The notes under the pieces were generated by a model. The model worked only from the letters and a program-made list of their open reading frames with translations. It was not told the origin of the DNA and did no database searches. A stretch of 64,000 nt of DNA from assembly GCF_009258225.1 (NCBI RefSeq), contig NZ_CP043617.1:1674001-1738000 (forward strand). The letters run 5' to 3'. Position numbers and translations under genes: made by a program. Of the stretch, positions 1 to 64,000 are shown piece by piece. Source of the DNA: Sulfurimonas lithotrophica. Lineage in GTDB: Bacteria; Campylobacterota; Campylobacteria; Campylobacterales; Sulfurimonadaceae. Position 1 is the first letter of the stretch. Every line of letters starts with the position of its first letter.

Positions 1-5
1 TTTTA

Positions 6-605
6 TCACTTACATCCCTCTATTAACCAAGCCGAGCTATCTTCAAGTACCTTTTTAAGCGCTAAATTCAATGCTTTTACTCCACCTTTTGCATCTAAAC
101 TTTTTGTTTTTATTTTTGATTTAAATGTTTTTGACAAAAGAACTTCATTTGTTTTAGAGTCTATTACTGTTAAGTTTATTTGAACTACTGCAAATGAGCT
201 TTTTAAATCATTTGAATAATACTGCATAAAATCTTCTAAAGTACTCTCTATAATCAAATCACTTTTACTTCTAGATTTTACCTCTTGAACACTTTTATAA
301 ATATCTATATCCCTTAACATCTTTACAAGCTCTCTTGAAACTGAAAGGTTTGGATTATTTAACCAAGCAGATTCTGAGTATTCAAAAACTTTAGAATCTC
401 CTTGCACGTAACTCATATCTTTTGACATCAAACTTGAACTTGTTAAAACAGAAGATACTTTTACACTTTTTGACTTACATTTTGTAGCTTCAAACTTATT
501 TATATCTACGTTTGAAGCTACTTTATACTTTACGATTGTAGGTACGGAAGTGGAACAACTACTAAAAACAAGCACTAAAGTTAATAATATATATATCTTA
601 CTCAT
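6..605 (-). CDS. ABC transport auxiliary lipoprotein (Mla/PqiC-type)
   Basis: This 199-aa protein begins with a lipoprotein signal peptide: a hydrophobic stretch ends in FSSC, so Cys17 would be lipidated. The rest resembles the ABC-type transport auxiliary lipoproteins (PqiC/ABC_trans_aux) that work with MCE proteins at the outer membrane. It starts one base past the mlaD stop and ends the mlaE-mlaF-mlaD-lipoprotein run, so it is probably the outer-membrane partner of that transporter. The assignment rests on the lipobox, size and operon position; sequence similarity to known family members is weak by eye. Confidence 0.7.
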   Translation of the reverse strand: MSKIYILLTLVLVFSSCSTSVPTIVKYKVASNVDINKFEATKCKSKSVKVSSVLTSSSLMSKDMSYVQGDSKVFEYSESAWLNNPNLSVSRELVKMLRDIDIYKSVQEVKSRSKSDLIIESTLEDFMQYYSNDLKSSFAVVQINLTVIDSKTNEVLLSKTFKSKIKTKSLDAKGGVKALNLALKKVLEDSSAWLIEGCK

Positions 606-1568
606 CTATTTTTCTCCCGGTCCTTTATTTATCTCTTGTGTCTTAAAAAGTATATCTCCCGGACTTTTTTCATACTGCTCCATAAGAGAGTCTAAGCTTA
701 TAATCAATTCTTGTAGCTCTAAAAGCGTAGAATTTAAACTTGGAATTACATCACTTGTTATCTCTTTTATATTAAAGTCACCGTTTGCAACGGATGCTTT
801 AAATACATCCATGGACTCTCTTATCCCCATATAACTTTGCATGATAACTTTAAAGTTATTTGCTAGTTTATTTTCCCATGCGACACTATTATCTATAAAG
901 TTTTCGATTTTTGGCATCATTGTGTTTATTTTTTGACTTGCATCGTCTATATTTTTCATACTGCTTTGAAAATGTTCAAGAGTTTTATCGTTTAACATCT
1001 TCTCTAACTTATCCATAAATTTTGCGGAACGGTTAAGTATAATCCCTATCTGTTTTTGATTTTCATCATTTAAAAGTTCCTGCGTACCGCTTAGTGTTTT
1101 TGAAAGATTTGTAGAGACACTGCCAAATGACTGCTCTATAGTTTCAAAAAAACTAGGGGTAGTTTTGATAACAGGATATTTTTCTTCACCGTTATTTTTT
1201 AATAATTCAGTACCGTTTTTACCCATTAACAAGTTAATATAACTAAGACCCGTAATACCTTGCGAAGTGAGTTTTGCTCTTGTAGTAGTTTTTATAGGTG
1301 TAGATTTTATTATAGTTACTACAACTTGAACTTGTTCGGAATTTTTGGGATTTATTTCTATACTTGTTACTTTACCAACATTGATGCCACGATATTTTAC
1401 AGGAGCTTCCAAATTTAGTCCAAGTACAGATTCGTTAAAATATATATAATATTTTTTAATAGATTTTTCTTCCGAGGGTTGAAGCAACCAGTAAGAAAAT
1501 ATAACAATAAGTGCAAATCCGATTATTACCAATATACCGATAAGCGTATAATTAACTTTATTATTCAC
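606..1568 (-). CDS. mlaD: MlaD-like MCE-domain phospholipid-binding protein
   Basis: This 320-aa protein has one N-terminal membrane anchor (about residues 10-30). An MCE domain follows (about 40-115), with the typical core around APVKYRGINVGKVTSIEI. A long helical C-terminal region extends into the periplasm. MCE proteins form hexameric rings that carry phospholipids between the membranes. Its start overlaps the mlaF stop by 4 bp, showing translational coupling with the ATPase. The C-terminal part is longer than E. coli MlaD (183 aa), as in other Campylobacterota homologues. Confidence 0.9.
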   Translation of the reverse strand: MNNKVNYTLIGILVIIGFALIVIFSYWLLQPSEEKSIKKYYIYFNESVLGLNLEAPVKYRGINVGKVTSIEINPKNSEQVQVVVTIIKSTPIKTTTRAKLTSQGITGLSYINLLMGKNGTELLKNNGEEKYPVIKTTPSFFETIEQSFGSVSTNLSKTLSGTQELLNDENQKQIGIILNRSAKFMDKLEKMLNDKTLEHFQSSMKNIDDASQKINTMMPKIENFIDNSVAWENKLANNFKVIMQSYMGIRESMDVFKASVANGDFNIKEITSDVIPSLNSTLLELQELIISLDSLMEQYEKSPGDILFKTQEINKGPGEK

Positions 1569-2299
1569 AGATTTGCCTTAAAAAATGTACGTATAAATTC
1601 ACTTTTTTGATTTTTAATATTATCAAGTGAACCCTCATAAATAATTTTTTTATTATCTATTACGGCTATTTTATCTAATGTATCGTAAATAGACTTTAAA
1701 TCATGAGATACCATCACTATAGTCAAACCCAAAAGTTCATGGAGTTTCAAAATAAGCGAATCAAAATCTCTGGCAGATATAGGATCTAATCCACTTGTCG
1801 GCTCATCTAAAAACAAAAGTTTAGGATCAAGTGCCAAGGCACGTGCAAGTGCAGCTTTTTTTTTCATTCCTCCTGATATTTGGGAAGGGAAAAGTTCACC
1901 GTCGGATTGTTTTAGTCCCACAAGGTTAATCTTAAATGCAACGATTTCATCTATCATTTTTTTATCTAAATCGGTATATTCTTCTAAACCAAGAGCTATA
2001 TTTTCAGCAACACTCAAAGATGAAAAAAGTGCCCCTGCTTGAAATAAAACGCCCCATTGCCGTCTAAGAGATTGAGCCTGATCGTGAGTTATATTATTTA
2101 AATCATATCCAAGGACATTTATTGAACCGCGCGAGTATTTTTGAAGCATTACCATTTCACGTAAAAGTGTTGTTTTTCCGCATCCGCTTGGACCTAAAAG
2201 ACCATATATATCACCTTTTTTTATATCTAGATTTAAATCTTCATGTATTAATCTCTCTCCAAATTTTGTCTCAACATTTTTTACACTGATAATACTCAT
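1565..2299 (-). CDS. mlaF: Phospholipid transport ATP-binding protein MlaF
   Basis: This is a 244-aa ABC ATPase. Walker A is GPSGCGKTT, the signature region is ISGGMKKKAALARAL and Walker B is LLFLDEPTSGLD, with a switch His in MVSHD. The GGM form of the signature is typical of MlaF/Ttg2A-type ATPases. The gene lies between the STAS-MlaE permease (1-bp gap) and mlaD (4-bp overlap). It should power lipid movement by the Mla complex in the inner membrane. Confidence 0.92.
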   Translation of the reverse strand: MSIISVKNVETKFGERLIHEDLNLDIKKGDIYGLLGPSGCGKTTLLREMVMLQKYSRGSINVLGYDLNNITHDQAQSLRRQWGVLFQAGALFSSLSVAENIALGLEEYTDLDKKMIDEIVAFKINLVGLKQSDGELFPSQISGGMKKKAALARALALDPKLLFLDEPTSGLDPISARDFDSLILKLHELLGLTIVMVSHDLKSIYDTLDKIAVIDNKKIIYEGSLDNIKNQKSEFIRTFFKANL

Positions 2300-2300
2300 T

Positions 2301-3416
2301 TTATATACCTAGATTTGTAAAAATTATGGAAAATACCGCATCACACATAATAACTGCAAATATTGATTCAACTACACTTTTTGTAGTATTGAACCCGATG
2401 CTTTGAGTATCGTCTTTTACAGCCATCCCTCTGTAAATCCCTATAGTTGCTATTAAAAATGCAAAAAACGGACCTTTAAAAATCCCTACGTAAAAATGTT
2501 TTATATCAATTGCTATCAAAAATCTATCTAAAAACATATTTACGGTAATATCCAAATCAACATTTGCTACAATCATTCCACCAACCATAGCCATAATATC
2601 CGAGAAAAATATTAGTATAGGCATCATAATCATAAGTGCAATAATTCTAGGCAATACCAAAAAAAGATATGGATCAAAACCCATTGTACGCATTGCATCT
2701 AATTCTTCAGTGATTTTCATAGCACCGATTTGAGCGGTATATGCACTACCGCTTCGTCCGGCTATTACTATTGCCGTAATAATCGGAGATAGTTCACGCA
2801 AAATCGATATTCCGAGCATATCTACTATAAATATACTAGCTCCGTAGGTTTTTAACTGGTATGCCCCTTGATAAGCTACTACAAGCCCTATTAAAAAACT
2901 TGTTAATGCTATAATACCAAAAGCTTTAATTGCACTTTCATTTATTTCAAAAGCAATCTCTTTATATCTTATCGATTTAAAATTATGTATTAAATTAAGT
3001 TTTGTAGAGAAGAGTTTTCCTAAAAAAGCAAAAAAATCTAATAAACCCATAAAATTTTCAAAAGACTCTTTACCTATATTTTCCAAAAAGTTTTTTTTTC
3101 TTTGTTTAACGGGTGTAGTTTTATCAGCATACTTATTCGCCAAATTAAGTGTATCTAAGAATTCTGATGAACTACAAATAAGATTATAAGAGATGTTATT
3201 TTTATTTAATTTTTGCATAAATATATTTAAAAATATAGATGCCGACGTATCTAAATAAGTAAGTGTATTTATATCTATATTTATATGTGTATATGAAGAA
3301 AGGTCGAGTGTATTAATCTTTTTTTCATAACCCGATATATTATACAAACTAAACTCACCTCTAAAAATAAAGGTGAGCTCATTACCGCTATGTGTTATAT
3401 CTAGTTTTGCATCCAT
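2301..3416 (-). CDS. mlaE: STAS-MlaE fusion, phospholipid ABC permease
   Basis: This 371-aa protein has an N-terminal STAS-like domain (about residues 1-105, with LDTSASIFLNIF resembling the STAS core). The C-terminal MlaE permease domain (about 130-371) has several membrane helices and the conserved RELSPIITAIVIAGRSGSAY segment. In E. coli the STAS protein MlaB is a separate subunit, so the fusion supplies MlaB function inside the permease. The gene is first in the mlaE-F-D-lipoprotein run, 12 bp after cheW in the same direction. Confidence 0.9.
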   Translation of the reverse strand: MDAKLDITHSGNELTFIFRGEFSLYNISGYEKKINTLDLSSYTHINIDINTLTYLDTSASIFLNIFMQKLNKNNISYNLICSSSEFLDTLNLANKYADKTTPVKQRKKNFLENIGKESFENFMGLLDFFAFLGKLFSTKLNLIHNFKSIRYKEIAFEINESAIKAFGIIALTSFLIGLVVAYQGAYQLKTYGASIFIVDMLGISILRELSPIITAIVIAGRSGSAYTAQIGAMKITEELDAMRTMGFDPYLFLVLPRIIALMIMMPILIFFSDIMAMVGGMIVANVDLDITVNMFLDRFLIAIDIKHFYVGIFKGPFFAFLIATIGIYRGMAVKDDTQSIGFNTTKSVVESIFAVIMCDAVFSIIFTNLGI

Positions 3417-3428
3417 TATGCTAAAGAG

Positions 3429-3929
3429 TTAAAAATCTCTTTGTAAAAGTTTATCGGGTTTTAATATAGTTATGATTCTGTCTTTCTCTTTACCAACACC
3501 GTCTATTAAAGAATCTTCTGCATTAATAGTATCTGGTGCAGGTCCTATATTATCCTTTTTGATACGAAGTGCCATAGTCAGTCTATCTATAACAAATCCT
3601 GCCACTTCATCACCGTGTTTCATAACGATAAAGCGTGTCTCATCATTATGTTTTTGTTCACTCAAACCAAATTTTAAGCGCAAATCTATCAGTGGAATAA
3701 CAGCTCCACGCATATTAAAAACACCTTTTACGTAAGGTGGAACTTGCGGTACACGTGTCCATGAAAAAGGTTTAATAATCTCTTGAATAGATAAAATAGG
3801 CACTGCGTATTCTTCATCACCTATAATAAATCCGACAAGTTGAACTATATCATCCAGTTGAGTTAAACTATCGTCCTGATTTTGCTGCGCATTTTGCTTG
3901 TTTATTACATCTTTTAATTTGTCACTCAT
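3429..3929 (-). CDS. cheW: Chemotaxis coupling protein CheW
   Basis: This is a 166-aa single CheW domain with the typical sequence EEYAVPILSIQEIIKP and the VPPYVKGVFNMRGAVIPLID segment. It links chemoreceptors to the kinase CheA at the cell pole. It overlaps the end of cheA by 4 bp and is the last gene of the cheV-cheA-cheW set. Confidence 0.95.
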   Translation of the reverse strand: MSDKLKDVINKQNAQQNQDDSLTQLDDIVQLVGFIIGDEEYAVPILSIQEIIKPFSWTRVPQVPPYVKGVFNMRGAVIPLIDLRLKFGLSEQKHNDETRFIVMKHGDEVAGFVIDRLTMALRIKKDNIGPAPDTINAEDSLIDGVGKEKDRIITILKPDKLLQRDF

Positions 3930-6316
3930 GATAGGAACTCCGATTTAAAGTTTACGTTTCTTTGAACTACGCTTGATAAATAATCTGATGAATACGGTTT
4001 AGTAATATACTCAACCATTCCACTCTCTACACCACGCATACGGTCAGATTTACCAGTACGTGAAGTTACCGCAATAAGTGGTAGATTTTTATATCTGTTA
4101 TATTTTTTAATCTCCGTAGCTAAAGTATATCCATCCATTCTCGGCATCTCGATATCAATTAGCATAGCATCAAAATTATGATCACCCTGCTTTAAGATAT
4201 TTAACGCTTCTTGACCGTCACCCGCTTCTACGAGTGTTATTCCTAACGGTTCTATCGCTTTTCTCATAATTGTTCTATCTGTTTTTGAATCATCTACAAT
4301 CATAACAGCATAGTCGCTTGCTTGTGTTTTTTCCTTAGAAGCCGCAGCTTCATTTTGAAGTGAAGCTTGGTTTACACTTGATTTTACATTTTTTGCCATC
4401 TCCATAAGTGCTACGACATCAACAATAAGCGTAACACCACCGTCACCACGAATGGTCGCACCCGCAATTCCGTCAATTCCTTTTAAGTATTCACCAAGAG
4501 ATTTAATAACTATCTCTTCTTGACCGACAAGGGTATCAACAATTAGTCCGAGTTTTTGAGCACCAAGACCAAGGACCACTACGTATGCGTGTTCTCCACC
4601 GTCTATAATACGCTCAACTTCAAAAATATCTCCTATATGAACAAGCGATAAAACTTCATCACGAAGTCTCATAACACTTCTACCTTCAACCGTATATATC
4701 TCATCCGTTGAAATTCTAACAGTCTCCATAACCGAAGCAAGCGGAATTGCATAAGCTTCTTCTTGAACACCGACTAAAAGAGCTTGAATAATTGCAAGAG
4801 TTAGAGGTATTTTTAATTTTATAGATGTACCTGAACCTAGTTCAGAGTCTATATCTATTATACCGTTTAACTTTTCGATATTTGTTTTAACAACATCCAT
4901 ACCAACACCGCGACCACTTACGTTAGTCACTTGTGCAGCGGTTGAGAAACCTGGTTTAAAGATGAGAGCAAATGCTTCTTTATCAGACATCATGTCTGCT
5001 TCTTTTTCGGTAATAATCCCTTTTTCTATAGATTTGTCTTTTAACATATCTGCATCAAGACCTTTTCCGTCGTCATCTATCTGGATAACAATCTGATTAC
5101 CTTCATTATAAGCTTTTAGCTTGATTGTACCCTGTTCATCTTTACCGGCAGCCAAACGAACATCAGGGTTTTCTATACCGTGGTCACATGAATTGCGAAT
5201 AATATGTACTAACGGATCACCTATCTCCTCAACAATAGATTTATCAAGTTCAGTATCCTCACCTGATATTTCAAGTTCTATTTTTTTGTTTAATTCACGA
5301 GTTAAATCACGAATCATTCTTGGGAACTTATTAAATACTTTACCCACAGGTAGCATTCTTGTTTTCATAACCGCTATCTGCAAGTCAGTCGTAACAAGAG
5401 AAACTATAGATACTACCTGATTAAGTTCTTCTAAAAATTCTTCACCCTCATAACGTTCTTCGACATCATCATTAATTTTGATTAATCTATTTTTAGCAAG
5501 TACAAGTTCACCAATAAGATTCATTAAGTGGTCAAGTCTTTTAACATCCACACGGATAGTCTGTTCAACAGTTTGGGTTTTTTTAGCAGGAGCAGCTTTT
5601 GAAGAATCCTCTTTAAAATCTTCTTTTTTGGCAGAAGTATTTTTAGCTGCTACAGGTGCTGCAACCGGTTCAGGTATATCATTTTCCTCTTCAACTTCTT
5701 CAGGTGAAGGAGGAGCTTCAGGGACACTCTCACCTGAAGCGATTTTAGCCTCTCTTTTTGCTTTGTCTTCAGCTTGACGCTCGGCTAAAAGTCTTTCTAT
5801 CTCAGCTTCAACATCCTCATCGCTCATATTTTCATAATCAGGTTCATCATCATTAGAAGACGAAGTTTCTTCAACAACTTCTTCTTGTTCTATCGGAGCG
5901 GCAGATGATTCAGGAGTTTCAACATTACCGTCCCCTCCGTCTATCTTATCTAATCTTGCCACACATTCGCTAACATCTACACCGGCATCGGTACTAGTAT
6001 CGCGAATAGTTTCTAACAACTGTTTCATCAAATCAACTGATTCTAAAATAACGTCCATAACATCAGGCGTAATTACAAGTTCACCGTGTCTAGCTTTATT
6101 TAAGATATTTTCCATATGGTGTGTTAAATGGGTTAAAACATCCATATTTAAAAATGAAGAAGCACCCTTAACGGTATGTGCTACACGAAATATTCCGTTT
6201 AACAGTTCTAAATCTTCCGGATTTGACTCCAGTTCTACAAGGTCTTCATCCAGTTTTTCAACCAATTCAAAAGACTCAACTAAAAAGTCCTGCAGTATCT
6301 CTTGAAATTCATCCAT
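3926..6316 (-). CDS. cheA: Chemotaxis histidine kinase CheA with C-terminal receiver (CheAY)
   Basis: This 796-aa kinase starts with an HPt domain whose phosphorylated residue is His47 (VAHTVKGASSFL). A long Glu/Pro/Ala/Ser-rich linker follows, at about residues 125-235. After it come the dimerisation helices, an ATPase domain (NSCDHGIE N-box, DDDGKGL G-box, GRGVGMDV), a CheW-like regulatory domain and a C-terminal receiver (MIVDDSKTDRT, with phospho-Asp in MLIDIEMPRMDG). This CheA-CheY fusion is typical of Campylobacterota. It sits 10 bp after cheV and overlaps cheW by 4 bp. The fused receiver is thought to act as a phosphate sink or modulator rather than as the motor-binding CheY. Confidence 0.96.
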   Translation of the reverse strand: MDEFQEILQDFLVESFELVEKLDEDLVELESNPEDLELLNGIFRVAHTVKGASSFLNMDVLTHLTHHMENILNKARHGELVITPDVMDVILESVDLMKQLLETIRDTSTDAGVDVSECVARLDKIDGGDGNVETPESSAAPIEQEEVVEETSSSNDDEPDYENMSDEDVEAEIERLLAERQAEDKAKREAKIASGESVPEAPPSPEEVEEENDIPEPVAAPVAAKNTSAKKEDFKEDSSKAAPAKKTQTVEQTIRVDVKRLDHLMNLIGELVLAKNRLIKINDDVEERYEGEEFLEELNQVVSIVSLVTTDLQIAVMKTRMLPVGKVFNKFPRMIRDLTRELNKKIELEISGEDTELDKSIVEEIGDPLVHIIRNSCDHGIENPDVRLAAGKDEQGTIKLKAYNEGNQIVIQIDDDGKGLDADMLKDKSIEKGIITEKEADMMSDKEAFALIFKPGFSTAAQVTNVSGRGVGMDVVKTNIEKLNGIIDIDSELGSGTSIKLKIPLTLAIIQALLVGVQEEAYAIPLASVMETVRISTDEIYTVEGRSVMRLRDEVLSLVHIGDIFEVERIIDGGEHAYVVVLGLGAQKLGLIVDTLVGQEEIVIKSLGEYLKGIDGIAGATIRGDGGVTLIVDVVALMEMAKNVKSSVNQASLQNEAAASKEKTQASDYAVMIVDDSKTDRTIMRKAIEPLGITLVEAGDGQEALNILKQGDHNFDAMLIDIEMPRMDGYTLATEIKKYNRYKNLPLIAVTSRTGKSDRMRGVESGMVEYITKPYSSDYLSSVVQRNVNFKSEFLS

Positions 6317-6326
6317 ATTTACACTC

Positions 6327-7277
6327 CTATTTCATATGTGCACGAACTATACGTGACACTTCATCATAAAATGCTCCGCCTTGGAACTTAACCAAATAAG
6401 CCTCACCACCGGCTTCTAAACCTCTGCCTTCACTAAAATGATCACTGATAGACGAGTTAAATACTATCGGTATATTTTTAAATCTTCCGTCTGATTTTGT
6501 ATTTGCAGCAAAGTGAAAACCGTCCATACGAGGCATCTCAACATCGGAAATGATAATTTTTAGATTTCTATCTAAATTTTCTCCGTATGTATTATAAAGT
6601 TCGTCTAGTTTTCCAAGACCGTCCTCTCCGTCTATGGCTTCAATAACACTAAAGCCCATTTTTTCTAAGGCATCTTTAACTATTTTTCTAGCCGTAGCAC
6701 TATCATCCAAAATAAGGGCTATACCGCTAAATTTTTCTTCATCGTCTGTTCTGTGCATAATATCATCAACATCAGGTTCATACAGACCAAGTTCTTGAAC
6801 TACGCTTTCCAAGTCAAGTATAAGAAGTACACTGTCGTCTTCTATTTTAGTAACACCCGTAATCTTACTACCGTCAAGCTCACCGCTACCGCTTGCAAAT
6901 GAAGCAGGCTCGATATCATTCCAATTTATACGTCTAATACGCTTTGCATCATGGACTATGAATCCAATAAGCACATTATTAAACTCCGTAATAATAACGC
7001 GGGCATTCTTTTCAGCCTCTTCAGGTTCGCTAACTCCCATCCACTTAGCTAAATTTACTACAGGTATTACTACATCGCGCAGATCAAATATACCTTCTAT
7101 AAATTCAGGAGTACCGGGTAATTCCGTTAATTTCGGCATTTTGATAATTTCACGGACTTTTGAAACGTTTATTCCATATATCCCTTCATATATATCATCA
7201 TCCTGCTGTTTGAATATACGAAAATCAACGAGCTCCATCTCATTTGAGCCAACTTTTAGTGAATCATCATTCATCAT
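6327..7277 (-). CDS. cheV: Chemotaxis protein CheV (CheW-receiver fusion)
   Basis: This 316-aa protein has an N-terminal CheW-like domain (about 15-160, with EGIYGINVSKVREIIKMP) and a C-terminal receiver (about 185-316). The receiver acidic pair is in ALILDDS and the phospho-Asp is in IISDVEMPRMDG. CheV couples receptors to CheA and can be tuned by phosphorylation. It is the first gene of the chemotaxis operon, which runs towards mlaE. Confidence 0.94.
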   Translation of the reverse strand: MMNDDSLKVGSNEMELVDFRIFKQQDDDIYEGIYGINVSKVREIIKMPKLTELPGTPEFIEGIFDLRDVVIPVVNLAKWMGVSEPEEAEKNARVIITEFNNVLIGFIVHDAKRIRRINWNDIEPASFASGSGELDGSKITGVTKIEDDSVLLILDLESVVQELGLYEPDVDDIMHRTDDEEKFSGIALILDDSATARKIVKDALEKMGFSVIEAIDGEDGLGKLDELYNTYGENLDRNLKIIISDVEMPRMDGFHFAANTKSDGRFKNIPIVFNSSISDHFSEGRGLEAGGEAYLVKFQGGAFYDEVSRIVRAHMK

Positions 7278-7282
7278 ATTTT

Positions 7283-8005
7283 TTAGTCCCCCAAGTATTT
7301 ATTGCTATGCAATAACTCTTTGTTAGCAAATCTTACAATAAAATATCTTTGATTGCAAGCAAAAGCTGCTAAGTTTATATAGTGAAATTTTTCAAACTCT
7401 ATCTTCTTATTTTGATGGAAATGTCCTTCAATAAAATACTCACATTCAAACTTTTCATCGAGTCTGTTTTTAATTATCTTTTCAAAATTTTCTATTGTAT
7501 TACAATCATCTTTTTTATCTAAATAAAAATCCAATTTTTTTAATATGATGTTATTAAAAATTATATTTATAATATTTAAAACAAAAAGTACAAATCTGTT
7601 TCTAATAACAGCCGTATATACTTTATATCCCGTATTTGACGCAAAATCTCCGTGTGCCAAATATGTTTTTTTCCCATTTGTTACACATTCAACAGGCTGC
7701 TGGGATATTTTAAATACTTTTGCATTTTTAAATACTTTTTTTAGGTTAAAATCATGATTTCCTTCTAAATAAATAAGTTCTATATCTTTGGAAATCTCAT
7801 TTAAAATATCTACCAATTCCTGATTTCTTTTTACAGTCCTGTTAATACCGCCAAATAATAAATCAAACATATCACCCATCAAAATAAGTTGAGTAGGTTT
7901 TAATTTTTTATTTTGAATATCTTTGAAAAAATTTAGAAGCTCAAGGCGTTTGCGTGAGTAATGTGCATCCGAGACTATAAATGCACCCTCTTTTATCTCA
8001 ATCAC
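7283..8005 (-). CDS. lpxH: Metallophosphoesterase, UDP-2,3-diacylglucosamine hydrolase-like (LpxH)
   Basis: This is a 240-aa calcineurin-like phosphoesterase. It carries SDAHYSRKR, MGDMFDLLFGG, EGNHDFNL, AHGDFASN and GHFHQNK, which together form the two-metal site. The pattern and size fit LpxH, which removes UMP from UDP-2,3-diacylglucosamine in lipid A synthesis at the inner-membrane face. It is 5 bp upstream of cheV and in the same direction. The LpxH call is stronger than a generic phosphoesterase call but has not been confirmed by alignment. Confidence 0.75.
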   Translation of the reverse strand: MIEIKEGAFIVSDAHYSRKRLELLNFFKDIQNKKLKPTQLILMGDMFDLLFGGINRTVKRNQELVDILNEISKDIELIYLEGNHDFNLKKVFKNAKVFKISQQPVECVTNGKKTYLAHGDFASNTGYKVYTAVIRNRFVLFVLNIINIIFNNIILKKLDFYLDKKDDCNTIENFEKIIKNRLDEKFECEYFIEGHFHQNKKIEFEKFHYINLAAFACNQRYFIVRFANKELLHSNKYLGD

Positions 8006-8015
8006 TTATTAACCT

Positions 8016-9029
8016 TTAAGGTACATAAGCGATGATAGGTAATGCTAAATCCTCATCCAATCCGCACATAAGATTTGCATTTGCAACTGCTTGAGATGAT
8101 GAGCCGCGAAGGATATTATCTACGGCACTGTTTACATAAAGCTTATTACCTTTTTTTTGTGCATATATATCGCAAAAATTTGTCCCACTACATGATTTTA
8201 TATCTACGGGTTTATCAAATATTCTTACAAAAGGTTCATCTTTATAAAACTCTTTTAGCACGGCTATCGGATCTATATCTTCATTTAAAAGCATATATGC
8301 ATCTATAAGCTCACCACGGGTTGCAGGGATTAAGTGCGGTACAAAATTGATATCAAAGTCTTTAGAACTTTGTTGAAAAAGCTTCTCTTTTATCTCCGGT
8401 TCATGTCTGTGGTTTAATACCTTATATGCAAATATATTTTCGTTGATGCTTATATAGTGTGTTGATTCATTACATTTTTTACCAGCACCGCTAACACCGC
8501 TTTTTGCATCTATGAAAATTGGAAAGTTTTCATCTATATATTTGGTAAAAGGAATCAATCCAAGAATAGATGCAGTAGGATAACAACCGGGATTTGCTAC
8601 AAGTGAGCTTTTTTTAATATCTTCACGGTAAAGTTCAGGCAAACCGTAAACTGCCTGACTTAGATGCTCTTTATCTTCATGTGGACAATAGTGTTTCTCG
8701 TAAGTTTCCAGTTCAAGTCTATAATCGGCTGATAAATCAACGATTTTCACACCGTTATTTATCAAATCTTTTGCAAAACCCATAGATGCCTGATGCGGAA
8801 GTGCTAAAAAAACAAGTTCACATCTTTTTTCAATCTCTTTCGTATCAGCTTTTTCAACACTGCAGGAAAACACGTCTTTCAAAGACGGATGCAATATATC
8901 CAGCTCAGTATCGCCCGTACTTGTTGCAACATAGTTTATATTAAAAATAGGATGGTTTATAAGTATTTTTATTAATTCTATACCTGTATAACCACTGGCT
9001 CCAACCACTCCGACATTAATGTGTTTCAA
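8016..9029 (-). CDS. argC: N-acetyl-gamma-glutamyl-phosphate reductase
   Basis: This 337-aa enzyme catalyses the NADPH-dependent reduction of N-acetylglutamyl phosphate in arginine synthesis. The dinucleotide motif is GVVGASGYTGIELI, and the catalytic Cys is in ANPGCYPTAS. The start is TTG at 9029, with a GGAG ribosome site just upstream; there is no in-frame ATG before the NAD(P) motif. It overlaps the end of greA by 14 bp. argJ of the same pathway is also in this window, at the edge of the transposon. Confidence 0.95.
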   Translation of the reverse strand: MKHINVGVVGASGYTGIELIKILINHPIFNINYVATSTGDTELDILHPSLKDVFSCSVEKADTKEIEKRCELVFLALPHQASMGFAKDLINNGVKIVDLSADYRLELETYEKHYCPHEDKEHLSQAVYGLPELYREDIKKSSLVANPGCYPTASILGLIPFTKYIDENFPIFIDAKSGVSGAGKKCNESTHYISINENIFAYKVLNHRHEPEIKEKLFQQSSKDFDINFVPHLIPATRGELIDAYMLLNEDIDPIAVLKEFYKDEPFVRIFDKPVDIKSCSGTNFCDIYAQKKGNKLYVNSAVDNILRGSSSQAVANANLMCGLDEDLALPIIAYVP

Positions 9030-9513
9030 AAACTATCTCCTGATATCTAACCTCTAATATCTCCAACTCTTTTTCACCGCCTGGAAGACGAACTTTAAAG
9101 TCATCTCCTTCTTCTTTTCCCAAAAGTTGTTTAGCTAGAGGCGATGAAAATGAAATAAGCCCCATCTCCGGATTAGATTCACTACCGCCGACGATAGTGT
9201 AAGTCATCTCTTCTCCACTGTCTAAATCCTCTAAAACTACTGTTGAACCAAAAGATACACGAGAATGTTCCAGCTCACTCGGATCTACTATCTGTGCATT
9301 ACCGATTATTTCAGCTAGTTCAGCTAAACGGTTGTCTATATTTTTTTGGTCCTCTTTTGCGGCATGATATTCGGCATTTTCTTTTAAATCCCCTTGTTCC
9401 ACCGCTTCTTCAATAGCCTTAACAACTGCAGGGCGTTTAACTTCTTTTAATTCTTTTACTTCTGCTTGTAGTTTGTTATATCCAAACAGTGTCATAGGTT
9501 CAACTTTTTGCAT
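9016..9513 (-). CDS. greA: Transcription elongation factor GreA
   Basis: This 165-aa protein begins MQKVEPMTLFGYNKL, like E. coli GreA. It has the N-terminal coiled coil (KENAEYHAAKEDQ with the tip acidic residues) and the C-terminal FKBP-like domain. GreA stimulates cleavage of backtracked RNA by RNA polymerase. The length is close to the usual 158 aa. Confidence 0.95.
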   Translation of the reverse strand: MQKVEPMTLFGYNKLQAEVKELKEVKRPAVVKAIEEAVEQGDLKENAEYHAAKEDQKNIDNRLAELAEIIGNAQIVDPSELEHSRVSFGSTVVLEDLDSGEEMTYTIVGGSESNPEMGLISFSSPLAKQLLGKEEGDDFKVRLPGGEKELEILEVRYQEIVFETH

Positions 9514-9553
9514 CTTAATACTTTCTCAATTATTTTTTTAGTTTATGATTATA

Positions 9554-9799
9554 TCAAATTTTATGAAGAAGAGATAAATCAAATCTTATAGTTTCATCTT
9601 TACACTCTATGGTAATAATACAGGCTTTTTTTGAGATACTTTTTGCATCTATAACTTTGTCTAAAAGTTTTGTACTTTCTTTTGTTATAGGATCATATGC
9701 ATAAAGTGTTTGTGCATCTATATAAAATACACGTCCGCCGCCGCATCCGTCACCGACTATACCCTCACATGCAAGTTTATCCTCAAAACCAGCTATCAT
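9554..9799 (-). CDS. Small hypothetical protein
   Basis: This 81-aa protein is not recognised. It has a Cys/Gly-rich patch (CEGIVGDGCGGGRVFYID) near the N-terminus, then beta-rich sequence. Its start overlaps the previous gene by 17 bp, which supports translation as a pair with the 126-aa membrane protein upstream. The last residues reach into the AT-rich spacer before greA. No function can be given. Confidence 0.55.
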   Translation of the reverse strand: MIAGFEDKLACEGIVGDGCGGGRVFYIDAQTLYAYDPITKESTKLLDKVIDAKSISKKACIITIECKDETIRFDLSLLHKI

Positions 9800-10163
9800 C
9801 TAAACAATCTTCTTTCGCTTCTTTTGTAAATTCTTTATATTCTGTTGAATTTTTATCTAAAAGTTTATACTCATCGTATGTATATTCTTTAAATATAGCC
9901 TCATCGACGCACTTACATGTTTTTGTATCATTTGCATCTACGCAGGTAGAGATAAGCTCTGATTTTTGAGACTCCTCCCAGCCAAAGTAGCTTTTATAGT
10001 ACGGATACAGTACCCAGATGGCAAAACCTATAGTTAGTACAATATTTGTAATATACTCTTTTTTCTTAGTCTCTTTGTATTTTTTTATATCGTAAGAGAT
10101 TAAAAGTAAAAAAACTATCTCCAAACCTATATTAAACCAGTCGCTATCTAAAAAATCAAACAA
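9783..10163 (-). CDS. Hypothetical membrane protein
   Basis: This 126-aa protein has two hydrophobic segments, about residues 10-25 and 38-58 (TNIVLTIGFAIWVLYPYY). A soluble tail follows with three cysteines (ISTCVDANDTKTCKCVDEA) and one more near the end. The cysteines suggest a periplasmic disulfide-bonded tail, but no family is recognised. It is followed with overlap by the 81-aa protein. Confidence 0.55.
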   Translation of the reverse strand: MFDFLDSDWFNIGLEIVFLLLISYDIKKYKETKKKEYITNIVLTIGFAIWVLYPYYKSYFGWEESQKSELISTCVDANDTKTCKCVDEAIFKEYTYDEYKLLDKNSTEYKEFTKEAKEDCLDDSWF

Positions 10164-10183
10164 TCGTTTCCTTTATAATTTAT

Positions 10184-10822
10184 CTATTTTATTAATCTTT
10201 TTAGAGCTTCACTGCACATAAAAAGTCCAAAAGTAGCGGTAACTCCCATAAAAGACCCCTTTTCTTTAACACGTGCCTCTTCTGAAGAAAATATAACTTT
10301 ATACTTTTTCTTAAAACCGCGTTTTTTAAGCTCATATCTTATCTTTGAGCCAAACTTATCTCCATATGTTTTCCAAATATCATCTACTTTTACAGCTGAT
10401 GCATCTATACGTTTTGCACTTCCAAAACTTGATATTAGTTTTTTGTAACACTTTTGTGCAAGTGCGATTTTTGCCTTAGTATCGTCTATTGCATCCAGTA
10501 CCAAATCATAAGAATCAAAGTCAAAGTTCCATACCCAATCTTCATCTATTTTTTGATTTATAATCTTTAAATTTGGATAATGCTCTTTTAGGGCTTCAAC
10601 TTTTATCTCGCCTTCATGCAACTCAGACCACATTTGACGATTTTGATTAGACTCGTCATACATATCAAAATCAACTATGGTTATATCTTTGACTCCGCTT
10701 CTTATCAAACAATCAAGACAAAAACTTCCGACTCCGCCGACACCGAGTAAAATAATTTTTGCATCTTCGAGCTTTACAAAATCTTCTTTGAGCAGGGTTT
10801 TTATTCGTGCGTATTTAGCCAA
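10184..10822 (-). CDS. tcdA: ThiF/E1-like adenylyltransferase, probable tRNA threonylcarbamoyladenosine dehydratase
   Basis: This 212-aa protein has the E1/ThiF ATP-binding fold. The Gly-rich loop is LGVGGVGSFCLDCLIRSGV, followed by VDFDMYDESNQNRQ. A later segment, KLISSFGSAKRIDASAVKV, matches the TcdA/CsdL subgroup, which cyclises t6A37 of tRNA. It is shorter than E. coli TcdA (268 aa). Its start overlaps the end of surE by 22 bp. The subfamily call is by pattern. Confidence 0.8.
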   Translation of the reverse strand: MAKYARIKTLLKEDFVKLEDAKIILLGVGGVGSFCLDCLIRSGVKDITIVDFDMYDESNQNRQMWSELHEGEIKVEALKEHYPNLKIINQKIDEDWVWNFDFDSYDLVLDAIDDTKAKIALAQKCYKKLISSFGSAKRIDASAVKVDDIWKTYGDKFGSKIRYELKKRGFKKKYKVIFSSEEARVKEKGSFMGVTATFGLFMCSEALKRLIK

Positions 10823-11598
10823 TACTCCAAACCTTTCATACTCTTATATGCACTCAAATCCAGCATAATAGGGCTTATCGAAATATATCCGGCTTTTATC
10901 GCTTCATAATCGCTCATTCTGGTTTGCCCTTCTCGCGGTGAAAAATCAAGCGGATGCAAACCTAACCAGTAAAACTCTTCTCCACGCGGATTTCTATGTG
11001 CATGTGCATCGTTTGCATAGTGTCTGTAACCTGCATACGTTACTTTAACATCAGCCTCTTTTTTATCAAAAGGTATATTTATATTTAAAAATTCACGTTT
11101 TGGCAAAGGAAACGTACCGTTTTTAATCTTAGTTACTAAATCTTGTATAAAATTACTTGCCAACTCAAAATCACCGCTTGGGTCTGTAAAATCCATAACC
11201 TGACTTATGGCAATAGAAGGAATATCGTGCAGTACACCTTCCATAGCACCTGCTGCAGTTCCGCTGTAAGTAATATCTTCACCCATATTTGAGCCGCGGT
11301 TTATTCCGCTTATTAGTAAATCTGGTTTTTTATCTGCAAATATAGATGCTAAAGACAGATATACACAGTCACTCGGAGTACCGTCATCTAGTTTAAAAAA
11401 ATCATCGTCTATACCTATAAAACGCAATGGTCTTACAAGTGTGATTGAGTGTCCGCAAGCCGATTTTTCATTAGCCGGAGCGACAACCGTTACACGCACG
11501 CCTTCTATCTCTCTCAAAGTTTTTACAAGTTCCAATAAACCCTTTGCTTCATAGCCGTCATCGTTTGTTACCAATATATTATAAACATCCATAGACAT
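10801..11598 (-). CDS. surE: 5'/3'-nucleotidase SurE
   Basis: This 265-aa protein has the SurE metal site LVTNDDGYEAKG and the conserved SGINRGSNMGEDITYSGT segment. It hydrolyses nucleoside monophosphates and is linked to stationary-phase survival. The annotated start gives MSMDVYN; the second Met (11592) is also possible. It is the first gene of the minus-strand run and is divergent from the 182-aa unknown that follows. Confidence 0.95.
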   Translation of the reverse strand: MSMDVYNILVTNDDGYEAKGLLELVKTLREIEGVRVTVVAPANEKSACGHSITLVRPLRFIGIDDDFFKLDDGTPSDCVYLSLASIFADKKPDLLISGINRGSNMGEDITYSGTAAGAMEGVLHDIPSIAISQVMDFTDPSGDFELASNFIQDLVTKIKNGTFPLPKREFLNINIPFDKKEADVKVTYAGYRHYANDAHAHRNPRGEEFYWLGLHPLDFSPREGQTRMSDYEAIKAGYISISPIMLDLSAYKSMKGLEYWLNTHE

Positions 11599-11660
11599 AT
11601 TTTACTTCTTTGTTTACTTTTTTCGCCGATATTATATCTAATAAAATTAAGGCAAAAATT

Positions 11661-12209
11661 ATGACTTCATATGCACTTGACTCTTACAGAGCACACGATT
11701 TAAATATAGCTATGCGTACAAGCAGTGGTGATGAGATAAATATGGATTTTTCAAATCAAAGTTCAGCATCTATCAGATACCAAAAAGATGGAGGAAACTC
11801 ATCTTCTTATATGGAATTTTCTTCGATGCAGTCTTTTAGTTTTTCCATAAAAAGCAACGGTATTGATGAACAAGACCAAAAAGAGATAGACGAGTTTATG
11901 AAAATAGCACAACCTTTTATAGACGACTTTTTAAAAGAATTAAGCCAAGATGCACCTAAAACTCCTGTTACCGAGCTTGCTCATAAAGTTGCAGGTATTT
12001 TTAACCCTAACAAAGAAAGGGATGAAAACAATACTAACAACGTTAAAAACAACATAGTTAAAATGTTTGACAACTCTATAAATCAGCTAGAGATCCCACA
12101 AAAAGAATCTCGCGAGAGTATGATTGAAAAAATATTTGAAGATGCAAAAAAACTATTAGAAAAAACACTTAAAGAGTTTGATGAATTTAACAAATCTATT
12201 TACGCATAA
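11661..12209 (+). CDS. Hypothetical protein, acidic, Ser/Asn-rich
   Basis: I chose the ATG at 11661 because TTAAGG lies 9-14 bases upstream and gives MTSYALDSYRAHDL; the frame is open further upstream to 11610 but without a good start. The product is 182 aa with no membrane segment. The N-terminal half is beta-rich and Ser/Gly/Asn-rich (MDFSNQSSASIRYQ). The C-terminal half is helical and charged (DEFMKIAQPFIDDFLKEL, and KKLLEKTLKEFDEF at the end). It resembles proteins often seen in Sulfurimonas genomes without assigned function. Confidence 0.6.
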   Translation: MTSYALDSYRAHDLNIAMRTSSGDEINMDFSNQSSASIRYQKDGGNSSSYMEFSSMQSFSFSIKSNGIDEQDQKEIDEFMKIAQPFIDDFLKELSQDAPKTPVTELAHKVAGIFNPNKERDENNTNNVKNNIVKMFDNSINQLEIPQKESRESMIEKIFEDAKKLLEKTLKEFDEFNKSIYA

Positions 12210-12236
12210 GTGGTATATTTTTTGCTTTAACAAAGC

Positions 12237-13382
12237 ATGAAAACACTACTTATATTACTTATTTTAAGCATATCTATATATGCAGATACTGCACATGAAA
12301 TTGAAAATAGTTACGCACAGCTTAATTCAAAAATTGACAAAATTTCAAATAAACTTACAACTGAAGAGAAAGTTCAACTATATTATCTAATAATATCTAC
12401 ACACGAAAAAATAGCAACTTCTCTCTCACTCGATAAATCTCAAACTAAATCTCTGCAAAAACTTGAGAAAAAAACTTTAAACATCTTAGATGAACTAAAT
12501 AAAAAAACAAATTCTAAAGAGCTTAAAGCAATCAAACAACTTTATAAAAAAATGAACGAAGACGGAAGAAAACTAATAGAGCAAACAGAAGCTAAAAAAT
12601 TTGAAATAAAAGATAAAGATAATGTTATCTATAAAGATAAAATCATATACAAAGACAAGATAATCTATGAGGATAAAATACTCTATAAAGACAAAGTTAT
12701 AAAAGAATCATCGCTTTTATCTATAGTTTTATCATCTGTAATATCTTTTATTGTCACTGTATTGATTATGTACTTTATTTTTGCTTCTAAAGTATCCCGT
12801 ATTGAGAATGAAAAGATTAAAAACGATAAAACTATATATTTAATCAAACAAGAAAATAAAGATTTTGAAGTTAAATTAAATGAAAAAAATATAGAACAAA
12901 ATAAAATAGTTAATGAAAATAAACAATTAAGCGATAAATTAAAAAAAGAAAACAGCTTACTTATAGACAAAAACAATGAACTCTCTGAAGAATTAAACGA
13001 ACATAAACAGACCCATAAATCACAAAAATCAAAATTAGAAGATGCGAGTAAAAAAATAATCACTTTAGAAGAAAATATAATAACTCTTCAAAACGAATTA
13101 GAAGAAGTTTTAAATAAAACCACTTTAAATACTCCGTCAGTAGCGGAAGAAACTGAAATAGACAATGAACTTGAAACTCAACGTCAAGAGCTTATGGCTA
13201 TGCTCGATACTATTTCACAAATAGCAAATCAGACAAATTTGCTGGCATTAAATGCTGCAATCGAAGCTGCTCGAGCAGGTGAGCACGGTCGTGGATTTGC
13301 AGTTGTAGCAGACGAGGTTAGAAAACTTGCCGAAAAAACACAAGAAACATTAAACAACGGAAAATTAAAACTCTCTAATTAG
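12237..13382 (+). CDS. MCP-like membrane protein that ends at the signalling tip (possibly truncated)
   Basis: This 381-aa protein has a signal/anchor at the N-terminus. It also has a periplasmic helical part, a repeated [10 protein letters not shown]-type segment (about residues 126-158) and a membrane helix (about 163-183). A long coiled coil follows, then the first arm and tip of an MCP signalling hairpin ([20 protein letters not shown], then [15 protein letters not shown]). The chain stops about 12 residues after the tip, so the return arm of the hairpin is missing. No continuation is visible in the other frames downstream. It may be an eroded receptor or a tip-only variant. Confidence 0.65.
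12611..12706 (+). repeat. In-gene tandem repeat encoding YKDKII-like units
   Basis: About five imperfect units of roughly 18 bp encode D/YKDKI-type hexapeptides ([24 protein letters not shown]) just before the membrane helix of the MCP-like protein. They would form a charged helical stalk. Such repeats can change copy number by slippage. Confidence 0.6.
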
Positions 13383-13436
13383 TACTTAAAACATCTTTAG
13401 GTAGAATTGCAAAAAATAATTCTAAAAAGATATTTA

Positions 13437-14648
13437 ATGACGGCTTTTCAATCTCTTGTAAATATTATTAACGATAATCATGATTTAATAGACTTTGAAT
13501 ACAAAGATATTAAAGATTTAACCGTTATTAATGGAAAATTATTTTCAGACATCATCAAACAAGTAAAACTATTACAAGACAGAAGTATAAATAAAAAAGA
13601 GTTTATAAAGAAGGCCGTTCGCACTGCATTTGAACTCGAAGATCAAGACTTGGTTCTTATAAAAAAAGAACAAATAGTTATTAAAATAATTCAAAATATA
13701 AAAAGAGATACGACTGAGAGAAGATTTAACGGTTACTCTGAAGATGAACTCTTAAAACTATACAATGAGTACTTTGATAAAACAACATTGGAAACTTTTA
13801 TAAAAAATATATCTTACGAAGTTTTTAAATATCTTTTTATAAGAAAACAAGTGACAAACGATTTTTATGAAAAAAACATATACTCAATAGTCCAAAACTA
13901 TATTGCAAAAGCACTTATAGATTTTGAAGATAAAAATGCAGAATTTAGAAAAGGTTTTGCAGGTTATATATTTCGCATAAATTTTGTAGAAGTATTTTCA
14001 CATATAAGCGATCAAATTCTAGAATCGATATCTTATAGGGATGAATACTTAATGAACTGGATTAAATACTATAACGGTCAGGTAATTATTAAACATAATA
14101 AACGTTACGAAGCACCATCCATAGTTAATGAATCAGGACAAAAATATAATCCATCCGCACTCTTTGGAACAATAGCCATGTGGTTTAAAACAAGAGACAA
14201 GATAATCTTACTAAAGAAAAGATTTAAAGAGGTAAATAAAAATTTAGAAAAATTAAAAATAGACAACCTCTCTCCAATAGAGTATAAAGATGAACTCATT
14301 CAAGAAAGACAAGAGATAGAAAAGTACATATATGAAACCAATGAAAAAATAAAAGATTTGTTGGAAAAAAGAAGAATAAATAAAGACGAAGAAACTTTAT
14401 ACGATATAAATGATGAGATTCAAGAGCTTCGTTTAGACATAAAAGAGGATAAAAGAGAGATAGACGATCTTAATGCACATATAGCTAATATTGATACAAT
14501 CAGTACAAAAAGACTTGAAGAAGATAAGGCAAGAATAAAAAAAGATATAGCCAGAGAAGAGAAGGCACTAAAACAAAATAAAAAAGTTTACCAATCTATA
14601 CAATCTGCCTTAGTTAAGGCACTTACATCAAAAAGAAAACCCATATAA
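13437..14648 (+). CDS. Hypothetical protein with C-terminal coiled coil
   Basis: I chose the ATG at 13437 (MTAFQSLVNIIND) over the upstream TTG at 13407. The product is 403 aa. The N-terminal two thirds is a mixed helical domain with no recognised motif. The last 130 residues are a highly charged coiled coil (RLDIKEDKREIDDLNAHI). It has no signal peptide or membrane segment. It lies 54 bp after the MCP-like gene in the same direction; a link is possible but unproven. Confidence 0.55.
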   Translation: MTAFQSLVNIINDNHDLIDFEYKDIKDLTVINGKLFSDIIKQVKLLQDRSINKKEFIKKAVRTAFELEDQDLVLIKKEQIVIKIIQNIKRDTTERRFNGYSEDELLKLYNEYFDKTTLETFIKNISYEVFKYLFIRKQVTNDFYEKNIYSIVQNYIAKALIDFEDKNAEFRKGFAGYIFRINFVEVFSHISDQILESISYRDEYLMNWIKYYNGQVIIKHNKRYEAPSIVNESGQKYNPSALFGTIAMWFKTRDKIILLKKRFKEVNKNLEKLKIDNLSPIEYKDELIQERQEIEKYIYETNEKIKDLLEKRRINKDEETLYDINDEIQELRLDIKEDKREIDDLNAHIANIDTISTKRLEEDKARIKKDIAREEKALKQNKKVYQSIQSALVKALTSKRKPI

Positions 14649-14768
14649 CTTGACTTTAGCAATCTATTTATAGTAAAATTTCAGCACATATAGAGATTTA
14701 ATCTCTAAAAACCAGTATTACCCCTACAAAAAAAATCCAAGAAAAAAAATTAAGGTAGATATTTTATT

Positions 14769-16124
14769 ATGAGTGAAAACACTTCACAACAACCCCGTAA
14801 AAACACTAACAATCGCAGCAATAGCCGTAAAAACAACAATTCGACCCGTTCTCATAAACCTGCAAACGGAGCAAGTGTTGATGAATTGCGTACTAAAAGT
14901 TTAGACGAGCTGATTGCACTGGCGGAAGAGCTAAACGTAGAGCATCCACAAGAGCTAAAAAGGCAGGATTTAATCTTTGAGATATTAAAGGCTCAAACTG
15001 CTCAAGGCGGTTATATCCTTTTTAGCGGTATCTTAGAAATTATGCCGGACGGTTACGGTTTTATACGTTCAATCGACAAGAGTTTCAACGACTCAGAAAA
15101 CGATTCATACGTTTCAAATACCCAAATAAAGCGTTTTGCACTTAGAAACGGTGACGTTGTAACAGGTCAGGTCAGACCTCCAAAAGATCAGGAACGCTAC
15201 AATGCTTTAATCAAAATAGAAGCAGTCAATAATCTACCTCCGGAAGAGAGCAAAAAACGCCCACTCTTTGACAACTTAACTCCACTATATGCACTTGATC
15301 AAATTAAACTAGAATATAAAGAAAAAGGTTTGACCGGTCGTATGATGGATTTGTTTGCCCCTATCGGTAAAGGTCAGCGTGGACTTATCGTTGCACCTCC
15401 AAGAAGCGGTAAAACAGAGCTTTTAAAAGAGATAGCACATGGGATTAGTGCTAATCATGCCGAGATTGATTTAATGGTATTACTTGTAGATGAACGTCCA
15501 GAAGAGGTTACGGATATGGAGCGTTCCGTAAAAGGTGAAGTTTACAGTTCAACTTTTGATATGCCTGCCAAAAACCATATTAAAGTTGCAGAGATGGTAA
15601 TTGAGCGTGCAAAACGTAGGGTTGAGCAAGGTCGTGACGTAGTTATTTTACTTGATTCTATTACTCGTTTAGCTCGTGCATATAATACTGCTACACCATC
15701 AAGCGGTAAAGTACTCTCAGGTGGTGTAGATGCAAATGCACTACACAAGCCAAAACGCTTCTTCGGTGCTGCACGTAACATTGAAAACGGCGGAAGTCTG
15801 ACTATCATCGCTACTGCTCTTGTAGATACGGGAAGTAGAATGGATGAAGTTATTTTTGAAGAGTTTAAAGGTACCGGAAATAGCGAAGTTGTTCTTGATA
15901 GAAAAATTGCAGATAGACGTATATATCCTGCGATTGATGTTCTTAAATCCGGTACTCGTAAAGATGAACTCCTAATCGGACCTGATAAACTACAAAAAGT
16001 ATTTATACTTCGTTCTATGATGCAAAAACAAGACAACGAGATTGAAGCACTTAAATTCATCTATACAACTATGGGTAAAAAGACTACCAACGACGAATTC
16101 TTAGAGAGTATGAATACTCAGTAA
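14769..16124 (+). CDS. rho: Transcription termination factor Rho
   Basis: This 451-aa protein has an Asn/Ser/Arg-rich N-terminal tail (about 1-35), a Rho N-domain and an RNA-binding cold-shock-like domain (PDGYGFIRS). The hexameric helicase core has Walker [11 protein letters not shown], Walker [16 protein letters not shown] and the conserved [10 protein letters not shown] loop. Rho ends transcription of untranslated RNA. Its 3' flank holds two small hairpins before murI. Confidence 0.96.
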
Positions 16125-16130
16125 ATTTCT

Positions 16131-16186
16131 CGCCTTTAGGCGTAGCTTTAGTGAATAGGAATTTGGCAAAAGATTTACTCTTTTGC
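16131..16186 (+). terminator. Two short hairpins between rho and murI
   Basis: CGCC-TTTA-GGCG (16131-16142) follows the rho stop. A second stem, GCAAAAG/CTTTTGC (16166-16172 with 16180-16186), ends just before the murI ribosome site. Neither has a T-run, so they could be weak terminators, processing sites, or a fold that affects murI translation. Confidence 0.3.
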
Positions 16187-16200
16187 TAAAGGAGGAAATA

Positions 16201-16950
16201 GTGAAAATTGGAGTATTTGATTCTGGTATTGGTGGATTAACTGTTGTAAAATCCATGCTTGAGCATAAACTCTTCGAAGAGATTATATACTACGGAGATA
16301 CTGCCCGCGTACCTTACGGTACAAAAGATAAGAACACCATAATCCGTTACGGAATAGAGGCTATAGAATTTTTTAAAAACTTTGAATTAGACCTTATTAT
16401 AGTAGCTTGTAATACGGTAAGTGCCTATGCACTCGAAGAGATGCGTGAATCTGCCCAATGTCCCGTTATCGGTGTAGTTGAAGCCGGTATTTTGGCTTGT
16501 AAAAACTCACTTGAAGATAAAGACTCAAATATATTAATCTTAGGTACAAAAGCTACTATAAAATCAAAAGCATACGAGATTGGTCTTTGTGATCTTGGTT
16601 ATACCAATCTGGATGCAAAAGCGACCGGGCTTTTTGTACCGCTTGTTGAAGAAGATATTTTCTCAGGGGAGCTTATAGATGCCTCGTTTAGGCACTACTT
16701 CTCAGATATAAAAAATTCTCCAAATGCACTTATACTTGGATGCACTCATTTTCCGCTTATTGAAGATGAACTTCAAAAGTACTTTGGTCAAGATACAAAA
16801 CTTATTCACTCCGGTGAAGCTATAGTAGAACATCTACAAAAGCAATTTAATTTTACAAAAAAACATCCAAAAACTATACTAAAATTCTTTGCATCTGAAA
16901 ACCCTGAAGCTTTAAAATCAGTTGCACATAACTGGCTAAATCTTAAGTAA
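16201..16950 (+). CDS. murI: Glutamate racemase
   Basis: The start is set at GTG 16201 because a strong AAAGGAGG site (16188-16194) lies just upstream; the frame is open for six more codons but these cover the ribosome site. The product is 249 aa. It has the N-terminal GVFDSGIGGLT motif and both catalytic Cys motifs (VACNTVSAYA and LGCTHFPLI). It makes D-glutamate for peptidoglycan. Confidence 0.95.
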   Translation: MKIGVFDSGIGGLTVVKSMLEHKLFEEIIYYGDTARVPYGTKDKNTIIRYGIEAIEFFKNFELDLIIVACNTVSAYALEEMRESAQCPVIGVVEAGILACKNSLEDKDSNILILGTKATIKSKAYEIGLCDLGYTNLDAKATGLFVPLVEEDIFSGELIDASFRHYFSDIKNSPNALILGCTHFPLIEDELQKYFGQDTKLIHSGEAIVEHLQKQFNFTKKHPKTILKFFASENPEALKSVAHNWLNLK

Positions 16951-17002
16951 CCATTTCGAAATTTTTTATAATTAAAATTCTGCACTTATAAAAGGATGCA
17001 GA

Positions 17003-17884
17003 ATGAGAAAAAAACGAAATATTATAAATCTTTATAAAGATAAAAATATTAATAGCGTCAAATATGTTATTTCGATAGAGAACGAAGAAGATTTAGACCA
17101 GTTCTGGGATTTTTTAAATTCAAATATTGATTCTAACCGCTATATACACATATTTATTGAACTTCTTTATAACTTTACGCATACATATATACTTAAAGAC
17201 GAAGCAAAATTTTTTGAAATTATCATTGAGGAAAATGATTCAAATATCTACTTTACCATATGGAATAAGAAAGTGATAAAATCACTTGATTCTTATTTTT
17301 CCAAATCATCTCTAAAGTACAAATATGATAATAAAAAATTGACAATAAAACTAAAAAAAGAAGTCTCTAAAAAACTTATACAAAAGATTGAACAAGATCA
17401 TATAGAGATAGAGAAAAAACTAAATTCACCTACATTCAAACCATCAAAACCTAATACAAATTCAAACTTTATTAAACCCTACAACTTTATAGATGATGAA
17501 GATTTAAATGACATTATAAGGATAAACGATGACTTGCATGACATACTCTACAGAGGTAAAAAACTAGGTATAACCGAAGATATACTGATAGAGCTTCGCT
17601 CATCTTTGTCAATGTTTTTATTAAATATAAAGTACTATAAACAGGTATCGGAGTTTAGTAAAACTATTGATTCGTTTTTAGTTTTACTAATACAAAATAC
17701 GGACAAATTTTTAACAAACAATAAAAAGAAAATAACCTTAATAGAAAAGCTTATAAATAATATAGACACTTGGATAAACAGACTCTTTGTAAACGGCGGT
17801 AAAGAGTTATATTTTTTAGATAAAGTTATGCATGAAGATTATTTGATGCTACAAGAGATGGTATATTCCAAAAAGAAATCTTAA
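17003..17884 (+). CDS. Hypothetical cytoplasmic protein
   Basis: This 293-aa charged protein has no recognised motif. The N-terminal part has beta/alpha character (FFEIIIEENDSNIYFTIW), which might be a degenerate GHKL or HPt-type fold, but the motifs are absent. The C-terminal half is helical. A ribosome site AAAAGGA is present before the ATG at 17003. It is in a + strand run between murI and dnaX. Confidence 0.5.
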   Translation: MRKKRNIINLYKDKNINSVKYVISIENEEDLDQFWDFLNSNIDSNRYIHIFIELLYNFTHTYILKDEAKFFEIIIEENDSNIYFTIWNKKVIKSLDSYFSKSSLKYKYDNKKLTIKLKKEVSKKLIQKIEQDHIEIEKKLNSPTFKPSKPNTNSNFIKPYNFIDDEDLNDIIRINDDLHDILYRGKKLGITEDILIELRSSLSMFLLNIKYYKQVSEFSKTIDSFLVLLIQNTDKFLTNNKKKITLIEKLINNIDTWINRLFVNGGKELYFLDKVMHEDYLMLQEMVYSKKKS

Positions 17885-17950
17885 TATCTCTTATAAGAAT
17901 TTAACACTATAAATGATAAAATCAATCTTATTAAAAAGATGGAGTCATGT

Positions 17951-19675
17951 GTGGGAAATTCTGAAGTTCTAGCTAGAAAATACAGACCAAAAAATTTTGA
18001 TGAACTTATAGGTCAAGAGAGTATTGCCCAGACCCTATCTCTTGCACTTGATTCAAACAGGTTAAGCCATGCTTACCTTTTTTCGGGTCTTCGCGGTAGT
18101 GGAAAAACTTCAACTGCACGTATTTTTGCCAAAGCCCTTATTTGCCAAAACGGTGTAACCCATCAACCCTGCGGCATATGTTCAAACTGTGTAAACGCGT
18201 TAGAGAATCGTCATGTAGATATAGTAGAGATGGATGCGGCAAGCTCAAGAAAAATTGACGATATACGCGATTTAATCGAACAAACAAAATATAAACCCTC
18301 AGTTGCAAGATTTAAAATTTTTATTATAGATGAAGTCCACATGCTTACAAAAGAAGCATTTAATGCCCTTTTAAAAACGCTAGAAGAACCGCCTGAATAT
18401 GTTAAGTTCATACTGGCTACGACAGATCCCTTAAAACTGCCGGCTACGATTTTAAGTAGGACTCAACACTTTAGATTTAAAAGTATCGCTCAAAGCAAAG
18501 TCATTGATCATCTTATACACATATTGAATCTGGAAAATATATCTTACGAAACGGATGCATTAGAGATTTTGGCAAGAAGCGGTAGTGGAAGTTTACGTGA
18601 TACTTTAACGCTGCTTGATCAGGCTATTATATACTCAAAAGGTCATGTCGATGTAAATACGGTTACCGATATGTTAGGACTTGTTGATCCAAAATTCATA
18701 GCTGAAATTTTTAATGCTATTTTTTCAAAAGATTATGCAAAAATAGTTGAACTAACTAAAATACTCGAAGATTATGAAAGCGAGATGGTTGTCGATGAAC
18801 TTATTGCATATGTAAAAGAACGTATGTATGACAACGATGCACTTTTTTCAACCTTGGTTATAGACAGGTTCTTTAGAATCCTTAGTGATTCAAAATCTCT
18901 TTTTGCAATAAATGCCGACGGTTCTTTTGTTCTAAGTCTAATATTTTTTAAAATGGTTGAAGCTCTTCGTGTGAAAGAGATAGATCAGATGATAGAGTCT
19001 CTTCAATCTCAAACACCACGTGCGGATATAGAGCCTATTAGTATGGATAAATCTCAAAAAGAAAATACCCAACAGGAACAAACTAATGATATACAACCTC
19101 AAGAACAGATTGTAGAACCTATAATAAAAAAAACAGATCCAAATACCGAACTTTTTAATAAACTTGTAGAAAATGTAAGAGACAGAAATGCCCAGCTTGG
19201 CGAATGTTTTGAAAAAAGCGTAGAATTTAAATCGTTTGAAAACGGTGTTTTAACATGGGAGAGTTGTGCAAATGAGGAGTGTAAAAAAACACTTCGACAT
19301 GGTTTTCCTGCCATAAAACAAGAGGTAAGAGAACTATTTGGATTTGAAACACAGATAAAACATACGCTTTGTTCTAAAACTCCCGAGGATTTAGAGGAAA
19401 AACAAGAAGTCAAAGAAGTTGTTGAGCAACAAGAACCTGTGTTACAAGAACCTGTGACACCGCAACCAATTCCGCAAAACAACATTAACGGACCACAAAG
19501 TACTTCTATGGTTGAAGATGCAGAGATGGGCGGAAGTGCATCTTGTGTAACAGATTGTCAAAGTAGTGACGATACCAAAGAGTTAAATCCGCCTGATATT
19601 AAAGACGACCCTATGGTTGCTAAAGCTATAGAGCTTTTTGAAGCAAATAAAATAACTATACAATCAAAGATTTAA
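17951..19675 (+). CDS. dnaX: DNA polymerase III tau (gamma/tau) subunit
   Basis: This AAA+ clamp-loader subunit starts VLARKYRPKNFDELIGQ. Walker A is GLRGSGKTSTAR, the zinc site is CQNG...CGICSNC, Walker B is IFIIDEVHML, and the SRT...F sensor region is present. A GGAG site (17941-17944) favours GTG 17951 as start; an upstream in-frame ATG at 17939 would add four residues. The product is 574 aa. After domain III (about residue 355) comes a Gln/Glu-rich linker and a C-terminal domain. A run of eight A's at 19126-19133 falls in the linker. The 3' end overlaps the convergent kinase gene by 20 bp. Confidence 0.95.
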   Translation: MGNSEVLARKYRPKNFDELIGQESIAQTLSLALDSNRLSHAYLFSGLRGSGKTSTARIFAKALICQNGVTHQPCGICSNCVNALENRHVDIVEMDAASSRKIDDIRDLIEQTKYKPSVARFKIFIIDEVHMLTKEAFNALLKTLEEPPEYVKFILATTDPLKLPATILSRTQHFRFKSIAQSKVIDHLIHILNLENISYETDALEILARSGSGSLRDTLTLLDQAIIYSKGHVDVNTVTDMLGLVDPKFIAEIFNAIFSKDYAKIVELTKILEDYESEMVVDELIAYVKERMYDNDALFSTLVIDRFFRILSDSKSLFAINADGSFVLSLIFFKMVEALRVKEIDQMIESLQSQTPRADIEPISMDKSQKENTQQEQTNDIQPQEQIVEPIIKKTDPNTELFNKLVENVRDRNAQLGECFEKSVEFKSFENGVLTWESCANEECKKTLRHGFPAIKQEVRELFGFETQIKHTLCSKTPEDLEEKQEVKEVVEQQEPVLQEPVTPQPIPQNNINGPQSTSMVEDAEMGGSASCVTDCQSSDDTKELNPPDIKDDPMVAKAIELFEANKITIQSKI

Positions 19676-21047
19676 CACTAAAACTAAATACAGAACCCTT
19701 ACCCGGTTCTGATTTTACGTTTAAAGCCGTATCGTGTAATTTAAGTACATAAGAAACCATTGCTAAACCTATACCCATAGAGTTATCCCAAGTATTTTTA
19801 TCTACCCTGTAAAATTTTCCAGTAATTTTATCTATATGTTCACTGTGAATACCTATACCGCTATCCTCAACATATACGACGCCGTTTTCTACCTTCAACT
19901 CTACTTGTGCTTCCGAATATTTTAAAGCATTATCTACCAAATTGGTAAGTACTAACTCCATCATAGTTTTGTCTGCTTTTATTTTAATATCTTCGGCTGA
20001 AAAGCTTATCTCTCTATCTCTGTATTTTAATGAGATGTTTGTAACCACTTCTTCACAAAGTTCTTTTAGATTAAAGCTTGTTAGTTTCGTCGGTATATCA
20101 CCGTTTTCAAGTTTAACCGAAAGCGCAAGACGATCTAGCATCTTAGATATTTTCTCTCCGTTGGAGTTAATCTTAGATAAAAACTTTTGACGCACTTTTA
20201 GAGGGATATCCGGATCGTCTTGAAGTGTTTGTGCATAACCGACAATAGATGCTACAGGATTTTTAAACTCATGGGATATAGATGACAAGATATCGTTTCT
20301 TTGTTTATTCATGAGTCTAAGTTTAGCCATGTGCTTACGTTTTTGACGATCCCGTTTATCAAGCTTTTTAACAAGATTTTTAAGTAGTAACGATATCTCT
20401 AAAAACTCATGAAAATATTTTACTTTTAAGTTAGCTTTATAGTTTTTATTTGATATTTCATCAAGATAAACTTTTATTCTTCCAATATCTTCTATAATTT
20501 TTTGACTCATTCTATTTGAGGTATAAAAAGATATGACTAAAATAAAAATATATATTAAACCTATTTTTATACTCAACTCGTAAAAATGACTTAAAACTTT
20601 AGCAAGTCCCATAGATAGACGTAATGTGTATGATTTATCTTTATAAATAATCTTTTTTGCAACATATAAAAAATCTACGCCTATAGTTTTTGAGTAACGA
20701 ACAGACTCGCCAAACTCTAATTTATTTGCCATCATCACTTCGTAACGGTGTGAATGATTATCCATAGTTGTTTTATCTTCATTTGTTTCTACTATAACTT
20801 TACCGTCTGCATCTATTATAGTTACACGGTATTTTGTTTTATCATGTATTTTTTGAGAAAACTTTTCTAAAGATTCTACTTTTGTCAAAAAGTCTGCAGA
20901 TATTTTTATAACGTTTTTTAAGTTTTCCGTATTGTAAGAAACGATAATAGACTTTAAACCTACATATGATACTATTGACGTAAGTAACATTATGCCCACA
21001 AAAAGAGCAACAAATTTAATGTTAAAAAGTTGATAAATTTTTAACAA
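19656..21047 (-). CDS. Sensor histidine kinase (two-component)
   Basis: This 463-aa kinase has two membrane helices (about 10-30 and 165-185) enclosing a periplasmic sensor of about 130 aa that resembles a PAS-like fold (TIIDADGKVIVETNED). HisKA follows, with the phospho-His in SSISHEFKNPVASIVGYAQ. The ATPase domain has the N-box LTNLVDNALKYS and G1 VEDSGIGI. The topology is like PhoR/ResE-type kinases. It overlaps the response regulator gene by 7 bp and converges with dnaX. Confidence 0.9.
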   Translation of the reverse strand: MLKIYQLFNIKFVALFVGIMLLTSIVSYVGLKSIIVSYNTENLKNVIKISADFLTKVESLEKFSQKIHDKTKYRVTIIDADGKVIVETNEDKTTMDNHSHRYEVMMANKLEFGESVRYSKTIGVDFLYVAKKIIYKDKSYTLRLSMGLAKVLSHFYELSIKIGLIYIFILVISFYTSNRMSQKIIEDIGRIKVYLDEISNKNYKANLKVKYFHEFLEISLLLKNLVKKLDKRDRQKRKHMAKLRLMNKQRNDILSSISHEFKNPVASIVGYAQTLQDDPDIPLKVRQKFLSKINSNGEKISKMLDRLALSVKLENGDIPTKLTSFNLKELCEEVVTNISLKYRDREISFSAEDIKIKADKTMMELVLTNLVDNALKYSEAQVELKVENGVVYVEDSGIGIHSEHIDKITGKFYRVDKNTWDNSMGIGLAMVSYVLKLHDTALNVKSEPGKGSVFSFSVKSLIV

Positions 21048-21718
21048 AGTTTGTACCCTACACCGCGAACCGTTTGAATATACTCTTTTGTTTTATCCGG
21101 GTCTATCTTTTCTTTTAATCTGTTAATTGCCACGTTTACCGTGCGGTATTGATAATCTCCACCGTCACTCCATACATTTTCTAAAAGGTAGTCTCTGTCT
21201 AGTACCGAATTTTTATTTTTAATAAACTCGCTAAGCAAATCAAATTCTAGTTTTGTTATTTCAATATTTTTACCATCTACTTTTAAAGTTCTTGATGATG
21301 AATCTAAAAATAGGTCTCTATATGAAAGATTACCACCGTCATTTAACTTCTTACCTGTTCTTTTTAACATTGCTTTTACTCTAAGAATAAGCTCTTTCAT
21401 GTTAAAAGGCTTTGTTAAATAATCATCGCCGCCTCTCTCAAAACCCTCTTCAATATCTTTATCGGTATTTTTTGCACTTAAATAAATTACAGGTATTTGG
21501 ATTCCGTCTTCACGCAAAAGAGTTACAAACTCACTACCTTCTATCCCCGGGAGGTTTCTATCCATTATAAGTAAGTCTATATCTTCTTCATCAATAATTT
21601 GAGATACTGTTTTTGTATTTAAAAAACCAATTGTCTCAAACCCTTCTTTTTCAAGATTGTATTCTATAAGTTCAAGTAAATCTTCTTCATCTTCAACTAT
21701 TACAATTGTTGCACTCAT
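21041..21718 (-). CDS. OmpR/PhoB-family response regulator
   Basis: This 225-aa regulator has a receiver (VEDEEDLLELIEYNL; phospho-Asp in LLIMDRNLPGIEG; switch KPFNMKELILRV). A C-terminal winged helix follows (EFDLLSEFIKN ... TVNVAINRLKEKI ... VRGVGYKL). It is co-transcribed with the kinase that overlaps it by 7 bp. The signal is unknown; the layout is like PhoBR, but no phosphate genes are next to it. Confidence 0.92.
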   Translation of the reverse strand: MSATIVIVEDEEDLLELIEYNLEKEGFETIGFLNTKTVSQIIDEEDIDLLIMDRNLPGIEGSEFVTLLREDGIQIPVIYLSAKNTDKDIEEGFERGGDDYLTKPFNMKELILRVKAMLKRTGKKLNDGGNLSYRDLFLDSSSRTLKVDGKNIEITKLEFDLLSEFIKNKNSVLDRDYLLENVWSDGGDYQYRTVNVAINRLKEKIDPDKTKEYIQTVRGVGYKLC

Positions 21719-21805
21719 TATTCCCTCGATATAAATATGGTAAATATTGTATCAAAATATGATTACAAAAAGGTTTCAAAGGAAAGAATAAGTTAAGAAG
21801 TTTGC

Positions 21806-21884
21806 TTAGGACTTTATTACATTTATTATATGTTTCCCCATCGGGTTTATTTAACCCGTACAAAAATGTAATCCAAAGTCCTAA
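21806..21884. other. Large imperfect inverted repeat with nested hairpin
   Basis: Left arm 21806-21824 pairs with right arm 21864-21884: 10 bp plus 9 bp interrupted only by a 2-base bulge (CC at 21873-21874). Inside lies a second perfect stem, CGGGTT/AACCCG (21842-21847 with 21853-21858). The whole could fold as a single RNA or DNA structure of about 79 nt, upstream of the response regulator start on the minus strand. It could be a leader structure, a small RNA or a miniature repeat. Confidence 0.55.
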
Positions 21885-22067
21885 TGCCATATAGTTTAAG
21901 AGTTTTTTTCTTACCTTACTCAAGTTCTTAAAAATGTTTATATTATACGAACTAAGGCAATTTCTAAAACCACAATACTATTTTAGTAAAAATATTTTTT
22001 GAAATATAGTAGCAAAATGATTACAATTTAATATATTAGATTAAGTACAAATTAAATGATAAAAAAA

Positions 22068-22073
22068 TATAAT
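22068..22073 (+). promoter_or_regulatory. Probable -10 box for the 148-aa gene
   Basis: TATAAT lies 30 bp before the TTG start at 22104, with no clear -35. Promoters recognised by sigma-70 in Campylobacterota usually lack a strong -35 element. Confidence 0.4.
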
Positions 22074-22103
22074 GGTTAACAAAAGTGTAAATAAGGTGTT
22101 GAT

Positions 22104-22550
22104 TTGTTTATTTCGTCGTATAATACTTACTTAAGTACAAATACAAATAACAAAACTCTAAAAAATGAGAGGGATTTTTCCGATTCCAAATTATTTGAAA
22201 AGACTCTTGCAAAGAGCACCGATGCAAACACTTCAAAACTTACGCAGACAAATAATGTAAATTATATTTTAAAAAACAAAATACTTAGTACAAAAGAGAG
22301 AATAAACTCTCAACTTAAACAAGAATCTTCTTTATCAAATATGAGTAAATTCTCTACCGTAAACTCTCAGATAAAAGCACCGATAGCTTATGCTGCAAAC
22401 TCTAGTATGTTTTCTTTGATGATAAAGTATCCTAAAACCGCTAAACAGATAGAAGACAACTCTGCAAAAGTTCTTAAAGAACCAATGCTTAGAGCTAAGA
22501 TGATAAATACTTATACCGATAACGACAAATACTATCGCTTAACTGCCTAA
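22104..22550 (+). CDS. Hypothetical protein
   Basis: This 148-aa protein begins at TTG 22104 with AAGGTG 6-11 bases upstream. It is Ser/Thr/Asn/Lys-rich, without a signal peptide or membrane segment. The composition is like small flagellar or rod-associated proteins, but no motif supports that. It converges with the phosphodiesterase gene, overlapping it by 4 bp. Confidence 0.5.
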   Translation: MFISSYNTYLSTNTNNKTLKNERDFSDSKLFEKTLAKSTDANTSKLTQTNNVNYILKNKILSTKERINSQLKQESSLSNMSKFSTVNSQIKAPIAYAANSSMFSLMIKYPKTAKQIEDNSAKVLKEPMLRAKMINTYTDNDKYYRLTA

Positions 22551-23356
22551 TCCTCTAACCAAGCATCTGTTTTTATAATCTTACCGTTATCAAATACTTT
22601 TAGTTTATATGCGCTTGAGCATTTTCCATCTTCCATATCCATAACGGCCATTTGAAGAATCTTTTTACATTTTTTAGGGATATCGAAGTGACCTTTCATA
22701 CCTGTTAGAAACTGCTTTAGAGGTGTCTTTGCATCCATACCTATTACATTATCCCTGCATCCGGTAAGACCGATATCACTCAAATACGCTGTCCCATTAG
22801 CTATTTGGAAATCATCACTGCTTACATGTGTATGTGTACCTATAATTCCAGACACTTTTCCTTGTAGTAGCATCATCATAGCACGTTTTTCACTGCTAGC
22901 TTCGGCATGAAAATCTACAAATATATTTTTTACACCCTCTTCGTGCAAAGATGCAACCGTACTTTGTGCCACACGAAAACCATTCTCACACATCGGCATA
23001 GCGTAGTGCCCCATTAAGTTTAAAACTGCCAGTTTTTCACTCCCGATATCGTAAACCTTACATCCGGTTCCTTCTACCTCATCGGGGTAGTTGTGTGGAC
23101 GAAGAATCTCATGTGTGTCAAAAAGAGCTACTACCTCTTTTTTATCCCAAGAGTGGTTACCGCCGGTCATAACATCTATTCCGTAAGCAAAAAGTTCATT
23201 TGCATTTTTGCTCGTTAAACCAAAACCGTGAGATGCATTTTCATAATTTGCTATAACAAAATCTATAGAATGCTCCTTTTTGAGTATAAAAAGGTAGTCT
23301 CTTAACATCTCACGTCCGGGTTTTCCTACTATATCGCCTATAAATGCTATTCTCAT
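22547..23356 (-). CDS. YmdB-like metallophosphoesterase (TIGR00282 family)
   Basis: This 269-aa protein starts FIGDIVGKPGREMLRDYL, the hallmark of the YmdB/TIGR00282 family. Other metal-site motifs are NYENASHGFGLT, GGNHSWDKKE, DFHAEASSEKRAM and GTHTHVSSDD. B. subtilis YmdB hydrolyses cyclic nucleotides and affects RNA turnover and multicellular behaviour. The substrate here is unknown. Confidence 0.9.
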   Translation of the reverse strand: MRIAFIGDIVGKPGREMLRDYLFILKKEHSIDFVIANYENASHGFGLTSKNANELFAYGIDVMTGGNHSWDKKEVVALFDTHEILRPHNYPDEVEGTGCKVYDIGSEKLAVLNLMGHYAMPMCENGFRVAQSTVASLHEEGVKNIFVDFHAEASSEKRAMMMLLQGKVSGIIGTHTHVSSDDFQIANGTAYLSDIGLTGCRDNVIGMDAKTPLKQFLTGMKGHFDIPKKCKKILQMAVMDMEDGKCSSAYKLKVFDNGKIIKTDAWLED

Positions 23357-23448
23357 CTATTATCTTTTCATTTTATTTATGCGAATTCTACCATAATTTA
23401 CAAAGTCGCTTAATCCACACTATATTTTATAAAAAGTAATAGTTATAT

Positions 23449-23820
23449 TTATATACTAATATTTTTTTTCTGTTGAGACAATTGAAATGCTTTAGCATTA
23501 TCAACTTGTTTATTTTGAAGATTTTCGATTCGTTTTTCTAACTCTGCTTTCTTTTTAACAATTTTTACTCTTTTTTTACCTGGGTTAGTTTCTTTTATTT
23601 TTTTTTCAAGGCTTGTTATTTCAGTCTTAGTCGAAGAGATCTCTTTTTCTAAACTTGTATTTCTTTTAATAACTTCTTTTGCAGAGATATCTGAGTCTTT
23701 TTTCTTAATAACTTCTTGTGCTTTTTTATCCGTAGATTTTGTATCCTTTATACTACAACCTGTATTTAATAATGTCCCTACAACTAATGTCGTTGTTATT
23801 AACTTGTATCTAGTTTTCAT
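23449..23820 (-). CDS. Small coiled-coil lipoprotein
   Basis: This 123-aa protein has a lipoprotein signal (LLNTGC, Cys22). A highly charged Lys/Glu-rich coiled coil fills the rest (EKEISSTKTEITSLEKKI). It resembles small Lpp-like or tether lipoproteins, but no family is recognised. Its upstream region holds TGTAAT direct repeats with 11-bp spacing. Confidence 0.6.
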   Translation of the reverse strand: MKTRYKLITTTLVVGTLLNTGCSIKDTKSTDKKAQEVIKKKDSDISAKEVIKRNTSLEKEISSTKTEITSLEKKIKETNPGKKRVKIVKKKAELEKRIENLQNKQVDNAKAFQLSQQKKNISI

Positions 23821-23904
23821 ATTATTCCTATATTTTAAAGTATTGGTTAAAAAAAACCATGTAGCACTTAAAAGTACTGACCGTAAAAATATATGGAAAA
23901 AAAA

Positions 23905-23921
23905 TGTAATAAAAATGTAAT
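23905..23921. promoter_or_regulatory. Candidate OmpR/PhoB-type operator: TGTAAT direct repeats
   Basis: TGTAAT occurs at 23905-23910 and 23916-23921, an 11-bp period that is the usual spacing for OmpR/PhoB-family dimers. A third copy is at 23981-23986. They lie between the divergent lipoprotein and CPBP genes. The binding factor is unknown. Confidence 0.35.
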
Positions 23922-23996
23922 AGAATATTATTTAATAAATTTAATTATAGAAGTGCTAAATCAACTTTTTGATATAAAAATGTAATCATATTTATT

Positions 23997-24002
23997 TATA
24001 AT
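23997..24002 (+). promoter_or_regulatory. -10 box placed for a leaderless transcript
   Basis: TATAAT ends 6 bp before the ATG at 24009, and there is no ribosome site. A start of transcription at the usual distance would fall on or next to the ATG. Confidence 0.4.
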
Positions 24003-24008
24003 CCCCGC

Positions 24009-24626
24009 ATGAAAATAAAACTCATACTAGAATTTAGTGCAATATTTATATTGCTTCCTTTGCTTTTTTTATTGCATCTACTTCCAAAGTATATGATAAT
24101 TCCATCTTTGTGGCTAGTATCTCTCTATGCCTATATTATACTAAGGGTAAAGGGACAAGTTATATTTGCTAACAGCTTTGAACTGGAAGATATTAACTAT
24201 ATACTAAAAAGATTTATCGTTATAAGTTCTATAATCTTTATCTTTACTTTTTTTCTATATCCCAATAAGCTTTTTGGATTAATAGTTACTCAGCCCTATA
24301 TTTACTTAGCTGTCATTATATTTTATCCTCTATTTTCGGTTATCCCGCAGGAGCTGCTTTTTAGGCAGTTTTTCTTTTACAGATACTCTTTAAACTTCTC
24401 TAAATTTACTATCATATGGGCAAATGCACTTGCTTTTGGTTTTGTACATGTAGCATTTGGAAATATTTTAGCCGTGATTTTTACAATTCTCGGCGGTTTA
24501 CTCTTTGCAAGTACCTACAAAAAAACAGAGTGTTTGATACTTGTAATAATCGAGCACTCACTTTATGGGGTGCTAATATTTACTGTAGGTTTAGGGGAAT
24601 TTTTTTATCATAATAATGGGTATTAA
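24009..24626 (+). CDS. CPBP-family intramembrane protease homologue
   Basis: This 205-aa protein has about six membrane helices. The family motifs are visible: a QELLFRQ segment in place of EExxxR, then FGFVHVAFGN, then EHSLYG. The first Glu of the usual EE pair is Gln, so the active site differs from Rce1-type enzymes. Relatives process or protect proteins such as bacteriocin precursors, but the role here is unknown. The ATG lies just after a TATAAT box with no ribosome site. Confidence 0.8.
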   Translation: MKIKLILEFSAIFILLPLLFLLHLLPKYMIIPSLWLVSLYAYIILRVKGQVIFANSFELEDINYILKRFIVISSIIFIFTFFLYPNKLFGLIVTQPYIYLAVIIFYPLFSVIPQELLFRQFFFYRYSLNFSKFTIIWANALAFGFVHVAFGNILAVIFTILGGLLFASTYKKTECLILVIIEHSLYGVLIFTVGLGEFFYHNNGY

Positions 24627-24638
24627 GTGTGCCAAAGA

Positions 24639-27629
24639 CTAAATAGTCTTCGGCTTTGCATTTCTTAGATAATAAAGCACAGCTTTTATAATATCGTCAT
24701 CATCTTTAGAGTTTGATTTGATACTCTCTTTGCTATCATTTTTATATACAAGAGTAATATTTTGTCCATAGTTAGAGATATTTTTTATCTTTTTATCAAG
24801 TGCAAGAAGTTTTATCTCCATAAGCTCAAAGAACTGACGAGTCGGTGCATCAAGCTCACCAAAGCGGTCTATCACTTCCTCTTGTATCTCATAAACTTCA
24901 ACACTCTCTTCACAGGCGGATAAACGTCTGTATATATCAAGTCTTAATCTGTCTTCGCTGATTATATCATCACTCAAGTACGCTGAGATTGTAAGTTTTA
25001 TATCTACTTTATCACGAGAAGATTCTTGGGTATTGCTAAGTTCACGAATGGCATCTTCAAGCATCTTTAGATACAGTGAATAACCTATGTTTTTAATGTG
25101 CCCGCTTTGTGCATCTCCAACCAAGTTTCCACCCCCACGAATCTCCAAGTCGTGATGCGCAAGTACTGAACCAGATCCTAAGAATGAGTTTGATTCAAGT
25201 GCAAGAAGACGTTTTTTAGCTTCATCTGTAAGATTTTCTTTATTATCGACTATAAAGTATGCAAAGCCCTCATAAGACCCACGACCAACACGACCGCGAA
25301 GCTGATGCAGGTCTGCGATACCGAATCTGTCAGCACCGTCAACTATGATGGTATTTACCCTAGGCATATGGATTCCACTCTCTATGATGCTTGTCGCTAT
25401 CATCATGTCATACTCGCCAGCTTCAAATTTTAGAAGCTCTTTTTCAGTCTCTACGGCTGAGATTTTAGAGTGAAGCATCACTACGCGAAGCTCGGGAAGA
25501 ATTGCTTTAATTTCACCTAGTTTAATAGGCATATGCTCAATCGAGTTATGCACGTAAAAAACCTGTCCGCCACGTCGAAGCTCACGAAGTATAACCTCTT
25601 TTATAAGTTTCTCACTATACTCTTTAACGAAAGTCCTGACACCCAGTCTTGCACTTGGAGGTGTTAGAAGCTGGCTCATTGTTTTTATGGAACTAAGTGC
25701 CTGATTTAGTGAACGTGGAATCGGAGTAGCAGACATACTAAGCATATGCACATTATGGTAAAGCTCTTTTATCTTCTCTTTTTGCTTAACTCCAAATTTA
25801 TGTTCCTCATCTACTATTACAACGCCTAGTTTTTTAAATCCAAGTCCAAAAAGTGCATGAGTTCCAACCACACAATCAAGCTCACCGGATGCAAGTGCGG
25901 CAGTTATATTTTTTTTATCTTTTGCAGATACAAAACGGTCTAGTTTTGCATACCTGATGCCAAGCTCATTAAAGCGCTCATCCAGACTTCTGAAATGTTG
26001 AGCTGAGAGAAGTGTCGTCGGAACTATTAAAGCCGACTGATAACCCGATTTATACGCGGCATATATAGTGTTCATGGCAACTTCAGTTTTACCAAAACCC
26101 ACATCACCGCTAAGCAGTCTGTCCATAATATGACCGCTTCTCATCTGATTGATTATTTCATTTATCGACTGAGTCTGGTCATCGGTATAATCAAATCCGG
26201 CTTTTTTCTGAAATTCTTCTAACTCTTTTTTATTTATATCAATTTTTGGAGCTTTTATAAGTGCACGTGCAGCTGCGGTATTTACTATAACCCCTGCAAT
26301 CTCTAAAAGACGTTTTTTAACCTTATCTTTTAGTTTTCCAAAGCTTCCTTTTCCAAGACGGTCAAGTACCGGAACCGAACCGCCTGAAGCTATGTAGCGG
26401 TCTATATAGTCTAAGTTCTCAACTGGAAGTAAAACTTTGTCATCGCCGATATACTTGATAACTATAAAGTCTTTAACCCCTCCAAGAATCTCAGTTTGCT
26501 CGATAGATTCAAATATACCTACGCCGTAGTCCTCATGTACTACGTAATCACCTTTTTTCAAATCATCCAGTAAAATCGAGCTTTTTCTACGACGACGTTT
26601 TTTATCAGGTTTATTCAGGGAGATAACCATCTCATCAGGCGTTAAAATGTTTAAAATGTACGGAGCATAAACTTCTGTTACGTTTTTAAGCTCAAACAAT
26701 CCGACCTGTTTCATTACGGCTTCATTTGCCGCTATTATGGTTATTTTTTTATCTTTATGAACCTTTAGCAGTGAATGAACATCCGCTACTACCAACTCTT
26801 TGTAATCATCAGAGTCTTTTAATATTTCTAAATTAAACTCATCACGATAGAGTTGAGGATTATTAAGTGCATATGCATCTATAAGTACATCATCTAAGTT
26901 ACGAACTAACTTTACTTTTTTACCTTCTAAAAAATTATAAGATTTATCATCTAGATGCCAAAGACCTAGAGATGCTATATCTTTTACAAGTGCTTCGTAT
27001 TCACTAGATTCTGCTTTTTGGGAGAGTTCATCATATGAGCTTTCATCTAAAGAGAAAAACGCACTTGTAACCTCAAACTTGTCAAGTTCCTCTTTTTGCG
27101 TACGTTGGGATTCAAGTTCAAAATATTTAATCTGCTCTATTTCATCATCAAAAAGAGATATACGAATAGGCAGCTCAGATGCAGGTACATAGATATCTAT
27201 AATATCTCCGCGAAATGATATTTCACCCTCGACCTGAACCATATCTACAAAGTTATAACCCCAATGAAGCATTTTTGATTTAAAAGCTTTTAAATCAATA
27301 TTTCCGCCAAATTCCAAGACTAAAGAATCCAGTAATTCAGGTTTTGGCATATAAAACAGTAGTGTTTTTAAGGGAGAAATAATTATCGGTTTTTTATCAG
27401 TATTGTTATAGCGTCTTAAACATGAAAAAAGTGTATGAAGTTCTTCTTTATATACACGTAAGTCATCGCCGAAAGCCGGACGAAAATCCGGAAAAAGTAA
27501 AACATCTTGCTTGAAAAATTTGGCGACGCTCTCTAAAGAGCGTGCCTCCTCAGAATCTTCACAAATTAATATATCTAAATCTGTTTTTTTATTTTGACTT
27601 AGATACTCAAAAAAAATACTCTGAGACAT
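24639..27629 (-). CDS. mfd: Transcription-repair coupling factor Mfd
   Basis: This 996-aa translocase removes stalled RNA polymerase and recruits UvrA. The UvrB-like N-terminal region precedes the polymerase-interaction domain (VVHEDYGVGIFESIEQTE). The RecG-like motor has Walker A LLSGDVGFGKTEVAM, box II VDEEHKFGVKQKEK, and the ATSIIESGIHMPRVNT and LHQLRGRVGR motifs. It is shorter than E. coli Mfd (1148 aa), as usual in this group. It starts 1 bp after bactofilin in the minus-strand run. Confidence 0.96.
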   Translation of the reverse strand: MSQSIFFEYLSQNKKTDLDILICEDSEEARSLESVAKFFKQDVLLFPDFRPAFGDDLRVYKEELHTLFSCLRRYNNTDKKPIIISPLKTLLFYMPKPELLDSLVLEFGGNIDLKAFKSKMLHWGYNFVDMVQVEGEISFRGDIIDIYVPASELPIRISLFDDEIEQIKYFELESQRTQKEELDKFEVTSAFFSLDESSYDELSQKAESSEYEALVKDIASLGLWHLDDKSYNFLEGKKVKLVRNLDDVLIDAYALNNPQLYRDEFNLEILKDSDDYKELVVADVHSLLKVHKDKKITIIAANEAVMKQVGLFELKNVTEVYAPYILNILTPDEMVISLNKPDKKRRRRKSSILLDDLKKGDYVVHEDYGVGIFESIEQTEILGGVKDFIVIKYIGDDKVLLPVENLDYIDRYIASGGSVPVLDRLGKGSFGKLKDKVKKRLLEIAGVIVNTAAARALIKAPKIDINKKELEEFQKKAGFDYTDDQTQSINEIINQMRSGHIMDRLLSGDVGFGKTEVAMNTIYAAYKSGYQSALIVPTTLLSAQHFRSLDERFNELGIRYAKLDRFVSAKDKKNITAALASGELDCVVGTHALFGLGFKKLGVVIVDEEHKFGVKQKEKIKELYHNVHMLSMSATPIPRSLNQALSSIKTMSQLLTPPSARLGVRTFVKEYSEKLIKEVILRELRRGGQVFYVHNSIEHMPIKLGEIKAILPELRVVMLHSKISAVETEKELLKFEAGEYDMMIATSIIESGIHMPRVNTIIVDGADRFGIADLHQLRGRVGRGSYEGFAYFIVDNKENLTDEAKKRLLALESNSFLGSGSVLAHHDLEIRGGGNLVGDAQSGHIKNIGYSLYLKMLEDAIRELSNTQESSRDKVDIKLTISAYLSDDIISEDRLRLDIYRRLSACEESVEVYEIQEEVIDRFGELDAPTRQFFELMEIKLLALDKKIKNISNYGQNITLVYKNDSKESIKSNSKDDDDIIKAVLYYLRNAKPKTI

Positions 27630-28073
27630 CTACGCCTTTTTTATTTCTTTGTCGATATCTTCTTTTGAAAGGTTGTTACTCGGTAAATTTGCAGCTGCAG
27701 GTGTTTCTTTTACACCTTTAACGATTGAGTTACCTTCAAAAATACCTTTTGCTTCTATAACTAACTCGGAAGCTTCAACAGTACCTCTAACATGACCGTT
27801 TGCTTTAATTTCCACACGATCGGCATGAAGCGTACCTTCAACAAAACCTTGAACTACTAGTCTTTTTGTAGTAACATCACCGTTTATGTGACCGTGTTTG
27901 CCGATATTTACCTCTTTTGTAGAGTTTATTTTACCTTCAAGTTCACCATCTACGTACAGGTTACATTTTAGATTCATTTCGCCTTTGATCGAAGTGCCAG
28001 CCGTGATAATGGTTGTGTTTGTGTCGGTTGTGGTACTTTGATGTGTGCTGTCGCCGTTATTAAAGATTGCCAT
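27630..28073 (-). CDS. ccmA: Bactofilin (CcmA-like cell-shape protein)
   Basis: This 147-aa protein has the bactofilin beta-helix (TSIKGEMNLKCNLYVDGELE through HVRGTVEASELVIEAKGI) between short unstructured ends. It would polymerise on the inner membrane to guide the cell-wall enzymes. In Helicobacter, ccmA lies beside the M23 peptidases csd1/csd2 and is needed for helical shape. Here it overlaps the M23 gene by 100 bp in another frame, and the MAIFNNG start supports that position. Confidence 0.9.
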   Translation of the reverse strand: MAIFNNGDSTHQSTTTDTNTTIITAGTSIKGEMNLKCNLYVDGELEGKINSTKEVNIGKHGHINGDVTTKRLVVQGFVEGTLHADRVEIKANGHVRGTVEASELVIEAKGIFEGNSIVKGVKETPAAANLPSNNLSKEDIDKEIKKA

Positions 28074-28930
28074 GGTATATTTTTCTCCTGTTCAAATATA
28101 GCTTTATAGTTTTGTACATTCCATTTTACAAAGTAAAACGGGTTAACCGTGCGGTGTAAAAATCTTAGCTCGTAATGTAAATGAGGTCCACTACTCATTC
28201 CTGAATTTCCGGAATATGCTATCAGGGTACCTTTTTTTACAAATGTTCCGTATTTTACTACTACTTTGTTTAAATGTCCGTAATACGACTTAAATCCGTA
28301 GTTATGTTCGAGTATTACTAACTTTCCAAACCCGCTTTTTTTATGATATCCTGCATATTCCACTACACCGTCTGCCGTCGCATATACAGGTGTTTTCATC
28401 TTTGCACGCATATCTAAACCACGATGAAACTCTTTTCTGTTTAGTGTTGGATGTATCCTGTAGCCATACTTACTTGTAATACCTTCATATGTTACCGGTG
28501 AACCGTTTGGTATAAACTGTAGTAATGAAGCCATATGTTCTGAATTTAGTTTTGTTTTAGTAACTCTTTCTTGAAGAGAACTATCTTCTACAGGAGACAT
28601 TCCTATAAGTGTTTCAATCTCCGATAATGAATCAGAAACTTCGTTTAGCTCTTTTTTCTTTAGAAAAAGTGCAACCTGAGTTTCTTTCATACTTTCATCT
28701 AAGTCTTTATTTTTGGCTTTTAGTTCAGCATATGCATTTTCCATATTTTGACGTTTTACTTCAATTTGTTCTACGGAATAATTTAAATATAGTATGGTAC
28801 TAACGGCAAACATTCCTATAAATGCAAGAAAACCTAAAATATACCAAATAACTTTTTTTACTATTTGATGCAGGTTAAACTGCTTAACACCGTTATCATC
28901 GTTAATAGTAATCGTAAAGTGATTATTCAT
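27974..28930 (-). CDS. M23-family peptidoglycan endopeptidase (Csd1/Csd2-like)
   Basis: This 318-aa protein has an N-terminal membrane anchor (about 28-48), a coiled coil and a C-terminal LytM domain. The metal-site residues are in HRGLDMRA and SSGPHLHYELR. It likely cuts peptide crosslinks and works with the overlapping bactofilin in cell shape, as in Helicobacter pylori. The last 33 codons are shared with the bactofilin start region in another frame. Confidence 0.9.
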   Translation of the reverse strand: MNNHFTITINDDNGVKQFNLHQIVKKVIWYILGFLAFIGMFAVSTILYLNYSVEQIEVKRQNMENAYAELKAKNKDLDESMKETQVALFLKKKELNEVSDSLSEIETLIGMSPVEDSSLQERVTKTKLNSEHMASLLQFIPNGSPVTYEGITSKYGYRIHPTLNRKEFHRGLDMRAKMKTPVYATADGVVEYAGYHKKSGFGKLVILEHNYGFKSYYGHLNKVVVKYGTFVKKGTLIAYSGNSGMSSGPHLHYELRFLHRTVNPFYFVKWNVQNYKAIFEQEKNIPWQSLITATAHIKVPQPTQTQPLSRLALRSKAK

Positions 28931-30070
28931 CTAATTAATATACTCTTTTAAAAATCTTTCAACTACACTAAATGAGCCAAATACCAAATATTTGTTGTTC
29001 GGCTCGGTTTTATAGTAGTGTGAGTATTCTATCTTTAAATGTTTTAAAATATTATGAAGCGATACTTTATTTTCTATACGCTCCCCTTCAATATCTATTA
29101 TTTGAACCTCTTTAATTATCGGTTTTAGTATTTTTAAAATCATTTCATAGTCTTTATCTTTATAAGAATTATATATTAAAATATACTTCTGCGGTGCAAG
29201 TTCTTTAACTACTGAAGACGCTGCCAATGGATTATGCCCCACATCTACAATAATATTTTCATCTATTTTACTCAACCTTCCAAACAATTTGGCATCTTTA
29301 AAATCTGACTTTTTATAATCAATACCAAGAAACTTTAAAGCTCCAATTGCTAAAGATAAATTTTCTTTTAAATATGAAGCTAAAGATAAAAAATCGGCTA
29401 TTTTGTCAATCTTTTTATAATCTTGTTTATTTAACAGTTCTTCTATTTTTATTATATTTTTATTCATTTGCGAAGCTATATCATAAACTTTAGAATATTT
29501 TTGCTTTGATATTATTGCATTGTTTTGAATAGAATTAAGTTTAGTTTTTGAAATTGCTTCTATAGTAGAACCTAAAAAAGCCTGATGGTCTAAGTCAATC
29601 GGCGTAACTAAACTAAGTTCTTTTTCAAATACCGCAGTAGCATCGAATTCACCACCGAGTCCTGCTTCAAGCACGACAAAATCACAACCCTCAAAAACAA
29701 GCATCGCAAGTAAAGTAGTATATTCAAAATAACTAAGTGCATCCGAGTCCTCTTTATCTAAGAGTGTGTAGAGTTTTTTATGTGCATCTTCTAAAACCTC
29801 ATCACTTACGTCACTGCCGTTAATCCAAATACGCTCATTAAACTTTAAAATATGAGGTGATGTATAGTGTCCTACACTATAATTATTGTTAAATAAAGCA
29901 GTTGCTAAAAACCTGCCCGTTGTACCTTTTCCGTTTGTACCTATTAGATGCACAATCTTTGGAATATTGATGTATTTTTTTATTTTTTTGTATGTTTTTG
30001 GAAATCGATTATAATCTATCTCATCGTAAAACAGAGGTTTTGAGTCTAAAAATTTAGTTAAAGTATGCAT
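28931..30070 (-). CDS. folC: Folylpolyglutamate/dihydrofolate synthase
   Basis: This 379-aa Mur-ligase-family protein has the P-loop LIGTNGKGTTGRF, the metal region LEAGLGGEFDAT and the DVGHNPLAA motif that fits FolC. It adds glutamate to folates. Its start overlaps the HDOD gene stop by 17 bp, and the M23 gene follows immediately. Confidence 0.92.
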   Translation of the reverse strand: MHTLTKFLDSKPLFYDEIDYNRFPKTYKKIKKYINIPKIVHLIGTNGKGTTGRFLATALFNNNYSVGHYTSPHILKFNERIWINGSDVSDEVLEDAHKKLYTLLDKEDSDALSYFEYTTLLAMLVFEGCDFVVLEAGLGGEFDATAVFEKELSLVTPIDLDHQAFLGSTIEAISKTKLNSIQNNAIISKQKYSKVYDIASQMNKNIIKIEELLNKQDYKKIDKIADFLSLASYLKENLSLAIGALKFLGIDYKKSDFKDAKLFGRLSKIDENIIVDVGHNPLAASSVVKELAPQKYILIYNSYKDKDYEMILKILKPIIKEVQIIDIEGERIENKVSLHNILKHLKIEYSHYYKTEPNNKYLVFGSFSVVERFLKEYIN

Positions 30071-30890
30071 CTTTTATTTTATTGGCCGTTTCTTCAAATA
30101 TCCCTTTGCTCAAACCCATTCTTGCAACTTTTTTTGAAGCTTTTAATATTGAGTCTTCACTCAAAACCTCTTTAACATTTATAGCCGTTCTGATTATATC
30201 TATTAGATTTCTGTATTTTTTTAAATCAAAGTTTATCTCTTTTAGTTTCTCTTCATCATAATCCAAAGCAAGCAAAGTATTTACATAGTGCTCTTCTAAA
30301 TTCCAGTGTTTAAAAAGTTCTGCGGAGATTCTGTATGTACTAATTCCCAAAAGTTCTTTTTCAAACTTATCAATATCTTCACATTCGTTAAAAGCTTTTC
30401 TAAATTCACCTATATAGTCGCTTTTTTTTACTTCATTTGCCAATAATAACTTACCGGATTCCATTATTAAAGCAAGTTGCGATAAAAGTTTTACTTCCGA
30501 ATCGTTAACACGTGAATACCATTGAAACATTAAAGCACTTTGTAGATGACATAGTTCGTTAAACTGTTTTGTATCAAAACCATATACACTGGTATCTGCT
30601 TTTAAAGTCTCATCGATTGAGTACTTAACTACAAACATATATATCCTGTGTGTTCCGAGTAAAGTAACGGCTTGTCTTGCACTTAAAACTTTTTGTCTTA
30701 GTCCGTAAAATGGAGCATTTATTACTTTTAGTAAATTAGCCATTAACATTGCATCGGATTCTAAAACCCTAACTAAGCTAGGCACGCTCATTATCTCAAG
30801 TCCACTTGCATACATACTTCTAACGGCATTTGCCGCATTTGAAAGTGGAGGAAGAGTATCTATATTTTCAATTATTTTTTCAAAAGTCAT
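30054..30890 (-). CDS. HDOD-domain protein
   Basis: This 278-aa protein has the HDOD pattern LPPLSNAANAVRSMY, then SLVRVLESDAMLMANLLKVINAPFYG, and AVTLLGTHRIYMFV. HDOD domains are catalytically dead HD-like modules used in signalling. It follows the GGDEF gene by 1 bp, so the two may act in one c-di-GMP-linked pathway. A second HDOD gene is at 61545. Confidence 0.85.
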   Translation of the reverse strand: MTFEKIIENIDTLPPLSNAANAVRSMYASGLEIMSVPSLVRVLESDAMLMANLLKVINAPFYGLRQKVLSARQAVTLLGTHRIYMFVVKYSIDETLKADTSVYGFDTKQFNELCHLQSALMFQWYSRVNDSEVKLLSQLALIMESGKLLLANEVKKSDYIGEFRKAFNECEDIDKFEKELLGISTYRISAELFKHWNLEEHYVNTLLALDYDEEKLKEINFDLKKYRNLIDIIRTAINVKEVLSEDSILKASKKVARMGLSKGIFEETANKIKDAYFN

Positions 30891-30891
30891 C

Positions 30892-32442
30892 TTATTTATA
30901 TATTACTTGATTTCGTCCGTTCTTTTTTGCTTTATATAAGTTCTCATCGGCACATTTAATAGTGCTTTCTAAAGATGGATGCTGTTTTCTTTCACCTATA
31001 CCTGCACTTACGGTTACCTCTATACGATTTCCTCTATACATAAATTTTGCTTTTTGAACGTGTTTTCTAACTTTCTCGGCAAATATAAGTGCACCTTTTG
31101 CATCCGTCTCACTAAGTAATGCCATAAACTCTTCACCGCCGAAACGTCCTATAATATCGACAGTTCTTGCTTCTTGTTTTGCTATCTTCGCAAAAGCATA
31201 AAGCACTGCATCTCCTGCATCGTGTCCATAATTATCGTTTACCGACTTAAAGTGGTCAATATCTAGCATTACAATTGAATAATTACGGTTATATCTCTCA
31301 TACTCTGCTTCTTTTACGGCTATAAATTCATCTAAAGCCCTTTTATTATATAGCTTGGTTAAAAAATCTTCTTTTGATTCGGCTCTGGCTTCATTAAGTT
31401 GATTTTCTAATTTTTCTATTTTTTTTGAAAGTCTTTTTACCTCATTGTTATGAGAATTTAAATCAGTACTTAAATTTTTCGTACTCTCTTCAAGAGCTAA
31501 AGCTAAAGTGTAAAGTTTTTTATGTGCTAATTTAAAATTAACTTTTGAGTTTTCACTTTCTTCATTATATTTTTCTAACTCTTTTTTTATACCTTCAATC
31601 TCTGTTGTAGATTTATCGCTTCTCTCTATCATCTCGATAAGTCTTATAGAGAGTTTATCAAGTACACCGTCAAGAGACTCGACCATCTCTTTTACACTCT
31701 CTTTATCAAGTGCAATTCTGAGTTTTATCGCTTCTTTTATCTCATTTTCAACAGCTGCCGAAGACAATAACTCCGGTTTTCTTCTTATTTTATGAGATAA
31801 GTTTGCTATTTTTTCATTTACGCTGGATGCAATTGATGGAACTAAGGATGAGACCAACAAAGAAGCTACATTATGCATCGATTCAGATTCTATTAAATTT
31901 GGATCTGACTCTAAACATGTCATCTCAATTGATTCTATAGATTTTTTCAAATCTTTTTTATCTTTAATCCCTATTTTTTGCAAAAAAGAGTTATCGTACG
32001 AAGTTATAAAATTTGTCCATAATTGTCTAAATTGCTCAATTTGTGCAATATTCGGATTTGAATCAAGCAAAACTAAACTTTTGGCAGCCAAATCACTGGC
32101 TTCTTTATTATGTAATTCGCTTACAACCTGAAGAACTCTTTTTGTAAACAACATTTGAGCTTCTAAAGTTTCTGAACAAACAGACTGGTTTGTTCTGTTT
32201 AACCTAGCTACTAAAAAACGAGTTAATTCGCTCATAGTTTTGATTCTGTATTGTTGTAGCTCTTTTTGAAACTCTTTGTTTAGAGTGGAGGTATATTTTT
32301 CTAAATGTGAACAGTCTTCGACGTTCATATTAGCAATCGTGGCTTCTTTGCAAAATGCTTCTGCATAAAAATCAGGCGTTAGTAATTTCCCCTCAACTTC
32401 CAACCTTTTAATAGCTTTACTTATTATATTTTGAATTGTCAT
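30892..32442 (-). CDS. Diguanylate cyclase (GGDEF protein)
   Basis: This 516-aa soluble protein has a long helical N-terminal region with a coiled coil (about 285-340). A C-terminal GGDEF domain with active site GRFGGEEF follows. An RTVD inhibitory-site motif lies five residues before GGEEF, so product inhibition is likely. It makes c-di-GMP. The N-terminal input region is not recognised. Confidence 0.92.
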   Translation of the reverse strand: MTIQNIISKAIKRLEVEGKLLTPDFYAEAFCKEATIANMNVEDCSHLEKYTSTLNKEFQKELQQYRIKTMSELTRFLVARLNRTNQSVCSETLEAQMLFTKRVLQVVSELHNKEASDLAAKSLVLLDSNPNIAQIEQFRQLWTNFITSYDNSFLQKIGIKDKKDLKKSIESIEMTCLESDPNLIESESMHNVASLLVSSLVPSIASSVNEKIANLSHKIRRKPELLSSAAVENEIKEAIKLRIALDKESVKEMVESLDGVLDKLSIRLIEMIERSDKSTTEIEGIKKELEKYNEESENSKVNFKLAHKKLYTLALALEESTKNLSTDLNSHNNEVKRLSKKIEKLENQLNEARAESKEDFLTKLYNKRALDEFIAVKEAEYERYNRNYSIVMLDIDHFKSVNDNYGHDAGDAVLYAFAKIAKQEARTVDIIGRFGGEEFMALLSETDAKGALIFAEKVRKHVQKAKFMYRGNRIEVTVSAGIGERKQHPSLESTIKCADENLYKAKKNGRNQVIYK

Positions 32443-32444
32443 TG

Positions 32445-32966
32445 CTATTCCTTTTTATTTCTTGCACCCTCTGCCGATATCTTAGCAATAAATGAACCAA
32501 TAGCCTTAGAAGCACTAAACTCAATTGCATCAAAACGTTCTTGATCGGTTATTACAGCATTTGGCGTTACACTAAAGTCATATGAGCCTTTTGAACTATA
32601 AGATTTCGATTTTCCGTCTTGAAATTTTATAATCTTTAAAGTTACCGTCATTCTGTAAGCTATAACATACCCGTTTGCATCATACTGTATCGGTGAATAA
32701 CTAGGGTTGCTTATAGAGATCTGTAAATGTGCATCCGACTTGTCTTTAGTCGTTAGAGATGATTGAAGTGTTTCTACTATGGCAGAATCTACAGCATCTT
32801 TGATTAAAACCGTATTTTGAGGGTCTTGTAGAGATATACTGACTTCCGTACTTATCTTTTGACCAAGTAGTTCACGTGAGAACTTAGCACTAGGTCTGTA
32901 TCCACAAGCTGTTATAAGAGATATAGTAACAAGCGTTAAAACTATTTTTACAACAGCTGAGTTCAT
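32445..32966 (-). CDS. lptE: LptE-like LPS-assembly lipoprotein
   Basis: This 173-aa lipoprotein (Cys21 in SLITACGYRP) has the CGYRPS start common to LptE homologues. It lies right after leuS, the usual lptE position in many proteobacteria. It would plug the LptD barrel that exports LPS. The call combines the motif and position. Confidence 0.78.
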   Translation of the reverse strand: MNSAVVKIVLTLVTISLITACGYRPSAKFSRELLGQKISTEVSISLQDPQNTVLIKDAVDSAIVETLQSSLTTKDKSDAHLQISISNPSYSPIQYDANGYVIAYRMTVTLKIIKFQDGKSKSYSSKGSYDFSVTPNAVITDQERFDAIEFSASKAIGSFIAKISAEGARNKKE

Positions 32967-32968
32967 AC

Positions 32969-35422
32969 TTAACCTTTTACAACCAAATTAACAAGCTTTT
33001 TAGGCACTACTATCTCTTTAATAATCTCTTTGCCGTCAAGCCATTTAGCACCTGCTTCTTTTGCAGCAGCTACAATGCTCTCTTTATCCGCATCTACTGC
33101 CACTTCAATCTCTGTTCTTGCTTTACCGTTGATTGAGACTGCCATAGTTACAGAGTCTTCTACAAAAACTTCATCTAAAATATTTTGAGGTGCAAAGTTA
33201 TTTAGATTAAAATATTTCTCACTTATCTCAGATGCAACGTGAGGGATAACAGGTTCCATTATTGAGCTTAATATCCAATACCCCTCTGTCCAAACATCTG
33301 CATTACTTTGTACATTTAAAGCATTCATAGCTTCCATTACACCAGCTATCATCGTATTAAAAGTATAACGCTCGTTAAATACGTCATTGGCTCTTTGAAG
33401 TGCTTCATACACTTTTTTACGGGCAAATTTTTCTTCTTTGCTTAGTGTAGAGTGTTCTATATCAGGGAGTGTATCTGTCGCAACAATATTAGAAGCTCTG
33501 TCGTAAAAACGTTTTATGAATTTGTAAGCGCCCTCAACTGCAGAGTCGTTCCACTCCAACTCTTGCGTCGGCGGAGCTGCAAAAAGGATAAAAAGTCTTG
33601 CCGTATCTGCACCGTATTTTTCTATAATTGCATCAGGATCAACCGTATTTCCCTTCGACTTTGACATTTTAGCACCGTCTTTAAGTACCATTCCTTGAGT
33701 AAGTAGTCTGTCAAAAGGCTCATCAAAGTCTAAATATCCTAAATCACGGAAAACTTTTGTAAAAAAGCGTGCATAAAGCAGGTGCAGAACCGCATGTTCA
33801 ATTCCACCTACATAGTGGTCAACTCCCATCCAGTATTTTAACTGTTCTTGGCTAAATGCCTCAGTTTCCCAGTTTTTAGCATCTGCACAAAAACGTAAAA
33901 AGTACCAGCTAGATTCTACAAAGGTATCCATAGTATCAGTCTCACGTACAGCTTCACCGCCACACTCAGGACACGAACAATGTTTCCAAGTCGGATGTTT
34001 CTCTAAGGGATTTCCCTCACCCGTTATCTCTATATCTTCAGGAAGTGCAATCGGCAGATTTTCTTTTTTCTCCATAACAAGACCACATTTGTCACAGTGA
34101 ACAAAAGGGATAGGAGCACCCCAATAACGCTGACGTGAAACACCCCAGTCTTTAAGTTTGTAGTTTGTAGTTTTTTTGCCTATTTTATTATCTTCAAAAT
34201 ATTTGATGATGTTGTACTGGCTCTTTTTAGAATCCATTCCATCAAACTCTCCAGAGTTAAATAAAATTCCGCGTTCAGTATATGCACTTGATGCAAAATC
34301 ATGATTACCCTCTTTAGGATTTATAACCGCATTTATCTCTAAATCATATTTTTTTGCAAAATCAAAATCACGCTCATCATGTGCAGGAACCGCCATAACG
34401 GCACCGCTACCGTAATCCATAAGTACGAAGTTCGCTATCCATACAGGCACAGATTTATCTAAAAGCGGATGCTTCACACGGATACCTAAATCGATTCCGG
34501 CTTTTTCTTTTTGTCTATCTATATTTGAAGCATTTTTCATAGCTTCGATTTCAGATATAACTTTATCACTTAAAAGCTTGTTCTCAATCATATAAGTTAC
34601 TATTTTATGTTCAGGTGCAAGTGCAGTATAAGACACTCCATAGATAGTATCGGGACGAGTAGTAAATACATCAAAAGACTCGAAAGTATTATTTAGTTTT
34701 GCCTTAGAATCGTCATCAAAATAAAGATCAAACTCTAAACCGTTTGATTTTCCTATCCAGTTCTCCTGCATCGTAAGAACTTGTTTCGGCCAACCCTCTT
34801 CAAGTTTTTTTAAATCATCTAATAATTCATCTGCATACTGAGTTATTTTAAAGTAATACTGGTTCATATCCTTTTTAACGATAGGAGTATCACATCTCCA
34901 ACAACAGCCATCAACAACCTGCTCATTTGCAAGAACTGTCTGATCATGAGGACACCAATTTAAAAGACCTTTTTCTCTATAAAGAAGACCTTTATTAAAC
35001 ATATCGATGATAAAACCTTGCTCAAACTTCGTATATAACTCATCAGAAGTTGCAAGTTCACGCTCACGTGAGAATGAAAATCCGAGTGAATAAAACTCAT
35101 TTTTCATATAGTCTATATTGTCGTAAGTCCAGCCCTTTGGATGTGAACCGTTTTTGATAGCTGCATTTTCAGCCGGCATACCGAAACTGTCAAAGCCAAT
35201 CGGGTGTAGTACGTTAAAGTTTTGTTGACGGTAATAACGTGCAAATGCATCTGAGATTGAGTAGTTTCTAACATGACCCATATGTAAACGCCCGCTTGGA
35301 AACGGGAACATACTTAATATATATTTTTTTTCTTTACTAAAATCATTGTCCGGCTCGAAACTTCTATTTTCCTTCCAAAAATTTTGCCACTTTTTTTCTA
35401 TCTGTTGTGAATTGTATTCCAA
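32969..35422 (-). CDS. leuS: Leucyl-tRNA synthetase
   Basis: This 817-aa class I synthetase has the HIGH-type motif [12 protein letters not shown], the editing-site segment [12 protein letters not shown], zinc-type Cys pairs ([13 protein letters not shown]) and the KMSKS motif [12 protein letters not shown]. It charges tRNA-Leu. It is followed by lptE after 2 bp. Confidence 0.97.
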
Positions 35423-35434
35423 ATTTATTCTTTC

Positions 35435-35773
35435 CTAATATTCGTCATTTATTTTTGAACTCTCAATATATACAAGACCTACCGAGAACATATTTGCTAT
35501 TAAAGCACCGATTGTCAATGCGATTGCCCATTCTAAGTTACCGATAACTTGAAGGTATATAAAAGCCGGAATGAGGTGTAAATCAGCTACAAGAGAAGAT
35601 GCTAAAAGTTCTGCTGAGAGTAAATTTCTAACACCGATTTTCAAAAATGTTGATACAAGGTTTAAACTTGCCGCTACAAAAAGTGCTACTGCACTGTGTT
35701 CATATAAAAAACCCGCGATTGATGTCAAACTCATCAGTGAGAAAAACACATATATTACTTTACCCCAATCCAT
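35435..35773 (-). CDS. Small membrane protein (DUF6394-like)
   Basis: This 112-aa protein has three membrane helices (about 8-30, 28-45 and 65-100). It resembles a conserved small membrane family found next to leuS in Campylobacterota, recalled as DUF6394. No function is known. It is 12 bp upstream of leuS and may be the first gene of that run. Confidence 0.6.
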   Translation of the reverse strand: MDWGKVIYVFFSLMSLTSIAGFLYEHSAVALFVAASLNLVSTFLKIGVRNLLSAELLASSLVADLHLIPAFIYLQVIGNLEWAIALTIGALIANMFSVGLVYIESSKINDEY

Positions 35774-35871
35774 CTCTTAATTCCTTAATTTTATAGTATA
35801 AAATGAAGGAAACCCTTCATCTAAATTTTACGATAATAGAAGTAATTCCATTATCTTCGCTAACGCTTAGT

Positions 35872-35906
35872 TTCCCTCAGCGGGAAGCTCAAGACACTAG
35901 TGTCTT
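35872..35906. terminator. Two adjacent inverted repeats between secF and the DUF6394-like gene
   Basis: TTCCC/GGGAA (35872-35876 with 35882-35886) is followed by a perfect 16-bp palindrome AAGACACTAGTGTCTT (35891-35906) with TT after it. They sit in the 223-bp gap between secF and the DUF6394-like gene. They may end secF transcription or be a protein-binding palindrome. Confidence 0.35.
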
Positions 35907-35996
35907 TTACAATCTGTTTAAGTGAGTGATTATACTAAAAATTTGTTAAGGTGTGACTGAAAAATTAAAAGGGGATAAAGAGTGGTGTAGATTTTT

Positions 35997-36968
35997 CTAC
36001 ATCACTCCGGATTCATATTGAGCACGCATACGCTCTTTTTCTGCTTCTCTTTGAGCTTTTTTAGCTAACTTTTCATGGTAGTTCTTAACTGAAAAACCAA
36101 ACCACATAAGTATAGGAGATGCAACAAAGATGGAGGAATAAGTACCCACGACTATACCTACAAGTAAAGTAAACGCGAAAGAGTGAATAATCTCGCCTCC
36201 AAACATAAACAGCGTAAATACAACAAAAAATGTAGTCAAAGATGTAAGTGTAGTACGGGCTAAAGTACGTGTAACCGATTCATTGATACTATCTGCCAAA
36301 TCTGAATTTCTATTTTCTGAAACACCTTCACGAATACGGTCAAAAACGATAATGGTATCGTTTAGAGAATAACCTAAAATCGTAAGCAGTGCTGCCAATA
36401 CATCCAAGTTTACATCAAGTCCCACTAGCGTTATAGCTCCAAGAGCAATCGAGACGTCATGTACAAGAGCAAATATAGATGCAACGGCAAAACGCCATTC
36501 AAATCTAAATGCTACATAGATTAAAATCCCGATAGTAGCTAAAATTAAAGACATAATACCTTTTTCTCTTAACTCGTTTCCAACTTTTGGACCCACTATA
36601 TCTACACGGCGAATCTCATATTTACCCGTACCGCTTAATGCTTCGCGTGTAACATCACCGATATCAACGGTTACGCTAGCCGTTGTACTTTTCATACGGA
36701 TAACTACCTCATCAGGTGAGCCGAATTCTGTTATAGATGCACCATCGAAAAGTTTATTAGACTTTAGCTTCTCTCTCATATCGTCAATAGGTGCATTCTT
36801 GTCATACTTTACCTGTATGACAGTACCGCCTGCAAAATCGACACCGTAATTCAAACCTTTTGTAGCCAATAAAACATAAGAGCCTAAAACTAAAACAATA
36901 GATAAAACCATTGCAAGTTTTGACTTGCCCATGAAATTAAAGGTTTTCGTATATTTAAAAAATTCCAT
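35997..36968 (-). CDS. secF: Protein translocase subunit SecF
   Basis: This 323-aa RND-like membrane protein has six helices, the conserved LNYGVDFAGGTVIQV segment after helix 1 and the TM4 motif LTILGYSLNDTIIVFDRIRE. With SecD it uses the proton gradient to help secretion through SecYEG. It starts 2 bp after secD. Confidence 0.96.
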   Translation of the reverse strand: MEFFKYTKTFNFMGKSKLAMVLSIVLVLGSYVLLATKGLNYGVDFAGGTVIQVKYDKNAPIDDMREKLKSNKLFDGASITEFGSPDEVVIRMKSTTASVTVDIGDVTREALSGTGKYEIRRVDIVGPKVGNELREKGIMSLILATIGILIYVAFRFEWRFAVASIFALVHDVSIALGAITLVGLDVNLDVLAALLTILGYSLNDTIIVFDRIREGVSENRNSDLADSINESVTRTLARTTLTSLTTFFVVFTLFMFGGEIIHSFAFTLLVGIVVGTYSSIFVASPILMWFGFSVKNYHEKLAKKAQREAEKERMRAQYESGVM

Positions 36969-36970
36969 TA

Positions 36971-38536
36971 TTAACCCTTAATCCCAAACCAAAAATTATT
37001 ATTTTTACTTTTTTGAATTTTCTTTTCTAACATTTCATAAATTCCGTGCGTACCGAGAATTGCAGTTAGCATCGATGCTAAAATACCGATACTGATAGTG
37101 ATAGCAAAACCTTTAATAGCACCCGTCCCGTAAGCATATAATACGACTGCTGCTATTAGAGTTGTAATATTTGCATCCAAGATAGCACGCATAGCATTGC
37201 TATAACCTTCTTCTATCGCTTTATGTATAGACTTGCCTTGGTATATAAGTTCACGAATACGCTCTGAAATAATAACATTTGCATCGACTGCCATACCAAC
37301 CGTTAAAACTATACCAGCCATACCGGGAAGGGTAAGCGTTGCTCCAAAAAGGCTCATAACTGCGAGTATTATAAACAAGTTTGCAATAAGTGCTACATTC
37401 GCGATCAAACCTGCAGCTTTATAATAAACAACCATAAATATAATTACAAGTACAAAACCACCGATAAGTGCTATCATAGAAGCTTCAATAGAGTCAGCAC
37501 CCAAACTTGGTCCGACCGAGCGTTTTTCCATCATATAAACAGGGGCTAAAAGTGCACCCGAGCGAAGTGCAATAGCTAAATCTTTAGCTTGCATAACAGT
37601 ATAGTCACCGGAAATTTGACCGCTTCCTCCACCGATACGTTCATTGATATTCGGAGCAGAATATACTTTACCGTCAAGCACGATTGCCAAACGCTTGCCT
37701 ACATTTTTACCCGTAAAATCTCCAAATATAGCAGCACCTTCGGCATTTAACGTAAAGTTAATTACTGGACGGTTGTTCTGGTCAAACCCTACATGAGCAT
37801 CCGTTAACATTCCACCGTCTAAAATCGGAATCTCTTTTACTAAATATTTATGTGCTTCGTTTTTTGCATCGGGCAAAATAACGTCATTATATTTTGCAGC
37901 TTCTGCCGCATCCATAACGGATACTCTTGCAGCCCTGTCTTCATCAACTGCCATAAGTTCCAACTTCGCGGCACGGCTGATTAACTCACGAGCACGTTGT
38001 TCTTCAGCCGCCGTTTTAATACCCGCTAATTGAACAAGGATTTTTTCTTCACCTTGTTTTGCGACTACAGGTTCGGTCAAACCAAACTGGTCAAGTCTGT
38101 TTCTTATAGTCTCTATAGCTTGAGATATCGCTTCTTCTTTAGTTTTTTGTATCTCTTCAGGCGTAAAAGTCATAGAGATATTTTCAGCATTATAAACTAC
38201 GTTTAAACCATCTATTACCCCTAGATGCTCTTTTATGAGTTTAGTATCATCCGTATCTAAAAGTAAAAAAGAGACTGCCGTATCGTTAAATTTTAGTTCA
38301 TCTATTAAAATATCATTTTTATCCGCAAAAAATTTAATACTGGCTGCAATGGATTTTAAACGTGAGGTAGTAGCTTCTTCGGTTTTTACACCAAGCAACA
38401 TATGAAGACCGCCTTGAAGGTCAAGTCCGAGATTTACTTTTTTTCCGCCCTCTGTCTGAAGTAAGCTAGGCATGGAAAAAACCACACCGAAAACTATAGC
38501 AAGAGCAAAAATTACTATACGAAAATTAAGCTTCAT
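36971..38536 (-). CDS. secD: Protein translocase subunit SecD
   Basis: This 521-aa partner of SecF has the LGLDLQGGLHMLLGV motif after helix 1, a large periplasmic domain, and the TM4 motif TVGMAVDANVIISERI. I chose the ATG giving MKLNFRIV; two in-frame Mets upstream (38542 and 38560) are also possible. It overlaps the yajC stop by 11 bp or more. Confidence 0.94.
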   Translation of the reverse strand: MKLNFRIVIFALAIVFGVVFSMPSLLQTEGGKKVNLGLDLQGGLHMLLGVKTEEATTSRLKSIAASIKFFADKNDILIDELKFNDTAVSFLLLDTDDTKLIKEHLGVIDGLNVVYNAENISMTFTPEEIQKTKEEAISQAIETIRNRLDQFGLTEPVVAKQGEEKILVQLAGIKTAAEEQRARELISRAAKLELMAVDEDRAARVSVMDAAEAAKYNDVILPDAKNEAHKYLVKEIPILDGGMLTDAHVGFDQNNRPVINFTLNAEGAAIFGDFTGKNVGKRLAIVLDGKVYSAPNINERIGGGSGQISGDYTVMQAKDLAIALRSGALLAPVYMMEKRSVGPSLGADSIEASMIALIGGFVLVIIFMVVYYKAAGLIANVALIANLFIILAVMSLFGATLTLPGMAGIVLTVGMAVDANVIISERIRELIYQGKSIHKAIEEGYSNAMRAILDANITTLIAAVVLYAYGTGAIKGFAITISIGILASMLTAILGTHGIYEMLEKKIQKSKNNNFWFGIKG

Positions 38537-38792
38537 CCTCATACTTTCTTGCAATTGCATCTTTAGCTATTTTAACAATAGTATCATCATTCATTTTAAC
38601 ACTTAAGAATTTTTCTTCAACTTTATGAATTACAACAATAAAACCGCCATTTGTTACAACTTTGTCACCTTTAGCAAGTGCTTCGATCATAGCTTGTTTC
38701 TCTTTAGCTTCTTTTTGTTGTGGGCGTATAATTACAAAATACATAATTGCAATTAAAAATAAAAATGGCAATAATTGGCTTAATGCTTCCAT
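38526..38792 (-). CDS. yajC: Preprotein translocase accessory subunit YajC
   Basis: This 88-aa protein has one N-terminal helix (LPFLFLIAIMYFVIIRPQQK) ending in the hallmark RPQQKEAKEKQ and then a small soluble domain. It belongs to the SecDF-YajC complex and overlaps secD. Confidence 0.95.
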   Translation of the reverse strand: MEALSQLLPFLFLIAIMYFVIIRPQQKEAKEKQAMIEALAKGDKVVTNGGFIVVIHKVEEKFLSVKMNDDTIVKIAKDAIARKYEDEA

Positions 38793-38862
38793 TCTAGTTA
38801 ATCCTTAAATAAATTTTTCAAGGATTATACAAAAAGAATATTAATACGAGTGTAAAATCGTG

Positions 38863-38868
38863 TATAAT
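38863..38868 (+). promoter_or_regulatory. -10 box placed for a leaderless lnt transcript
   Basis: TATAAT ends 7 bp before the lnt ATG at 38876, with no ribosome site between, so transcription should start at or next to the ATG. Confidence 0.45.
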
Positions 38869-38875
38869 TCTTCCC

Positions 38876-40108
38876 ATGCAACAATTTTTATACGATGATA
38901 AACTTTTTTTTCACATTATCAGAGGTTTTATAAGTGCTATATTTTTTAGTGCATTTATTTACTTGGAACATTACGGTTATACATTTAAATTTTTAAACAC
39001 TTTTCTTGGACTTTTAGCTATAGCGTCTATGCTTTATCTACCTAAAAAATCTATTCTCTCAGCCGGTTTTTTTATAGGTATTTTTTGGTTTTACTGGATA
39101 GGTTACAGTTTTGAGTACAACGAAGTGGGATATTTGACACCTTTTATAACTTTTAGTTTTGGCGTAATATACTTCCTGTTTTTCGGAACTTTAGCACTTT
39201 CAAACAAGCCTTATATACGAGCAATTATACTTTTTGGACTTAGTTTTTTTGAACCGTTTGATTGGAACTGGATGCAAATAGAACTGCTTTTTGTAAACAG
39301 TTATCTCGGGATATATAAATACCAGCTAATCTTAATCTTGACATCTTTGACTGTTCCTTTTTACATAAAAAACAAATTTAAATACTCTCCACTTTTACTT
39401 CTGATACTTGCAAACCCAAATATGAGCATATATTCAAAGCCTCAAATAACAAGTGATTTAAAAATAAAACTTGTAGCTACGGATATAAAACAGGAAAAGA
39501 AATGGTTAAGAGAGAGTTTAAACCCGACAATAGAGCTTAGTTATATAGAGATACGAAAAGCAATAAATGAAGACTATGACGTTATCGTATTTCCAGAGTC
39601 TTTTTTTCCGATATACATGAACAAAAATCCGGAACTTATAGATGAGTTAAAAAAAATCTCCCATGATATAACGATAGTTACGGGTTCATTATATTATGAA
39701 GAGGATAAAAACTATAATGTGACTTATCTTTTTCAAGAAGGCAATGTAAGTTTTGCCAAAAAACTCGTACTCGTACCTTTTGGAGAGTACGTACCTCTTC
39801 CAAAATTTGCAAGAGACTTTATAAACGATACTTTTTTCGCCGGTCAAGCTGATTTTGAAACAGCCGATACTCCAAGCGATTTTAATATAAAAGGTCAAAA
39901 ATTTAGAAATGCCATCTGTTATGAAGCTACATGTTCGGAAATATATGAAGGCGATGTAAATTTTGTAATAGCTACAAGCAATAACGCATGGTTTGCACCA
40001 TCAATCGAGCCAACTTTGCAGAAACTGTTGATGCAGTATTATGCCCGAAAAAACGGTGTTACTATTTATCACTCAGCAAACTACAAAGGTAGCGGTGTTA
40101 TCAAGTAA
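38876..40108 (+). CDS. lnt: Apolipoprotein N-acyltransferase
   Basis: This 410-aa membrane enzyme has about six N-terminal helices and a C-terminal nitrilase domain. The catalytic Glu is in VFPESFFP, the Lys region is KKLVLVPFGEYVPLP, and the Cys is in FRNAICYEATCSEIY. It adds the third acyl chain to lipoproteins at the periplasmic face. It is shorter than E. coli Lnt (512 aa), as in other Campylobacterota. Confidence 0.92.
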   Translation: MQQFLYDDKLFFHIIRGFISAIFFSAFIYLEHYGYTFKFLNTFLGLLAIASMLYLPKKSILSAGFFIGIFWFYWIGYSFEYNEVGYLTPFITFSFGVIYFLFFGTLALSNKPYIRAIILFGLSFFEPFDWNWMQIELLFVNSYLGIYKYQLILILTSLTVPFYIKNKFKYSPLLLLILANPNMSIYSKPQITSDLKIKLVATDIKQEKKWLRESLNPTIELSYIEIRKAINEDYDVIVFPESFFPIYMNKNPELIDELKKISHDITIVTGSLYYEEDKNYNVTYLFQEGNVSFAKKLVLVPFGEYVPLPKFARDFINDTFFAGQADFETADTPSDFNIKGQKFRNAICYEATCSEIYEGDVNFVIATSNNAWFAPSIEPTLQKLLMQYYARKNGVTIYHSANYKGSGVIK

Positions 40109-40123
40109 TTAGCAATCTTTAGA

Positions 40124-40129
40124 TATAAT
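40124..40129 (+). promoter_or_regulatory. Probable -10 box for ppk1
   Basis: TATAAT lies 31 bp before the ppk1 ATG in the short gap after lnt; no clear -35 is seen. Confidence 0.4.
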
Positions 40130-40160
40130 TCGCGATAATAAAACATATGGATAAATATAA

Positions 40161-42260
40161 ATGTTAAACTTGAAAAACCCTCAACTATATAACAACCGTG
40201 AACTATCTTGGTTACAGTTTAACACTAGAGTGTTAAAACAAGCACAGGATGAATCACTGCCTTTACTAGAAAGATTAAAGTTCTTAGCTATATACGGAAC
40301 AAATCTTGATGAATTTTATATGATCCGTGTAGCAGGTCTTAAAAAACTGTTCCAAGCAGGCATAATAGTATCCGGTGCAGACAGATTGACACCCCTAGAA
40401 CAACTGCGTGAAATTAGAAAGTACCTACATCAAGAACAACAAGTAATTGAGCACTGCCTAAATAATATATTGAAAGATTTGGAAGCTGAGGGTGTATTTG
40501 TAAAAAGTTATTCAGATATGAATAATACACAAAAAAATAAGCTTGATAAGTTTTTCTATGAAGAGATATACCCTGTAATAATCCCTATTGCCGTTGATTC
40601 TACACACCCTTTTCCACACTTAAACAATCTAAGTTTTGGAATTATCGTTAAGCTTAACGACAAAGAAGATGAGAGTATTGAACGTTACGGAATCGTAAGG
40701 GTTCCTCGTGTTCTGGATAGGTTCATTGAGCTTGATAGTGGTTTGTTCATCCCTATCGAGAGTGTTGTTGCACAACATATTGAAGATTTATTCCCTGGAT
40801 ATACTTTAGATAAATATGCTGCATTTAGAGTTACAAGAAATGCAGATATCGAGATAGAAGAGGAAGAAGCAGATGACTTTATGGAGATTCTTGAAGAGGG
40901 ATTAAAACTTCGTCGTAAAGGTGCAATGGTAAGACTTGAAGTCGGTGCTAGAGCAGATAAAGAGATTATAGATTTTTTTAACCGTCATACAAATGTTTAT
41001 AAAGACGATATTTACAGATTTCACACTTTCTTAAATCTTTCGTCTTTATGGCAGATTGTAGAAAGCAAAGATTTTGCACATCTTTTAGCACCGTCGTTTA
41101 AACCGAAGATGCTTCCGCCTTTTCAAAACGGGGAAAATATTTTCTCTGTTTTAGAAAAACAAGATGTACTTATGTACCATCCATATGCAAGCTTTGAGCC
41201 TGTCATAAAACTTATCCAAGATGCTTCAAAGGACAAAGACGTAGTATCTATAAAGATGACACTTTATCGCTCAGGTCAAAACTCACCTATCGTAAAAGCT
41301 TTAATGGAAGCTAGTGAAAGCGGAAAACAAGTTACCGTTATGGTTGAGTTAAAAGCTAGATTTGATGAGGAAAACAACCTTATTTGGGCAAGAGCTTTAG
41401 AGACTGCAGGTGCACATGTTATCTACGGTATAAAAGGTTTTAAAGTTCATGCAAAAGCAGCACTTGTTACACGCAGAAAAGACGGAAAACTAAAACAATA
41501 TGCCCACGTAGGCACAGGTAACTACAATCCTTCAACTGCAAAAATATATACAGATATGAGTTATATGACAAGTAATGTTGACGTTACAAACGACTTGACA
41601 AAGTTTTTTCACTTCCTAACAGGGTTTAGCAAAAAAGGTAAGTTAGATGAACTTTATATGTCTCCGGCTCAAATCAAACCGAAAATATTATCGCTTATCC
41701 AAAATGAGGCCAGAAAAGGAAAAGATGGTCAGATTATTGCAAAAGTCAATTCTTTGGTTGATGATGACGTTATCCGTGCTTTATACAAAGCCAGCCAAGC
41801 AGGTGTGAAGATAGATCTTATCGTACGTGGAATATGTTGTTTAAAACCCGGAATCGAAGGGGTAAGTGAAAACATTAGGGTTATCTCAATACTTGGTAAA
41901 TACCTTGAACACCCTCGTGTTTTTTACTTTAAAAACGACCAAACGAAAATCTATATCTCATCAGCTGACTGGATGCCAAGAAACTTGATGAGAAGAATAG
42001 AACTATTAACGGCTATAAAAGATGAAGATTCTAAAACAAAAATTCTTCAAATTTTAAAATTGCAAATTGCAGACAATACTTTAGCACATGAGCTTCAAAG
42101 TGATGGTTCATACAAAAAAGTAAAATGTGCCGAAGGTGACAAGATTATCAATAACCATAAGATGCTAGAAGAACACGTAAGCAAAGTTATGAAAGCACTT
42201 CAAAAAGAGTCCGTAAGTAGTGCAGAACAACTTGCAAACAGATTATTTTTAGAGAGTTAA
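40161..42260 (+). CDS. ppk: Polyphosphate kinase 1
   Basis: This 699-aa enzyme starts NNRELSWLQFNTRVL, the usual PPK1 start. The phosphorylated His is in GIKGFKVHAKAALV, and the second conserved region is HVGTGNYNPSTAKIY. It makes polyphosphate from ATP, reversibly. The length is close to that of E. coli PPK1 (688 aa). The gamma-CA gene follows after 1 bp. Confidence 0.97.
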   Translation: MLNLKNPQLYNNRELSWLQFNTRVLKQAQDESLPLLERLKFLAIYGTNLDEFYMIRVAGLKKLFQAGIIVSGADRLTPLEQLREIRKYLHQEQQVIEHCLNNILKDLEAEGVFVKSYSDMNNTQKNKLDKFFYEEIYPVIIPIAVDSTHPFPHLNNLSFGIIVKLNDKEDESIERYGIVRVPRVLDRFIELDSGLFIPIESVVAQHIEDLFPGYTLDKYAAFRVTRNADIEIEEEEADDFMEILEEGLKLRRKGAMVRLEVGARADKEIIDFFNRHTNVYKDDIYRFHTFLNLSSLWQIVESKDFAHLLAPSFKPKMLPPFQNGENIFSVLEKQDVLMYHPYASFEPVIKLIQDASKDKDVVSIKMTLYRSGQNSPIVKALMEASESGKQVTVMVELKARFDEENNLIWARALETAGAHVIYGIKGFKVHAKAALVTRRKDGKLKQYAHVGTGNYNPSTAKIYTDMSYMTSNVDVTNDLTKFFHFLTGFSKKGKLDELYMSPAQIKPKILSLIQNEARKGKDGQIIAKVNSLVDDDVIRALYKASQAGVKIDLIVRGICCLKPGIEGVSENIRVISILGKYLEHPRVFYFKNDQTKIYISSADWMPRNLMRRIELLTAIKDEDSKTKILQILKLQIADNTLAHELQSDGSYKKVKCAEGDKIINNHKMLEEHVSKVMKALQKESVSSAEQLANRLFLES

Positions 42261-42261
42261 T

Positions 42262-42795
42262 ATGATACATAAATTCAAAAACTACACACCAAAACTTGGA
42301 AAAAACACATGGGTAGCACCTTCGGCTGACGTTATAGGCGATGTTGAGTGTGGAGAGGATTGCTCTATATGGTTTGGGACTGTCGTTCGCGGTGATGTTC
42401 ACTACATAAAAATAGGTGACCGTGTAAGCGTTCAAGATTTGAGCATGATTCACGTTACGCATCATAAAGGAGAGGAACGTTCAAACAACGGTGACGGAAA
42501 CCCTACTATAATAGGTAATGACGTTACCATAGGGCATCGCGTTATGCTTCACGGATGCACCATAGAAAATGCCTGTCTAATAGGTATGAGTGCTACTATA
42601 CTTGACGGTGCAGTTATAGGTAAAGAGAGCATCGTAGGTGCAAATTCACTTGTAACTAAAAACAAAAAGTTTCCAGCGCGTTCACTTATAATGGGAGCTC
42701 CCGCAAAATTTGTCAGAGAGTTAACAGATGAGGAAGTAAAAGAACTATACGCATCTGCTAACAGGTATGTAGAGTTTAAGAATGAATATCAATAA
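42262..42795 (+). CDS. Gamma-carbonic anhydrase family protein
   Basis: This 177-aa protein is a left-handed beta-helix of hexapeptide repeats. Metal His ligands lie in SMIHVTHHKG and GNDVTIGHRVMLHG, and the FGTVVRGDVHYI segment is typical of the YrdA/PaaY-type gamma-CA group. Activity as a carbonic anhydrase is not certain for this subgroup. Confidence 0.88.
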   Translation: MIHKFKNYTPKLGKNTWVAPSADVIGDVECGEDCSIWFGTVVRGDVHYIKIGDRVSVQDLSMIHVTHHKGEERSNNGDGNPTIIGNDVTIGHRVMLHGCTIENACLIGMSATILDGAVIGKESIVGANSLVTKNKKFPARSLIMGAPAKFVRELTDEEVKELYASANRYVEFKNEYQ

Positions 42796-42838
42796 ACAAT
42801 TTCAAAATATTCTTTTTACAAATATTATTACTTAAATC

Positions 42839-43567
42839 TTAATCATTTATCTTTTGTCCCCAAGTAATTTTACCTCCGTAAAAACCAAGCACTACAACTG
42901 CAGGTACTGTTATAAAAATACTGAAGTGGTAAAAGATTGTCAAGGCTTCAGTTTTGTAAGCTATCTGAGGGTCAGATACGTGTAGTGATACTGCGATGAG
43001 ACCTATAACCGTTGTAAAGATGGCGGTGTATAGTTTGATTACAAGTGGTTTTAACTTAGCAAAAGAGTAGTTTATCCACCAACTGTAAACTCCTGCAACA
43101 ATTGCTACTAGTCCAAAGAGTGTCGCAGATAAAAAAGCATAGTACGTACCCTGTTCAAACTTTTCTACAGGCTCATAAAAAAAAGCGATGTCCATCCCCG
43201 CTGCAAAAAAATGAAGTGCTATAGGAAAGTGTGCGCTAACGGCATGTGGATGATACAGCTGGTACCATTTACGCAACTTGTTTTTCGTATCTATATTATC
43301 TTTTGACTTCGTTTTTTGTGCAATCGGAGGTTTTGCTTCATCTTTTGTAGAAAGTTTTGCCACTACTTTAAAACCATCAAAAACATCATCACTATGCGGG
43401 GCAAAACTCATGGCTTCTGTCAAGTCTTCCCCTGCGACGTGTTCATCTTGATGCTCACCGTTTTGCCACATATCACTCTCAGTAACATCATATACGATAT
43501 TTTTGTATGCAACATAAGCAGGTCTTCCATCTTTACCGTCGTAACGGCTTAACTCTTCTAGTGTCAT
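42839..43567 (-). CDS. Cytochrome b5-like domain fused to DUF2231-type membrane domain
   Basis: This 242-aa protein has an N-terminal cytochrome b5-type heme domain (about 1-75, with GRPAYVAYKNIVYDVT and heme-ligand candidates in HQDEHVAG and FAPHSDDVF). A hinge of about 35 aa leads to a four-helix membrane domain of the DUF2231 type (HPHAVSAHFPIALHFFAAG). It is probably a small heme redox protein of the inner membrane. Partners are unknown; a HiPIP-like protein is encoded just upstream. Confidence 0.8.
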   Translation of the reverse strand: MTLEELSRYDGKDGRPAYVAYKNIVYDVTESDMWQNGEHQDEHVAGEDLTEAMSFAPHSDDVFDGFKVVAKLSTKDEAKPPIAQKTKSKDNIDTKNKLRKWYQLYHPHAVSAHFPIALHFFAAGMDIAFFYEPVEKFEQGTYYAFLSATLFGLVAIVAGVYSWWINYSFAKLKPLVIKLYTAIFTTVIGLIAVSLHVSDPQIAYKTEALTIFYHFSIFITVPAVVVLGFYGGKITWGQKIND

Positions 43568-43606
43568 ACAATATCCCTTATTTTATTAAATACAGCGTAA
43601 AGATAT

Positions 43607-43849
43607 CTATTTTTTTCTAGGGTCAATATAGAATGCTTCACAATAGCCTTCCGGAGAAATATAACCTTTAACCATTCTACATTCATTTTTTTTAGGAATA
43701 AAATGCATACACATAGAACACTTTTTACCGTCTTTTGGTGTTTCTATATATCTATACTGCTCCTTTGTTCCTTTTGCTTCCAAATTAGTTGCACTAAATG
43801 TAGTAATACCCAATAAAGACATATACTGAAAAAAACTTCTACGTGTCAT
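43607..43849 (-). CDS. HiPIP-like high-potential iron-sulfur protein with Tat-type signal
   Basis: This 80-aa protein starts with an RR motif and hydrophobic signal (TRRSFFQYMSLLG), suggesting Tat export. The mature part has the four Cys of a HiPIP fold (CSMCMHF, then C, then SPEGYCEAFY). It would carry electrons in the periplasm. The b5/DUF2231 protein is next downstream and sodB upstream, in line with a redox or stress role. Confidence 0.82.
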   Translation of the reverse strand: MTRRSFFQYMSLLGITTFSATNLEAKGTKEQYRYIETPKDGKKCSMCMHFIPKKNECRMVKGYISPEGYCEAFYIDPRKK

Positions 43850-43873
43850 AACAGCTCCTTTATAAGTTTTTTA

Positions 43874-44554
43874 TTAGCTTCTTACCTCATCCATTTGTTC
43901 TAACTGATCTACATAATCACAATATGGAGTGTTATCCTTACAAAAATTTGAAAAATAATCACCCCTATGTTTTTCATGGTTTGAATAATTATAGGATATA
44001 AAATTCCAGTTTAAAAGCTTCCAATAACCTTCCAGATAATCTGCACGAACATTTCTATAATCAATGTAATATGCATGTTCCCAAACATCACAAACCATTA
44101 ATGGGACTAAGCCCGAACGTATTGGATTGTCCGCATTTGATGTAGCTACAATATGAAGATTATCATGCTCATCAATACATAACCATACCCAACCTGAACC
44201 AAATAGAGTAAGCCCTTTTTCAATAAAAGCTTTTTTAAACTCATCCATAGAACCAAATTGTGAAGTTATAATTGAGTCGAGTGCTACCGAGGGAGTTGTT
44301 GCTTTGGGAGACAACACTGTCCAAAAGAAGTCGTGATTATATACTTGTGCTGCATTGTTAAAGATAGCACCATCGGCATGTTTGATTATTTCAACCAAAC
44401 TCTTTGATTCAAACTCCGTACCGACGATTAAATCATTTAGTTTATTAACGTAAGTAGCATGATGTTTACCGTGATGGTATCTTAATGTTTCTGCAGACAT
44501 TAAAGGTTCTAATGCGTCATCTGCATAAGGCAGTTTTATTAATTTGTGTACCAT
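43874..44554 (-). CDS. sodB: Superoxide dismutase (Fe/Mn type)
   Basis: The ATG at 44554 has AAGGAGA about 8 bases upstream; the frame is open for ten more codons but these contain the ribosome site. The product is 226 aa. Metal ligands are in HHGKHHATYV, VYNHDFFW, and DVWEHAYYIDY, with FGSGWVWL in the active-site region, which fits an Fe-type SOD. The C-terminus carries an extra tail of about 28 aa with two Cys (NFCKDNTPYCDYV). The transposon end lies 141 bp upstream. Confidence 0.94.
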   Translation of the reverse strand: MVHKLIKLPYADDALEPLMSAETLRYHHGKHHATYVNKLNDLIVGTEFESKSLVEIIKHADGAIFNNAAQVYNHDFFWTVLSPKATTPSVALDSIITSQFGSMDEFKKAFIEKGLTLFGSGWVWLCIDEHDNLHIVATSNADNPIRSGLVPLMVCDVWEHAYYIDYRNVRADYLEGYWKLLNWNFISYNYSNHEKHRGDYFSNFCKDNTPYCDYVDQLEQMDEVRS

Positions 44555-44669
44555 AATTTTCTCCTTCATGTAATTTGAATACATTTAAAAAAACTTAAAA
44601 ACACATTTTTATGGTAACATCTTTATCTATAATGAAAATTAATAAAATAACTTAGTTTATATTTATAGA

Positions 44670-44694
44670 ATTAGTTCTTAGAAATGACAACTAA
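44670..44694. repeat. Relic transposon right end plus target site outside the left end
   Basis: The 20 bases 44670-44689 are identical to the true right terminus at 58865-58884, and both are followed by ACTAA, giving a 25-bp exact direct repeat around the element. The stretch further left (about 44646-44669) also loosely resembles the inner right end. This is best read as the remains of an earlier related element at the same site. Confidence 0.75.
44690..44694. repeat. Left copy of target site duplication ACTAA
   Basis: ACTAA directly precedes the TGTCA terminus and matches 58885-58889. Five-base duplications are characteristic of Tn7/Tn5053-type transposition. Confidence 0.85.
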
Positions 44695-44720
44695 TGTCAT
44701 TTCTAAGAATAAATGTTACT
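44695..44720 (+). repeat. Left terminal inverted repeat
   Basis: These 26 bp begin TGTCATTTCTAAGAA and end ATGTTACT. They match the reverse complement of 58859-58884 at 24 of 26 positions. The inner ATGTTACT word recurs twice at the right end and probably belongs to the transposase-binding site. Confidence 0.9.
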
Positions 44721-44733
44721 GGAAAATTAGATA

Positions 44734-45561
44734 TTATTTACTTGCTTCATTGTTTGCTTTATTCTCTAGATTTTTCAAAGCATTTGGGATTAGAGTTTCA
44801 CTAAAACCTGCTAGAAAACCAAATGTCAATAATCCATAAAGTGGATTATCTAAAGAATTAATAAACCCAAATAATAAATTTGCCTTAATAAGTAAAAATA
44901 TAAAAACTCCACCTAAAATAGAAAATACGTTTCTTTCTATCCCATAGACAAAATATGGCCATTTTCCTAGTCCTTTATCTACATTTATCTTCGTTATGCT
45001 TCTTGAAACTGAGATTAAGCCACCTAAAGTAGCCATAGAGCATACTAAAAATAAATTATAAAAATTTGGTCTTTCCTGTATAATAAATTCTGGCTGGCAA
45101 ACATATAAGAATATACTTACACTACTAAAAAATACTGCAATTAAAAATGCACCAAAAATATAAATTAGTTTTCCAATTACAAGCTCTTTATATACATCTT
45201 CAATATTTGCATGTATATCTTCTAGTATTTTTTTTGCCTTATCAGGCTCTCCAAAAATAGCTACAGATAAAGCATGTGCCACTCTTGCTGAATAAGATTT
45301 ATTTGTAGCTTTAAATGATACAGCTTTAAGTTTATCAAACTCACCCTTTACAGATTGAAAATTATTTGTAGGTACCAAATCACCTTCTTTTTTTTCTTCA
45401 ATAATTACTGCTATGCCTTCAATCATTCCACTGTCTTGCACTGAATATATTACAAACTCTTCTGATCTTGCATATACATCATATACAATACGTCCAGAAG
45501 CATCTTTATTTCCAATTAATATATTGTTAAGTTTTTCTAACCTAAGTTCTTCTCTATTCAT
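44734..45561 (-). CDS. Cargo membrane protein, partner of the HEPN/RES protein
   Basis: This 275-aa protein has a soluble N-terminal part (about 1-135), then four predicted membrane helices (about 139-160, 175-193, 210-232 and 240-262). No family is recognised. It follows the HEPN/RES gene by 22 bp in the same direction and ends 13 bp inside the left inverted repeat, so the two cargo genes are likely co-expressed. A role as membrane effector, immunity protein or anchor is possible, but nothing in the sequence decides. Confidence 0.6.
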   Translation of the reverse strand: MNREELRLEKLNNILIGNKDASGRIVYDVYARSEEFVIYSVQDSGMIEGIAVIIEEKKEGDLVPTNNFQSVKGEFDKLKAVSFKATNKSYSARVAHALSVAIFGEPDKAKKILEDIHANIEDVYKELVIGKLIYIFGAFLIAVFFSSVSIFLYVCQPEFIIQERPNFYNLFLVCSMATLGGLISVSRSITKINVDKGLGKWPYFVYGIERNVFSILGGVFIFLLIKANLLFGFINSLDNPLYGLLTFGFLAGFSETLIPNALKNLENKANNEASK

Positions 45562-45583
45562 AATTCATAAAACCTTTTTTTAA

Positions 45584-46684
45584 TTAATATGCTAAAACTT
45601 CATAATCATAGTATGTATATTTTTCATCAAATAAAACATAGTTATCCCCATCACACAAACTACTATCAAAAATAAAACCATCATATCCTAATGACCAAAT
45701 ATATTCAGATACTATTTGAGTAGGTATATAATCTAAGTGCTTATCACTATCTTTAATTGGCTTACTGATATTAAATACAAAACCTTGTATATAGTTATAA
45801 CTGCAAATCAATTCTGGTGTATGTTTTTCTGAGAATGGATTTTGTCGTATTTGTTCTAAATTTTCATTCCTCAAGTCAACTAAATTCAAAGTACTTGTTT
45901 GAAATTCTCCTATTGCACATTCTTCACCCTCTTGCAGTCTTATTTCTAGCATAGCAGTTTCTTTTTCCTCTGATAAATAGACATAAGGAATTCCATTTGG
46001 ACTAAACCTATTTAATCCAGCAAGATGAAAAGGTGCTTTTCCAAGTTCTTTAGCTGCATTTTTTTCTATTAATTGCAAAACTATCTCAGAAGTTATTTTT
46101 CTAGCTCTATATAATGTTTTGTTTGTTTCAATAGACAAAGTTTCAAATGTCTTATTGAGCTTAGAAAGTTCTGATATTCTACTATACCCTGAATGGTCAA
46201 AAAATCTGGCTTTATGCTTTACATTTTCACAAAATTTTTCCCATTCAAGACCTATATTGTCACTACCTTCCCATTTACAACCCATATCAAGCCAACTTTC
46301 TTCATCCGGTGACTGATCAAATTCAGATTCTCCATCTGTATCATAATCTTTTAATAATTCATAAAACCTCTCATCGCAGTCTATTTCAAATAACATATAA
46401 CAAATATCTTTTAAGGTCATTAAACCTGGTAAATATAATCCAATATCATCACCTTCTTCTTTAGCAATCATGCCAGCACTTCCAACTAAACCATGTTCCC
46501 ATTCATGTTCATAAAAGCTTCTTATTATCTTTTGAACATCATTTTTTAATTTGATATCATTTAATCTATATAATGTATAATTGCCACATTCACTACACTT
46601 CACAGGTGTTTTGAGTTTTTTACCTGTACTTATAATATGATTTGAAACACTATTACTTTCAAAACATTGTTCACAAATATCCAT
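45584..46684 (-). CDS. HEPN/RES N-terminal plus RES domain protein (predicted NAD-degrading toxin)
   Basis: This 366-aa protein begins with a zinc-ribbon-like part (ICEQC ... VKCSECGNYTLY) and a helical region like the HEPN/RES N-terminal domain. A C-terminal RES domain follows (LYRARKI, FSPNGIPYVYLSEEKETAMLEI, TSTLNLVDLRN). RES toxins of RES-Xre systems break down NAD+. No Xre-type antitoxin is adjacent; the neighbour is a membrane protein. As transposon cargo this fits an abortive-infection or toxin module. The RES call is good by pattern; activity is inferred. Confidence 0.75.
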   Translation of the reverse strand: MDICEQCFESNSVSNHIISTGKKLKTPVKCSECGNYTLYRLNDIKLKNDVQKIIRSFYEHEWEHGLVGSAGMIAKEEGDDIGLYLPGLMTLKDICYMLFEIDCDERFYELLKDYDTDGESEFDQSPDEESWLDMGCKWEGSDNIGLEWEKFCENVKHKARFFDHSGYSRISELSKLNKTFETLSIETNKTLYRARKITSEIVLQLIEKNAAKELGKAPFHLAGLNRFSPNGIPYVYLSEEKETAMLEIRLQEGEECAIGEFQTSTLNLVDLRNENLEQIRQNPFSEKHTPELICSYNYIQGFVFNISKPIKDSDKHLDYIPTQIVSEYIWSLGYDGFIFDSSLCDGDNYVLFDEKYTYYDYEVLAY

Positions 46685-46719
46685 TATTTGCCTTAAAATT
46701 ATCTTTTTATAATCAACAC

Positions 46720-46725
46720 TATAAT
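46720..46725 (+). promoter_or_regulatory. Probable -10 box for the 179-aa cargo gene
   Basis: TATAAT lies 33 bp before the ATG at 46759, in the 74-bp divergent region shared with the HEPN/RES gene. Confidence 0.35.
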
Positions 46726-46758
46726 ATAGTTTTCATGAAATTTAGTTAAGAGATATAT

Positions 46759-47298
46759 ATGATTAAAGATTTTAAATTTATTATTTCAATTATGGATGGT
46801 TTTGTTAAGCAAACTTCAATACAAAACAAATTAAACGTAATTGACGAATGTTACATAACAGGCTGGGAAATTTGGTTTCAAATAGAATTGGCATCTTATT
46901 TAGACAATCACTACAATGTATCTGAATGGTATAGAGAAGAACAATATTACATGGATAAACGTAAAAGCAAATATAAATCAAAAATGGCTGTTGATTTCTT
47001 AGTTCGCCAAAAAAACACTAAAAAAGACTCTTATATTGCAGTGGAATTAAAACAACACTCCAGTACAGAAACGTGCATTGCAAAAATGATAGATGATATT
47101 ATAAAAGTAGATAGTGCAAAGCAGTCTTGTACTCAGTTCAGAAGTTTTTGGAATATTGGTATACATAAGAGAGAAAATAGCAAACAAGTTGTTAAAGAAA
47201 AAATACAAAAAAAAGTAAAACAAAAAAATATATTGATGCATGAATATATTGAAGTTAGATGGATTCCAAACACAAATTTTGCGTATACAATTTTCTAA
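46759..47298 (+). CDS. Small cargo protein with PD-(D/E)xK-like pattern
   Basis: This 179-aa protein has an AVDFLVRQ strand followed by YIAVELKQH. This D-x(n)-ExK arrangement is seen in PD-(D/E)xK nuclease folds. The N-terminal part is helical with an aromatic WEIWFQIELASYL segment. It lies 111 bp upstream of tnsA in the same direction. It could be a nuclease-like defence protein or a transposition accessory; no named family is recognised. Confidence 0.5.
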   Translation: MIKDFKFIISIMDGFVKQTSIQNKLNVIDECYITGWEIWFQIELASYLDNHYNVSEWYREEQYYMDKRKSKYKSKMAVDFLVRQKNTKKDSYIAVELKQHSSTETCIAKMIDDIIKVDSAKQSCTQFRSFWNIGIHKRENSKQVVKEKIQKKVKQKNILMHEYIEVRWIPNTNFAYTIF

Positions 47299-47396
47299 AA
47301 ATAAATGTGTCTATATATATTTTAAAACATTAATATCTTTATTTTTATACTAATTAATGTTATTTAATTTACATTTAAAATAATTTTCATTTATGG

Positions 47397-47402
47397 TATA
47401 AT
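47397..47402 (+). promoter_or_regulatory. -10 box placed for a leaderless tnsA transcript
   Basis: TATAAT ends 7 bp before the tnsA ATG at 47410, and the bases between are AT-only with no ribosome site. Confidence 0.45.
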
Positions 47403-47409
47403 TTTTATT

Positions 47410-48057
47410 ATGCCAGTCAGAAAACTAAAGAAAAGTTATATCTCATGTGTCGGTTATTTTAAAAGCTATAAAAACGATAGACAACAGGCTTTTGATTCTA
47501 TTCTTGAGAGAGAATGGTTCCTGTATTTTGAATTTGATAAGAATGTTGCTTCTTATGCAGAACAACCATATCATATGTACTATCAACTAAATGGTGTAAA
47601 AACTAGATACACCCCTGATATATTGGTAACTTATAGAGACGGCTCTCAAAAATTATTCGAAGTCAAATATCAAGATGAAATAGATTCTGATGAAGACCTA
47701 CAACATAAACTATTTATTCTAAAAAATGAAGTACCTAAACAAAAGCACCACCCTTTTGATGTTTTGACAGATGTAATATTAGATACCATCTATATGAAAA
47801 ACTGCGCATTTTTATATAAATATGCTTTTTTACAAGAAAATCAAGAGCTATCAGATAAAGTTGAAACAGCTATAAATAACTATGACACTTCAATCTCAGT
47901 TAATTCCCTGCTAGAAGATATAACAACAAATCAACAAGAGCAACTGATGATAATGCCATATGTTTGGAAGAAAGTATTTGACAATCCAACTCTCATAGAT
48001 ATGAATGAAAAAATAACTAAGCTATCTAAAATAAACTTAGGAGCTATAAATGAGTAA
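47410..48057 (+). CDS. tnsA: Tn7-like transposase endonuclease subunit TnsA
   Basis: This 215-aa protein has the TnsA nuclease pattern: SILEREWFLYFEFD (catalytic Glu region), then YTPDILVTYRDG and FEVKYQDE (the D and ExK elements). TnsA cuts the 5' ends of the element so that, with TnsB, it moves by cut-and-paste. It is shorter than Tn7 TnsA (273 aa). It overlaps the transposase gene by 8 bp and is the first gene of the tns operon. The ATG follows a TATAAT box by 7 bp. Confidence 0.9.
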   Translation: MPVRKLKKSYISCVGYFKSYKNDRQQAFDSILEREWFLYFEFDKNVASYAEQPYHMYYQLNGVKTRYTPDILVTYRDGSQKLFEVKYQDEIDSDEDLQHKLFILKNEVPKQKHHPFDVLTDVILDTIYMKNCAFLYKYAFLQENQELSDKVETAINNYDTSISVNSLLEDITTNQQEQLMIMPYVWKKVFDNPTLIDMNEKITKLSKINLGAINE

Positions 48058-49924
48058 ACTAAGTCTATCTATTGGCTCAAAAGTTTTCTACCAAAACAAA
48101 GAGTATGAAATAGTTAAAGCTATTGATTTTAAAACACTCTCCATACGTCCCCTCGATAACAAGTTTGAAATTATAGATGTAGCAATAAAAGACTTGTCTT
48201 CTAAGCCTGTAGAAGATAAGGTTCAACTAGACACTTTTACAGATGAAGAATGGAATGAGGCTAAAGAAAAGTATGAAGCTATTAAAGAGCTTGTGTTTAG
48301 AAAAAAAACTAGAAGTGAAGTTGAAAAAGTAGCTGAGCAACAAAAAGTTACGGCAAAGACAATATACTTGTGGATCAAGGACTATGAAACATCTGAAAAG
48401 GTAAGCTCTCTGATCTCAAATAAACACAAACGTGGTAAAAAAGGTAATCGTTTAGATCCACTTGTAAATAAGATCATTGAAGATGTAATTGAAGAGCTAT
48501 ATCTAACTAAACAAAGGATAGGCTTTTCAAAGATATATGACACGATTAAATCAGAGTGTAAAAAGTCCAATCTTACTCCACCAAACCATCAAACTGTTAG
48601 AAACAGAATAAAAGCAATTGATCCGAAGTTTGCTCTGAAAAAAAGGTTTAGTTCTAAAAAAGCAAATGAGGAGTATGGAAACTTTGAGGGTGAATACCCA
48701 GAGGGTGACTTTCCACTAGAGGTTTATCAGGTAGATCATACACCACTTGATATTATAGTTGTTGACCCTATCTTTAGAAAACCTATAGGCAGACCTTACT
48801 TAACACTTGCTATAGATATATATTCAAGGATGGTTGCCGGCTTTTATATCTCACTTCAAGCACCAGGGTACTTTAGTGTAAGTCAGTGTTTATACAATGC
48901 CTTTTTACCTAAAGATGACTTTCTAAAAAAGCAAGGCATAAAAGGTGAATGGGAGATTTATGGAATTCCTTCAAAATATGCAGTGGACAATGGTAAGGAC
49001 CTGATTGGGCTTGACATGCAGCGAGTTTGTGATGAACTTGGAATGTCAATGACAAGACGTCCAGTTGGACGCCCTCAATACGGTGCACATGTCGAGCGTG
49101 TATTAGGAACTATCAATAAAAAGATACATGACTTGCCAGGTTCTACTAAATCTAATATTGTCGATAAAGGTGAGTATGACTCTGTAAAAAATGCAACTTT
49201 TACCTTGGATGAAATAACTAAGTGGGTTACAGAATTCATTGTAAATGTATATCACAATAGAATTCATCATGGCATTGGTATGACACCAAAGCAAAAATAT
49301 AAAATAGGTATATTTGGAGATGATGAAAACCCAGGAACGGGAATACCACCTATCATTGAAAATCCTGAATCTATAAGAATTGCCTTGCTGCCAACTTATT
49401 ATAGAACTACTCAAAAGAACGGTATTACTTTAGATGGGATTACTTACTATTCAGATGTATTAAGAACCTGGATTAATAAGACTGATGAGAAAGGTAATAA
49501 ACTAAAGTTTAAAGTTAAAAGAGACCCACTTAACATACAAAAGTTATATTTCTTTGATCCTGAAATAAAAGAGTATTTTGAGCTCAACTACAGAAAACTA
49601 CATGCACCTAAAATGACACTCTGGGATATGCTTGTAGCTAAAAGATACCTCAAAGAAAAAAATATCAAAGATTATAATGAAGATGATATCTTTGATGCAT
49701 ATGACAGGCTTACAGAGATTGAAAAAGAAGCTAAAGAGAAAACTAAAAAACATAAGCTTAGAAAAAGTAAGTCTCATAAAATGGTAGACATTGAAATGAA
49801 AAAAGAAGCTGCCAAAGAAAATGAACCTACAGAAACTATAAAAGAGACAGTAGTGAAAAAGGAAGATAATAAATCTAGCGACCTATTTGCTAACATTAAA
49901 CTCTTTAATGTGAAAGAAAAATAA
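48050..49924 (+). CDS. tnsB: DDE transposase, TniA/TnsB-like
   Basis: This 624-aa protein has N-terminal helix-turn-helix regions (QQKVTAKTIYLWIKDYE). The DDE catalytic core has Asp in YQVDHTPLDIIVV, Asp in KYAVDNGKDLIG and Glu in QYGAHVERVLGTINKK. A beta-barrel and a Lys-rich tail that may contact the ATPase follow. It binds the terminal repeats and joins the 3' ends to target DNA. Its size is between TniA (559 aa) and TnsB of Tn7 (702 aa). It overlaps tnsA by 8 bp and the ATPase gene by 1 bp. Confidence 0.95.
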   Translation: MSKLSLSIGSKVFYQNKEYEIVKAIDFKTLSIRPLDNKFEIIDVAIKDLSSKPVEDKVQLDTFTDEEWNEAKEKYEAIKELVFRKKTRSEVEKVAEQQKVTAKTIYLWIKDYETSEKVSSLISNKHKRGKKGNRLDPLVNKIIEDVIEELYLTKQRIGFSKIYDTIKSECKKSNLTPPNHQTVRNRIKAIDPKFALKKRFSSKKANEEYGNFEGEYPEGDFPLEVYQVDHTPLDIIVVDPIFRKPIGRPYLTLAIDIYSRMVAGFYISLQAPGYFSVSQCLYNAFLPKDDFLKKQGIKGEWEIYGIPSKYAVDNGKDLIGLDMQRVCDELGMSMTRRPVGRPQYGAHVERVLGTINKKIHDLPGSTKSNIVDKGEYDSVKNATFTLDEITKWVTEFIVNVYHNRIHHGIGMTPKQKYKIGIFGDDENPGTGIPPIIENPESIRIALLPTYYRTTQKNGITLDGITYYSDVLRTWINKTDEKGNKLKFKVKRDPLNIQKLYFFDPEIKEYFELNYRKLHAPKMTLWDMLVAKRYLKEKNIKDYNEDDIFDAYDRLTEIEKEAKEKTKKHKLRKSKSHKMVDIEMKKEAAKENEPTETIKETVVKKEDNKSSDLFANIKLFNVKEK

Positions 49925-50865
49925 TGAGCATCGAACTATCTGCAAAGACTCAAAAAGTGCTTACAAAATCTGATGAAGAGCGTATAGAGTATATAGAACA
50001 AGAGTACTGGATAGATTATCCTATAGCCGAACGTATACTTGAAAAGTTAGAAAAGCTATATAAATATGGGCCTGGTAAAACAAGAACAATAAGTATGTTG
50101 CTAGTTGGTGGTTCAAACAATGGTAAGACTACTCTTCTTCAAGAGTTTATAGACAAGCACCCTCCTTATGACTACAACCTAGAAGGTGAAAAACCAAACT
50201 GGGTAACTGATGAATATTTTGAGAGGTATACAGGTATAGGCATACCAGTATTGTCAATAATAGCACCTAGAAGTCCAAGTGAAACTAGACTTTACAGCAT
50301 AATATTACAAAAACTAAATGTTCCTTTTAAATCAAAAGACACAGTTGACATAAAAGGCGGTTTGGTAAATTACTATCTAAAAGCTTTAAATGTACAAGTA
50401 TTGGTGATAGATGAGATACATAATATTTTAAAAGGTCCTACAGTTAAACAACTGCAAATTATGAGCACTATTAGAGATTTAAGCACTGAGCTAAAAATAC
50501 CTATAGTGTTAGCAGGCGTAAAGGATGCCTTACGTGCAGTAGGTACAGAAGAGCAAATAAGTAGTCGCTATAGACCTGAGTATTTAACTAAATGGAAAAT
50601 GAATGAAGACTATATCAATTTATTGGCTACCATAGTAAGCAGATTACCTTTAAAAAAAGAGTCTACAATTTTAAACGAAGATGATGCAAAAAAAATTTTA
50701 GAAATGAGTAAGGGATATATAGGTGAAATTGTCAACATTGTAAAGTCTGCAGCTATATATGCTATAGAAACTGGAAGTGAAAGAGTCACTATAAAGGAGA
50801 TAAAAGAGTGTGACTTTAATACACTAGAAAATGTTGATAAATCAACAGAGCTAAAAGACGTATGA
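49924..50865 (+). CDS. tnsC: Transposition AAA+ ATPase, TniB/TnsC-like
   Basis: This 313-aa protein has Walker A LVGGSNNGKTTLLQEF and Walker B VLVIDEIHNILKGP, with a sensor region IPIVLAGVKDALRAV. The SNNGKT form and short length match TniB of Tn5053 rather than TnsC of Tn7 (555 aa). It passes target choice from TniQ to the transposase. It overlaps tniQ by 4 bp. Confidence 0.94.
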   Translation: MSIELSAKTQKVLTKSDEERIEYIEQEYWIDYPIAERILEKLEKLYKYGPGKTRTISMLLVGGSNNGKTTLLQEFIDKHPPYDYNLEGEKPNWVTDEYFERYTGIGIPVLSIIAPRSPSETRLYSIILQKLNVPFKSKDTVDIKGGLVNYYLKALNVQVLVIDEIHNILKGPTVKQLQIMSTIRDLSTELKIPIVLAGVKDALRAVGTEEQISSRYRPEYLTKWKMNEDYINLLATIVSRLPLKKESTILNEDDAKKILEMSKGYIGEIVNIVKSAAIYAIETGSERVTIKEIKECDFNTLENVDKSTELKDV

Positions 50866-51986
50866 TAAAGAAACTGAACAACCCGGTTTTAAAACAAAAA
50901 AACTTTTTAATTATTCCTATACCATTTGAAGATGAGACATTAACTTCTTGGTTAGTACGTACTGCATATGCACATAAAACACACCCTCATACCTTTGTAA
51001 ATCAGTATTTAGACTTTAGACACTATTCATTTTTTACTACAGAACCTGATATCACTCTAGATGAACATATGATCAAAACTATAGAACAAAAGACAAATAA
51101 TAAAATTGATATAAAGAAGCTGATGTTGAAAACATACTCTGGATATCTACAAGAAAACATATTTGACAATCCTAATATGTTCCTATCTAAAATGAAATTT
51201 TGTCCTGTATGTTTGAGAGAAAATAAAGTCCCTTACTTTAGAAAGACTTGGCGTATAGCTTTTTATAACATCTGCCATAAGCATAAATGTCATATGTATG
51301 AAGAATGCCTTGAATGTAAATCTAAACTAGACATATCTAGTATGTATACAAATAAACTTACTTATGAGTTTTGTCATAAATGTGGTTTTGATCTTAAAAA
51401 AGCTAGAAGACTACCTTTACATCGAAAATATAAATCAACCATAGTTTATCAAAACAAGATACTTAATGTAGTCAAAAATGGGTATATACAACTTGATGAT
51501 AAACCTATCTATTCGTTTTTATTTTTCAAAGTCTTTGCTAAGCTTTCAAAACTTATACTATTAGATTCAAAACATAAGTTCATAGATAAACATCCACTAT
51601 ACAAAATAGTAAAACACTCCACACAAAGCAATACAAACCATCCTATTAACAAAAGAGTAAACTCTAGAGGACAATCAGCTCTATATGGGCTTATAATGTA
51701 TATATTTGACAACTATCCTTGTAACCTAAAAGAATATATCATCGAAAACAAGCTGACCCATTACGATATGACTGATGAAATGAAGTATGTTCCATTTTGG
51801 TACGACAACATTGTAAATAAAATAACACCTAGATATATTCCACATAGTATGACAGTAACAAAAGAAGAAGTTAAAGCTGCAAAAAAACATTTAAAATCAA
51901 TAGGGAAAGAGATTAACAAAGCAAACTTAACAAAACTACTAGGATGTAATTTTTATAGTATTTATAATGGATTAAAAAGCTATTAA
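50862..51986 (+). CDS. tniQ: Target-site selector TniQ (TnsD-like)
   Basis: This 374-aa protein starts IPIPFEDETLTSWLVRTAY, the TniQ hallmark. Zinc-finger residues follow: FCPVCL, HKHKCHMYEECLECKSKL and FCHKCGFDL. The C-terminal part has a helix-turn-helix-like KEVNKANLTKLL-type region and would bind target DNA. It is shorter than TnsD of Tn7 (508 aa) but longer at the C-terminus than minimal TniQ forms. It is the last gene of the operon and converges with the nuclease gene after 17 bp. The likely target is the 3' end of argJ (inferred from the insertion site). Confidence 0.92.
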   Translation: MIKKLNNPVLKQKNFLIIPIPFEDETLTSWLVRTAYAHKTHPHTFVNQYLDFRHYSFFTTEPDITLDEHMIKTIEQKTNNKIDIKKLMLKTYSGYLQENIFDNPNMFLSKMKFCPVCLRENKVPYFRKTWRIAFYNICHKHKCHMYEECLECKSKLDISSMYTNKLTYEFCHKCGFDLKKARRLPLHRKYKSTIVYQNKILNVVKNGYIQLDDKPIYSFLFFKVFAKLSKLILLDSKHKFIDKHPLYKIVKHSTQSNTNHPINKRVNSRGQSALYGLIMYIFDNYPCNLKEYIIENKLTHYDMTDEMKYVPFWYDNIVNKITPRYIPHSMTVTKEEVKAAKKHLKSIGKEINKANLTKLLGCNFYSIYNGLKSY

Positions 51987-52003
51987 CATATACCTAATTG
52001 TTA

Positions 52004-53056
52004 TTATGTTTTCTTTTTATTAGAGGACTGCTTTGACTTTACAGAAGCTGATTCTGAATTTAGATACAATTTAATAGCCTCTTTGTCTAAACTTACATTT
52101 AAATCATCTATTTCTGTGAAATCACAATATACTTTTTCATCTGTTTTACTTCCATCATATACCACTAGTACACCTTTTTTAGACTCAGTATTATTATTTA
52201 AATATATATTTAATTGCTTGAAAGCATTGCAAAGAGTATCCAGTTTGTAAGTTGTATTATTTCCTTTGTTATTTATAGATTCACCAGTCCATTTAACTTC
52301 AAATAAATACAGTTCATTACTATCATAATCAACAGCACATATATCTAAACTATCATTAGTTCTGTTATTTGATACTTCACTAAATACTTTTGCATCTATT
52401 ACATTTAACATTAAATAAGAAACTAAACTCTTATGGAAAAACTTTTCTGGTTTATTTAAAAGAATTCTATCATTTTTATTATGCCAATAATTGACTTTTT
52501 TTTCATCTAATACTTCAGAGGAAAAATGGTTATTAATTAAACGCTTATAATCTTTTATATTCAAAGCATATTTATCTTTTTTTCTACCCAATTTAAATAT
52601 ATCATTAATATTATTAAAGATTGTCATCCTTTTCGAATTATGAAATATTTCAATTTGATAATTATCAATAATAATAAATAATTTATTAGAAAATTCTTCT
52701 TTTTCAGACACCTCATATATTAAATCATCATCCAATATATTTTCTACTTTTTCTTTATCACTTAAAGTTATATTTCCATGAAAATCAATAATAAATTTAT
52801 TGTGCATTTTTTTAATGTATAAATCAAAAAAATCATCAAATATATTATACGTAAAATTTTTTACTTCTGACTCATTAACTAAAATTAGAATAGCTCTCTT
52901 TTTTTCAATATCTTTATAACTTTCACTAGTAAAAAGTTCTTTAAGGTTAACTAGAAATTCTATTATTTGTACAGGTGAATAAGTTGTATTAAAATTTTTT
53001 GATATTTTATTTGAAGGACTTTCCAATATCTTTTTTAACCTATGACTATCAAGCAT
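52004..53056 (-). CDS. PD-(D/E)xK nuclease effector of an ABC-3C-like system
   Basis: This 350-aa protein has an unrecognised N-terminal region. Its C-terminal part contains a nuclease-like core: KFFHKSLVSYLML (possible first Glu/helix position), then SLDICAVDYDSNELYLFEVKW, with Asp followed by E-V-K. A Lys/Ser-rich tail ends it. It overlaps the middle-component gene by 8 bp as the last gene of the ATPase-middle-nuclease trio. The DNA-cutting role is inferred from the motif and position. Confidence 0.65.
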   Translation of the reverse strand: MLDSHRLKKILESPSNKISKNFNTTYSPVQIIEFLVNLKELFTSESYKDIEKKRAILILVNESEVKNFTYNIFDDFFDLYIKKMHNKFIIDFHGNITLSDKEKVENILDDDLIYEVSEKEEFSNKLFIIIDNYQIEIFHNSKRMTIFNNINDIFKLGRKKDKYALNIKDYKRLINNHFSSEVLDEKKVNYWHNKNDRILLNKPEKFFHKSLVSYLMLNVIDAKVFSEVSNNRTNDSLDICAVDYDSNELYLFEVKWTGESINNKGNNTTYKLDTLCNAFKQLNIYLNNNTESKKGVLVVYDGSKTDEKVYCDFTEIDDLNVSLDKEAIKLYLNSESASVKSKQSSNKKKT

Positions 53057-53723
53057 ATTTATCGTCCTTTGTCTCTAAATACTTTGAATAATAAAACTCA
53101 AACATAGTCAATACAATCATTTCAAATAAGTACTCTTGTGTGAAATCTTTATCGGCATACTCTCTAATACATATATCTATAAGCTCTTTTGTTTGAGGAA
53201 ATTTTTCAATATCAATTAATTCAATCTTATTTTCAGTATTTCTAGCAGACAAAAAAGTTGGGTCTTGATAAACTAGTTTTACAATACCATCTAGATTATC
53301 GAAATACTTTAGTTTAACTGTATACAATATTGAAACCTTACATATTATATTGAACCAGGTATATTTTTCTTTCTGATATTTATATTGAACTAAATCACTT
53401 ACTAATTTTTTGCCTAAATCTGTTATTTTATAATTTATATAACTAATATTGTCTTTTATTTCATGTTTTTCAAAATCTATAATATCTATTAATCCAAACA
53501 TACTTAATTGATCTAATATATTCTGAAGTTCACTTGAAAAAGGTCCTCTATGATATGTTATAAATTCACATATTGCTAAACTTATTTTTTTTATTGGTAA
53601 TAATATATTTGCCAAATAAACTATTTTTTGAATACTTATCTTCGAAGCTTTAAAATCTTTTTCTTGTTCATCTAAAGCATATAGTACAAATAATACTTCA
53701 TTAGCTTTTTCATAGTTAATCAT
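53049..53723 (-). CDS. ABC-3C-type middle component (winged-helix-like)
   Basis: This 224-aa protein has ISIQKIVYLANILLP and YHRGPFSSELQNILDQL followed by FGLIDI. This pattern is shared by the small winged-helix-like middle components of ABC-3C systems and is also seen in Panacea-like antitoxins. It overlaps the ATPase gene by 8 bp and the nuclease gene by 8 bp. It probably bridges the ATPase to the effector; the exact MC subfamily is not assigned. Confidence 0.6.
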   Translation of the reverse strand: MINYEKANEVLFVLYALDEQEKDFKASKISIQKIVYLANILLPIKKISLAICEFITYHRGPFSSELQNILDQLSMFGLIDIIDFEKHEIKDNISYINYKITDLGKKLVSDLVQYKYQKEKYTWFNIICKVSILYTVKLKYFDNLDGIVKLVYQDPTFLSARNTENKIELIDIEKFPQTKELIDICIREYADKDFTQEYLFEMIVLTMFEFYYSKYLETKDDKYA

Positions 53724-55716
53724 TATTTGACTTTATTATGGAGTTAATTTTATTTTCTAACTCTATTTTCATAGGTTCTGTATTATCCATTAATTTTATA
53801 AAACTATATGTATTTTCTTCCGTAGCATATTTTTTTAAGAAATAAGGGTCATGTAAATTTGTTACAACTGTCAATGAAGATTGTATTTTGTTTGATAATT
53901 CATATATTGTTTTAGCTAAAGAGTCTATATTTAAATAGTCAAATGAACCTTCACTAGTCTCTAAAATAAAAAAAGATTCTATGTTATACTTTTTTTCTAA
54001 ATATTCTAGAAGTGATAATCTAAAAATATATTCAGTAATCAATCTTTCAGATGTACTTAGTGACTTTGCATCATTCTTTACAATTTTTTCAAGTACTGGT
54101 AATATTTTTGATAGTTCTACGAATTTATTATGTGCTAGTGATTGCCCAAGTACATCTGTTTTAGTAATACCGTCAATAACAAATACAACATCTTTATTTT
54201 CAAAATAAACTTTTGTGTTATTATTTAATATTTCCAAGAACTCATCTAGTTCACTTTTATAATTGTCACCAATATCTTTATAATACTGTTCCAAATTTTT
54301 CTCTAATATTTTTAATTCTTTATCTAGTTTTTTTATATTTGATTCTCTTTCATTAATTTCATTTTTTAGAGTTTTCATTCTAGAAACTTCAGTCATATAT
54401 TCTAGATTATTATATATATCGCTATTATTTTGCTCATATTCAAGTTTTATAAGTTTTTCACTTATTAATTCCTCTTTTATATTTTCTATAGTTTCAGAAG
54501 CACTATTAATACTTTCTTTTAAAACTTCTAGTTCTCTTTTAATTTTATCTTTAATATTTTTTTGATTAATTAAATTATCATAACTATAATCTACTTTGCT
54601 TTTTAAACTATTTAACTCATCCAATTTATCTTTAGAAAACTCTTTTCCATTTTTTAAAAGTTCTATTTCTTTGTCACACATTGGACAATGTGATGCTTTC
54701 TTAATACCATTCAATCTAATTACAGTAGATGTCCCAATACGATTTGTACAAAAAGAACATATTTTATAGTTATCTAGCTTATGATAAAAATGTAAATATT
54801 TGTTATATGTACCTTTATAGAATTTTGATTCTAATTTAAGTATTTCAGATTGTAAATTTTCATATTCTTCTTGAATTGAAAAAAATGTTTTTTGTTCTCT
54901 ATTATGTTTTGAAGAAACTTTCTCATATCCCTCTTTTAGTGTCTTAATATTATCCTCTTCTTTTTTCAACTTGATTTCTAAAAATTTAAGTTTTTTTGGA
55001 TCATATATATTTACGTTTTCTTTATTTGCTATCTTACTTATATTGTCATTAATTTTATCAAGTGTCTTTTTAATACTAGCATTGTGATGCTGTTCTTGCC
55101 TTTTTTCTGAATCTTTCTTTTTTATATCTAGTGTAATATTATTAAATTTTTGTTCATCACAATCGAAAAACATTAAAAACAACTTATTTTGTATGCTTTC
55201 ATTCCATAATAAAAAATCATCTTGTTCTTCTAGTACTAAAAACTCTTTCATTAAAAATACAAAGTTATCAAAGGATATACAAGATAGTTTTTCAACTTCA
55301 TTTTTATAAAAACTATTTAAATCATTTTCTTCTACATTATCATTATTTAATTTTAAATTAATAATTTTATTAGTTCTTATTTCTCTCTTAATTTCGATTA
55401 ATGAGTTAAAAAGTTTAAAATGAATCTCAACAGTGTTATTTTCTTCTTTTTTCATTCTAGATAAGAATTTTTTATTACTAATAGAAATTTCTTTATTATT
55501 CTTATTATTAGCAAATTCAAATTTATTATTATATTCACCTACTATAGCATATAACAGTAATTCTATAGTAGTAGTCTTTCCTATACTATTTTTACCTATT
55601 AATATATTTAAAGAATTTTCTAAAGATAAATCCAACTCTGTATTTGATGCAAACAAAGAATAAAAGTATCTAGACACCTTAAAAGATATTATTTTTGGAA
55701 GATTTATTGAACTCAA
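53716..55716 (-). CDS. Rad50/SMC-like ABC ATPase of an ABC-3C-like system
   Basis: This 666-aa ATPase has Walker A ILIGKNSIGKTTTIEL, a long coiled coil (about 200-530) with a zinc hook (CSFC ... HCPMC), a signature-like STSERLITEYIFR and a Walker-B-like FFILETSEGSFD. The ETSEGSFD form resembles the variant seen in conflict-system SMC ATPases. The start is TTG 55716 with AAGGTT upstream. It sits 54 bp after the methyltransferase gene and overlaps the middle component by 8 bp. It likely senses or tracks foreign DNA and triggers the nuclease. Confidence 0.8.
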   Translation of the reverse strand: MSSINLPKIISFKVSRYFYSLFASNTELDLSLENSLNILIGKNSIGKTTTIELLLYAIVGEYNNKFEFANNKNNKEISISNKKFLSRMKKEENNTVEIHFKLFNSLIEIKREIRTNKIINLKLNNDNVEENDLNSFYKNEVEKLSCISFDNFVFLMKEFLVLEEQDDFLLWNESIQNKLFLMFFDCDEQKFNNITLDIKKKDSEKRQEQHHNASIKKTLDKINDNISKIANKENVNIYDPKKLKFLEIKLKKEEDNIKTLKEGYEKVSSKHNREQKTFFSIQEEYENLQSEILKLESKFYKGTYNKYLHFYHKLDNYKICSFCTNRIGTSTVIRLNGIKKASHCPMCDKEIELLKNGKEFSKDKLDELNSLKSKVDYSYDNLINQKNIKDKIKRELEVLKESINSASETIENIKEELISEKLIKLEYEQNNSDIYNNLEYMTEVSRMKTLKNEINERESNIKKLDKELKILEKNLEQYYKDIGDNYKSELDEFLEILNNNTKVYFENKDVVFVIDGITKTDVLGQSLAHNKFVELSKILPVLEKIVKNDAKSLSTSERLITEYIFRLSLLEYLEKKYNIESFFILETSEGSFDYLNIDSLAKTIYELSNKIQSSLTVVTNLHDPYFLKKYATEENTYSFIKLMDNTEPMKIELENKINSIIKSNND

Positions 55717-55770
55717 TTAAATTTAACCTTTTTTATTATTTAGAATTAACTTTACAAAAATAAGGCTTAA

Positions 55771-57066
55771 TTATTTTTTAATTACTATTACACTTTCTCG
55801 AAGTTTGCCAACTTCTTTTTGTTGTGCACTTGGAGATATTTCTCTTGCAATTCTTATTTCTTCAATTTTAAATCCATGCAGTTTTGCAATCTCAGCTATT
55901 ATTTTATCAACTTCTATTAAAACACCATAATAAGAAGAATTTGCAACATTAAAATATATTTTTCCATAATTAGTTAACTTCTTGCTAAGGTTATAAAATA
56001 AAATATTCATATCTTCAAAATATCCTATAATCATATTCAATAAATTTCTATTCCAAAACTTATTTTTATGTTTATTTATTTCATCAACAACATTTGTCAA
56101 AATATCAATTTTTAAAGGTGTTAAATCATCATATGCAACTTGAACATGAGATCTCAAAGTACTTTTTCTTAATTTTTTTAACGAATCATAATCCTTAATT
56201 AAATCAAGCATCCATAGTTCTATCATATATATATCTGTATAATCTCTTGTATTTAGATATGGTGGAGATGTTATAACTAAATCAACACTATTATCTTTAA
56301 GAGTAGCTATAGACTTTCGTATATCACCATAATAACAATTTTGTTTATTACTTACCAACTCATTTTTAGTTAACTCATTTAACTTTTTTATATCATTTAA
56401 AATTGTTATATTTAACTTTTCATAAAATTCAAATAATAAGTCTTCTTTTTTTAAATCTAAATCTTTCCAATCTCTTTTATAACTTAAACATTTTCCATTT
56501 CTATATACATTACTATATTTTAGTAATAGTGAAGCACATGCGATTTCAAAAATATTTTTATATTTAGAATCTTTTACAAATGAAATAGCATATTTTATTT
56601 TCATAAATGTATCAAAAATATCTTTATTAAACATCCATTTTTTTAATTGATCACCTTCTACTATAGTTTTATATTTTGGTATACTCAATTTTTCATAAAC
56701 TAATGTCATTGATATAGCTGAGTCTTCAATAATATCTTTAACTAACTTACTACTTCTAATAAATGCCTTAGTTGTGTATCTTGTCTCCATTTTAGTTGTA
56801 GCAAGCTTATGCATAAATGGATTAACTTCAAAAGAAGTACAAGCTATCTTTTTTTTCTGTAACTCTAATGGTGTTGTACCACTTCCAGCAAAAGGTTCTA
56901 AACAATGTAGTGGAGTATAATTCAACTCATTTAAAATACTTTCTATAAATTCTTTTGAATAACCTTCTACAAATGAATACCACTGATGTATATATTCACT
57001 TTTATTTTTGTTAAACTGCATCAAGCCTTTATATTCACTCGAATAATCAACTATATTATAATCCAT
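55771..57066 (-). CDS. DNA amino-methyltransferase (SPPY type)
   Basis: I chose the ATG at 57066, with AAAGGT upstream; an in-frame TTG at 57081 is weaker. The 431-aa protein has motif I LEPFAGSGTTPLEL in its N-terminal part and motif IV LVITSPPYLNTRDYTD later. It should methylate an exocyclic amino group (N4-cytosine or N6-adenine). Because motif I comes before IV, it is not of the beta class. It precedes the ATPase trio in the same direction, so it could protect self DNA from the nuclease. No separate specificity subunit is seen. Confidence 0.85.
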   Translation of the reverse strand: MDYNIVDYSSEYKGLMQFNKNKSEYIHQWYSFVEGYSKEFIESILNELNYTPLHCLEPFAGSGTTPLELQKKKIACTSFEVNPFMHKLATTKMETRYTTKAFIRSSKLVKDIIEDSAISMTLVYEKLSIPKYKTIVEGDQLKKWMFNKDIFDTFMKIKYAISFVKDSKYKNIFEIACASLLLKYSNVYRNGKCLSYKRDWKDLDLKKEDLLFEFYEKLNITILNDIKKLNELTKNELVSNKQNCYYGDIRKSIATLKDNSVDLVITSPPYLNTRDYTDIYMIELWMLDLIKDYDSLKKLRKSTLRSHVQVAYDDLTPLKIDILTNVVDEINKHKNKFWNRNLLNMIIGYFEDMNILFYNLSKKLTNYGKIYFNVANSSYYGVLIEVDKIIAEIAKLHGFKIEEIRIAREISPSAQQKEVGKLRESVIVIKK

Positions 57067-57161
57067 TAATTTACCTTTCAAACATAAGCATTATAAATAT
57101 CATAAACTAAAATAATCCTGAAGATGCATTTATATTCTTAAATTAAGTATGTAGTAGATTA

Positions 57162-58823
57162 CTATATTAATTTTTTCAAAACACTCTCACACCATCTTTC
57201 AATACTATCATCATCTAAATCACCATTTTTATGGTCTTTTCTTTCAAAAGACAACTTATAATTATCGGAAACATATTTAGTAAGTTCTTTATAATTAAAA
57301 TCTTTTTCAATATAATGTTCAATTATGCTTTTCATATTATGAGCAGTATACGGCTCTATACTCTCATCTGTGTAAAAAATCCAAGTAGATGGACCCCAAC
57401 TATCATCTTGTTCTATTTCGACTATATACACTGCTTTCTGGTCATATGAAAGTTCACCAAATAGGAACCTTCTGTTTTTACTATCATCTCCGTCTTTTTT
57501 TGACTTCGACTTATTGCCTTTTTTCTTATTGTTTTTTATCAAACTAATATCATTTGGTCCTACCAATTCTGAACCTTCAACATATGCAAATGTTAGTAAA
57601 GCTTCATAAAATTGATAAAAATTTTCCAGGTTAAATATATTTTTCTCTTTATTAGCTTCTTTATCATCATTTGTTTGTTCTGTTTCACCAAGCTTTTTAT
57701 CACCATCAGCAGCTGGTTTTTCAAAACTGTTACCTATTTTTCCAGGTATATGTTTATTCAATGGTTCAGCTTCACCTTCTTTATATAATGTTTCGCCAAA
57801 TACTGCTACTTTATTGTTATAATATTCCTCTGTATGTGTATAAAGTTTATGCTTAGCATAGTCACTTGATGGTGTACCAGTATATACTTTATTGTCTCTT
57901 TTTGGTTTTTTTCTTTTGAATCTTTTTTTAGATTTTTTAGGTGGTATATACTCTTCTGGATCTAAATCTTGCGGATCTACATTTTCACTATATTGTTTAT
58001 AGTAAACTTTATCAAATCCAAAAGGCGCATTGTCAGAATGTATATTTAAAACAAGATACTTTGGTTTACCTCTTCTGTCATTGCCTATGTATATATATGA
58101 AGCATATATGTTAAATGCATTTCTACTTGGAAATTGAGCTTTTATTGGTTGATATTCATCATTTGACAAAGACTTCTGATTTCCAACATACTCCAGTCTG
58201 TTTCTTGCAAATGAACTACCGATAAACCTGCATAAAAATGGTAAATCTTTTTTCCCAGCTTTTCTTTTTATATGAAGTTTAACTACTGTCTGGTCATCTT
58301 CTGTTTTATTTCTAAAGCTCCCCTCATAATAAAGTTCTCCCAAAGTTGAACTCATAATTGCATGCTTCATAGATGATGAAATAAAATAAAATCTGTTCGC
58401 TATTGTATAGCACGGTATAACTAACGTACAATCATCTTGTTCCTCTACATGGGCATACTGTCTCATAAAAGACTCTTTTAAATCATTATCACTTAAAAAG
58501 TTTGATTCATTATATATAATATCTGAAAGTTCCATTAGCTGTATACTTGTATTTATATTTACAAAAAACTCACCTTTTAATAGTGTTTTATTTTGTCCAA
58601 CGTGTTTACCATTAGTATATACATGCCCAACTTTATATTTATAACGCATCATTTCTGGTGTCATAGGTGTAGAGTGAAATAAATTAGTTTCTATGTTTCT
58701 AAAAATAGCTTTGTAGTAGTTTGGATGTTCTTGAATATTTATGTCTGTAACTATGACAAATTCAAAAGGTTGGTTTTTATATTTAGAAAAAAAGTCGAGG
58801 ATTTTTGAATCGTTTTTTGACAA
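57162..58823 (-). CDS. tnsE: Probable TnsE-like target selector
   Basis: This 553-aa protein is close in length to Tn7 TnsE (538 aa). Several blocks fit TnsE by eye: VIPCYTIANRFYFISSSMKH followed by AIMSSTL, a middle GKPKYLVLNIHSD strand, a Lys/Arg-rich then acidic linker (about 300-400), and a C-terminal DDSIERWCESVLKKL. TnsE directs Tn7 to replicating DNA such as conjugal plasmids. It begins at TTG 58823 with a GGAGGA site whose edge overlaps a transposase-site-like word. It lies alone at the argJ-proximal edge, apart from tnsABC-tniQ. Confidence 0.68.
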   Translation of the reverse strand: MSKNDSKILDFFSKYKNQPFEFVIVTDINIQEHPNYYKAIFRNIETNLFHSTPMTPEMMRYKYKVGHVYTNGKHVGQNKTLLKGEFFVNINTSIQLMELSDIIYNESNFLSDNDLKESFMRQYAHVEEQDDCTLVIPCYTIANRFYFISSSMKHAIMSSTLGELYYEGSFRNKTEDDQTVVKLHIKRKAGKKDLPFLCRFIGSSFARNRLEYVGNQKSLSNDEYQPIKAQFPSRNAFNIYASYIYIGNDRRGKPKYLVLNIHSDNAPFGFDKVYYKQYSENVDPQDLDPEEYIPPKKSKKRFKRKKPKRDNKVYTGTPSSDYAKHKLYTHTEEYYNNKVAVFGETLYKEGEAEPLNKHIPGKIGNSFEKPAADGDKKLGETEQTNDDKEANKEKNIFNLENFYQFYEALLTFAYVEGSELVGPNDISLIKNNKKKGNKSKSKKDGDDSKNRRFLFGELSYDQKAVYIVEIEQDDSWGPSTWIFYTDESIEPYTAHNMKSIIEHYIEKDFNYKELTKYVSDNYKLSFERKDHKNGDLDDDSIERWCESVLKKLI

Positions 58824-58835
58824 TTTTCAAATCCT

Positions 58836-58845
58836 CCAGTAACAT
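58836..58845 (-). promoter_or_regulatory. Inner ATGTTACTGG word at the right end
   Basis: The reverse complement of 58836-58845 reads ATGTTACTGG, the same as 44713-44722 in the left end. It lies 13 bp inside the right inverted repeat and touches the tnsE ribosome site (58832-58837). It is a likely transposase-binding repeat. Confidence 0.5.
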
Positions 58846-58858
58846 TTGTTTATGTACG

Positions 58859-58884
58859 AGTAACATTAGTTCTTAGAAATGACA
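58859..58884 (-). repeat. Right terminal inverted repeat
   Basis: Read on the minus strand it starts TGTCATTTCTAAGAA and ends ATGTTACT, differing from the left repeat at two of 26 positions. It ends 1 bp before the argJ stop codon. Confidence 0.9.
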
Positions 58885-58889
58885 ACTAA
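58885..58889. repeat. Right copy of target site duplication ACTAA
   Basis: It matches 44690-44694. The argJ stop codon (58886-58888) and one base of the last sense codon lie within it. Confidence 0.85.
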
Positions 58890-60061
58890 GTTCTATAATC
58901 TGCATTTATCTTAACGTACTCATATCCAAGGTCGCAGCCGTATGCTTTAAAGCTCCCCTTAGCTATTCCGAGATCACAATTTATTGTAAACTTTTTATGC
59001 GTCATAACTATGGCAGCTTTTTTCTCCATCTCTGCATCAAAGTAAACTTCACCTTTGTCATACACACATACATTATCAAAAGAGATTTTCAAGCTCATCT
59101 CGTCAGATGCAACTCCGCTAGCTCCTATGGTAGATGCTATACGACCCCAGTTTGGATCTTCCCCGTAAAGTGCAGTTTTTACAAGTAGTGAGTCTGAGAG
59201 TGCTTTTGCAGCTATTTCAGCCTCTTTATCATCTTTTGCACCCGTTACGTTATAAGTTACGAGTTTTGTAGCACCCTCTCCGTCACGCACCATTTCACGA
59301 GCTAAAAAAAGCATGATTTTATAAAGAGCATCTGCAAAAGCTTCTTTATCATATGCACCGCTTTTTTTATTTGCAAGAACCATTACCGTGTCGTTTGTAG
59401 ATGTATCTCCATCAACGCTTGCAGCATTAAAAGTGGTCTTTGTAGCTTCATCTAAGATTTTTTGCATCTCGTGTGCCGGTACATCTGCATCTGTAGTTAT
59501 AAAACAAAGCATAGTAGCCATTGCAGGATTAATCATACCCGCACCTTTAGCCATAGCACCAATGCTAAAACTGCTTCCATCGTCAAGTTCGACTTTGTAT
59601 GCACACTCTTTTGAAAAACTGTCAGTTGTCATTATAGCACGTGCCGCATTTGAAGGATTTTTTTGAGTTATATCAAAAAGTTTAGTTCCCGCTATTATTT
59701 TTTCTTTTGGAAGTCTTACCCCTATTACACCGGTTGAACTCATAACAGGGTTTAGTTTATCAGAAAAATTTTGCATAATCTCATCTATATCTTTAACACC
59801 TGCAACACCTGTCATAGCGTTTGCATTTTTAGAGTTTATAAGTACGAAATTAGTTTGAAAGTCACCCTTTGCTTTAAAATGTTTTATAGGTGCTGCCGCC
59901 ATCTTATTTGTCGTAAATACAGATGCAACATCACAAGGTGCATCCGAGTATATAAACGCCATATCCAGTGCAGAGTTTGCTTTTAATCCTGCACTAACAC
60001 CGTCTGCAAAAAAACCTTCACTACTACATACACCGCTGTCTAAATAAGTTAATTTATACAA
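58886..60061 (-). CDS. argJ: Glutamate N-acetyltransferase / N-acetylglutamate synthase
   Basis: This 391-aa enzyme moves the acetyl group from N-acetylornithine to glutamate in arginine synthesis. It self-cleaves at the Thr in [17 protein letters not shown]. The C-terminus INADYRT is the conserved end of the family, so the gene is complete. Its TAG stop lies inside the target duplication of the Tn7-like element, so insertion left the protein unchanged. argC is also in this window. It overlaps the K+ channel gene by 8 bp. Confidence 0.96.
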
Positions 60062-61184
60062 TTCTAAGCTCCTTAGGCTTATTTTTTCTTCTTAATAAAC
60101 TTTTTGTCGTTGCAATATCTGATTGTGTTCCGATTACAAGTAGTTTACACTCACTTGTAATAAGTACGTCACCCTTTGGTACGGATATAAATTTACCGTC
60201 TTTTTTCGTAATTCCAACAACGGAAGTATTTGTTATCTGTCTTAAGTGTGTCTCTTTTAATTTTTTTAGAACTGCCCACGAGTATTTTGGCACTTCAATC
60301 TCTTGCATATCTATAGGGTTATCACTCTTATACAGGTACTCTTCTAACAAGTTCTCCATATCAGGTCTTGCTGCCATAGCACTAACCCTTTGAGCAGTAA
60401 GCCTAGTTGGAGACACAACCGTATCGGCTCCAAGTTTTTTAAGTTTTTCCACATCACTAATAAGTTCAGCCGATGAGATAATATAATACGGGCGAGGCAA
60501 ATGATGTTCTTTTTCAAATAACCTCACGGATGCGATAAGAGCAATATTATCAGCCATTGAATCCGAAAGAGTTATCAAACCTTTTGCGGATGCAAGATGT
60601 GCTTTTAACATAGTCATCTCCGCATGAGGTTCTGCCTTTAAGTATGTAGGATAATTATGTTCTATTGCCCATTGATGTATCTCTTCCCTTGGGTCAACAA
60701 CTACAAAAGGGATATGGTTTTTACGAAGTTCTTTTGTAACTTCCAAAGTATAATCATTATGATAACATACAACAAAATGTTTTTTAAGTCTTGCAATCTT
60801 ATATAACATTCTACGCTCCTTTAATATGGCAACTATATTTCCTCTGTTTAATTCCGCTACTAAAATACCTATCGCACTTGAAAATACCGCAAAACCAGCA
60901 ATAATAAGCGTAATCGTAAATATACGACCTGCATTGGAAACAGGAGCTATTTCGCCAAAACCTACGGTTGTAAAAGTGATACCCGTTTGATAGATAGCAT
61001 CCATAAGTTTAAAGTCATCAATTACGACATAACCCATAGTACCGATCATCATGGTCATTACGGTAAAAATCAGCGGTAAACGAAACGCTTTTAAGTGAGG
61101 ATAAACTTCCGGTAGAAGTTTTACGTGTGGTTTGGGAGTAGCCTCCCAATGTAGAAATTTACGAATCCTTTGTAAAAGATTCAT
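60054..61184 (-). CDS. Potassium channel protein with TrkA-N/TrkA-C-like domains
   Basis: This 376-aa protein has two membrane helices around a pore with filter [10 protein letters not shown], close to the K+ selectivity signature. A Rossmann-like TrkA-N domain and a C-terminal TrkA-C domain follow. The first strand of the TrkA-N domain reads [14 protein letters not shown], so the usual GxGxxG loop is missing and nucleotide binding may be lost or different. It overlaps argJ by 8 bp and is 18 bp after rpmB. Confidence 0.88.
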
Positions 61185-61202
61185 ATTTTTTTCCTTTGTA
61201 CC

Positions 61203-61391
61203 TTAAGAGTTTTTCTTAAGTGTACGTAATTCTCTAGCAGAGATTTTTACTTTTTTAGTTGTTCCATCTTCCTGTGTAATTCTTACTGTTCTTAAGTTTA
61301 GTAAGAAACGACGCTTTGTTCTGTTTTTAGCGTGAGAAACATTGTTTCCACTCATTGGGCCTTTGCCACTGATAGCGCATCTTCTAGCCAT
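61203..61391 (-). CDS. rpmB: 50S ribosomal protein L28
   Basis: This 62-aa protein has the family start [20 protein letters not shown] and the [11 protein letters not shown] core. It is a structural protein of the large ribosomal subunit. Its length matches short L28 forms. Confidence 0.97.
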
Positions 61392-61544
61392 CTGAAATCC
61401 TTATTTGAATTTTAAAGTTGCGAATTATATCAAATTGAAGCAAAACTTCAACTTAAAGAAAATTACACATATAATAAAATATTAATTAATCATCATTTTA
61501 TCTAAATATAGTTAAAATTTACCAATTTTACAAAAAGCGTATAT

Positions 61545-62342
61545 ATGGTAACTAAAAAAGACATTGATTTATTTATAGAAAAAATCCCACCGACACCTAA
61601 AATACTACAAGCTACTATGATGTTGGTAAATAACGGGGAACTCTCTAAAGCCGCAAAAATTGCAGAACAAGATTTAGCGTTAAAATCTTATTTAAGCGAT
61701 TTAGTAAATAAGCCTCTATACGGTTTTAGAAATAAAGTCAGTGATATCGGGCAGATATTTGGAATACTCGGTTTGCCAGCTTCGCAACAAACACTTTATA
61801 ACTATATGTTAACATTGCTATCTCCAAAAAAATGGGAACTATTTAAACTTAATGAAAAATCATTTTCAGAATTACAGGTAAATCTATCTATAAAATGGAA
61901 AAAAATATTAGAACATTTAAATATAGTCGATAAAGATATTGAGAGTGCCATAACTCTTTTACCTGCCAGTATCATAGTTTCGGAAGCTCTTTTTGCAGGT
62001 GTTAAAAAAGATGTCGAACTCTTAAGAAGCGTCCATAATCTTGACTATAACACTATACTGCAAAGACTTTGCGGTACTTCACTTTTTGATATATGTGTTC
62101 AAATTGCCGATAAATGGGATATGCCTGAAAATATTTCAGAAATCGTATTAAGTTCATCAGGTTTGCATCCATCAAACAACCATGAGATAGATATGCTCGC
62201 AAAATGGATGCATCTACTGCTTTTTTATGAGCTATCTCAGCCTATGTTTGTAGAAGCTACTTTAAATGATTTTATAGACTTTCAAATTGATTATGTCTCA
62301 GATATATATGAAGAGTTTGCGCAAGTTATGGAGATAGAATGA
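61545..62342 (+). CDS. HDOD-domain protein
   Basis: This 265-aa protein has the HDOD pattern PPTPKILQATMMLVNNG, SYLSDLVNKPLYGFRNKV and IFGILGLPASQQTLY. It lacks catalytic HD residues, as the family does. The stop overlaps the start of the CheX-like gene by ATGA, so the two are translationally coupled. Confidence 0.82.
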   Translation: MVTKKDIDLFIEKIPPTPKILQATMMLVNNGELSKAAKIAEQDLALKSYLSDLVNKPLYGFRNKVSDIGQIFGILGLPASQQTLYNYMLTLLSPKKWELFKLNEKSFSELQVNLSIKWKKILEHLNIVDKDIESAITLLPASIIVSEALFAGVKKDVELLRSVHNLDYNTILQRLCGTSLFDICVQIADKWDMPENISEIVLSSSGLHPSNNHEIDMLAKWMHLLLFYELSQPMFVEATLNDFIDFQIDYVSDIYEEFAQVMEIE

Positions 62343-63733
62343 GAGCATTAGTTAAAAACGGAATCGGTCTTTTTTCTCCTCAAGGTTTTTTGGACGGAGA
62401 CAACACTTCAACATTTCTTAGCCTTGAAGATATAGAAGCTACGGTTGAGTTAAATGTTGACATGGTATTGGTATCTTTAAAAAAAGTTATCTTTTTTAAT
62501 AAAAACGGCTTGGATGTATTTGTAAAACTTTTTTCAAAAGTAAAACAATCAAAAAGCATAACGGTAGGTTTTTGTGACTTAGACCATAAAAAATATGTAG
62601 CTATAACCAAGTTTTATGCAGAAAATACAAATTTTTCTATTTTTAACACTTTTGCGACCGCTTCGCTTTTTTCATCAAGTTTTAAAAACCAAAATAAAAA
62701 TGTACTGCTTTTTAGTGAAGACAAATCCCAAAGAACTGCTATGGCAATAGAACTTCACGATGCAGGACACAATCCCGTAGTCTGTCAAACTATGGAAGAA
62801 TTTCAAGAAAAAAGTTCTAACAAAAGTGCTTATGATAATATAATCAAAGACACTTATCTTGGACAAATGGGACAAAAAGTAGCTACCCGAGTAACGGGAA
62901 ATGCAATAATCTATACAATTTCCGCTTTTTTAGATACGGAGATTGGAAATACGTTTAATATCGCATATCATAAAAACTCACTAAATGTAGGATTTAGACT
63001 TTTTATTTTCGATGCATATAAAGTCGTAAGTATGAATATTCATGCTTTAAACTTCTTTACAAGACTCGCAACAAGTGCAGCCGAATACAACGCTACTATA
63101 TGTTTTGTGGGATTAGATTCTACAAAAGTTCAGGATTCTTTTCAGGAGAACATGGAAGATGCGGGCATTATATTTTATGCTCAAATGGAAGATATACTAG
63201 GAAATAAAAAACTTTTAGAAGAATTAGGCGCAAGCAGTGCCGCTAATATTCAAAATAAAAGAACTTTAAATAAAGCTATAGTTACCAAACTGCCTGATTT
63301 TATAGATGCAACCGTAGCAACGATTGAAATGATGACAAACTCCGAAGCTGCAAAAGAAGCCGTTGAAGTAAATAAGATTGATATTAAAGAAACAGAAGGA
63401 AAAATTGCTTCTTCTATAGGTTTTTACGGAGATATCGACGGTATGGTCGTGCTTGTTTTTCCCAAAGAGATAGCTAAAAAAGCATGTGAACTTTTAATAG
63501 GTGAAAACACCGATGATATTGAGATGATTTTAGATACCTTGGCAGAACTTGTAAATATCGTAGGCGGAAAAGTGAAATCTTTACTTGGAGATCATGGTGT
63601 AAGTGTAAATATAACACTTCCAAGAACTTATCACTCTATCGATGGACTTTTAGAAGTAGCTCAAGATAAAAAAGGTGTACAGGTAGATCTCATCTTTGAT
63701 AACGAGAAATTTTTATTTTTCTTAACTAGATAA
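62339..63733 (+). CDS. Protein with STAS-like/receiver-like regions and a C-terminal CheX-like domain
   Basis: This 464-aa protein has an N-terminal STAS-like region (about 1-110) and a receiver-like stretch (KNVLLFSEDKSQRTAMAIEL, about 120-165). A second STAS-like region follows (about 200-290). The C-terminal CheX/CheC-type domain (about 345-464) has IASSIGFYGDIDGMVVL and ELVNIVGGKVKSLLGDHG. CheX domains dephosphorylate CheY-P. The ELVNIVGGK form lacks the exact ExxN seen in active CheC/CheX at one position I could check by eye, so activity is open. Confidence 0.75.
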   Translation: MRALVKNGIGLFSPQGFLDGDNTSTFLSLEDIEATVELNVDMVLVSLKKVIFFNKNGLDVFVKLFSKVKQSKSITVGFCDLDHKKYVAITKFYAENTNFSIFNTFATASLFSSSFKNQNKNVLLFSEDKSQRTAMAIELHDAGHNPVVCQTMEEFQEKSSNKSAYDNIIKDTYLGQMGQKVATRVTGNAIIYTISAFLDTEIGNTFNIAYHKNSLNVGFRLFIFDAYKVVSMNIHALNFFTRLATSAAEYNATICFVGLDSTKVQDSFQENMEDAGIIFYAQMEDILGNKKLLEELGASSAANIQNKRTLNKAIVTKLPDFIDATVATIEMMTNSEAAKEAVEVNKIDIKETEGKIASSIGFYGDIDGMVVLVFPKEIAKKACELLIGENTDDIEMILDTLAELVNIVGGKVKSLLGDHGVSVNITLPRTYHSIDGLLEVAQDKKGVQVDLIFDNEKFLFFLTR

Positions 63734-63747
63734 AAAGACTACTTCGA

Positions 63748-63753
63748 TATAAT
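63748..63753 (+). promoter_or_regulatory. Probable -10 box for rpe
   Basis: TATAAT lies 27 bp before the rpe ATG, followed by AAAAGG as ribosome site; no strong -35 is visible. Confidence 0.45.
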
Positions 63754-63780
63754 TCCAAAATAATTCTTAAAAGGTTTATT

Positions 63781-64000
63781 ATGATAAAGGTAGCTCCAAG
63801 TATTTTATCTGCAGATTTTGGGAATCTTCAACATGATGTTGAAGAGATATGTAATGCAGGTTGCGATTTTGTTCATGTAGATGTTATGGATGGGCATTTT
63901 GTACCGAACTTGACAATCGGTCCCGTTGTAGTTTCAAGCGTTGCAAAATGTGCTACAAAACCGCTCGATATTCATCTAATGGTTGAGAACAATACTTTTT
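63781..64000 (+). CDS. rpe: Ribulose-phosphate 3-epimerase (partial, cut by the window end)
   Basis: The first 73 codons are present: MIKVAPSILSADFGNL, then CDFVHVDVMDGHFVPNLTIG and LDIHLMVEN. These are the conserved opening of Rpe, a TIM-barrel enzyme that interconverts ribulose 5-phosphate and xylulose 5-phosphate. The remaining two thirds lie outside the window. Confidence 0.95.
   Translation, partial: MIKVAPSILSADFGNLQHDVEEICNAGCDFVHVDVMDGHFVPNLTIGPVVVSSVAKCATKPLDIHLMVENNTF

Follow-up and report, generated by a model that had tools for sequence, protein, structure and literature searches.

What does a 553-aa open reading frame encode when it lies alone at the far end of a transposon from tnsABC-tniQ, and what could it do there? 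The frame occupies positions 57162-58823 (minus strand, TTG start) of a 64,000-bp stretch of the Sulfurimonas lithotrophica chromosome, the whole of which we call the window. It is a real frame, with 31 stops on the plus strand opposite it, and an earlier note on this DNA had read it as a diverged TnsE.

A very diverged TnsE at the far end of the element

The Pfam TnsE_C model matches residues 439-546 of the window protein with an E-value of 2.5e-4 and 21.4 bits, below the curated cut-off of 26.7, and it also matches six of the eight relatives in alignment A1 (best E 2e-4). Searches of PDB sequences with the single window protein (phmmer) and with an eight-row profile gave no TnsE match, so that the link to TnsE needed a broader profile or a fold; NCBIfam and PHROG had no match to the window protein either. 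When 29 Campylobacterota TnsE rows (A4) were compared by hhalign with nine Tn7-type TnsE taken from plasmids (A3), the two profiles were collinear over 418 columns with a score of 71.6 and a probability of 94.9, against 10.7-22.5 for the controls (a reversed profile, 20 column-shuffled profiles and the elements' own TnsA, TnsB, TnsC and TniQ profiles). This similarity is far beyond chance. The profile of the argJ/dprA sub-branch by itself scored weakly against Tn7 TnsE (31.8), and the connection of this sub-branch to Tn7 TnsE runs through its relatives. The C-terminal W-x-E-x-V pattern to which the earlier note pointed is present in the window protein (W544-C-E-S-V, as compared with W-A-E-R-V in Tn7 TnsE), but across the 29 relatives only its W is invariant.

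The predicted fold agrees with the profile. An AlphaFold2 model built from the window and related-locus sequences was moderate overall (pLDDT 54.7, pTM 0.47), and its C-terminal domain (residues 394-553, encoded at 57165-57644) aligned with the solved TnsE C-terminal domain at VIA-align Z scores of 12.3 (9d5l), 11.5 (5d17) and 11.3 (5d16), the next, unrelated fold reaching 5.6. The top four Foldseek matches were TnsE chains (probability 1.00, E-values of at least 1.5e-3), and TnsE C-terminal structures were the only strong structural matches of the model. In the N-terminal half (residues 13-265, 58029-58787), two small OB-like beta barrels are predicted, with weak OB/SSB fold matches (Z 4-5.6) and no confident structural match; the lack of a PriB match carries no weight. 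The barrels are in line with, though no proof of, the two SSB/PriB-like domains described for the N-terminal half of TnsE (Faure et al., 2023; PMC10293859).

Judged by profile and predicted fold, the frame is a very diverged TnsE. The earlier note had named the absence of a profile match together with an unrelated fold as the outcome that would speak against this identity; the test was run, and both profile and fold match TnsE. That the similarity is a matter of chance and the protein an unrelated cargo or regulatory one would account for the Pfam score under the cut-off and for the empty NCBIfam and PHROG searches, but this reading is contradicted by the controlled profile and fold comparisons and by the presence of the gene in every complete element compared, and we give it almost no credence.

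The element and its relatives

The gene belongs to a complete Tn7-like element of 14,190 bp (44695-58884), which has identical tips (TGTCATTTCTAAGAA) at both ends as a terminal inverted repeat and is flanked by the 5-bp TSD ACTAA (44690-44694 on the left; 58885-58889 on the right, with the argJ stop codon inside). TGT...ACA ends and a 5-bp TSD are shared with Tn7, and TnsA, TnsB, TnsC and TniQ are all present and intact, so that tnsE is encoded within a TnsABC transposon. The core runs rightward as tnsA (47410-48057, 215 aa; PF08722, 2.2e-12), tnsB (48050-49924, 624 aa; PF09299, 6.8e-8), tnsC (49924-50865, 313 aa) and tniQ (50862-51986, 374 aa; PF06527, 2e-22), all on the plus strand. It is followed by four minus-strand cargo genes and, last, by tnsE, which reads inward; about 5.2 kb separate the end of tniQ at 51986 from that of tnsE at 57162, much as the earlier note had estimated. 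Its placement of the gene at the argJ-proximal edge was also right: the right end of the element, 61 bp away from the start of tnsE, touches the stop codon of argJ (58886-60061, minus strand), the attachment-site gene, which is co-directional with tnsE and whose name is taken from that note. Orthologs of argJ, 72-75% identical, adjoin relatives of the window element. Directly beyond the left TSD lies a remnant of an old right-end tip (ATTAGTTCTTAGAAATGACA, 44670-44689; direct repeat D15), and the left flank of a related element (L028, genome G008) likewise carries a right-end tip remnant outside its left TSD. These remnants suggest that elements have inserted more than once at this base, next to an older element now decayed, and that the old end confers no immunity.

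As the earlier note had stated, tnsC encodes a short TniB-type ATPase (PF05621, 2.7e-53), but the view of that note that its pairing with TnsE is an unusual combination is not supported. Tn6022-like elements are already known to combine a short TnsC and TniQ with remote TnsE homologs, which lie near the far end on the strand opposite tnsABC-tniQ (Faure et al., 2023; PMC10293859). The Acinetobacter pC13-2 element, our Tn6022-like reference, shares tnsABC, the short TniB-type TnsC, the short TniQ and the far-off, opposite-strand TnsE with the window element, whose TnsB, TnsC and TniQ are nearer to it than to Tn7 (TnsB, 36% as against 24%; TnsC, 31%), making it the nearer transposase of the two references; comM is also among the sites of the Campylobacterota lineage. 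Unlike Tn6022-like elements, those of this lineage are without TnsF and use argJ, mnmG or dprA as sites, and the TnsE branches differ, the Campylobacterota profile being nearer to Tn7 TnsE than to Tn6022-like TnsE (71.6 vs. 34.5). Against both profiles, one Tn6022-like protein taken alone (L173:3701-5506) scored no higher than noise, and a six-row profile still scored low. The window element, with cargo convergent on the core after tniQ, is a relative of Tn6022 and not a member, because it has no TnsF beside tniQ and its site is argJ rather than comM. Nor is it Tn7 proper. Its TnsE shares with that of Tn7 (the R721 copy; 5d16, 5d17, 9d5l) the collinear columns, the C-terminal fold and a similar length (553 vs. 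538 aa), but Tn7 has a 555-aa TnsC, a 508-aa TnsD, a glmS site and a tnsE that comes last in the tnsABCDE operon, whereas the window element has no such operon, no TnsD and no glmS site, and its tnsE is separate, convergent and at the other end, by the attachment gene. Campylobacterota harbor far-end TnsE of both branches, since a TnsE on the Aliarcobacter cryaerophilus plasmid pCNAC48 (L174 15959-17737) belongs with the Tn6022-like ones (hhalign 97.9%); the same plasmid stretch holds a predicted VEB beta-lactamase gene.

The arrangement forms a large Campylobacterota lineage in which tnsE stands directly behind a host gene at the home site. Of 135 genomes of the genus, 20 carry a TnsE of this family, and among 397 Campylobacterota genomes it turned up in 42, spread over 16 of 68 genera, with Sulfurimonas and Sulfuricurvum among the named records. 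Tn7 TnsE used as a query matched nothing in 200 Campylobacterota genomes, which illustrates why TnsE of this kind escape homology searches. In most elements readable as far as the core, the attachment gene is followed by the right end, tnsE, cargo and the convergent series tniQ-tnsC-tnsB-tnsA. Only tnsA, tnsB, tnsC, tniQ and tnsE are common to all 19 elements compared, the commonest cargo family being present in six of them. What is new, besides this position of tnsE, which resembles that of a cistron directly following the attachment gene, is the TnsE branch itself and the use of argJ, mnmG and dprA. TnsE has been described as almost universal in glmS- and comM-targeting elements, and nothing mechanistic is known of any TnsE except that of Tn7 (2024 review, PMC11406308); the lineage offers a far-diverged set with mapped ends, in five-gene elements free of extra selectors.

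Home sites, copies elsewhere and the choice of target

Four attachment genes were recognized, from fetched stretches of at most 20 kb, with many left ends outside them: argJ and mnmG (both at the 3' end), and dprA and comM (both internal, comM in Nitrosophilus labii and a relative, G160). At argJ the insertions lie at the stop codon (TSDs TTAGT, ATAAA, ATAAA and ATAAT), the TSD spans that codon, and in all full elements whose ends were mapped the right tip lies 59-61 bp away from the start of tnsE; the site is reused base-precisely. The competence gene dprA is the insertion site in L083, L084, L098, L105, L106, L107, L112 and L110, and comM is used in N. labii and G160 without TnsF, insertions at both genes disrupting natural-transformation genes. 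L110, labelled 'other' in the TnsE, TniQ and TnsB trees, was considered as a non-home copy and rejected, as its neighbors are ilvC and a polysaccharide deacetylase gene, which mark the dprA locus; cargo lies in between.

A few copies were found away from these sites. On the closed chromosome of G008 (2,201,561 bp), the copy at argJ is 17,627 bp long and has an identical twin (L027; TSD GTATG) inside flhF, a flagellar gene that it interrupts. The N. labii chromosome (G183) has an element in comM (TSD GCGGT), and the 102,672-bp plasmid pHRV44 of the same genome has two copies at unrelated plasmid sites, one truncated to 3.3 kb; a TSD was sought around the fuller copy and was not found. The N. 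labii element has the TnsE branch (hhalign 73.7), the gene order and the placement of tnsE at the attachment gene in common with the window element, and differs from it in its comM and plasmid locations and its cargo. Two consecutive tnsA-tnsB pairs, unlike the chromosomal copy there, make the plasmid copy (L159 14741-19458) look composite in its sequence. Finally, G021 has an mnmG-type element (TSD CATAG) on a contig of 28 kb that also bears genes for ParA and an integrase. The replication-type proteins of this contig have few or no plasmid relatives, so that it is no more than a likely plasmid. The plasmid cases came by way of a TnsB search; tblastn of plasmids with the window TnsE found nothing.

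In Tn7, TnsD reads the home site and TnsE directs insertion into plasmids or in association with replication (PMC11406308, PMC5371812). By analogy, the window tnsE is probably the target selector of a two-pathway Tn7-like transposon, in which, as we infer for the division of labor and for target recognition by TnsE, TniQ would take the place of TnsD and steer the element to its home site, and TnsE would steer it to plasmids or replicating DNA. The plasmid and non-home copies are consistent with such TnsE-directed insertion, and with only five genes shared they cannot be put down to a TnsF or to a second TniQ; an extra conserved selector gene was looked for in the 19 compared elements and was not found. 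These copies could also be off-target TniQ events. Also against the two-pathway reading, the flhF copy of G008, the one genome in which position relative to ori and ter was sampled among few non-home copies, lies at about 0.7 Mb, away from the apparent terminus (about 1.1 Mb). The IPQLELAR stretch of Tn7 TnsE, which we take to be its beta-clamp-binding region, is not conserved, being aligned to IPCYTIAN in the window protein with only I-P kept.

Could TnsE, rather than TniQ, have been re-purposed to select argJ, mnmG, dprA and comM as home sites? This would account for the position of tnsE at the end of the attachment gene, and it accords with the shortness of TniQ (374 aa, compared with 508 aa for Tn7 TnsD) and the want of a TnsF-like partner common to the elements. 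The TnsE tree tracks the attachment sites fairly well, but TniQ does so about equally well (in the TnsE, TniQ and TnsB trees alike, the argJ elements make up one side of a branch), and such co-variation does not decide which protein reads the site. Against it, TniQ/TnsD is the home-site selector in the relatives that have been studied (PMC10293859, PMC11406308), and the N. labii and G008 elements, with intact TnsE, are found away from home as well. We consider a re-purposed TnsE unlikely, and prefer the two-pathway reading. The lineage also provides a pair of chromosomal and plasmid copies found in nature, and a simple and testable idea of how the choice of target could be linked to location.

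tnsE behind the attachment gene, and the cargo

That idea follows from where tnsE stands, directly behind the attachment gene, a point which the earlier note, supported on the TnsE identity but not on the unusual combination, had overlooked. Of the argJ and mnmG elements, 23 were checked, and in all of them tnsE points the same way as the host gene, its start lying 32-69 bp beyond the stop of that gene. Where the site is dprA or comM, seven of nine elements (dprA L098, L084, L105, L106 and L112; comM G183 and G160) have a truncated host frame that crosses the right end and stops between -20 and +2 bases of the tnsE start, the exceptions being L107, which has no such frame, and L110, with its intervening cargo. 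The flhF and G021 non-home copies were checked and have no upstream frame running to tnsE; in a further copy (L043), tnsE starts 299 bp behind a co-directional gene. In the window, the right end of the element (58824-58884, minus strand) is also the 61-bp leader of tnsE and contains two TnsB-site-like repeats (AATGTTACT), an outer one at 58859-58867 and an inner one at 58838-58846, which directly abuts the Shine-Dalgarno sequence GGAGG (58833-58837); a TnsB-site-like repeat also lies in the left end (44712-44720, plus strand). A crude scan of the argJ-tnsE interval on the tnsE strand found no promoter-like or terminator-like site. Read from sequence, this layout suggests that expression of tnsE may depend on the attachment gene. 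It may even be, though we hold this only tentatively and rather doubt it, that tnsE is wired to home as the next cistron, made only by read-through from argJ or mnmG or by translational coupling to the truncated dprA or comM. In that case the plasmid-seeking pathway would be active at home and silent once the element has landed elsewhere, which, if true, would give a transposon a new means of sensing its own location.

Alternatively, tnsE might be a degenerate gene without function, retained only for the sake of the right end, whose TnsB sites would overlap its 5' end. Three mini-elements at argJ (L032, L033 and L037; 901, 1,014 and 1,284 bp), which have both ends and a TSD and were presumably mobilized in trans, retain only the 5' part of tnsE beside the right end, and broken copies occur (L043, L108, L116 and L117). 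However, the TnsB-like repeats were found upstream of the start codon, and full-length frames of about 548-569 aa, with conserved C-terminal residues, persist across many genera at identities down to about 20%; a degenerate gene seems to us quite improbable. A 5' fragment of tnsE also lies at argJ in L034, L035, L036 and L089, where the left end is unmapped.

The four cargo genes between tniQ and tnsE (52004-57081, minus strand) encode an uncharacterized protein with a weak Card1-nuclease match, a small protein resembling the DarG C-terminus, an LmuB/SMC-like ATPase and an MTase_II protein, and they probably form a defense system. At the tnsA end, the cargo (44734-47298) comprises genes for a membrane protein and a RES-domain protein, both on the minus strand, and a plus-strand gene directly before tnsA (46759-47298), whose 179-aa product has a weak match to the TnsA N-terminal domain (E 0.03) and could be a second nuclease.
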